A DNA stretch of 35,416 nt, taken from Actinomycetota bacterium. Lineage in GTDB: Bacteria > Actinomycetota > Actinomycetes > Nanopelagicales > Nanopelagicaceae. Every line of letters begins with the position of its first letter. Position 1 is the stretch's first letter. The position numbers and the translations under genes are program-made. Below are positions 1 through 35,416 of this stretch, in pieces. The notes below the pieces were generated by a model. It was not told where the DNA came from. It was given only the letters and a program-made list of their open reading frames with translations, and made no database searches. The stretch spans positions 1 to 35,416 of the forward strand of contig CANFXM010000011.1 in the NCBI GenBank assembly GCA_947451045.1, read 5' to 3'.

Positions 1-56
1 GTTGCAACTAGTGGAGCACCTTCTGAAGGCGCTGCATACGCTTTTACTTTTGTGAT
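1..56 (-). CDS. Probable NAD(P)-dependent alcohol dehydrogenase, N-terminal fragment
   Basis: Only the first 18 codons are in the window; the gene runs off the left edge. The reading TKVKAYAAPSEGAPLVA matches from memory the N-terminus of zinc-type NAD(P)-dependent alcohol dehydrogenases of the YahK/cinnamyl-alcohol type. No ATG, GTG or TTG is available in frame: a TAA lies four codons upstream of an ATC at 54-56. A clean Shine-Dalgarno AAGGAG (62-67) sits five bases before this ATC, at the right distance for a start. So either the gene starts at AUC or an ATG was lost or misread. The opposite strand is also open (ending in TAG at 67-69), but that peptide resembles nothing I know. The family call rests on a short stretch. 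Confidence 0.5.
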   Translation of the reverse strand, partial: MTKVKAYAAPSEGAPLVA

Positions 57-89
57 TGTGGCTCCTTAGGGTTGTTTAAAAAATTAGCG

Positions 90-178
90 CGGAGACGAGG
101 AGATTTGAACTCCTGAAGGCTTTTAGACCTTACCTCGTTAGCAGTGAGGCGCACTCGACCGGGCTATGCGACGTCTCC
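90..178 (-). tRNA. tRNA-Ser (GCU anticodon)
   Basis: The reverse strand folds as a class II tRNA with acceptor arms GGAGACG and CGTCTCC, discriminator G, a long variable arm, and a T-loop of type GTTCAAATC. The anticodon loop CTGCTAA carries GCT, which reads AGC/AGU serine codons. The 3' CCA is not encoded. The gene stands between the upstream permease and the alcohol dehydrogenase start. Confidence 0.95.
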
Positions 179-284
179 AAGTGGTGGCTGTAGTTTACAG
201 GCAATTGCGCGCCCTTTGCACCCAGCAAAGCCTCTCGTACCTGGGAAAGATCTGGCTTTGAACCTCGGGTGACTGTGTTTTATT

Positions 285-1166
285 TCAGTGGAGCAAGCGT
301 TTTCTGTTCAAGGAGATAAATCCAAAGGAGACCGCAAAAACGATAACTGCAACAGTAATTGAGATTGCGGATGAATAATTAAATTGAGCATTATTAAACG
401 CAACGCTATAAGCATATAAATTTGGTGTGTATCCATTTGATATCCCAGTTGTGAAGCGACTCAATATTGATGGCTCGGTATATAACTGCATAGCGCCTAT
501 CACCGAAAAAATTGTGGTGAGCAAGAGAGCGCCGCGGATCGCAGGAATTTTTACATATCGCGCAATTTGTATTTGATTTGCGCCATCAATTACTGCCGAT
601 TCAAAAGAATCTTTGGGTAGTCCTTGAAGTGCTGAATAGATAATGATCATGTTGTAGCCAGTCCAACCCCACGTCACCACATTGCCGACTAAATAAATAA
701 AGAATGACGTGGCAAAAAGGTTTGCAGAATGAAAACCTAGGGTATTTAGAAATCTTGGAATTGGCCCATGAGTTGCGCTAAACAGCACTCCCCACAAAAC
801 TCCACCTATCACTGATGGAACCGCATAAGGCATAAATGCAACTACTCGAAAAATTCTTGCCAACCGTGTGTTTACTAGATCTAATGCAAGTGCAGCAAAT
901 AGGGCAATACCCAGCATGATTGGAACCTGGATTAATCCGAAGATTACAACGCGTTTTAAGCCTTCAAGAAATAGAGGATCAGAAAATGCATGCTTGAAAT
1001 TTTCAAGTGGAGCGAACCTAAGTCCACCAACTAATTTAAAGGTATGAACGCTGAGGTAACCTGCGTAAACAAGTGGACTAAATAGAAAACCCACAACAAC
1101 CAAAATATAGGGAGCGATAAATAACCAACCAGTAATTGCTCGCTTAGAATTGATTGCTAGGGTCAT
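285..1166 (-). CDS. Carbohydrate ABC transporter permease, MalF/UgpA type
   Basis: This 293-residue integral membrane protein is one half of a sugar importer channel. About six hydrophobic segments are visible, beginning at residues 13-35. The cytoplasmic EAA loop that docks the ATPase reads ESAVIDGANQIQIARYVKIP, near residues 190-209. It is clearly paralogous to the permease at 6044-6946: both share PYAVPxVIG, the GYNMIIxY segment and the YSPN/YTPNxYAYxVAF motif. It lies 21 bases downstream of the aldo/keto reductase on the same strand. Its natural MalG-type partner is probably the gene at 2200-3036, which is on the other strand. The substrate is unknown; a hexose or galactoside is inferred from context. 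Confidence 0.9.
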   Translation of the reverse strand: MTLAINSKRAITGWLFIAPYILVVVGFLFSPLVYAGYLSVHTFKLVGGLRFAPLENFKHAFSDPLFLEGLKRVVIFGLIQVPIMLGIALFAALALDLVNTRLARIFRVVAFMPYAVPSVIGGVLWGVLFSATHGPIPRFLNTLGFHSANLFATSFFIYLVGNVVTWGWTGYNMIIIYSALQGLPKDSFESAVIDGANQIQIARYVKIPAIRGALLLTTIFSVIGAMQLYTEPSILSRFTTGISNGYTPNLYAYSVAFNNAQFNYSSAISITVAVIVFAVSFGFISLNRKRLLH

Positions 1167-1187
1167 CTATAAGTACATTCCTTGAAG

Positions 1188-2162
1188 TTACCAGGCGTAA
1201 TCTTCTGGAGAAGTTTTGTAACCCGGGAATATTTCATCGAGTTTTGCAAGGTGTGCTGGGCTCAAATCCACATCAAGGGCCTTGAGTGATTGTGTGAGTT
1301 GGTCCATTGTGCGCGGTCCAATAATTGGCGCGGTAACAGCTGGTTGAGCAATCAACCAAGCGAGGGCAACATCGCCAGGTTCGTAACCGATGCTTTCGCA
1401 GAAATTTTCATATGCTTCAATTTGTGGACGAAGTGCGTCTAACGCTTCTTTAGAGCGACCTTCAAGACGACGCTTCGAATCACGTTCTTTCTTGATGATT
1501 CCGCCCAAAATTCCACCGTGTAATGGTGACCATGGCAATATTCCAATTCCATAATGAAGTGATGCTGGAATTACTTCACGTTCAATGTCGCGCGTCAATA
1601 AATTATAAATAGATTGTTCGGAAACAAGCCCCATAAAATTACGTGCTTGTGCAGCACCTTGTGCTTGAGCAATATGCCACCCACCAAAGTTTGAACTTCC
1701 AACATAAAGAATTTTTCCTTGTGTGACTAATACTTCCATTGCTTGCCACACTTCTTCCCACGGTGTGGAACGATCAATATGGTGCATTTGATATAAATCA
1801 ATGTAATCAGTTTGCATTCTCTTCAGACTGGCATCTACTGCTCGGCGAATATTTAGCGCAGAGACTCCCTTGTTATTTGGCCAAGGATCCATCTCGCCAT
1901 AAAGTTTTGTCGCAAGTACAACTTTTTCGCGACGTCCGCCACCCTTTGCGAACCAACGTCCAATGATTTCTTCGGTGCGACCAAAGTTATCGTTCTTACC
2001 ACCATATCTATTTGCTGTGTCAAAAAAATTAATTTCGTGACCAAGAGCAGCATCCATTATTGAATGAGACGTTGCTTCATCTGTTTCTGGACCAAAATTC
2101 ATTGTTCCTAGACAAAGTTGACTAACAGTGAGACCGGTTCGTCCGAGATTCGTATATTTCAT
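1188..2162 (-). CDS. Aldo/keto reductase
   Basis: This 324-residue soluble NADP(H)-dependent oxidoreductase has the full AKR catalytic tetrad: Asp48 (FFDTAN), Tyr53, Lys86 (ATKLYG) and His127 (YQMHHID). The N-terminus, MKYTNLGRTGLTVSQLCLGTMNFG, is typical of actinobacterial AKRs of the sugar/aldehyde-reductase branch, and the length fits the family. The ATG at 2162 is preceded by CAGCAG and then TATATT (2169-2174), a -10-like box six bases from the start with no ribosome site, so the mRNA is probably leaderless. It is transcribed with the downstream permease. A role as aldose 1-dehydrogenase or as a reductase in the sugar pathway is plausible from context but not shown. Confidence 0.9.
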   Translation of the reverse strand: MKYTNLGRTGLTVSQLCLGTMNFGPETDEATSHSIMDAALGHEINFFDTANRYGGKNDNFGRTEEIIGRWFAKGGGRREKVVLATKLYGEMDPWPNNKGVSALNIRRAVDASLKRMQTDYIDLYQMHHIDRSTPWEEVWQAMEVLVTQGKILYVGSSNFGGWHIAQAQGAAQARNFMGLVSEQSIYNLLTRDIEREVIPASLHYGIGILPWSPLHGGILGGIIKKERDSKRRLEGRSKEALDALRPQIEAYENFCESIGYEPGDVALAWLIAQPAVTAPIIGPRTMDQLTQSLKALDVDLSPAHLAKLDEIFPGYKTSPEDYAW

Positions 2163-2199
2163 CTGCTGAATATATACCAGTTTCTAGTAGGCTCCAGGC
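2163..2199. promoter_or_regulatory. Divergent leaderless promoter pair, 37 bases
   Basis: The whole gap between two divergent genes is 37 bases. On the minus strand TATATT (2169-2174) is six bases before the aldo/keto reductase ATG. On the plus strand TAGGCT (2188-2193) is six bases before the permease GTG at 2200. Neither start has a Shine-Dalgarno. This is the geometry of leaderless actinobacterial transcripts. The -35 boxes, if any, would lie in the gap or in the opposite gene and are weak. Confidence 0.45.
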
Positions 2200-3036
2200 G
2201 TGGATCACCTCAAAAGGATTTCAATCTCCAGAAAAAGTAAAATATCTATCGCATTCTTTTTCTTCTTTGGAATCATCTATTTCGGGTTTCCTGTCTATTG
2301 GATCGCAATTTCAGCCACCAAATCAAGTATGGATTTTGATTCAACAAATGCACTTTTTTTTGGCCATACATTCCAACTATTTACAAATATTCAATATCTT
2401 TTTACAGCTTATAACGGTATTTTTCTTCGCTGGATGCTCAATTCAATTATTTATGCAGGTGGGGGAGCAATTGGCGTCGCGCTCATATCCGCTTTTGGAG
2501 GATATGCATTATCCAAATTAATCAATCGTGGCGCAACGACGCTTGCGGCAATAACTATTGGTTTGATTATGGTTCCAGCCAACACTTTCGTACTTCCATT
2601 ACTGGTTCTTTTTGCGAAAGTTCATATAGCTGGAACTATGTGGTCGGTTTTCCTTCCGACATTGCCTAGTCCGCTTGGGATTTTCTTGGTTAAGTATTAT
2701 GCAGACCGGCAGATTAGCGATGAAACATTGGCTGCGGCACGTCTAGATCGTGCGAGTGAATTACGTATATTTTTCACAATTGCTCTTCCGATTTTACGAC
2801 CAATGATTGGAACTGTTTTCCTTATTTCACTTATCGCAAATAGTAATCTCTATTTCTTGCCACAAATTATGCTGAATGAACCTACGCTCTACCCAGTGAC
2901 AGTTGGCATAGGCAATTGGTTTGGTGGTCAGTTTGCGGCGATTGGAATTTTTGTCGCAATCTTGCCACTCTTATTGGCATTCTTAGCGGTTCAAAGAAGT
3001 TGGGAAAAAGGATTGGTAGACGGTCAATACCGTTAA
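2200..3036 (+). CDS. Carbohydrate ABC transporter permease, MalG type
   Basis: This 278-residue inner-membrane subunit of a sugar importer has an N-terminal cytoplasmic tail, then about six membrane segments (first at 17-36). The EAA loop reads ETLAAARLDRASELRIFFTI, near residues 181-200. The usual EAA...DGA sequence is here LDRA, so the conserved Gly of the loop is Arg-Ala. It is paralogous to the permease at 5175-6047 (shared LNSxIY, SPLGxxLxKxY and the C-terminal QRxWExGL). The GTG start gives the same N-terminal length as that paralogue. It is the only plus-strand gene among its neighbours and its stop overlaps the beta-galactosidase stop by four bases. The partner is probably the permease at 285-1166. 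Confidence 0.88.
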   Translation: MDHLKRISISRKSKISIAFFFFFGIIYFGFPVYWIAISATKSSMDFDSTNALFFGHTFQLFTNIQYLFTAYNGIFLRWMLNSIIYAGGGAIGVALISAFGGYALSKLINRGATTLAAITIGLIMVPANTFVLPLLVLFAKVHIAGTMWSVFLPTLPSPLGIFLVKYYADRQISDETLAAARLDRASELRIFFTIALPILRPMIGTVFLISLIANSNLYFLPQIMLNEPTLYPVTVGIGNWFGGQFAAIGIFVAILPLLLAFLAVQRSWEKGLVDGQYR

Positions 3037-5171
3037 TTTTTTACAATAACTTGCGCATCCCAGGGTCCAAGTTTGATTGTTGCGCCAGCGGAAATATCTA
3101 CATTCGATAAATAATTTTTGCTAGCGAATGGAAATGAAACTTCATTAGCATCCCAGCTCCAGTTGAAGAGGAAAACTAGTTCTTTTCCGTCATGTGACGT
3201 ACCGCGGCTATAACGTATTGATTCAGAATTACTTTTCTTTGAAATTGGATCCTTATGAATGCTGCGAAGCCACTGAGCAATGTGACGACCTAGTAATTGA
3301 TCTGGCATTGTGCCGATATAAGTAACTCTTCCCTTTTCAAAAACGTTAGTAGCAACTGCTGCATAATCCTTAAACATTGGGTGGTCATACGTTGCAAGTA
3401 CTTGGGCTCCATCACTGATTAGAAGATCGGCCCAGCCAATGGCTTCGCCTAATACGCCCGAACCCATAGTGGAATCACTCGCAACGACCTTTGTGTTTTG
3501 TGACAGGTTAGAAAATTCGTCGTAGTGCAATCCAGCCGCTTTAGCTAAGAGTCCAGGCATAACTTCTTGACGAACGACAGAAATATCATCGGCATATCCA
3601 GTACGCGGAGTAAGAATGAGGTGTCCACCTAAACGTGCAAACTCCACCGCATAAGCCAAAGTCGCATCATCGCTTATATATAAAGCTGGTAAGCAAAGTA
3701 TGGGAGTTTCTTTTAATAAATCAGCTGGGGATTCTGGAAGTTTATGACTCCCCCGCAAATTAACGCCGAAATCTTGCGAGAAAAAGAGATCGTAGTAACT
3801 AGCGAAGAAACGATCGTAACTATCCGGGTCGCCCATATTTCCAACTTCAAATTTACGTCGAAGCGGTGGTTGAAAACCAAGAGCCCATTTACTGTCAGGT
3901 GAATAGATCATTGTTACTTCATTAGTTGGCCGCACATCAAGTAATTTGTTCTGCGCATCTTTGAGCATCGCACCAATTTCGGCGACAGAGTTATATGTGC
4001 GAGCAGGCGTGAGTGAATGGCCGAGAATTCCGCCCCAATATGTCTCTGTTCCGTACGGCAATGTGTGCCAATGCCAGTACTCCACCATATTTGCACCGCG
4101 TGCGACTAAACCAAGAACCACTTGCCGCAACTGCCCTGGAAATGATGGGAAGTAACCAGTTGCAGGACCGTGTCCCGTAAATGACGCATTTGTTTCTGTG
4201 ACAATAAAATTCTCTTGTCTAATGCCTCGTGCAATATCTGCTTGCACCATAAAACCCATTGGTCCGTGGTGGCTAATCCAGAATGGTGCCGGCAGCTCAA
4301 CATTTTCTACATTTAAGTCCGCTTCATAAACTGGATATTTTAAGCCATCTTGTGTGGCGTAATAAATATTGACCGCAGTCATATCTAGATTCTCAGCGAC
4401 TTTTGTAACATCTTGTGCTGGTCGACCAATTGAAATACAAGTGGTAACGAAATGATTCTTTGGAACATACTCGCGAACAATCTTCGCTTGCCATGTAATA
4501 AATTGTTCGGTCACTATCGCCTGAAAACGACGCCATTCCAAGTTATAACTATTGGAAGTATTTCCATCTGCTCGCCATAAATCATCCCATTCAGTAATTT
4601 CATGACTCCAGTAAACCAAGCCCCAACTCTTATTTAGGTTGGCTACCGTCTTATATTTTTGGGCTAAATAAAGTTTGAATGCTTGAAAGACGCCATCATT
4701 ATGTAGAACTTCTGTGCCCGGTTCATTATCCACTTGCCAGCCAATGACTGCAGGGTGGTTTGCATAACGTTCAACAATTTTACGAATCACGCGCTCTGAA
4801 TATTTAAGGAATGTGGGGTGGTGATAATCCATATTCTGGCGATGCCCATAGGGAATTGGTTGTCCGGTTCTACGATCTGCCAATATCTCTGGGTGTTTAC
4901 GTGGAAGCCACGGTGGCATTGCATACGTTGGCGTTCCGATGATTACAGAAATTCCTGCCGCATGGGCGGCATCCAAAATTTCTTGCATCCACTCTAATTC
5001 GAATATGCCGTCATTTGGTTCCCATGTCGACCACGTTGATTCACCAACACGAATAACACTGAGTTTTGCTTCTTGCATCAACGCCATATCTTGGGCCAAC
5101 CGCGGGGTTGGGTGATATTCGTGATAGTAAGCAGCCCCGTAGAGCGTTTGGCTAAAGAGGCTTTTGCTCAT
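3033..5171 (-). CDS. Beta-galactosidase, glycoside hydrolase family 42
   Basis: This 712-residue enzyme hydrolyses terminal beta-D-galactosides with retention. The TIM-barrel start YGAAYYHEYHPTPRLAQDM is typical of GH42. The acid/base is Glu150 in WQVDNEPG and the likely nucleophile is Glu326 in IVTETNAS. A beta-galactosidase trimerisation-type domain and a small C-terminal beta domain follow, and length is normal for the family. There is no signal peptide, so it acts in the cytoplasm on imported oligosaccharide. It begins three bases after the MalG-type permease stop and is therefore the last gene of the binding protein-permease-hydrolase operon. That makes a galactoside the likely cargo. 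Some GH42 members act on arabinosides or galacto-oligosaccharides, so exact substrate is open. Confidence 0.93.
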   Translation of the reverse strand: MSKSLFSQTLYGAAYYHEYHPTPRLAQDMALMQEAKLSVIRVGESTWSTWEPNDGIFELEWMQEILDAAHAAGISVIIGTPTYAMPPWLPRKHPEILADRRTGQPIPYGHRQNMDYHHPTFLKYSERVIRKIVERYANHPAVIGWQVDNEPGTEVLHNDGVFQAFKLYLAQKYKTVANLNKSWGLVYWSHEITEWDDLWRADGNTSNSYNLEWRRFQAIVTEQFITWQAKIVREYVPKNHFVTTCISIGRPAQDVTKVAENLDMTAVNIYYATQDGLKYPVYEADLNVENVELPAPFWISHHGPMGFMVQADIARGIRQENFIVTETNASFTGHGPATGYFPSFPGQLRQVVLGLVARGANMVEYWHWHTLPYGTETYWGGILGHSLTPARTYNSVAEIGAMLKDAQNKLLDVRPTNEVTMIYSPDSKWALGFQPPLRRKFEVGNMGDPDSYDRFFASYYDLFFSQDFGVNLRGSHKLPESPADLLKETPILCLPALYISDDATLAYAVEFARLGGHLILTPRTGYADDISVVRQEVMPGLLAKAAGLHYDEFSNLSQNTKVVASDSTMGSGVLGEAIGWADLLISDGAQVLATYDHPMFKDYAAVATNVFEKGRVTYIGTMPDQLLGRHIAQWLRSIHKDPISKKSNSESIRYSRGTSHDGKELVFLFNWSWDANEVSFPFASKNYLSNVDISAGATIKLGPWDAQVIVKN

Positions 5172-5174
5172 TAA

Positions 5175-6047
5175 TTATTCTTTAACCGCGCCTAATGAAA
5201 GGCCATTCTCCCAATAGCGTTGTAGGAATAAGAAGACAATAATCAACGGAATTAATGAGAGACCCGCCGAAGCGATTACGGCAACTTGGAATTCCGGATC
5301 GGCACCCGAACCTCCGTTGTAAGCACGGCCGTACCAAATAAAGAGTCCCACGGGTAAGGGCTGCAAATTCGTCTCGCTGAGCATGATCAGGGGTAGGAAA
5401 AAGTTATTCCAAATTCCAACAATAGAGAGCAATAGAACAGTTACAAACCCTGGCATAAGCATGCGCAAAGAAATTGATTTGAAGATTTTAAACTCTGTTG
5501 CTCCATCAATTCGTGCAGCTTCAATCATATTATTCGGAATTGACGTATCGGAATATACCTTCATCAAATACACACCCAATGGGCTAATAAGAGAGGGCAG
5601 AATCACGGCCCAACGAGTATTTACCAAACCGAGTTTCGAGAAGATGATGAAAGTCGGAATTGAAAGTGCAGCTGTAGGAATCATTACTGCCGCTAACACG
5701 GTTCTAAAAATTGCAGTTGAACCAGCAAATTTATACTTTGAAAAACCATAGCCGGCCATTGTGCATAAAAGTGCCGCACCAAGTGCGCCCACTATTGAAT
5801 AGATTAATGAGTTCATCAACCAAACTTTGTAAACTCCAGCATCGCTTGTAAAGACTAATCTGAGGTTATGCCACAGTTGAAATGACTTTCCAAACCAAAG
5901 ACCAAATGTGGAAAAAAGGTCTGTAACACTTTTTGTACTTGAGGTAATAACCCATATAAGTGGAATCAAGAAGTATGTTGAAAGGATAAGCATTATAAGA
6001 GTGAGTAAATTACTCTTCTTAGTCATGTAAAACTTCTTTGAACTCAT
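5175..6047 (-). CDS. Carbohydrate ABC transporter permease, MalG type
   Basis: This 290-residue membrane subunit has six predicted membrane segments (first at about 15-35). Its EAA loop reads NNMIEAARIDGATEFKIFKS, near residues 183-202, with the canonical EAARIDGA. It overlaps the MalF-type permease by four bases (ATGA) and is followed after three bases by the GH42 beta-galactosidase, so the three are translationally coupled. It would import the sugar captured by the binding protein at 7045-8394. The ATPase that must drive it is not in this window. Confidence 0.94.
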   Translation of the reverse strand: MSSKKFYMTKKSNLLTLIMLILSTYFLIPLIWVITSSTKSVTDLFSTFGLWFGKSFQLWHNLRLVFTSDAGVYKVWLMNSLIYSIVGALGAALLCTMAGYGFSKYKFAGSTAIFRTVLAAVMIPTAALSIPTFIIFSKLGLVNTRWAVILPSLISPLGVYLMKVYSDTSIPNNMIEAARIDGATEFKIFKSISLRMLMPGFVTVLLLSIVGIWNNFFLPLIMLSETNLQPLPVGLFIWYGRAYNGGSGADPEFQVAVIASAGLSLIPLIIVFLFLQRYWENGLSLGAVKE

Positions 6048-6946
6048 ATTAGCTTCTCCCCTTTACGGCTACCAATTAGTGTTGCAGCCGTTGCGACAAT
6101 TGCAATAATCAAACCAAGTGAGAATGAAATCGTTGCGGCGTAATTGAGTTGTTGACCCTTAAACGCCACGTTATATGCATAAACGTTTGGAGAATATTGA
6201 TCGTTAAAAGTTGTGGGAGCCAGATTCTGAAATTGCAGTGGTTCTGTGAAAAGTTGGAAGCTACCGATAATAGAAAAGATGAGCGTTAGAAATATTGCTG
6301 GGTACAGTTGAGGCAACTTAATTCGAATCGCGGTCTTAATCGCGCCGGCGCCATCAACAGCTGCTGCTTCATATAATTCTGTAGACAAACCCTTGAGTGC
6401 TGCATACAAAATAATCATGTTGTAGCCCGCGAATTCCCACGTAACAAGGGCGCTAATCGAATTCAAGGATGAAAGTTGGGTTGCGAAAAAGTTGACTTTG
6501 CCAATATGGAAATAGCCTAAAACGGTATTGAGAAAACCGTAGTTGTAACCATAAAAATATGACCAAATAATCGCGCCAATAACTGCGGGTACTGCGTACG
6601 GAATGAAGATTGCAATTCTAAAAAATTTAGGGAAACGAAGTTTTCCGCTATCAATAGCAAGCGCACAAAATGTTGCGATGATGAGCATTAGTGGGACTTG
6701 AAGTAAGAAATAAAGTGCCACACGAATAACTGATGAGAGCCACAATGGATCGTGAATCATTTTCACATAATTTTCAAATCCTACAAACTTGTTACCGCCA
6801 ACGAGACCCTTGTGATAGAGGCTTATGTATCCGGAATAAATCAAAGGGAAAATAAGAAGAGCAATAAAAAGTAGGAAGAAGGGAAGAACAAAAAATAGTC
6901 CAGTCCTCTTCGTGGATTTGAGACTGCTATTACTCATGGTCACCAT
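6044..6946 (-). CDS. Carbohydrate ABC transporter permease, MalF type
   Basis: This 300-residue channel subunit pairs with the MalG-type permease that overlaps it by four bases. Six membrane segments are apparent, and the EAA loop reads TELYEAAAVDGAGAIKTAIR, near residues 193-212. The ATG at 6944-6946 has no clear Shine-Dalgarno. A second in-frame ATG at 6937 (MSNSSLKS) is an equally possible start. Weak initiation here, together with the hairpin just upstream, would keep permease levels below those of the binding protein. Confidence 0.93.
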   Translation of the reverse strand: MVTMSNSSLKSTKRTGLFFVLPFFLLFIALLIFPLIYSGYISLYHKGLVGGNKFVGFENYVKMIHDPLWLSSVIRVALYFLLQVPLMLIIATFCALAIDSGKLRFPKFFRIAIFIPYAVPAVIGAIIWSYFYGYNYGFLNTVLGYFHIGKVNFFATQLSSLNSISALVTWEFAGYNMIILYAALKGLSTELYEAAAVDGAGAIKTAIRIKLPQLYPAIFLTLIFSIIGSFQLFTEPLQFQNLAPTTFNDQYSPNVYAYNVAFKGQQLNYAATISFSLGLIIAIVATAATLIGSRKGEKLI

Positions 6947-6990
6947 TTCAATTTATGTTGGTACTTGGTAGTTCTATTGCAATGCATAAG

Positions 6991-7033
6991 ATAAAAGATA
7001 GAGAGGGTTTAGACAACCCTCTCTATCTTTTAT
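6991..7033 (-). terminator. Perfect 19-base-pair stem-loop between binding-protein and permease genes
   Basis: Bases 6991-7009 and 7015-7033 are exact reverse complements, separated by the five-base loop 7010-7014. On the transcribed (minus) strand the stem begins 11 bases after the binding-protein stop and its 3' arm ends in a U-rich stretch (ATCTTTTAT). Such structures in sugar-transport operons act as partial terminators and as 3' stabilisers of the binding-protein message. The symmetric A/T flanks would let it work in both directions. Confidence 0.75.
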
Positions 7034-7044
7034 TTTTTATGTAC

Positions 7045-8394
7045 TTAGTTTGTGGTGACTGTATATCCTTGTGCTTTCGCATAGGCAACAGTGTCTGCTT
7101 GCCACTTATCAACGGCTGCTGCTGTATCGGTCTTCTTCAAGATCGCATCCAGAACATCGTTTGTCCAGTAGGTGTAAACCTGATCCTGGAATGGGCTCCA
7201 CTCGTAGTTCTTACCAACAGTTGCGTTGTAATCAGCAAAGTTCTTTTGAACAGTAGTGCCACCATAGAACTCATTTGTTCCAGATGAAAATGCTGCAGAA
7301 CTCAAAACTGTGTTCATAACTGGGAAGTCACCGGTTGGTGGCTTTGTAAGTGAAACTGCTGCTGCTGCGTCTGTGTTTACGAAATCTGCAAGTACTGCAG
7401 CTGCGATCACATTCTTTGATGTTGACATCACTGCAACAGTTGAACCGCCCCAGTTACCTGAAACAGCTTTTCCATCCCATGTTGGTAGTGGTGCTGAACG
7501 CCAGTTGCCCTTTGTGTCAGCGGCAGCTGCGGCTACAGTTCCAATACCCCATGCTGCAGCTGGCCAAGAAAGGAACTTGCCCTTATTGAATGCTGCGTTC
7601 CAGTCAGATGTCCAGTATGGATCTGCTGGGAGGTTTCCTGCAGAGTAAAGATCGCCCCAGAACTTTGTAACTTTCTTTGTGGCTGCATCATTCAACTTGA
7701 TGTTGATTGCTGTTGAGCTAGTCATTTTGAATGGACGAGCTCCTGCTTGCCAGTAAAGACCGTTCATGTTTCCTGAGTCCATAACCATGTTAGAGATGTA
7801 TTGCTTTGCATCAGCCTTGTGAAGGGTTGCTGCAGCAGTTGCAAACTCTGCCCATGTTTTTGGAGGAGTAATTTTATTCGCTGCAAATACATCTGAGCGA
7901 TATAGAAGTCCCATTGGACCTGAATCCTGTGGAACTGCCCATACGCCACCATTGCTATCAGTTACCTGGGCTGAAATCCATGCTGGGAACTGGCTCTTCC
8001 ATGTACGTGAAAGATATGGTGCGATGTTTGCTAGTCCGTTAAGTACCTTGAATGTTGGTACGTACTGGAACTCAATTTGTGCAACATCTGGAAGACCAGC
8101 TTTTGCGGCAAGTCCTGCTTTGATCTTGCTGTATTCAGCTCCGCCGCTACCGACGTTAACAAGCTTTACCTTAATCTTCGGATACTTTGCTGTGAACAAA
8201 TCTACTTGGTTTTGCTGACCTGGTAGCCAGCTCCAAAATGTAAGAGTTGTAGGTGTATCCATTGCCTTCTTGATTGCAGCATTTGCAGCAGGTGCTGCAT
8301 TTGCTGATTGTGCAGAGACACTGACGAGTACTGTTGATGCCAAAAGTGTGGCAACAGCAGCAACGACAACGCTGCGCTTCTTGATTGATGTCAT
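7045..8394 (-). CDS. Extracellular sugar-binding protein of an ABC importer (SBP family 1)
   Basis: This 449-residue solute-binding protein captures the sugar outside the membrane and hands it to the permeases downstream. A Sec signal peptide is clear: KKR at residues 5-7, a hydrophobic core at 8-26 and an Ala-rich cleavage region (SAQSANAAPAANA). The mature start TTLTFWSWLPGQQNQVDLFTAKYPKIKVKLVNV is typical of family 1 sugar-binding proteins. There is no lipobox cysteine, and no cysteine in the whole protein, so it is not a lipoprotein. The start is well supported by GGAAGG six bases before the ATG. It is the first gene of the import operon and is probably highly expressed. Confidence 0.95.
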   Translation of the reverse strand: MTSIKKRSVVVAAVATLLASTVLVSVSAQSANAAPAANAAIKKAMDTPTTLTFWSWLPGQQNQVDLFTAKYPKIKVKLVNVGSGGAEYSKIKAGLAAKAGLPDVAQIEFQYVPTFKVLNGLANIAPYLSRTWKSQFPAWISAQVTDSNGGVWAVPQDSGPMGLLYRSDVFAANKITPPKTWAEFATAAATLHKADAKQYISNMVMDSGNMNGLYWQAGARPFKMTSSTAINIKLNDAATKKVTKFWGDLYSAGNLPADPYWTSDWNAAFNKGKFLSWPAAAWGIGTVAAAAADTKGNWRSAPLPTWDGKAVSGNWGGSTVAVMSTSKNVIAAAVLADFVNTDAAAAVSLTKPPTGDFPVMNTVLSSAAFSSGTNEFYGGTTVQKNFADYNATVGKNYEWSPFQDQVYTYWTNDVLDAILKKTDTAAAVDKWQADTVAYAKAQGYTVTTN

Positions 8395-8544
8395 TGAAAA
8401 CCTTCCATTAGGTCTATGAGTTTTATCTCACCATAGAAGCTCGCGCTACCCTGGCGTGATTTTGGGAAATCCTAATATCCCCTTTGAGCCGAGGGCAAAA
8501 AAAGGAGACTAAAAACCCACTAAAACGTGTAACAATTTCGTTAC
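8395..8544 (-). promoter_or_regulatory. Promoter region of the sugar-import operon, 150 bases
   Basis: This gap lies between the Gfo/Idh-type gene and the binding-protein gene. It holds the binding protein's ribosome site, GGAAGG. Just after the oxidoreductase stop is a small inverted repeat, GTAAC (8529-8533) and GTTAC (8540-8544), with U-rich sequence beyond it on the minus strand, perhaps a weak terminator. A near-palindrome GGGATAT-N4-ATTTCCC (one mismatch) sits in the middle and could be an operator. I could not pick a convincing -35/-10 pair. Confidence 0.35.
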
Positions 8545-9741
8545 CTACGGCTGGGACTTCCCCAAGGTTGGGATTTGCAGGCTCAGCCCACCCGAAATCG
8601 CCGACTGATGGGCAACTATTCCTGGGGTTGTAAAACGCGCAGCATCGTCAATATTCATGGGCGCAGGCTTCTCTCCCACTGCATCCATTACAAAGTCATT
8701 GACCATATATTGGTGTGAACCGCCATGACCATTTGAAAGTCCAAGATATGATGACGGCAATTCCGAGCGATCGTGAATTTTTGCAAAACCACCATCCCAT
8801 GAATTTTTCGAAATATAGTCTTTTGCTAGTGAGCGTGGATTCTCTACATCTGACCACGTATTTATTTCATCCGTGACAATGTCAAAAGAATGTTTCGTAG
8901 CCCACGATGCATATCCCACTTGTTGTTCAAAAGAGCCCTCTGTTCCAAAAATACTCATTCGAACAGTTGGTTCAAGTGGCGCAGTGCCGACTCGGCGAAG
9001 CTCTGCGATTCGCATGACGCCGCCGTCACTATTTCTAAAAAGCGCAATTTGGTTACTTTGCTCATTTTTCCACATGCTTATTTTCTCATCAAAGATTCCA
9101 TCTGCAACTCCATCGTGTAGTCCAAGACACGTTACTGAAACTGCATGTGCGCCAGTGACTGAAAGTATTGTGCTTATTGAGTGTGTGGAATAAAGCATCG
9201 GTGGAAAGCTTGCACTTGCTTTCCACGCATCTCCACCATTTGCTGCAAAGGCGTCAACAAATCCATGAGACATATCATGTAAATATTCGCCTTCTCCGTA
9301 AACGAATTTTCCCAAATCTCCGTCTTTGAATTTCTTTCGCGCAAAGACAACTGCTGGATAGTAGTAACTTGTTTCCGCCATAAAATATGTAAGTTTCGTG
9401 GACTTTGCTACTTTCACCAATTCACTCACTTCGTCAATGGTGATTCCCATTGGTACGGCCGTATACACATGTCGATTATTTTTAAGGGCGGCCAAAGCAA
9501 TCTCGGCATGAGTCCAGCGCGGAGTAAATATCGCTACCGAATCAAAATCACTTGACCATAATTCCTCTAAAGATACAAAGGTATGTTTGATCTCAAATTT
9601 TTTCGCTGTGCTTTCACGTCTTTCCTTGTTTGGCTCAACCAGTGCAACTTCTGAAACATAAGGATGGGCTTGGAATAAATGAATAAAGGAAGCAGAAAAC
9701 TGACCGCCGCCGATGACAGCCAGTTTGAGCTTTTTACTCAC
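8545..9741 (-). CDS. Gfo/Idh/MocA-family oxidoreductase lacking the usual EKP lysine
   Basis: This 398-residue protein has a Rossmann N-terminus (LAVIGGGQFSASF, residues 7-19) and the NAD(P)-binding region AIFTPRWTHAEIALAAL. A Gfo/Idh C-terminal alpha/beta domain follows. In this family the hinge normally reads HV-x-CEKP, where the Lys is part of the active site. Here it reads HVYTAVPMG (91-99) with Val96 in place of Lys. It may therefore be a divergent subfamily with changed chemistry rather than a standard sugar dehydrogenase. The GTG start follows GGGGG. It lies 50 bases downstream of the MFS gene on the same strand. A role in oxidising or epimerising the imported sugar is inferred only. 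Confidence 0.8.
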   Translation of the reverse strand: MSKKLKLAVIGGGQFSASFIHLFQAHPYVSEVALVEPNKERRESTAKKFEIKHTFVSLEELWSSDFDSVAIFTPRWTHAEIALAALKNNRHVYTAVPMGITIDEVSELVKVAKSTKLTYFMAETSYYYPAVVFARKKFKDGDLGKFVYGEGEYLHDMSHGFVDAFAANGGDAWKASASFPPMLYSTHSISTILSVTGAHAVSVTCLGLHDGVADGIFDEKISMWKNEQSNQIALFRNSDGGVMRIAELRRVGTAPLEPTVRMSIFGTEGSFEQQVGYASWATKHSFDIVTDEINTWSDVENPRSLAKDYISKNSWDGGFAKIHDRSELPSSYLGLSNGHGGSHQYMVNDFVMDAVGEKPAPMNIDDAARFTTPGIVAHQSAISGGLSLQIPTLGKSQP

Positions 9742-9791
9742 AGTTATAACCCCCTAATGAATAGAAGAATCATAACGCGGGCACTTTATAT

Positions 9792-11003
9792 TCAAGAAAA
9801 GTTTGGAAGTTTGGCCATTCTGTTCGCCAAAACACCAGCAGAAATCAGGGTGAGTGCCGGAAAAATAAGGGCTATTTGCAATGTAAATAGATTTGTAATT
9901 GCTGATAAAAGAATTCGTCCGAACAGAAAACCCAGTGCTGAAATCATTTGAATTTGGGCGAGCGCTTTTGCTGATGAAATATTCGGGATTCTGTATGCCA
10001 ATATCGCAAAAGCGGGCGGCATTGGCGCGATACATAATCCAAGAACAAAATATTGAACTGACATAAAAGTTAATAGAGTCGTAGGTGACGAATTCGATAG
10101 AAAATGACTCAAAGCAAGTCCAGCCAGATATACAAATCCTCCAACGATTCCACCGATGCGAATAACTGCTGATACTCCTACGCGGTCTATTCGTTTGCCC
10201 GCCGTGAATCGTCCAGTAATTTGCCCAAGCGCAAAAAACGTATAACCGAGTGCACTCTGAGAAATACTAAAATGTAATTTTTCATGTAATAAAATCGCCG
10301 ACCAATCACCAACTGAAGATTCAGAAATAATTGCCAAACATGAACCAAGTGCCACTAATACAAGCGCTGGATTTATCTTAGATTTTGTTGTGACAGGTGT
10401 GCTTTGATTCTCGGGAAGAGAAAGTATGTGGTGATCCGTAGAGGCTGGCAATAAATAGAGCGCCGATGCAGAAACTGCAATAAATGTAAAAATGCAATTG
10501 ATAAGCAAGTGGTTGTGCAATGAGATATGACCTGACACTAGGGAAGCTAATAATGATGCTGCGAATGCACCTGCTGTCCACGAACCGTGAAATGTCGGAA
10601 GTAATGATTTTCCTAGACCAGATTCAATCATTCCCCCCTGCATATTTACCGCAACAGTTGAAAACGCACCGAATGCACCTGCTATAAATGCAATGGTTGA
10701 AATTTGCCACAAATGGACTGCAAATCCATATCCAAGTTGTGAACTAGCTATTCCAAAGACTCCTAAGCGGATAACCGCTTTGCTTCCAATGCGGTGAACT
10801 GCAATTCCACCTATGTAATTTCCAATCATAATGCCGAGATTTCCAACTATGAGGGCATAGCCAAAAGATGCATCTGATGAATGCGTATGACCCTTGATCT
10901 CGGCCATTCGTGCAGTTGCCACTGAGACTGACATACCTAAGAAAAAGAAGGTACCTCGCAATCCCCATTTTGCTTTTTGGTAACGAGAGATATCTGAATT
11001 CAT
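9792..11003 (-). CDS. MFS transporter, probable sugar or sugar-acid permease
   Basis: This 403-residue protein has twelve evident hydrophobic segments in two halves of six, separated by a hydrophilic loop near residues 193-210. The MFS loop 2-3 motif region reads GGIAVHRIGSKAVIRLG and its second-half counterpart reads GQITGRFTAGKRIDRVG. The pattern resembles the YbjJ-like branch of the superfamily. The ATG at 11003 has the best ribosome site in the window, AGGAGGT six bases upstream. It is divergent from the NIPSNAP-like gene and probably co-transcribed with the oxidoreductase downstream. Substrate cannot be read from sequence; an aldonate or monosaccharide would fit the neighbours. Confidence 0.85.
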   Translation of the reverse strand: MNSDISRYQKAKWGLRGTFFFLGMSVSVATARMAEIKGHTHSSDASFGYALIVGNLGIMIGNYIGGIAVHRIGSKAVIRLGVFGIASSQLGYGFAVHLWQISTIAFIAGAFGAFSTVAVNMQGGMIESGLGKSLLPTFHGSWTAGAFAASLLASLVSGHISLHNHLLINCIFTFIAVSASALYLLPASTDHHILSLPENQSTPVTTKSKINPALVLVALGSCLAIISESSVGDWSAILLHEKLHFSISQSALGYTFFALGQITGRFTAGKRIDRVGVSAVIRIGGIVGGFVYLAGLALSHFLSNSSPTTLLTFMSVQYFVLGLCIAPMPPAFAILAYRIPNISSAKALAQIQMISALGFLFGRILLSAITNLFTLQIALIFPALTLISAGVLANRMAKLPNFS

Positions 11004-11074
11004 ATTTCTAACCTCCTGTTACCTAACATTATATTTGGGTGTACCTTATTACAAAGAAAAAGGGAGAATCACAA
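11004..11074. promoter_or_regulatory. Divergent promoter region, MFS gene and NIPSNAP-like gene
   Basis: The 71-base gap serves both directions. It contains the MFS ribosome site AGGAGGT on the minus strand, GGGAGA eight bases before the plus-strand ATG at 11075, and an AT-rich centre (ATTATATTTGG) that could hold a -10 box. No confident operator is visible. Confidence 0.35.
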
Positions 11075-11389
11075 ATGACTTATGAATTACGAATTTATAC
11101 CGCTAACCCAGGGAAAATTGAAGCCCTTTGCGCCCGTTTTCGCAATCACACTGTTGCACTTTTCCGCAAACATGGAATGGAAAGTGTTGGATACTGGATT
11201 GAAGATGCACACCCTGATGTATTGACTTACATTGTCAAACACATAGGAGATCCTGCCAAGAATTGGGAGGCGTTTATCGCAGACCCAGATTGGATTGCCG
11301 CAAAAACTGCATCTGAAGTTGATGGAGCGCTCGTTGAATCAATTGATTCGCGCTATATGACTCCTACGGATTTTTCTGCGCTAATTTAG
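11075..11389 (+). CDS. NIPSNAP-family small protein
   Basis: This 104-residue protein begins MTYELRIYTANPGKIEALCARFRNHT and contains FRKHGMESVGYW, the features of a NIPSNAP domain (ferredoxin-like dimeric alpha/beta-barrel fold). I chose the ATG at 11075, preceded by GGGAGA. An in-frame start 12 codons upstream would cover this ribosome site and add residues outside the domain. NIPSNAP proteins occur often beside sugar-acid and xenobiotic catabolic genes but have no well-defined enzymatic role. Its last 26 bases overlap the 3' end of the aldolase gene on the opposite strand. Confidence 0.85.
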   Translation: MTYELRIYTANPGKIEALCARFRNHTVALFRKHGMESVGYWIEDAHPDVLTYIVKHIGDPAKNWEAFIADPDWIAAKTASEVDGALVESIDSRYMTPTDFSALI

Positions 11390-11987
11390 CTTTAGTAATT
11401 GCATCTCTAAATTCTCTAACTCTTTCATTGACTTGAGTTAGCCCGCCATTGGTTAATGGTCCACCGAGTCCAAAGCCTTGGATTCCGGCTGTAAACCACT
11501 CACTCACCGAAGAAATATTTACTCCTCCCGTTGCAATCCAACGTTGGTTAGGGAATGGATCGCGCAAAGCTTTTAAGTGTGAGGCTCCGTAAGTTGATGC
11601 AGGAAAAAGTTTTAGTAAATCAGCCTCCGATGCAATTGCGGTAGCCACATCTGTGGCAGTAGCAACTCCAGGAACAGAAATTAAATTTAGTTTTTTCGTT
11701 TCTCTGATAATTTCACTATCTGTGTGTGGTGAAACCACGAAACCTGCTCCTGCTTTTGCGGCATTACGCACATGTTCTTTACTGGTTGTTGTTCCGACTC
11801 CAACATAAATTGGCTCTTGTGCAAACTCTTCTATTAGCCCAAAAACATTGGGGCACGTTGTTGTAAATTCTATTATTCGCATTCCTGCGTTGACTAAAGC
11901 GTGACCAAGTTCGCGTGCATGCAACTCGTTATCAGAACGGATAATGGCCATCATTGCGCAACTTTCGAACTCCTCAAGCATCTGCAT
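11364..11987 (-). CDS. KDPG/KDPGal aldolase-family protein (Eda-like)
   Basis: This 207-residue class I aldolase has the family Schiff-base lysine, Lys126 in LLKLFPAS, the proton-relay Glu40 in IIEFTTT, the phosphate-side GVGT (63-66) and the late glycine-rich ATGGV. The expected reaction is cleavage of a 2-keto-3-deoxy-6-phospho-sugar acid to pyruvate and a triose phosphate. The segment after Glu40 reads FTTTCPN instead of the VTLRT of KDPG aldolase or the IPLNS of the galactonate enzyme, so the pyruvate-side Arg is missing and specificity may differ. It overlaps the upstream kinase by 14 bases, a strong sign of a common pathway. Confidence 0.87.
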   Translation of the reverse strand: MQMLEEFESCAMMAIIRSDNELHARELGHALVNAGMRIIEFTTTCPNVFGLIEEFAQEPIYVGVGTTTSKEHVRNAAKAGAGFVVSPHTDSEIIRETKKLNLISVPGVATATDVATAIASEADLLKLFPASTYGASHLKALRDPFPNQRWIATGGVNISSVSEWFTAGIQGFGLGGPLTNGGLTQVNERVREFRDAITKAKLAQKNP

Positions 11988-12900
11988 TGATTACTCCAGC
12001 TCTTCCATAAGGTAGCCCTGCCCAGTCTCCTACTTTGCTTGCTGCACCGGCTCCACATCTCGCACCTTGTGCCAATGCATTTTCTAACGATAGACCAGCA
12101 ATGAGTGCTGAGATAGTTCCTGCTACAAATGCATCTCCTGAACCCACGGGATCTACAGCTGAAATTCTTGGCGGCATAGATTCCATATAGCCATCGGAAC
12201 TAAGTACGCGAATTAAGCCATCGCCCGAGGTCATGATTGCAACGCGCGCGCCACATTCCAGTGCGCTCTCTAAATTTTTCAATGGCTCTTTCTTGCCCCA
12301 TACAACTTCATATTCATCTACGCCACCAAAAATATGCGTAGCAAGTGGTGCTAAAAGAAGAAGTGACTCTTGTGCCTCTTTCTCACTCCAAAGTTTGCGA
12401 CGAATATTCAAATCTAAACTTCTTGGTTTTTCAAACTTTACTGCTAGCGATAAAGCTTTTTTTACCGCCTCTGCACCAGTACGGGATATCGCCGCCGATA
12501 TTCCAGTCACATGAACCCAGCGAGATTCAGAAATAAATTCTTCGGAAATATCTGCTGCACAAAGTTCTGAACCAGCGCTTTCTTTTCGTACATATGTAAC
12601 ATGTACTGGCCGAGTGGTTCCACGATTTCTAATGAGTATTCCTGTAAAAGATTGTGAACGAAGTATGAGTGAGGTATCAACTCCTTCTGATTCAAATGAT
12701 GTCAGTACTGCATCACCAAGTTCATCTGCGCCAACTTTGCTAAGGTATTTAACACGCAATCCCAAACGTGTTAGACCAACTGAGACATTTGCTTCAGCAC
12801 CTGCTACTTCTCGGGCGAATTCCTTGGCGTTGATAACGCTATCTGTGTCACTTGCAAGGAAGAGTGCCATTACTTCGCCAAAAGTAAATAAATCGTGCAT
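11974..12900 (-). CDS. kdgK: PfkB-family kinase, probable 2-keto-3-deoxygluconate kinase
   Basis: This 308-residue ribokinase-fold enzyme would phosphorylate a 2-keto-3-deoxy sugar acid with ATP. Signature features are GEVMALF at the start, GAEANVSVGLTRLG (34-47), LDLNIRRKLW (162-171), which is the D-N-R...LW motif of KDG kinases, and the catalytic DPVGSGDAF with Asp256. The usual GAGD anion hole is GSGD here. It is coupled to the aldolase by a 14-base overlap and divergent from the sugar-acid dehydratase. The three genes together make an Entner-Doudoroff-like module. Whether the substrate is the gluco- or galacto-form cannot be told. Confidence 0.88.
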   Translation of the reverse strand: MHDLFTFGEVMALFLASDTDSVINAKEFAREVAGAEANVSVGLTRLGLRVKYLSKVGADELGDAVLTSFESEGVDTSLILRSQSFTGILIRNRGTTRPVHVTYVRKESAGSELCAADISEEFISESRWVHVTGISAAISRTGAEAVKKALSLAVKFEKPRSLDLNIRRKLWSEKEAQESLLLLAPLATHIFGGVDEYEVVWGKKEPLKNLESALECGARVAIMTSGDGLIRVLSSDGYMESMPPRISAVDPVGSGDAFVAGTISALIAGLSLENALAQGARCGAGAASKVGDWAGLPYGRAGVINADA

Positions 12901-12971
12901 TGTCGAAGGGTACTAGAAGTAATTACACTATATTATCTACGATATTGATTAATGAGTTGAGGAGCCACATT
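12901..12971. promoter_or_regulatory. Divergent promoter region, kinase and dehydratase
   Basis: This 71-base AT-rich gap separates the kinase/aldolase pair from the dehydratase/peptidase pair. It contains a perfect eight-base palindrome GTAATTAC (12919-12926), TATA-rich candidates for -10 boxes on both strands (TATATTAT around 12929-12936), and the ribosome site GAGGAG before the ATG at 12972. The kinase start has no ribosome site. A shared operator is likely from layout but not identified. Confidence 0.35.
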
Positions 12972-14681
12972 ATGAGAAGTGCAGCATGGTACGGCGGCAA
13001 CGATCGTGACTCTTACATACATCGCGCGTGGATGCGTCGAGGAAACCCTGACACCGCATTCACCGGTAAACAACCTCAGATTGCAATCGTCAATACTGCT
13101 TCGGAATTAACTCCATGTAATGCCCACCTCAATGAAGTTGCACAAAGCGTTAAAGATGGAATTTGGGCCGCGGGAGGTGTTCCTTATAACTTACCGATGA
13201 TTTCTCCTGGTGAAACTAATGTTCGTCCTACTGCAATGCTTTACCGAAATATCGCTGCAATGGCTACTGAAGAATTGATTCGTGCAAATCCAGTTGATGG
13301 AGTTGTACTTTTGGGTGGTTGCGATAAAACAATTCCCGCTCTTCTCATGGGAGCCGCCTCTGTAAATCTTCCAGCAATTGTTATTTCGGGTGGTCCGATG
13401 CTGAATGGAACATTCCGCGGAAATATTCTGGGTTGTGGTACTGATGTTTGGAAATTCTCTGAGGATGTTCGCGCAGGAAAAATGTCACAAGAAGATTTCA
13501 ACGCATCTGAAAAATCAATGATTCGAAGTAAAGGTCATTGCAACACAATGGGAACAGCTTCAACAATGGGAAGTATGGCTGAAGCATTGGGAATGACACT
13601 TCCTGGATTAGCGGGAACTCCCGCACCTGATAGTCGTTTATTAGAAATGTCGCATCTATCAGGTCGCCGTATTGTCGAAATGGTTTACGAGGATCTCAAA
13701 CCTTCTGATGTTATGACTCGCGGTTCATTCGTTAATGCAATTGTGGCACTAGCCGCAATTGGTGGATCTACTAATGCTGTTGTGCACTTACTTGCAATCG
13801 CAGGGCGAGTAGGTGTTGATCTCACACTCGATGATTTCGATGAAATTGGCTCACATATTCCACTTCTTGTAAATTTGCAGCCCGCAGGTAAATTTCTTAT
13901 GGAAGATCTCTTCCGTGCGGGTGGACTTCGCGCTGTTCTTAAAGAGGTCGAAGCTAGCCTGGATCATCAAGCAATCAACGTAACCGGAAAACCACTTGTT
14001 GATTCATTGAAAAATGTAGAAATTTTTGATGAGAATGTTATTTCGCGTTTAGCAACACCACTTCAAAAAGATGCAGGTATAGCCATTCTTTACGGAAATC
14101 TTGCCCCGCTTGGCGCGGTAATTAAGCCAGCTGCAGCAAGCCCTGCGCTACTCAAACATCGTGGTCCTGCAGTTGTCTTTGAGAGTATTGAAGATTTTCA
14201 TTCACGAATAGATGACCCTAATCTTGATGTCACAAAAGATTCCGTCCTTGTTCTTCGTGGATGTGGACCTAAGGGATATCCAGGAATGCCAGAAGTATCG
14301 AATATGGCAATTCCTAAAAAACTTCTTGAACAAGGTATTACCGATCTTGTTCGTATTTGTGATGGCCGCATGAGTGGAACTGCCTATGGAACGGTCGTAC
14401 TCCATGTAGCACCGGAAGCTGCAGCTGGTGGGCCACTTGGTCTCATTAAAAATGGTGACATGATCATTCTTGATGTTGAAGCGCGCTCAATATCGATAGA
14501 TATTTCAGATGCAGAACTTGCATCACGAGTTTTGCCAGCAAGTACAAGTGAAGCATTCGCAGCACCTGCTCGTGGTTGGGAACGCCTTTACATCGATCAC
14601 GTACAACAAGCTCACCTAGGTGCAGACCTTGATTTCCTTTTAGGAAAGAGCGGCGCACCAATTCCTCGCGAATCACACTAG
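12972..14681 (+). CDS. IlvD/EDD-family sugar-acid dehydratase
   Basis: This 569-residue Fe-S dehydratase would convert an aldonate to its 2-keto-3-deoxy acid. Cluster cysteines are Cys49 (TPCNAH), Cys117 (GGCDKT, with the Lys119 that is carbamylated in homologues) and Cys190 (GHCNTMGTAST). GCGTDVWKFSED (154-165) is characteristic of the arabonate/xylonate/gluconate branch rather than of the amino-acid enzyme IlvD. I chose the ATG at 12972, with GAGGAG upstream. A start 24 codons earlier would overlap the kinase start and adds unrelated residues. It is divergent from a matching kinase and aldolase. Because those act on six-carbon acids, a hexonate such as galactonate or gluconate is the better guess than a pentonate. 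Confidence 0.93.
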   Translation: MRSAAWYGGNDRDSYIHRAWMRRGNPDTAFTGKQPQIAIVNTASELTPCNAHLNEVAQSVKDGIWAAGGVPYNLPMISPGETNVRPTAMLYRNIAAMATEELIRANPVDGVVLLGGCDKTIPALLMGAASVNLPAIVISGGPMLNGTFRGNILGCGTDVWKFSEDVRAGKMSQEDFNASEKSMIRSKGHCNTMGTASTMGSMAEALGMTLPGLAGTPAPDSRLLEMSHLSGRRIVEMVYEDLKPSDVMTRGSFVNAIVALAAIGGSTNAVVHLLAIAGRVGVDLTLDDFDEIGSHIPLLVNLQPAGKFLMEDLFRAGGLRAVLKEVEASLDHQAINVTGKPLVDSLKNVEIFDENVISRLATPLQKDAGIAILYGNLAPLGAVIKPAAASPALLKHRGPAVVFESIEDFHSRIDDPNLDVTKDSVLVLRGCGPKGYPGMPEVSNMAIPKKLLEQGITDLVRICDGRMSGTAYGTVVLHVAPEAAAGGPLGLIKNGDMIILDVEARSISIDISDAELASRVLPASTSEAFAAPARGWERLYIDHVQQAHLGADLDFLLGKSGAPIPRESH

Positions 14682-14683
14682 TA

Positions 14684-16117
14684 ATGAGTACTGAAGCGAA
14701 GAAGCCGGGGCGTGTTTACGACGTAGAGCCATCACAACTCTATGCCGAATTTATGAAGACTGGGTGGACGCCATCACCACTTCACGGAATCACTCCCGAT
14801 GATGTTGCAACTTATGCATTTTCTCGGCGTCAACTATTGTCACAAGCGTTTACAGGTGTTCGTTTAATTCTTCCATCTGGTAATTACAAAGTACGCAGCA
14901 ATGACACCGATTATTTGTACCGTCCACATTCTGCTTTTGCTTACTACACGGGCGTTCAAGGTGTTGAAGCAACTGCGGATGCTGTATTAGTGATGGAACC
15001 ACAGGGCGATACCCACGCACCTATATTGTTTATCAATCCACGTTCAACGCGTGATACAGATGCCTTTTATAAAGATGCCCGTTACGGGGAACTATGGGTT
15101 GGGCGACGATTTACGCTTGAAGAAGCACAGGCTAGATATCAAATCGAAACACGTAATGTTTCTGACTTAGAAACTTTCTTAACAAAAAATAATGGCGCAC
15201 TTGTTATTCGAGGTCAAGACACATTGGTCGATTCGCTGATAAAGACGAACGCTAAAGATGATGAGTTAGCAAATTTTACTTCCGTGCATCGCTTGATAAA
15301 AGATGACTATGAAATCAAAGAAATGCAACGAGCAATTGATGCAACCTATTCAGGTTTTAATGACATTATTCGAGCGCTTCCCGCTGCCGTTGCCACGTCT
15401 CGTGGAGAACGCGTTATCGAGGCCGCTTTTTATGGTCGTGCCCGTATTGAAGGTAATGATCTTGGCTACAACACAATTGCAGCATCGGGAGCGCATGCAT
15501 GTGTTTTGCACTGGACTCGCAATGATGGCGCAGTTCGAAATGGTGAATTAATACTCGTTGATGCCGGTATTGAAATGGATTCTTTTTACACCGCAGATAT
15601 AACTCGCACATTCCCAGTGAGTGGAAAGTTTTCTCCGGCTCAACGCGCTTTGTATATGTTGGTCTATGAAGCTCAGTTGGCCGGCTTTGCGGCAGTTAAA
15701 GCTGGCGTCGATTTTCTTGCAATGAACCGCGCATGTCATCGCGTTCTTGCGCAGGGATTACACGACTTGGGTGTCCTCAAAATCAGTGTCGATGAATCAA
15801 TGCAACCAGAAATTGGATTACATCGCCGTTGGACACTTCACGGCGTAAGCCACATGCTCGGTATGGATGTTCATGATTGTGCACAAGCGCGCTCGGATCA
15901 ATACAGAGAAGCAAAGTTGAAAGCAGGAATGATTTTAACTGTGGAACCAGGACTCTATATTCAGCCCGACGACGAACTCTTTCCCCCAGAATTTCGCGGT
16001 ATCGGTATTCGCATCGAAGACGATGTTCTCGTTACCGAAGATGGTTGTATTAATCTGAGCGAGAATATTCCTCGTCACCCTGATGCAATCGAGGCTTGGA
16101 TGGCCTCTTTACGCTAA
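14684..16117 (+). CDS. pepP: Xaa-Pro aminopeptidase, M24B family
   Basis: This 477-residue cytoplasmic dinuclear metallopeptidase removes N-terminal residues before proline. It has an N-terminal creatinase-like domain (about 40-200) and a pita-bread domain with all five metal ligands: Asp293 (LVDAG), Asp305 (TADITR), His390 (GVSHMLGMDVHD), Glu421 (VEPGLY) and Glu445 (IRIEDDV). It starts two bases after the dehydratase stop, so it is co-transcribed with a sugar-acid gene although no functional link is obvious. Its last nine bases overlap the crcB gene on the opposite strand. Confidence 0.94.
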   Translation: MSTEAKKPGRVYDVEPSQLYAEFMKTGWTPSPLHGITPDDVATYAFSRRQLLSQAFTGVRLILPSGNYKVRSNDTDYLYRPHSAFAYYTGVQGVEATADAVLVMEPQGDTHAPILFINPRSTRDTDAFYKDARYGELWVGRRFTLEEAQARYQIETRNVSDLETFLTKNNGALVIRGQDTLVDSLIKTNAKDDELANFTSVHRLIKDDYEIKEMQRAIDATYSGFNDIIRALPAAVATSRGERVIEAAFYGRARIEGNDLGYNTIAASGAHACVLHWTRNDGAVRNGELILVDAGIEMDSFYTADITRTFPVSGKFSPAQRALYMLVYEAQLAGFAAVKAGVDFLAMNRACHRVLAQGLHDLGVLKISVDESMQPEIGLHRRWTLHGVSHMLGMDVHDCAQARSDQYREAKLKAGMILTVEPGLYIQPDDELFPPEFRGIGIRIEDDVLVTEDGCINLSENIPRHPDAIEAWMASLR

Positions 16118-16444
16118 ATGCAATCCACACCATGCGGCTATAAGTCCGAAGCCAAGTGAAAAAAGTAAATTGACTGAGGCCTCTTTGTAGCGTTTAAGTT
16201 CGAATGCTAAATAGATATCCAACATAAATGTTGACCATGTTGTAAAAGCACCTGCAAATCCGATAGCTAATAAATCATGCGCGTGTTCGCTACTTTTGAA
16301 CGTGAGTCCAAGTATGAATGAACCCACAATATTGACAATAAATATTCCATAAGGCTTACTCGTAAATTTTCTTATGTATTGATCTATAGCAAAGCGCGTT
16401 GGGGCTCCAATAGCTGCGCCAATAATAATGAGTACCGTATTCAT
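16109..16444 (-). CDS. crcB: CrcB/Fluc fluoride channel subunit 1
   Basis: This 111-residue protein with four membrane segments belongs to the dual-topology Fluc family, which lets fluoride leave the cell. Visible motifs are GAAIGAPTRFAIDQYI (9-24), NIVGSFILG (38-46) and GFAGAFTTWSTF (82-93), where the usual TTFSTF is TTWSTF. It overlaps the second crcB gene by four bases (ATGA), the arrangement of heterodimeric channels with oppositely oriented subunits. It is the last gene of the sdh-holin-crcB run. Confidence 0.93.
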   Translation of the reverse strand: MNTVLIIIGAAIGAPTRFAIDQYIRKFTSKPYGIFIVNIVGSFILGLTFKSSEHAHDLLAIGFAGAFTTWSTFMLDIYLAFELKRYKEASVNLLFSLGFGLIAAWCGLHLA

Positions 16445-16794
16445 TCGCGCTCCGGAATAACTTTGCGAGCTAGCGGTAAAATGATAATTACAAGAAGAAG
16501 AGAAGCAATGACATTCTCGGCAAGGAAAAGAGCCCCTCCAGCTTTTGGTTCAAGTGATTCAGAAGTAACGGCAGAAAAAGTTGTAAGCCCTGCGCAAAAT
16601 CCTGGTAATAATAAGTGTCTCAACTCCGTAATCCCACGGCGTTCCATTAGTACGAGTAATGCCGATGCCAACGCAACGCCCAGTGCATTTGCCACGAGAG
16701 TTCCGGTGCGAGTATCGGGAATTAGTAGGCCTAATGAATAGCGAAGAAGTGTTCCAAAAATTCCGCCAATAGATACCAGCGCTAGCGATTTCAG
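16441..16794 (-). CDS. crcB: CrcB/Fluc fluoride channel subunit 2, probable CTG start
   Basis: The first conventional start is a GTG at 16695, which would give 84 residues and remove the first membrane segment. Upstream of it the same frame stays open and encodes KSLALVSIGGIFGTLLRYSL and then GLLIPDTRTGTL, exactly the expected Fluc N-terminus (GGxxGTLLRYxLG). No ATG, GTG or TTG exists between this and the in-frame stop at 16810-16812. A CTG at 16792-16794 overlaps the TGA of the upstream gene as CTGA, mimicking the usual ATGA coupling. Starting there gives 117 residues, the normal length. Later motifs are ANALG and GFCAGLTTFSAVTSES. The truncated version is not credible as a channel. Confidence 0.8.
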   Translation of the reverse strand: MKSLALVSIGGIFGTLLRYSLGLLIPDTRTGTLVANALGVALASALLVLMERRGITELRHLLLPGFCAGLTTFSAVTSESLEPKAGGALFLAENVIASLLLVIIILPLARKVIPERE

Positions 16795-17144
16795 AAAGGT
16801 AACGCTTTCTTATAAAGGCGGCTCAGCAGCCCGGTAACCACACTAATGATCAGAGAGGCAAGTAACGCTGAACCAAATCCGGTGACATCTAACTTTGAAC
16901 TCCATCGCGCAGTCAATGTCAGCATTGCGGCATTAATAACAAAAAGGAACAAACCAAATGAAATTATCGTCGCCGGCAATGTAAGTATTTTAAGAATGGA
17001 GCCCAGAATCGCATTGATAAGTCCAAATAAAAGTGCAACCCAAAGATATGTTGTGAATCCACCATTGACGGTTATGCCTGGGACGATTGCTGTGGCAACC
17101 CAAAAGGCAGCTGCGAGGGCTAACCAACGCAGTATTAATTTCAT
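16791..17144 (-). CDS. Small four-helix membrane protein, holin superfamily IV/YvlD-like
   Basis: This 117-residue protein is almost wholly hydrophobic, with four membrane segments and the motif AxxxVPGITVNGGFTTYLWVALLFGLINAILGSILKxLTLP split over residues 18-57. These match the family known as mycobacterial four-TMS phage holin or YvlD. Despite the name it is a common chromosomal gene of unknown function, not a sign of a prophage. It sits three bases after sdhB and overlaps the CTG-started crcB. Confidence 0.85.
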   Translation of the reverse strand: MKLILRWLALAAAFWVATAIVPGITVNGGFTTYLWVALLFGLINAILGSILKILTLPATIISFGLFLFVINAAMLTLTARWSSKLDVTGFGSALLASLIISVVTGLLSRLYKKALPF

Positions 17145-17147
17145 GCT

Positions 17148-17909
17148 TTAAACAATACCCTCGCGTTTGCGGATCTTGGAACCCAACCACCGGAGTGGAT
17201 CATATTTTTCATCAACAACGCGTTCCTTCATTGGAATAATCGCATTGTCTGTAATACGGATATGTTCAGGACAGACTTCAGTACAGCATTTTGTAATATT
17301 GCACATTCCTAAACCATGCTCCTCTTGAGCAGTTTTCTTACGGTTTTTTAAGGTATCGAGTGGATGCATATCTAGTTCAGCGATACGAATAAAGAAGCGC
17401 GGTCCTGCAAATGATTTCTTATTCTCTTCATGGTCACGAATTACGTGGCACGTGTTTTGGCACAAGAAACATTCAATGCACTTACGGAACTCTTGACTAC
17501 GTTCAACATCTACTTGTTCCATACGAGCCTCACCTGGCTTCAAATTAGCAGGGTGCGAGTAGGCAGGAATTTCCATTGCTTTCTTATAGTTGAAAGAAAC
17601 ATCTGTCACTAAATCTTTGATAACAGGGAATGCGCGAAGCGGTGTGACAGTGATGGTTTCATCATCACCGTATGCCGAAACTTGTGTCATGCATGCCAAA
17701 CGTGGCTTTCCGTTTATCTCCATCGAACAGGAACCGCATTTTCCTGCTTTGCAATTCCAGCGGACAGCAAGGTCGCCCATCTGTGTCGCTTGCACACGGT
17801 GAATTACATCCAGAACCACTTCACCCTCATTGGCATCAACTACAACATCTTGCAGTGCGCCATTAGTTGAATCACCTCTCCAGATACGAAGATTAAGTTT
17901 GCGTGCCAT
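17148..17909 (-). CDS. sdhB: Succinate dehydrogenase iron-sulfur subunit
   Basis: This 253-residue electron-transfer subunit carries electrons from the flavoprotein to the membrane quinone site. The [2Fe-2S] ligands are Cys53, Cys58, Cys61 and Cys73. The [4Fe-4S] motif is CIECFLCQNTC (144-154) and the [3Fe-4S] region is CNITKCCTEVCPE (203-215). The start codon overlaps the sdhA stop by one base (TAATG). The layout and the large single membrane subunit upstream place it in the actinobacterial Sdh1/fumarate-reductase-like group. Confidence 0.96.
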   Translation of the reverse strand: MARKLNLRIWRGDSTNGALQDVVVDANEGEVVLDVIHRVQATQMGDLAVRWNCKAGKCGSCSMEINGKPRLACMTQVSAYGDDETITVTPLRAFPVIKDLVTDVSFNYKKAMEIPAYSHPANLKPGEARMEQVDVERSQEFRKCIECFLCQNTCHVIRDHEENKKSFAGPRFFIRIAELDMHPLDTLKNRKKTAQEEHGLGMCNITKCCTEVCPEHIRITDNAIIPMKERVVDEKYDPLRWLGSKIRKREGIV

Positions 17910-19792
17910 TAGTTGGATCCGCCTTTCGTAATTTCTTCTGGTGTCATATATTTCTCAAGTTCGTGTACATCAAAGAGATCAAAGAGTTCTTTCGGAATTG
18001 GTGGTAGAGCTTGCGCCTTCACATTCACTTTATTTCCATCGAAACTTGAAATGTGATTTACCTGGCGCCACTTATTATTCATACCTGGGAAGTCATCGCG
18101 TGTGTGTCCGCCACGAGATTCTTCACGCAAAATAGCTGACTTCGCGGTGCTCTCGGCAACTAATAACATGTTGTCCAGGTCGAAAGCTAAATGGAAACCA
18201 GGATTGAATTTGCGATCTCCACTTACGGAAATGTTTGCACTTCGTGCACGAATAGCCGCAATCTTTTCTATTGCCTCTTGAAGTTCAACACCCGTACGAA
18301 TAATTCCAACTAAGTTATGCGTGACTTCTTGAAGTTCGGCATGGAGTGAATAAGCGTTTTCCCCACCTGTGCGACTAAATGGCGCTTGAATTCGAGCTGC
18401 TGCAGCACTTACTGAAGCATCACTCGCGGGATTGTCATCATTCTTTTTTGCATATTCAGAAGCGCCCATTCCTGCGCGACGCCCAAATACCAAAAGATCT
18501 GAAAGAGAATTTCCACCGAGACGATTTGAACCATGCATTCCACCAGCTACTTCACCTGCTGCAAATAATCCTGGAACACCAACTGCTGCTGCAGTATCTG
18601 GTTCAACTTCAACACCACCCATTACATAGTGACAGGTTGGGCCAACTTCCATTGGTTCTTTCGTGATGTCAACACCGGCAAGTTCATAGAACTGGTGCCA
18701 CATAGAAGGAAGACGCTTCTTGATTACTTCTGCAGATAAACGCTTTGATACATCGAGGAACACTCCACCATGTTCGGTTCCACGTCCTGCTTTTACTTCG
18801 GAGTTAATTGCGCGAGCAACTTCATCACGAGGTAATAATTCTGGTGGGCGGCGGTTATTATCTTGATCTAAATACCAACGATCTGCTTCTGCTTCATTGT
18901 CAGCATAAATATTTTTGAATACTTCTGGGATGTACTTGAACATAAATCGTTCGCCTACATTATTCGTCAAGATTCCACCTTCACCGCGCACGGATTCAGT
19001 AACAAGAATTCCTCGAACAGATGGTGGCCACACCATTCCAGTTGGATGGAATTGCAAAAATTCCATATCGACAAGATTTGCTCCGGCTTTGAGTGCCAGT
19101 GCATGGCCATCGCCCGTGCCTTCCCAAGAGTTCGATGTAATTTTGAAAGTTTTTCCAACTCCACCCGTTGCAATAATTACTGACTTTGCCTCAAATAGAA
19201 CTTCACTGCCTGATTCACGCCAGTATCCGTAGACTCCTGCAACTTTTCCATTTTCTTTAATAATTTCGGTGACAGTAAGTTCTGCAAATACTTTCATGTG
19301 ACTTTCTGCATCACCATAATCGCGCGCATCTTGTTGTTGTAGGCCAACGATACGTTGTTGCATTGTGCGAATAAGTTCTAGTCCTGTGCGATCTCCGACG
19401 TGGGCCAAACGCGGATATTCATGCCCGCCAAAGTTGCGTTGTGAAATTTTGCCTTCTTTGGTGCGATCAAAAAGAGCGCCCCATACTTCAAGTTCCCAAA
19501 TTCGATCAGGGGATTCTTTCGCGTGTAATTCAGCCATTCTGTAATGGTTCAGGAATTTTCCACCACGCATTGTGTCGCGAAAATGCACCATCCAGTTATC
19601 ACCAGAGTTGACGTTACCCATTGATGCGGCTGCGCCACCCTCGGCCATAACTGTATGAGCCTTACCAAAAAGTGATTTACAAATAATTGCAACACTGAGA
19701 CCAGATTCGCGTGCTTCTACTGCAGCACGGAGTCCTGCACCGCCAGCTCCGATAATGACTACGTCGTACTTATATTTTTCTAAATTTGTCAT
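17909..19792 (-). CDS. sdhA: Succinate dehydrogenase flavoprotein subunit
   Basis: This subunit oxidises succinate to fumarate at FAD on the inner face of the membrane. It has the dinucleotide motif VVIIGAGGAGLRAAVEA and the covalent-flavin histidine in GKAHTVMAEGG (His46 from the chosen start). Substrate and capping-domain motifs include HPTGM and HGSNRLGGNSL. I chose the ATG at 19792, six bases after AAAGAGAG, giving 627 residues. A GTG two codons upstream (19798) lies inside the ribosome site. It follows sdhC by about ten bases. Confidence 0.96.
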   Translation of the reverse strand: MTNLEKYKYDVVIIGAGGAGLRAAVEARESGLSVAIICKSLFGKAHTVMAEGGAAASMGNVNSGDNWMVHFRDTMRGGKFLNHYRMAELHAKESPDRIWELEVWGALFDRTKEGKISQRNFGGHEYPRLAHVGDRTGLELIRTMQQRIVGLQQQDARDYGDAESHMKVFAELTVTEIIKENGKVAGVYGYWRESGSEVLFEAKSVIIATGGVGKTFKITSNSWEGTGDGHALALKAGANLVDMEFLQFHPTGMVWPPSVRGILVTESVRGEGGILTNNVGERFMFKYIPEVFKNIYADNEAEADRWYLDQDNNRRPPELLPRDEVARAINSEVKAGRGTEHGGVFLDVSKRLSAEVIKKRLPSMWHQFYELAGVDITKEPMEVGPTCHYVMGGVEVEPDTAAAVGVPGLFAAGEVAGGMHGSNRLGGNSLSDLLVFGRRAGMGASEYAKKNDDNPASDASVSAAAARIQAPFSRTGGENAYSLHAELQEVTHNLVGIIRTGVELQEAIEKIAAIRARSANISVSGDRKFNPGFHLAFDLDNMLLVAESTAKSAILREESRGGHTRDDFPGMNNKWRQVNHISSFDGNKVNVKAQALPPIPKELFDLFDVHELEKYMTPEEITKGGSN

Positions 19793-19803
19793 GGCCACTC
19801 TCT

Positions 19804-20601
19804 TTAGAAGAAATAGAAGTTAGTCCAGGCGCCAGATGCAACAGCGCGAATGTAGATGTCAGCAAATGCGACACCAAATAAAGAAATCCAAGCAAATAAC
19901 TGGTGTTGGTGATTTAACCTTGAAGCGATAGACCATGCCTTATATCGAACCGGGTGCTTGGAGAAATGCTTGAGTCGACCACCAAGTGTGTGGCGACATG
20001 TATGACACGACATGGAATAGAGCCACAGTAAAGTTGCGTTATTGAGCAACACAAGTGTTCCAACACTCATATGTCCCCATTGGCCGCTTGCATTTTTGAA
20101 TGCCATGATTGCATCAATCGTTAGCAATACATTGAAAACTAATCCTGCATAGAAAAACCAACGGTGCCCATTCTGCAAAATTAGAGGGGCTCTTGTTTCG
20201 CCAGTATATTTTTTATGTGGTTCGGCAACGGCACATGCTGGTGGTGACATCCAAAATGCACGGTAGTAGGCCTTGCGGTAGTAATAACAGGTCATGCGGA
20301 ATCCCAGTGGGAATATCAAAATAAATAATGATGGGGAAATACCAATTCCAAAGTATTTATTATTAAAAGGTTGTCCAAGAATTGAAGTTCCTTCGATGCA
20401 AGAATTTGATAAGCACGGTGAATAGAAAGGTGAAATCAAAGGTTCTGCAAAATAATATTTATTTTCAAATGCTCTAAAGGTTGCATAGATAATAAAACTA
20501 AATAAAACTCCAAAAGTTATCGCTGGCTGAAGCCAATACTTATCGGTGCGCAAAGTACGCTCTTTGATCTTCGCCCTCGTTGGTGAAAACACACCTGACA
20601 T
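19804..20601 (-). CDS. sdhC: Succinate dehydrogenase membrane anchor, Sdh1-type cytochrome b
   Basis: This 265-residue protein has about five membrane segments (starting near 28-45, 88-104, 150-168, 182-198 and 235-255). Many histidines could bind haem or proton-transfer sites, including GHRWFFYAG, SCHTCRHTLGG and NHQHQLFAW. It resembles the single large anchor of the mycobacterial Sdh1 complex (the Rv0249c type) rather than separate SdhC and SdhD. An AAGGGG ribosome site precedes the ATG. It is the first gene of the six-gene run down to crcB. Confidence 0.88.
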   Translation of the reverse strand: MSGVFSPTRAKIKERTLRTDKYWLQPAITFGVLFSFIIYATFRAFENKYYFAEPLISPFYSPCLSNSCIEGTSILGQPFNNKYFGIGISPSLFILIFPLGFRMTCYYYRKAYYRAFWMSPPACAVAEPHKKYTGETRAPLILQNGHRWFFYAGLVFNVLLTIDAIMAFKNASGQWGHMSVGTLVLLNNATLLWLYSMSCHTCRHTLGGRLKHFSKHPVRYKAWSIASRLNHQHQLFAWISLFGVAFADIYIRAVASGAWTNFYFF

Positions 20602-20672
20602 AAACTCAGCCCCTTTGGTAATTCCTAAGGAGCAAGTGTCCTCTCGGCGTGAAGAGAGTGCTAGATATAGCT

Positions 20673-20691
20673 CTTCATAAGGGCTATGAAG
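20673..20691. promoter_or_regulatory. Candidate operator upstream of sdhCAB
   Basis: A perfect inverted repeat CTTCATA-N5-TATGAAG lies about 70 bases upstream of the sdhC start. On the minus strand it falls between a TGACTT that could be a -35 and a TATATC that could be a -10 (spacing somewhat long). This is where a repressor would block the promoter. No regulator gene is adjacent, so the binding protein is unknown. Confidence 0.4.
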
Positions 20692-20710
20692 TCAGCCACA
20701 AAAAAGAAAA

Positions 20711-20796
20711 TGGCGGAGGGCGTGGGATTTGAACCCACGAAACTTTCGTTTGCCGGTTTTCAAGACCGGTGCACTCGGCCGCTATGCGAGCCCTCC
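20711..20796 (-). tRNA. tRNA-Ser (UGA anticodon)
   Basis: The reverse strand folds as a class II tRNA: acceptor GGAGGGC...GCCCTCC, anticodon stem CCGGT/ACCGG with TGA in the loop, a long variable arm, and an encoded CCA (20711-20713). It reads UCA and, by wobble, UCG-type serine codons. It is followed on its own strand by a T-rich run that may end transcription. It lies 51 bases beyond the end of the serS-HAD gene pair. Confidence 0.96.
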
Positions 20797-20846
20797 GTGG
20801 GAGAGGTTACCCGAGAATCACAAGAGTTGAAAATTGAGGAATCTAA

Positions 20847-21659
20847 TTAGGCGGGAAGCTCGAGTAATTCCTCGATGATAATTGCAACGCCGTCATCGGT
20901 GTGTGGAAGCGCAATTCCTTTTGCATGTTTTGCAGCAGCAGGATGTCCATCGGCCATCGCATATGAGCGACCACACCATTGCAACATGGAAATATCGTTT
21001 GGGTTATCGCCAAATGAAACACAATCTTGCGCATTGATATTAAGCCTTGCCGCCATTTTAGAAAGTGTTGCACCTTTTGAAACATTGATGGCCGAGATCT
21101 CTAATAATGAATCATGAGGATTTGAATGAGTTACGGTAACGATTCCTTCGAGTTCTTTCGTGGCTATTGCCAGCATTTCATCAGAGGTCAGCTCTTGCTG
21201 CGAACAGCGTGCTAACAATTTGAGGGCAGGTGAACTAATTACTTCTTCAATTTTTTCAACACCCACATTGTCAATTCCAACATCCCAACGTGGCACATAT
21301 ATTTTTTCTCGGTGGAAATAGTTATGGGATTCAACTGCAAACGATATTTGCGGGATAGCAGCGCGCAATCTCTTCACTGTTTCTAATTGAGCATCTACCG
21401 GTAACAACCACTCTTCGAGGACTTTTGCATTTTGTAAGTCATAGAGCATTGCTCCGTTGCCACAGATTGCTTTGCCAATTCCGAAGGCCTCTTGAATTTC
21501 AGGCATCCACCGTGGAGGGCGACCGGTAACAAAGAATATTTCGATTCCCATGGAATATGCTTTTCGAAATGCGTTGATTGTGCGCTGACTTATTTCACCG
21601 TAATGCGCTACAACAGTTCCATCTAAATCAGTTGCAATGAGTTTGGGGCGTTTACTCAC
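20847..21659 (-). CDS. HAD-superfamily Cof-type hydrolase
   Basis: This 270-residue phosphatase has motif I ATDLDGT (Asp11, Asp13), motif II FVTGRP, Lys195 and motif [10 protein letters not shown] (Asp218, Asp222). The large cap domain in the middle marks the Cof/IIB type, whose members dephosphorylate sugar phosphates, FMN precursors or similar metabolites. The GTG start overlaps the serS stop by four bases (GTGA), so it is translationally coupled to serS. The substrate is not recognisable. Confidence 0.9.
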
Positions 21660-22918
21660 ACCAACTCAAATCGTTGGGTACCAAGAAATGGTTGAAGTGC
21701 TTTTGGAACATTGACACTTCCATCCGAATTTTGGTGATTCTCTAATATTGCAACAATCATGCGTGGGATTGCAACAAGAGTTCCATTGAGGGTAGCAACC
21801 GCCTTTATCCCATCGGCATCTTTAAAACGAATATTTAGTCTGCGGGCCTGAAATTCTGTGCAATTAGATGTACTTGTCACTTCACGATATGCCTTCTGCG
21901 TTGGGATCCAAGCTTCAATATCAAACTTTCGGTTAGCGCTAGATCCGAGATCCCCAGATGCCACATCAATAACACGGTAAGGAATTTCCATTGCGTTGAG
22001 GAAATCTTTTTCCCATTGTAATAAACGTTGGTGTTCTTCGATTGCTTGATCTGGGTGGCAAAAGGAAAACATTTCTACTTTATCAAATTGGTGTACTCGA
22101 ATAATTCCTCGTGTGTCTTTGCCATACGTTCCTGCTTCCCGACGAAAGCACGTTGAATATCCTGCGTAACGTAAAGGTAATTTATCAGCAGGTAATACCT
22201 CGTCCATGTGATACGCAGCAAGTGGTACTTCACTTGTACCAACTAAATACATTCCATCTTTTTCTAAATGATAAACATTTTCTGCCGCTTGTCCAAGAAA
22301 TCCTGTGCCTTCCATTGCTGGAGGATTTACTAAAACGGGTGGAATTACTGGGGTGAATCCGGCTTTTACTGCAGAAGAAATTGCGTAATTAACAAGAGCG
22401 AATTCAAGGAGCGCTCCAACACCTGTTAGATAATATGATCGAGAACCAGAAACTTTCGCACCGCGTTCTGTATCGATTGCCCCTAATAATTTTCCTAATT
22501 CAACATGATCTTTTGGTTCAAAATTTTGGAATTCTCGCGGAGTTCCTACGTGTTCTAAGACTACGAAATCTTCTTCTTTTCCTATCGGTGCTTTGGGATC
22601 AAGCACATTGGATAATTGAAGAGCGATGTTTTGGGTTTGTGCCTCTAATTCTGCTCTCTTTACATCCGCATTTTTTACGCGTGTAGCTAAATCTTTAGCA
22701 CTCTCTAACAATTTTGTTTTTTCGTCACCTTTAGCCGCACCAACAGACTTTGAAAGTGTGTTTTGTTCCGCACGTAATAGCTCAAATTCATTAATTGCAA
22801 CTCTGCGCTTTTCATCAATTTCTATGACTTGACCTACAAGAGTTACATCTTCGCCGCGACCTTTTTGTGAAGCGCGGACCACATCAGGATTATCGCGTAA
22901 GAATTTGATGTCAATCAT
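21656..22918 (-). CDS. serS: Seryl-tRNA synthetase
   Basis: This 420-residue class II synthetase charges tRNA-Ser. The N-terminal coiled-coil arm (about 30-105), which grips the long variable arm of tRNA-Ser, begins after [14 protein letters not shown]. The class II motif 2 reads [21 protein letters not shown] and motif 3 reads [17 protein letters not shown]. It starts directly after the pheA stop (TAAATG) and is followed by the HAD gene and then a tRNA-Ser gene. Confidence 0.97.
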
Positions 22919-23746
22919 TTATTTGACCTTTTCTCGCGGGTACGAACCTAGGAAGCGAATATCTTCGCAACGTTGACGAAGACTGGCCACGGCCTCTGCA
23001 ACTGGTGCGTCGTTGATATGGCCTTCCACATCAATAATGAAATGGTAATGCCCAAGCTCGCGACCTGTAGGTCGACTCTGAATAAAAGTTAGGTTTACTT
23101 CTCTTTTTGCAAATTCTGTGAGTATTTCTAGGAGCGCGCCAACATGATCTATTCCGATAAAAATTGCCATCGAAGTGCGATCCAAACCAGTTCGAGGTGG
23201 GATATTGCCTGGCTTAGAGACAAGTACGAAACGAGTTATCGCTCCATCATTATCGCCAATGTTGTCGGCGATGATTGTGAGTCCGTAGTGTGCCGCCGCC
23301 ACAGGGGCAGCAATGGCTGCATCGAATTCTCCGCGTGAAATAGATTCTGCAGCTGCTGCAGTTGAAGCTGTGGGAATTATTTCTGCGCCAGGATAATTGA
23401 GAGCAACATAGGTTCGGCATTGTGCTTCAGCATGTGGGTGTGTAGCTATTCGTCTTATCTCAGTTGTTCCATGTTTTACCATCAGGGCAAATGAAACCGG
23501 CAAGGTAACTTCTCCGACAATGACAAGTGGTTCACCTGTAGCGAGTTCATCAAGTGTGCGGGCAACAACACCTTCAACAGAATTCTCAATTGGGACAAGT
23601 GCAAAATGAGCATGACCTTCGCGAACCGAATTGAGTGCGGCCGTCACATTTGCATAGGGTTTGAGTGAATCGTTTGCAGATGTGATCTTTTTTAGAGCTG
23701 CCTCAGTAAAGGTGCCTTTTGGTCCTAAGTATCCGTATGTTCCCAC
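22919..23746 (-). CDS. pheA: Prephenate dehydratase
   Basis: This 275-residue enzyme makes phenylpyruvate from prephenate for phenylalanine synthesis. The dehydratase domain (1-180) ends with the catalytic TRF (Thr171-Phe173 in GAITRFVLVS). A regulatory ACT domain follows (about 190-265), with GALLEIL and QSRPTGRELGHYHF, the phenylalanine-sensing ESRP motif with Gln for Glu. There is no chorismate mutase domain, as usual in actinobacteria. The GTG start lies three bases after the glycerophosphodiesterase stop. Confidence 0.95.
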   Translation of the reverse strand: MGTYGYLGPKGTFTEAALKKITSANDSLKPYANVTAALNSVREGHAHFALVPIENSVEGVVARTLDELATGEPLVIVGEVTLPVSFALMVKHGTTEIRRIATHPHAEAQCRTYVALNYPGAEIIPTASTAAAAESISRGEFDAAIAAPVAAAHYGLTIIADNIGDNDGAITRFVLVSKPGNIPPRTGLDRTSMAIFIGIDHVGALLEILTEFAKREVNLTFIQSRPTGRELGHYHFIIDVEGHINDAPVAEAVASLRQRCEDIRFLGSYPREKVK

Positions 23747-23749
23747 TGC

Positions 23750-24427
23750 CTAATGATACCCGAGTACAACACGTGCCAGTGACGGGGTATTTGTAATTAG
23801 GACTTTGACTCCATTGCGCTCACAAAATTGCATATCTTCATCTTTATCGACTGTCCAGACAAATAATTCATGAGATTCATTCACGAGAGTTGAATCTCTT
23901 CTCAAATTTTCAATACTGGGTCCTATCGCTTTTGCTGATGAAAATCGACGCATGAACTTTGATTGATGCTTTTCAAGAAGTGCAACTGTTTTTTGTTCTG
24001 GGGCCATAATTTTGATTCGTTCTAGTGCAAGCCATGAGAAAGACATAATTGATATTTCAATGCTTTGTTTTTCTTGAGATAAGAGATCTATAACTACTTT
24101 TTCAATTTTATTTGCAGTTGGGACTGGGTGTTTTGTTTCAATCGCTAATTCTTTTTTATTTTCGCGGGCTAAAATAAGTAATTCTTCCAGGGTCAACACT
24201 TCTGGATATTCTCTTCGAAGCTGAGCATATTTCATTTCTGCAACCCTGCCTGACACACCAGCACATCGCTTTAGATCGGCATCGTGCCAAAGAATTGCAA
24301 CGTTATCTTTTGTAAGCCGTACATCGCATTCAAAACCATCGGCTCCTTGAGCGATTGCACCGTTGTAGGCGCGCAATGTGTGCTCTGGAAAATCTTTCGA
24401 TGCTCCACGATGGGCGTAGATTTTCAT
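23750..24427 (-). CDS. Glycerophosphodiester phosphodiesterase
   Basis: This 225-residue GDPD-fold enzyme hydrolyses glycerophosphodiesters to glycerol-3-phosphate and an alcohol. It begins MKIYAHRGAS with His6 and Arg7, then FECDVRLTKD (Glu33, Asp35) and LWHDADLKRC (His48), the metal and catalytic residues. No signal peptide is seen, so it is cytoplasmic. I chose the ATG at 24427: an in-frame start 14 codons upstream would overlap the divergent phosphatase. No ribosome site precedes it, but TAATCT is five bases upstream, which suggests a leaderless mRNA. It heads the pheA-serS-HAD run. Confidence 0.9.
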   Translation of the reverse strand: MKIYAHRGASKDFPEHTLRAYNGAIAQGADGFECDVRLTKDNVAILWHDADLKRCAGVSGRVAEMKYAQLRREYPEVLTLEELLILARENKKELAIETKHPVPTANKIEKVVIDLLSQEKQSIEISIMSFSWLALERIKIMAPEQKTVALLEKHQSKFMRRFSSAKAIGPSIENLRRDSTLVNESHELFVWTVDKDEDMQFCERNGVKVLITNTPSLARVVLGYH

Positions 24428-24458
24428 ATGCCAGATTAGCACCGTTAGGCTTACCTCT
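24428..24458. promoter_or_regulatory. Divergent leaderless promoter pair, 31 bases
   Basis: The 31-base gap holds a -10-like box for each direction: TAATCT on the minus strand, five bases before the glycerophosphodiesterase ATG, and TAGGCT on the plus strand (24446-24451), seven bases before the PP2C ATG. Neither gene has a Shine-Dalgarno. Both promoters must place their -35 regions in or beyond the opposite gene's start. Confidence 0.45.
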
Positions 24459-25253
24459 ATGAGTAGCAAAGGGGCGCATCTCGCTTTTGAAAGTTCCGCG
24501 CGCTCTGTTCTTGGACTTGTTCGGGAAGGTAATGAAGATTCTGGATTTACTTCCGCAAAATTAATTGCGGTAGCCGACGGTATGGGTGGTCATGCTGGTG
24601 GAGAAGTTGCTTCGCGCATTGCAATTAAAACTTTGGCTGCACTGCATCTCATGCTTTCTAACCCTGACATCGATGCTGACTCGACAGAAGATTTGTTACA
24701 GCATTCACTCCATACAATTGATAATGAAATAGGTGCGTACGCGCGCGACGCTATTGAAGTACGTCGCATGGGAACAACTTTGACTGCATTGCTACTTTAT
24801 GGCGAAAAGATTGCACTTTTACATGTAGGTGATTCGCGAGCATATAGATTGCGCGGAAATGATTTAGAACAACTCAGTTGTGATCACACGGTCATGCAAG
24901 AACTCCTTGATCAAGGAGCTATTACCCCGGCTGAAATCATTGATCATCCGCAACGATCTGTTCTTACACAAGCGTTGATGGGTGAAGGAAATATCATTCC
25001 AGTCCTGCAGATCCATGAAGTAAAAACAGGAGATCGCTTCATGCTTTGTAGTGATGGCTTATCTAGTGTTCTATCAGATAAAGAGATGAAGGCACTGATA
25101 AAGAAGAAGTCACGGGACGAGGCGATCTCTGCGCTCATCGATGCTACGTATATCAATGGAGCACCTGACAACGTATCCATCATTATCGCGGATATAGTTA
25201 CAGAAGACTCGATAAAAAATACACCTTTGGTCTTTATGGGGGCGGCGCAATGA
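24459..25253 (+). CDS. pstP: PP2C-family serine/threonine phosphatase
   Basis: This 264-residue soluble phosphatase carries the PPM motifs RxGNEDS (22-28), VADGMGGH (38-45, Asp40), GDSRAYRLR (124-132), LCSDGLS (197-202, Asp199) and GAPDNVS (234-240). It would reverse phosphorylation by the kinase it overlaps by four bases (ATGA). Mycobacterial PstP carries a membrane segment and an outer C-terminal domain. This protein stops after the catalytic domain, so it is a cytoplasmic short form. The symbol is by position and partner. Confidence 0.9.
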   Translation: MSSKGAHLAFESSARSVLGLVREGNEDSGFTSAKLIAVADGMGGHAGGEVASRIAIKTLAALHLMLSNPDIDADSTEDLLQHSLHTIDNEIGAYARDAIEVRRMGTTLTALLLYGEKIALLHVGDSRAYRLRGNDLEQLSCDHTVMQELLDQGAITPAEIIDHPQRSVLTQALMGEGNIIPVLQIHEVKTGDRFMLCSDGLSSVLSDKEMKALIKKKSRDEAISALIDATYINGAPDNVSIIIADIVTEDSIKNTPLVFMGAAQ

Positions 25254-26797
25254 CGCAAAATATTCTCGGCGGACGTTATGTGCTGGGAGAAATGATTGGC
25301 ACTGGTGGCATGGCTGATGTTTTTCGCGCCCATGACCAACGTCTTGCTCGTGAAGTTGCAGTAAAAGTTCTTCGAAGTGATCTAGCGCGCGACCCTTCAT
25401 TTGTTGCACGCTTTAGAAAAGAAGCATTTGCTGCTGCTGGATTGAATCACCCTGGAATTGTTGCTGTTTATGATTCAGGAGAAGATCCTGCTCCATACAT
25501 AGTTATGGAATTGGTTTCTGGTAACACTCTTCGTGAACTAATCCACCGTGGTGAACGATTACCTTTGGCTCGAGCATTAGAGATAGGTGAAGGCATTCTT
25601 GCCGCATTGGAATACTCACATGAGCGCGGGATTGTTCACCGAGATATAAAACCTGCAAACATCATGATCACCGACCAAGGCGATGTAAAGGTTATGGATT
25701 TTGGAATCGCGCGCGCCCTCGATGATTTAGGTGCAACATTGACAAGTACGTGGAACATCGTTGGCACTGCGCAATATTTATCACCAGAGCAAGCATTGGG
25801 TGAAATAGCAGATGCTCGCAGCGATATTTATTCCACTGGGTGTTTGTTATATGAGGTCCTCACCGGACAACCACCTTTCACGGGTGATACGCCTGTTTCA
25901 ATTGCATACCAACATGTATCCGGTGATTTTGTGCTTCCAAGCAAAATTGCACTTGATCTCCCAGTTGGAATTGATGTCATGCTCTCTGTCGCTTTGGCAA
26001 AGAAAGCCGAAGATAGGTACCAGTCAGCAGGGTTAATGTTGGATGACATATTCAAGATTCATGCCGGTGAAACAATTACAACCAAGATTGCTCGCAAACC
26101 CATCAAGCGCCGCGTTGTAGTAGGGGTTCTTGTTGCACTTCTTTTTGTGGGTGGAATTTCCACTGCGGCGCTTATTATTTCTAAACCCAATGCGGCTTCA
26201 GTTGGAAATCAGATTCCAAATGTTATCGGTTTGACAGAATCGGCAGCAAAATCTCTTCTCACTGATTATGTCGTCACAATTTCGCACACCCATGATGCTC
26301 GAATTCCTAAAGATCGTGTTGCCAATCAGATTCCACTGGCTACTACACGAGTAAAATCAGGTTCTGGAGTTGTAATAACAATTTCAGATGGGCCTGGAGA
26401 TGCGATTGTTCCAGTTGATCTCGTAGGCATGTCCTTACTTGATGCACGTGCTTCATTAGCTGCTGCGGGCTTGGTCGTTTCTCAAACCCAAGCGATGAAC
26501 TCTGATCAAGTGCAAGGAACTGTTTTAAAAGTTATTCCTGATCCCGGCTCAACCATCACCGCTGGTACTGGAGTTATATTGCAAATTGCTAGTGGTCAAG
26601 TGGAAGTTCCAAGCCTTATTGGAATTGATGGAATCCAAGCTAAAACTTTATTAGTCCAAGCGGGTTTCCTTATAAAAGAATTGGAAGCTAATGATCCGTC
26701 GCAACCAACCGGTGTTGTTATTCGTCAAGCACCAGATGGTGGAAGCACCCAAACAATTGGGCAGTCTGTAACAATTACAATAAATAAAACGCCTTAA
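25250..26797 (+). CDS. pknB: PASTA-domain serine/threonine protein kinase PknB
   Basis: This 515-residue membrane kinase senses cell-wall fragments and phosphorylates growth and division proteins. The kinase domain (10-270) has the glycine loop GTGGMADV, Lys39 (VAVKVL), HRDIKPAN (His130-Asp132), DFG (150-152) and the activation-loop end GTAQYLSPEQA. A single membrane helix (about 288-310) is followed by three outer PASTA repeats (roughly 321-381, 386-448 and 451-513); mycobacterial PknB has four. It overlaps the phosphatase gene by four bases and ends one base before the convergent trpG stop. Confidence 0.96.
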   Translation: MTQNILGGRYVLGEMIGTGGMADVFRAHDQRLAREVAVKVLRSDLARDPSFVARFRKEAFAAAGLNHPGIVAVYDSGEDPAPYIVMELVSGNTLRELIHRGERLPLARALEIGEGILAALEYSHERGIVHRDIKPANIMITDQGDVKVMDFGIARALDDLGATLTSTWNIVGTAQYLSPEQALGEIADARSDIYSTGCLLYEVLTGQPPFTGDTPVSIAYQHVSGDFVLPSKIALDLPVGIDVMLSVALAKKAEDRYQSAGLMLDDIFKIHAGETITTKIARKPIKRRVVVGVLVALLFVGGISTAALIISKPNAASVGNQIPNVIGLTESAAKSLLTDYVVTISHTHDARIPKDRVANQIPLATTRVKSGSGVVITISDGPGDAIVPVDLVGMSLLDARASLAAAGLVVSQTQAMNSDQVQGTVLKVIPDPGSTITAGTGVILQIASGQVEVPSLIGIDGIQAKTLLVQAGFLIKELEANDPSQPTGVVIRQAPDGGSTQTIGQSVTITINKTP

Positions 26798-26798
26798 T

Positions 26799-27428
26799 TT
26801 ATCTTTTACCAACTACCGGAGATAATCCAATCGCTTTTGTTTTTGCATTTTTATCGCCGCAATCGGTTAGCCAATTTGCAAGCATTTGATGACCATGTTC
26901 TGTCAGTACTGATTCTGGGTGAAACTGCACGCCTTCAATTGGATAATCCTTGTGTCGCATAGACATCACAATTCCTGTATCTGTTGCGCCAGTAATTTCT
27001 ATTTCGTTGGGAACACTTTCTCGCTCAACAGCAAGTGAGTGATATCGCGTAGCAGTAAAAGGAGTAGGAAGATCTTTCAAAACCCCTGCACCATGATGGT
27101 GAACAAGTGAAGTTTTTCCATGAAGTAACTCAGGTGCGCGAGAAACGGTAGCGCCAAATGCAACACCAATTGCTTGATGACCAAGACAAACTCCGAAGAG
27201 TGGAATTTTCTTTTCGGCGCAATATCGAATCATTTCAACAGAGACTCCAGCTTTTTCTGGTGTTCCTGGACCGGGAGATATGAGTACTCCGTCATATTTA
27301 CTTGCTTCACTAGCTTCAACTTCGTCGTTTCGTACAACGGTGCATTGCGCGCCTAGTTGTGCAAGGTATTGAACAAGATTGAAGACGAAGGAGTCGTAGT
27401 TATCGACTACAAGGATTTTGGTCGCCAC
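26799..27428 (-). CDS. trpG: Glutamine amidotransferase component, anthranilate/aminodeoxychorismate synthase
   Basis: This 209-residue class I amidotransferase supplies ammonia to TrpE or PabB. It starts KILVVDNYDSFVFNLVQYL and has SPGPGTP (51-57), the nucleophile Cys81 in FGVCLGHQAI, and the His170/Glu172 pair in VQFHPESV. It occupies the position beside pknB and crgA that Rv0013 (trpG/pabA) has in mycobacteria, so it is likely the shared or folate-directed subunit. The GTG start has AGGAG about ten bases upstream. Unlike in mycobacteria it faces pknB convergently. Confidence 0.93.
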   Translation of the reverse strand: MATKILVVDNYDSFVFNLVQYLAQLGAQCTVVRNDEVEASEASKYDGVLISPGPGTPEKAGVSVEMIRYCAEKKIPLFGVCLGHQAIGVAFGATVSRAPELLHGKTSLVHHHGAGVLKDLPTPFTATRYHSLAVERESVPNEIEITGATDTGIVMSMRHKDYPIEGVQFHPESVLTEHGHQMLANWLTDCGDKNAKTKAIGLSPVVGKR

Positions 27429-27502
27429 AGCCTAATTCTCTCCTATAAGTAGCGCTCTCACACTCCTTTTCTTTTCCGGCAAATCTGGTGTAACTTCGCC
27501 TT

Positions 27503-27769
27503 ATGCCAAAATCGAAATTGCGTAAGAAAGTTATTGAGAAGCGCACACACGAACATGAGGATGTTATTCACGCTCCTCACGCTCCGCTCGAGAGCCCTGC
27601 GTGGCTTGCTCCCACAATGGTGAGCGCATTTCTTATTGGTCTTCTCTGGATTGTTACTTTTTATGTCACCCAGACTCGCTATCCAATTCCTGGAATTGGG
27701 GCATGGAACATGATCGTAGGTTTTTCATTTATTGGCGTAGGTTTTTCACTCGCAACGAAATGGCGCTAA
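27503..27769 (+). CDS. crgA: Cell-division protein CrgA
   Basis: This 88-residue protein belongs to the divisome scaffold family found in actinobacteria, where it interacts with FtsZ, FtsQ and penicillin-binding proteins. A basic N-terminus (MPKSKLRKKV) and a short charged linker precede two membrane helices (about 33-53 and 66-84) with the conserved WxxPTMxxxxLIGLxWIVxFYVT and IPGIGxWNxxxGFxxIxxGF patterns. No ribosome site is visible. TAACTT at 27491-27496 lies six bases before the ATG, consistent with a leaderless message. Confidence 0.95.
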   Translation: MPKSKLRKKVIEKRTHEHEDVIHAPHAPLESPAWLAPTMVSAFLIGLLWIVTFYVTQTRYPIPGIGAWNMIVGFSFIGVGFSLATKWR

Positions 27770-27783
27770 TTACACGCTTGTAA

Positions 27784-27815
27784 TTCTCCACACCGTGGAT
27801 AACTTCTGTGGATAA
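27784..27815. promoter_or_regulatory. Cluster of three DnaA-box-like sites
   Basis: In the 50-base gap between the convergent crgA and rhomboid genes lie three 9-mers close to the DnaA box TTATCCACA: TTCTCCACA on the plus strand (27784-27792, one mismatch), CGTGGATAA (27794-27802, reverse strand, one mismatch) and TGTGGATAA (27807-27815, reverse strand, perfect). The last two are part of a direct repeat GTGGATAACT with a 13-base period. DnaA binding is inferred from sequence only. Confidence 0.6.
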
Positions 27816-27819
27816 CTCT

Positions 27820-28383
27820 TCAGCGCTTTTTTGTTAACAAAAGTACAGAAGCCAATGTTCCACCAATGAGGCCGCCTAAGTGGGCGTGCCAATCCACGCC
27901 GCCCAATGCGAAACCGAGTGCAAAGTTAATTCCAATAATTACTGCAATCGAGCGAATATCTGCGCCGATTTTTTTACCCACTACAACCATTGCTCCGAAG
28001 AGTCCGAAGATAGCTCCGGATGCTCCAACAGATGGTTGGTTTGAGACAGCAAGATAATTTGAAAGCAATGATCCTGCGATAAGAGAGACAAAAAAGATAA
28101 ATATAAATTTAGTTTTTCCAAAAGCGGCTTCAATCGGATTACCTAAAACCATCAACGCATACATATTAAAACCAAGATGAAAAATTCCGCCATGTGTGAG
28201 TGCAACAGTGAGGTATCTCCACCATTCACCTTGCGCGGTTCCATGAACTTGGCCATCACTGAGTACTGCTTCTTTGACTAGAAATAAATGCTGTTGCAAA
28301 TTTGGTACAAGAAGTTGAACTAAGTAAGCAGCGCAAATGATTGTTATTAATGACAGTGTTGCGGAACGCTTCATCAGCGTCAT
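27820..28383 (-). CDS. Rhomboid-family intramembrane serine protease
   Basis: This 187-residue protein has about six membrane segments. The catalytic serine is Ser122 in VGASGAIFGLFG and the histidine is His168 in DWHAHLGGLIGG. The EWWRYLTVALTHGGIFHLGFNMYAL segment (split over residues 53-77) is the rhomboid L1/H2 region with the oxyanion histidine. It cleaves membrane proteins within the bilayer. Rhomboid genes next to ppiA and crgA are common in actinobacteria. Two ATGs (28383 and 28374) are possible starts. Confidence 0.93.
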   Translation of the reverse strand: MTLMKRSATLSLITIICAAYLVQLLVPNLQQHLFLVKEAVLSDGQVHGTAQGEWWRYLTVALTHGGIFHLGFNMYALMVLGNPIEAAFGKTKFIFIFFVSLIAGSLLSNYLAVSNQPSVGASGAIFGLFGAMVVVGKKIGADIRSIAVIIGINFALGFALGGVDWHAHLGGLIGGTLASVLLLTKKR

Positions 28384-28388
28384 TATTT

Positions 28389-28904
28389 TTACTTGACTGT
28401 GACGCTATTGATTGTGATTGGCGTTGATGGGCGATCTTGTGGTCCAGTCTTCGCCTTTCCAATAGCATCTACTACAGCCTGGCTAGCAGAATCCTTCACT
28501 TCACCAAAAATGCTGTGCTTGCGGTTGAGCCATGTTGTCGGTGCGACAGTAATAAAAAATTGTGAACCATTTGTGCCCGGACCTGAATTAGCCATTGCAA
28601 GAATGTATGGGCGATCAAAAGTAAGTTCACCATGAAACTCATCAGCAAATTTGTAACCAGGTCCACCAGTTCCTTGACCAAGTGGATCCCCACCTTGAAT
28701 CATGAAGCCATCAATGACGCGATGAAAGACTGTTCCGTCATACAAATTTGCATTTGATTTTTCGCCGGTGCGTGGATCTACCCATTCACGAGCACCTGTT
28801 GCGAGTTCAACAAAGTTGGCAACAGTTTTTGGTGCATGGTTTGGAAATAATTCAATAACAATGTCACCCATTGATGTGTGAAGGGTTGCAGTATTTGTTG
28901 ACAT
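28389..28904 (-). CDS. ppiA: Cyclophilin-type peptidyl-prolyl cis-trans isomerase
   Basis: This 171-residue folding helper has the cyclophilin core: [40 protein letters not shown] and [12 protein letters not shown]. It is cytoplasmic, with no signal peptide. I chose the ATG at 28904 ([14 protein letters not shown]). An open frame continues 36 codons upstream, but those codons run through the tRNA-Ala gene and are not coding. It lies between tRNA-Ala and the rhomboid gene, five bases before the latter, as in other actinobacteria. Confidence 0.95.
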
Positions 28905-28925
28905 AAATAAACCGCTTTCTATGTG

Positions 28926-28939
28926 TAGAAAAGTTTCTA
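28926..28939. promoter_or_regulatory. Small palindrome upstream of ppiA
   Basis: TAGAAA-AG-TTTCTA is a perfect inverted repeat with six-base arms, placed 22 bases before the ppiA start and 15 bases after the tRNA-Ala 3' end. It could be an operator or help end the tRNA transcript. There is no supporting motif. Confidence 0.25.
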
Positions 28940-28954
28940 TCGTTGACGTACTTG

Positions 28955-29027
28955 TGGAGACCAGGGGAATCGAACCCCTAACCCCCGCCTTGCAAAGGCG
29001 GTGCTCTACCAATTGAGCTAGGTCCCC
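28955..29027 (-). tRNA. tRNA-Ala (UGC anticodon)
   Basis: The reverse strand has acceptor arms GGGGACC and GGTCTCC, which pair with a G3-U70 wobble, the identity element for alanine. The anticodon loop TTTGCAA carries TGC, the T-loop is GTTCGATTC and the discriminator is A. CCA is not encoded. It lies 13 bases downstream of tRNA-Ile, the gyrA-ileT-alaT order of actinobacteria. Confidence 0.97.
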
Positions 29028-29040
29028 GTGTTGAGCGGGG

Positions 29041-29115
29041 TGGGCCTAGATGGACTCGAACCATCGACCTCTTCCTTATCAGGGAAGCGCTCTAACCAGG
29101 CTGAGCTATAGGCCC
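29041..29115 (-). tRNA. tRNA-Ile (GAU anticodon)
   Basis: The reverse strand has acceptor GGGCCTA pairing with TAGGCCC, D-arm AGCTCAGCCTGGTTAGAGC, anticodon loop CTGATAA with GAT, and T-loop GTTCGAGTC. The discriminator is A and CCA is not encoded. It is followed closely by tRNA-Ala and preceded by gyrA. Confidence 0.97.
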
Positions 29116-29191
29116 GCAATTGCGTTAGACGCAATCACAGATGCGCAAGGTTACCTTGAACTATGCGTGAGCCCAAACTCAGGCTCTTACC
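29116..29191. other. Spacer between gyrA and tRNA-Ile with three inverted repeats
   Basis: This 76-base gap holds GAGCC-N8-GGCTC (29169-29186), just after the gyrA stop and lacking a T-run; a near-continuous palindrome CAAGGT-T-ACCTTG (29146-29158); and ATTGCG-TTAGA-CGCAAT (29119-29135), directly 5' of the tRNA. They may be processing or pausing structures in a gyrA-tRNA transcript, or promoter elements of the tRNAs. Confidence 0.3.
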
Positions 29192-31675
29192 CTACTGATT
29201 TTTGGGAGAAATCTCATCTTCACTGTTCTTGGTCACAGAAAGCAGGCTCACGCCCTTGTCAAGATTGACCAATCGCACACCCATTGAATCTCTACCTGTT
29301 TGTCGTACCTCTGCGGCTGGGGTGCGCATTACTGTTCCAGCAGATGTGATCGCTAGAACTTCATCTTCGTTTCGAAGTACAAGCGCACTTACTAATGAAC
29401 CACGAGAATCTTCATCGATTTTTGCAGCTTTGATTCCAATGCCACCGCGACCTTGAATGCGGTACTCATCAATTGGTGTTTTTTTGCCGTAGCCACCATC
29501 GGTTGCTGTAAATACATATGAATCAGATGCCAACTCAGAATTAATGCGAGCCATCGTCAAGAGTTCGTCATCTTTTCTAAATTTCATTCCTATGACTCCA
29601 CTTGTAGAGCGCCCCATAGGTCGCAGTGATTCGTCGTCGACCACAAATCTTAATGACATTCCTTTTTTAGAAACCAAAAGTAATTCGTCATTTACATTTA
29701 TTAGTGATGCACTTACAACTTCGTCGCTATCTTTAAGTGAGATAGCAATGAGTCCGCCCGTGCGCGGTGAGTCGTATTCAACTAAAGGCGTCTTTTTTAC
29801 AAGTCCACTTTTGGTTGAAAGGACCAAGAATGGTGAAATTGAATAATCTTTTATCGATAAGACTTGCGCGATTTTTTCATCTGGCTTAAAGGCCATCAGG
29901 TTTGCTACATGTTGTCCGCGAGCATCGCGTCCCGCATCCGGCAACTCGTGAACTTTGCTGCGATAAACGCGTCCCTGGTTTGTGAAAAACAATAGCCAGT
30001 CATGAGTTGAGGCAACAAAGAAATGATCTACAACATCATCTTCCTTTAGTGCCGCTCCTTTGACCCCTCGGCCACCTCGTCTTTGAGAACGGTAAAGATC
30101 AGCCATTGTACGTTTTGAATAACCGCCATGAGTTATTGTTACAACTACATCTTGATCTGGAATTAAATCCTCAGCAGAGAAATCACCTTCGCTTGCAATG
30201 ATTTGTGTGCGGCGTTCATCTCCGTATTTAGTAACAAGATCTTCAAGCTCTGTTTTGATTATTTCACGTTGTTTTTCAGGGCTAATTAAAATTGCATTGA
30301 GCTCGACAATATCTGCCATAAGACCTGTGTATTCATCATTTATCTTCTGGCGCTCAAGGGCGGCAATTCGGCGTAGTTGCATATCGAGAATTGCATTTGC
30401 TTGAATTTCATCAACGTCGAGTAGCTTCATCAAACCGGTACGAGCTTCTTCTGGTGTTGTACTCGCACGGATCAGTGCAATAACGGCATCGAGTGCATCG
30501 AGTGCTTTAAGGTAACCCAGCAAAATGTGAGCGCGTTTTTCTTTTTCGGCTAAACGGAATTTCGTACGGCGAACAATTACTTCTACTTGGTGCTCGATAT
30601 AAAAGCGAATAAATTCGTCTAAACGTAATGTGCGTGGAACACCATCGACTAATGCCAACATATTTGCGCCGAAAGTGTCTTGCAATTGTGTTTGTTTATA
30701 AAGATTATTAAGTACAACTTTAGGAATAGCTGAGCTTTGTAGAACTATGACCAGGCGTTGTCCTAATCGCTCATTACCTTCATCGCGGACATCTGCAATT
30801 CCTTTTATTTTTCCATCTTTTACAAGTTCAGCAATCTTGAGAGCAAGGTTGTCTGGGTTCACTTGATATGGCAGTTCAGAAATTACAAGACATGTTCGTT
30901 TATTTATTTCTTCAACTTGAACGACCGCACGCATTGTGATTGAACCGCGACCCGTTCTGTACGCACTCTCTATTCCTGTTCTTCCAACTATTAGTGCTTT
31001 GGTTGGGAAGTCAGGACCTTTTACAATTTTGAGTAATTGATTGAGAAGTTCATCTGGTTTTGCTTCTGGGTGTCCAAGTGCCCACGCAACACCTTCACCA
31101 ATTTCGCGCAAATTGTGTGGTGGGATATTTGTAGCCATACCCACAGCAATACCTGCGCTGCCATTTACTAATAAATTTGGGAAACGACTTGGTAAAACAG
31201 TTGGCTCTTGTGACCGTCCGTCATAGTTAGGAACAAAATTAACTGTGTCTTCGTCAATATCGCGCATCATCTCCATGGCAATGGGAGATAAACGAGCTTC
31301 TGTATAACGCATTGCGGCCGCAGGATCATTACCCGGCGAACCGAAGTTTCCATTGCCGTCGATGAGTGGGTAACGCAATGACCAGTGTTGAGCTAAACGC
31401 ACAACAGTGTCGTAAATCGCGCCGTCGCCGTGTGGGTGATAGTTACCCATAACATCTCCAACAATGCGTGAAGATTTGTAGTAACCCTTATCTGGGCGGT
31501 AACCCGCGTCATACATTGCATACAAAACTCGTCGATGGACCGGCTTTAATCCATCGCGAACATCTGGAAGTGCTCTTCCAACAATGACGCTCATCGCATA
31601 ATCGAGATAAGAGCGCGCCATCTCTACTTGGAGATCGACTGTTTCGATTCTATCGAAATCTACATTTTCATCCAT
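29192..31675 (-). CDS. gyrA: DNA gyrase subunit A
   Basis: This 827-residue subunit cuts and rejoins DNA in the supercoiling reaction. The catalytic Tyr124 is in [12 protein letters not shown]. The quinolone region reads [18 protein letters not shown], with Gly85 at the position of E. coli Ser83 and Asp89 at that of Asp87. The C-terminal beta-pinwheel begins after the GyrA box [10 protein letters not shown], which marks a true gyrase rather than topoisomerase IV. It starts eight bases after gyrB with TAGGAAA as ribosome site. Confidence 0.98.
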
Positions 31676-31683
31676 AGCGTTTC

Positions 31684-33841
<2,158 letters not shown>

Positions 33842-34306
33842 TTAGCCGTATGTGTCTCGGGCGCCTCGGGCGCCTCGGATTGTCCGTATTCCTTTTTTCC
33901 AGTTGGGGGCTTGGGGTCCAAAGAAGACTAGTGAATCAACGAGAGCGCCTGATGGACTCTTTTGAATTGTTGCAAGCAGATCATTTGCAACTAAGGAAAG
34001 TTGTGTTGACCAAGCTGTAGATGATGTTTGCACAGTGAGCACCCCGTCGAGAATTGATATTGGGGTCGCGTGCGCTGCTATCTCTTTTCCTACAATCTCA
34101 GACCATGTTGTAAATAAAGTTCCTTCGGCAATTCCACTTTTCCAATCTCTTTCTTGTATTAAATTAATAACAAGTTCACTTAAAAGTTCAGGGTCGCCGT
34201 TATTTTTTCTTTCTTTTTCGACTACAGGAGAAACAGTTCTAAATTTTTTTGAATACCCGGTTTTAAAACTCTTAAAAAGGTCAATGGCTAAGTCACGTTT
34301 AGACAC
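33842..34306 (-). CDS. dciA: DciA/DUF721-family protein
   Basis: This 154-residue protein belongs to the DUF721 family, whose members load or recruit the replicative helicase in bacteria without DnaC; the mycobacterial member is Rv0004, between recF and gyrB. The conserved domain (about 50-135) contains WKSGIAEGTLFTTWSEIVG and LTVQTSSTAWSTQLSLV. The GTG start overlaps the recF stop by one base (TAGTG). The C-terminus ends in IRGARGARDTYG, made by a short GC-rich tandem repeat. Confidence 0.88.
   Translation of the reverse strand: MSKRDLAIDLFKSFKTGYSKKFRTVSPVVEKERKNNGDPELLSELVINLIQERDWKSGIAEGTLFTTWSEIVGKEIAAHATPISILDGVLTVQTSSTAWSTQLSLVANDLLATIQKSPSGALVDSLVFFGPQAPNWKKGIRTIRGARGARDTYG
33856..33878. 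repeat. CTCGGGCGC tandem repeat, 2.6 copies
   Basis: Two exact copies of the 9-mer CTCGGGCGC plus CTCGG lie near the 3' end of the DciA-like gene. They stand out as very GC-rich in an AT-rich region. Being a multiple of three, copy changes would add or remove Arg-Gly-Ala units without a frameshift. Confidence 0.7.
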
Positions 34307-35400
34307 TAGTGTGGACCTTTCTTGACTACTCCTGGCATAACATAATATTTTTCCGACAGTAGTTCGTGTGGAAGATCGCTTTCAACCGCTGTGGTAATAA
34401 TTGTTTGCTCAGCAATTGTTGTAGCGTGAATTAATTGTTGGCGCCGTGAGGCATCTAGTTCGGCGAAAATATCATCAAGGATGAGTATCGGTTCTGCACC
34501 GTCTTGTATCAATAAATTAAAAGATGCTAACCGCAGTGCAATTGCTATCGACCAAGATTCACCGTGGCTGGCATATCCTTTAGCTGGAAAATCACCTAGT
34601 TGTAAATCAAGGTCGTCTCGGTGTGGTCCTATTAAGGAAACCCCTCTTTCGATCTCTTGGTAAGCCACTTCTTCTAAGCGCGCACTGAGAACTGTTGTGT
34701 TTTTTTCGAAATTAGATGAAAGGCCTTCGCTGCTGCTTTTGTAGGCGATCCCCGCTTTTTTTACCTCGTTGAGTTGCGCGTAGTTATTGGTTACAAAAGG
34801 GTTAAGCGCTTCTACTAACGCAATTCGCTCGGCTGTGAGTGCAGCGCCGAATTTTATAAGTTGTTCATTCCAGGGTACAAGCGCGTTTTGCGACGACCTT
34901 GTTTTTAGTAAGGCGTTTCTTTGTTTTACAACTCTTTCGTAATCCGCAATTACACCTACTAGGCGTGGGGTTCTGGTGATTAGCAATCTGTCTAAGAAAT
35001 CACGGCGGGTGGATGGATCTCCGCGCACTAAATCTAAATCTTCGGGCGAAAAATAAATAATTTGGCAGGCGCCTAAAATTTCTCTTTGACTCCTTGTTGG
35101 GTTTTGATTGAGGCGCGCTCTGTTTGCTTTATTGAGATTGATTTCTAAATCTACTTGAAGTGTTCTGGAGTCACGCTCTATTTCCGCTCGGATGATTGCT
35201 TGGTTAGCACCGAGTGTGATCAGTGGTTGGTTGCTAGAGACGCGATGGGAAGAAAGAAACGCTAAATAAATAAGCGCTTCGGCGATATTGGTTTTGCCTG
35301 AACCGTTATCGCCGATAAATGTATTAACGCCTTTTTTTAAATCTAGTTTTAAATTAGGGTACGAACGAAAATTAGTTAGCTCTAGTTCTGTAATACGCAC
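34306..35400 (-). CDS. recF: DNA repair and recombination ATPase RecF
   Basis: This 364-residue SMC-like ATPase loads RecA at gaps together with RecO and RecR. The Walker A motif is GDNGSGKT (30-37), and SPEDLDLVRGDPSTRRDFLD follows in the family's central region. GPHRDDLDL and Walker B ILILDDIFAELD are near the C-terminus. The GTG start has AAGGGG seven bases upstream. In actinobacteria the next gene beyond would be dnaN, just outside the right edge. Confidence 0.97.
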   Translation of the reverse strand: MRITELELTNFRSYPNLKLDLKKGVNTFIGDNGSGKTNIAEALIYLAFLSSHRVSSNQPLITLGANQAIIRAEIERDSRTLQVDLEINLNKANRARLNQNPTRSQREILGACQIIYFSPEDLDLVRGDPSTRRDFLDRLLITRTPRLVGVIADYERVVKQRNALLKTRSSQNALVPWNEQLIKFGAALTAERIALVEALNPFVTNNYAQLNEVKKAGIAYKSSSEGLSSNFEKNTTVLSARLEEVAYQEIERGVSLIGPHRDDLDLQLGDFPAKGYASHGESWSIAIALRLASFNLLIQDGAEPILILDDIFAELDASRRQQLIHATTIAEQTIITTAVESDLPHELLSEKYYVMPGVVKKGPH

Positions 35401-35416
35401 GTAATCCCCTTATATA

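Follow-up and report, generated by a model that had tools for sequence, protein, structure and literature searches.

Why do three DnaA-box-like 9-mers crowd into 32 bases between the convergent crgA and rhomboid genes of a Nanopelagicaceae bacterium, outside its replication origin? The question was raised by an original prediction on the window, that is, the whole stretch of DNA analysed here (35,416 nucleotides, contig CANFXM010000011.1), which offered two readings of the cluster: a DnaA-titration or regulatory site, or evidence of a shifted origin. Mapping the locus across relatives and more distant genomes, we found that the three 9-mers (positions 27784-27815) are the right half of a composite element of about 49 bp, the left half of which is a palindrome. 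The element, which reads AATTACA-N4-TGTAATT followed by boxes I(+), II(-), and III(-), is set out with its neighbors in Table 1.

Table 1. Features of the element, its neighboring genes, and further near-copies of the palindrome in the same genome
Feature	Position	Strand	Remarks
Composite element (palindrome + three-box DnaA module)	27768..27816	+	best R1 match, 58.8 bits, E 7e-16
Palindrome AATTACACGCTTGTAATT (TTACA-N4-TGTAA)	27768..27785	.	start within crgA stop codon
DnaA box I TTCTCCACA	27784..27792	+	1 mismatch; head-to-head with box II
DnaA box II TTATCCACG	27794..27802	-	1 mismatch; 1-bp gap to box I
DnaA box III TTATCCACA	27807..27815	-	perfect; 4-bp gap to box II, 13-bp period
crgA	27503..27769	+	Pfam PF06781; neighbor in most genomes
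Rhomboid protease gene	27820..28383	-	Pfam PF01694; convergent neighbor
1-mismatch palindromes	G000:C10:1726-1743 (L113, L155); G000:C50:8268-8285 (L115, L156)		upstream of whiB-family gene and infA

Three DnaA boxes beyond chance

The three 9-mers, one of them perfect, are present where they had been described, in the only free space between the two convergent genes (27770-27819, 50 bp), whose products Pfam confirms as CrgA and Rhomboid. The 13-base-period direct repeat reported for two of them corresponds to the minus-strand boxes II and III, and the distance to recF, given as about 7.5 kb, measures 6.5 kb to its near end and 7.6 kb to its start. Three non-overlapping boxes with at most one mismatch within 32 bases appeared in 0 of 1000 first-order Markov simulations, and a chance cluster is thus rejected. 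In the genome-wide count of perfect boxes that had been proposed as a check, TTRTCCACA is scarce, with 16 copies vs 30 for the reversed control and 5 of the 16 on the contig carrying dnaA. Single boxes with at most one mismatch are about as frequent in the window as chance predicts (17 observed vs 17.1 expected). The palindrome had been overlooked in the original prediction.

Conservation within and beyond Nanopelagicaceae

Relatives from Candidatus Planktophila and other Nanopelagicaceae, collected via CrgA, carry the same arrangement downstream of crgA: AATTACA-N4-TGTAATTC, 0 or 2 bases, TCCACA, 2-3 bases, GTGG(A/G)TAA, 4 bases, and TGTGGATAA. The TCCACA core of box I is retained in these relatives, an invariance that is partly due to the construction of the search pattern, and the palindrome is found in 87/87 collected sequences though it was absent from the collecting pattern. 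Absence from close relatives, which the original prediction had named as evidence against itself, is therefore not what we observe. In many Planktophila, box II is TTACCCACA and box I is degenerate (CAATCCACA, CTCTCCACA), and in some species (L074, L081, L082, L093) the orientation of the entire element with respect to crgA is reversed. Planktophila-like crgA loci also occur in metagenome-assembled genomes titled Bifidobacterium breve or Streptomyces griseus (L034, L036, L073, L099), titles that look mislabeled.

A sequence-only model of the element (R1) matches all 84 good-quality Nanopelagicaceae genomes, covering 17/17 genera. With model E-values taken as rough, 213 of the 267 good genomes of the class have matches at E<=0.1, many of them full-length at 1e-6 to 1e-10, and the best full-length matches in other families of the class reach 4e-10. 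Outside the class, where a broader model (R2) was used, full-length matches are found in G470 (8e-11), G468 (5e-10), and G446 (1e-7), and in both G446 and G432 the element again lies 3' of a Pfam-confirmed crgA. The same placement, 3' of and near crgA (PF06781), holds for 73/73 of the strong non-Nanopelagicaceae genomes of the class that were checked, mostly within about 0.3 kb on the same contig.

One of the families with the element, f4, which we take by inference to be Mycobacteriaceae, encodes a CrgA closely similar to those in the solved structures 9NM2/2MMU and has the gene order dnaA-recF-gyrB-gyrA-ppi-crgA-trpG-pknB. In one f4 genome (G271, C1:25690-25772, L247), two element-like matches lie back to back 3' of crgA. 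A literature search combining crgA with DnaA-box clusters gave no link and no description of the element in the papers covered.

Beyond sequence similarity, the geometry of the boxes is itself conserved. The triple I(+), gap, II(-), gap, III(-) is present in 76 of 80 regions from other families of the class, compared to 5 of 400 simulated regions above threshold. Of these regions, 50 were taken from model hits and 30 were chosen by crgA alone; the latter, which are the fair test, have the three-box module in 26/30. The two gaps are 1 and 4 bp in 34 regions and 2 and 3 bp in 23, so that the distance from box I to box III stays constant at 23 bp. Families f13, f14, f18, f5, f11, and f28 have the module in mirror image with respect to the palindrome, the gaps being unchanged. 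Boxes without a recognizable palindrome are seen in genomes of f17 and of the Streptomyces-like f19, the latter having the triple.

The element follows the origin region rather than crgA

In most Planktophila among the 17 complete genomes of the family, the element is located +9 to +11 kb from dnaA; in some it is at -28 to -31 kb, and in 24 other complete genomes the distance is 10-84 kb, with a median of 15.9 kb. Four Planktophila genomes (G073, G028, G085, and G091) have crgA displaced to about -31 kb, and their element has remained at +9.2 to +9.4 kb; G085 has it at the rhomboid 3' end. In G016, the element is found just upstream of gyrB, apart from crgA (L255 14459-14507). Since the element stays near dnaA where crgA has left, its position is bound to the origin region and not to crgA, and a crgA-specific regulatory site as its sole role is rejected.

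The palindrome resembles an operator

The only perfect copy of the palindrome in its own genome is the one at the element. Three more places match with one mismatch, and two of these have a promoter-like setting, upstream of a whiB-family gene (Pfam PF02467) and of infA. A lone palindrome 50-130 bp upstream of the whiB-family gene and infA recurs in Planktophila, which gives it the look of an operator for a dimeric regulator, and one f4 genome has it upstream of another gene as well. We therefore think that a dimeric DNA-binding protein probably uses the palindrome as its operator, and we regard the copies at the whiB-family gene and infA as possible members of an uncharacterized regulon. For BldD, which was considered as a candidate for this protein, the operator consists of half-sites TnACnC and GnGTnA around a 1-bp center; the half-sites of the palindrome resemble this consensus, and its center is 2 bp, one base longer. 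Several further palindromes, of type GACACAGGTGTGTC, are seen downstream of crgA in one f26 genome (L328).

A candidate DnaA control locus outside oriC

The deep conservation of boxes, spacing, and origin-proximal position argues for the first reading of the original prediction, a DnaA-titration or regulatory site. We consider it probable that the element is a conserved DnaA-binding control locus outside oriC, similar in role to datA or DARS and equipped with the operator of a dimeric protein, and it probably tunes the timing of the start of chromosome replication. The boxes match the published high-affinity sites TTATCCACA and TTGTCCACA (PMC4285127). Moreover, TTACCCACA is common to the genome's own oriC and box II of many Planktophila, as expected if DnaA reads both.

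DnaA would bind head-to-head on boxes I and II and, on box III, in tandem with the DnaA of box II, giving a small, defined DnaA complex beside a dimeric protein on the palindrome. Because the element is close to the origin, it would be duplicated almost at once after initiation; the amount or nucleotide state of free DnaA would then be changed, either in the manner of datA, by sequestration or hydrolysis, or in that of DARS, by ADP release, and this change would contribute to the timing of the following initiation. What we observe is the boxes with their geometry, the palindrome, the conservation and position of the element, and its independence from crgA; that DnaA binds, that a partner protein takes part, and in which direction the effect goes are inferred. 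The features that fit this control locus less well are that f19 and f17 do without the palindrome, that box I is often degenerate, and that the box number and spacing differ from what bulk titration and DARS, respectively, would lead one to expect.

Titration, reactivation, and other explanations

In one specific form of such a locus, which we find plausible rather than probable, the boxes would act shortly after replication of the origin region, simply by sequestering DnaA or by stimulating ATP hydrolysis. The datA locus of Escherichia coli, which limits initiation, is likewise a DnaA-box locus outside oriC, and the element resembles a datA or titration site in that its boxes are clustered outside oriC beyond chance and its origin-proximal position would mean early duplication. 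Unlike the element, datA depends on IHF. Bacillus subtilis also has DnaA-box clusters outside oriC and close to it, which restrain initiation; it differs in having several clusters per genome (six were deleted together in a reported strain), and we know of no palindrome reported for them. The element is near the origin in all complete genomes checked, a location suited to titration (PMC12371093). Both PMC12371093 and PMC5742627 support a possible restraining effect of origin-proximal boxes and clusters on initiation, the latter citing a Streptomyces coelicolor DnaA-box cluster as repressing untimely initiation (Smulczyk-Krawczyszyn et al. 2006). The box triple is found 3' of crgA in Streptomyces-like genomes (this gene is SCO3854 in S. 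coelicolor), which lack the palindrome. The S. coelicolor clusters are reportedly named H69 and D78, and the former may be the one on the crgA side. The Streptomyces counterpart of the element may overlap a published DnaA-box cluster. However, three is a low number of boxes for bulk titration, which would need neither the strict geometry nor the palindrome.

A second specific form, possible but somewhat doubtful, is reactivation of the DARS type, in which head-to-head DnaA on boxes I and II would release ADP and so make ATP-DnaA, and the protein on the palindrome would take the part that IHF and Fis play at DARS2. DARS1 and DARS2 of E. coli are non-coding like the element, with the same order and orientation of three boxes, (+)(-)(-), and a spacing conserved within the lineage; boxes I and II are opposed as in DARS, where DnaA is bound head-to-head (PMC8682772), and the geometry of the element is conserved across the class. 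However, the gaps are 5/3 in the DARS cores but 1/4 here and 1/4 or 2/3 in most relatives, and the element belongs to a different phylum, lies near oriC rather than mid-arm, and has a palindrome in place of IHF/Fis sites.

The element could also be a site for a transcription factor that acts on crgA or genes close by; the box-like repeats would then be recognized by this factor instead of DnaA. We think this unlikely: the palindrome does occur upstream of the whiB-family gene, infA, and other genes, but the C10 and C50 promoters of the same genome have no three-box module beside it, the element at crgA is 3' of the gene, it is near dnaA even without crgA, and its 9-mers match DnaA boxes.

A bidirectional transcription terminator, suggested by the convergent position in this genome and the inverted repeats, is very improbable. 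Folding is little better than that of shuffled sequences (z -0.9 to -1.7), the element has no terminator-like match and no Rfam family, the variable base of boxes I and II shows no co-variation (30/57 Watson-Crick vs 48% expected), box III is conserved yet unpaired, and the G016 element lies upstream of gyrB instead. On folding, Rfam, terminator search, and co-variation, we reject a conserved hairpin, terminator, or structured RNA.

Least of all, with hardly any probability left to it, the element could be a second or shifted replication origin, as the boxes near dnaA had suggested, but a canonical oriC adjoins dnaA, the element (27768-27819) has neither an AT-rich unwinding region nor a DnaA-trio, and in the complete relative G067 the GC skew does not switch at the element (+9.2 kb). 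The genome's own dnaA is on contig C33, and its canonical origin, in the intergenic region 3' of dnaA (L154 100-222), has the DnaA-trio-type sequence TATATATAAGTAGTAGTAGTAACTAG (DnaA-trio-like TAGTAGTAGTAA), two TTATCCACA boxes, and two TTACCCACA boxes. The skew minimum of G067 falls at about -32 kb, across dnaA from the element, as judged from sampled stretches of this one genome, which are noisy near dnaA.

Implications for Actinomycetota

DnaA regulation outside oriC is poorly known in Actinomycetota. As a single-copy element of about 50 bp whose location is constant throughout the class and in some further classes, the locus is an exact and easily deleted target, and it makes two questions testable: whether a datA- or DARS-like system exists outside gammaproteobacteria, and which protein reads the palindrome. 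More tentatively, the element may be an ancient DnaA-regulatory locus of the whole phylum Actinomycetota, in which a DARS-like three-box complex is combined with the operator of a conserved dimeric regulator with whiB-type division genes and infA among its further targets, linking replication initiation to growth and division. If this is true, a phylum-wide locus ties initiation to growth and division in a lineage that includes the mycobacteria.
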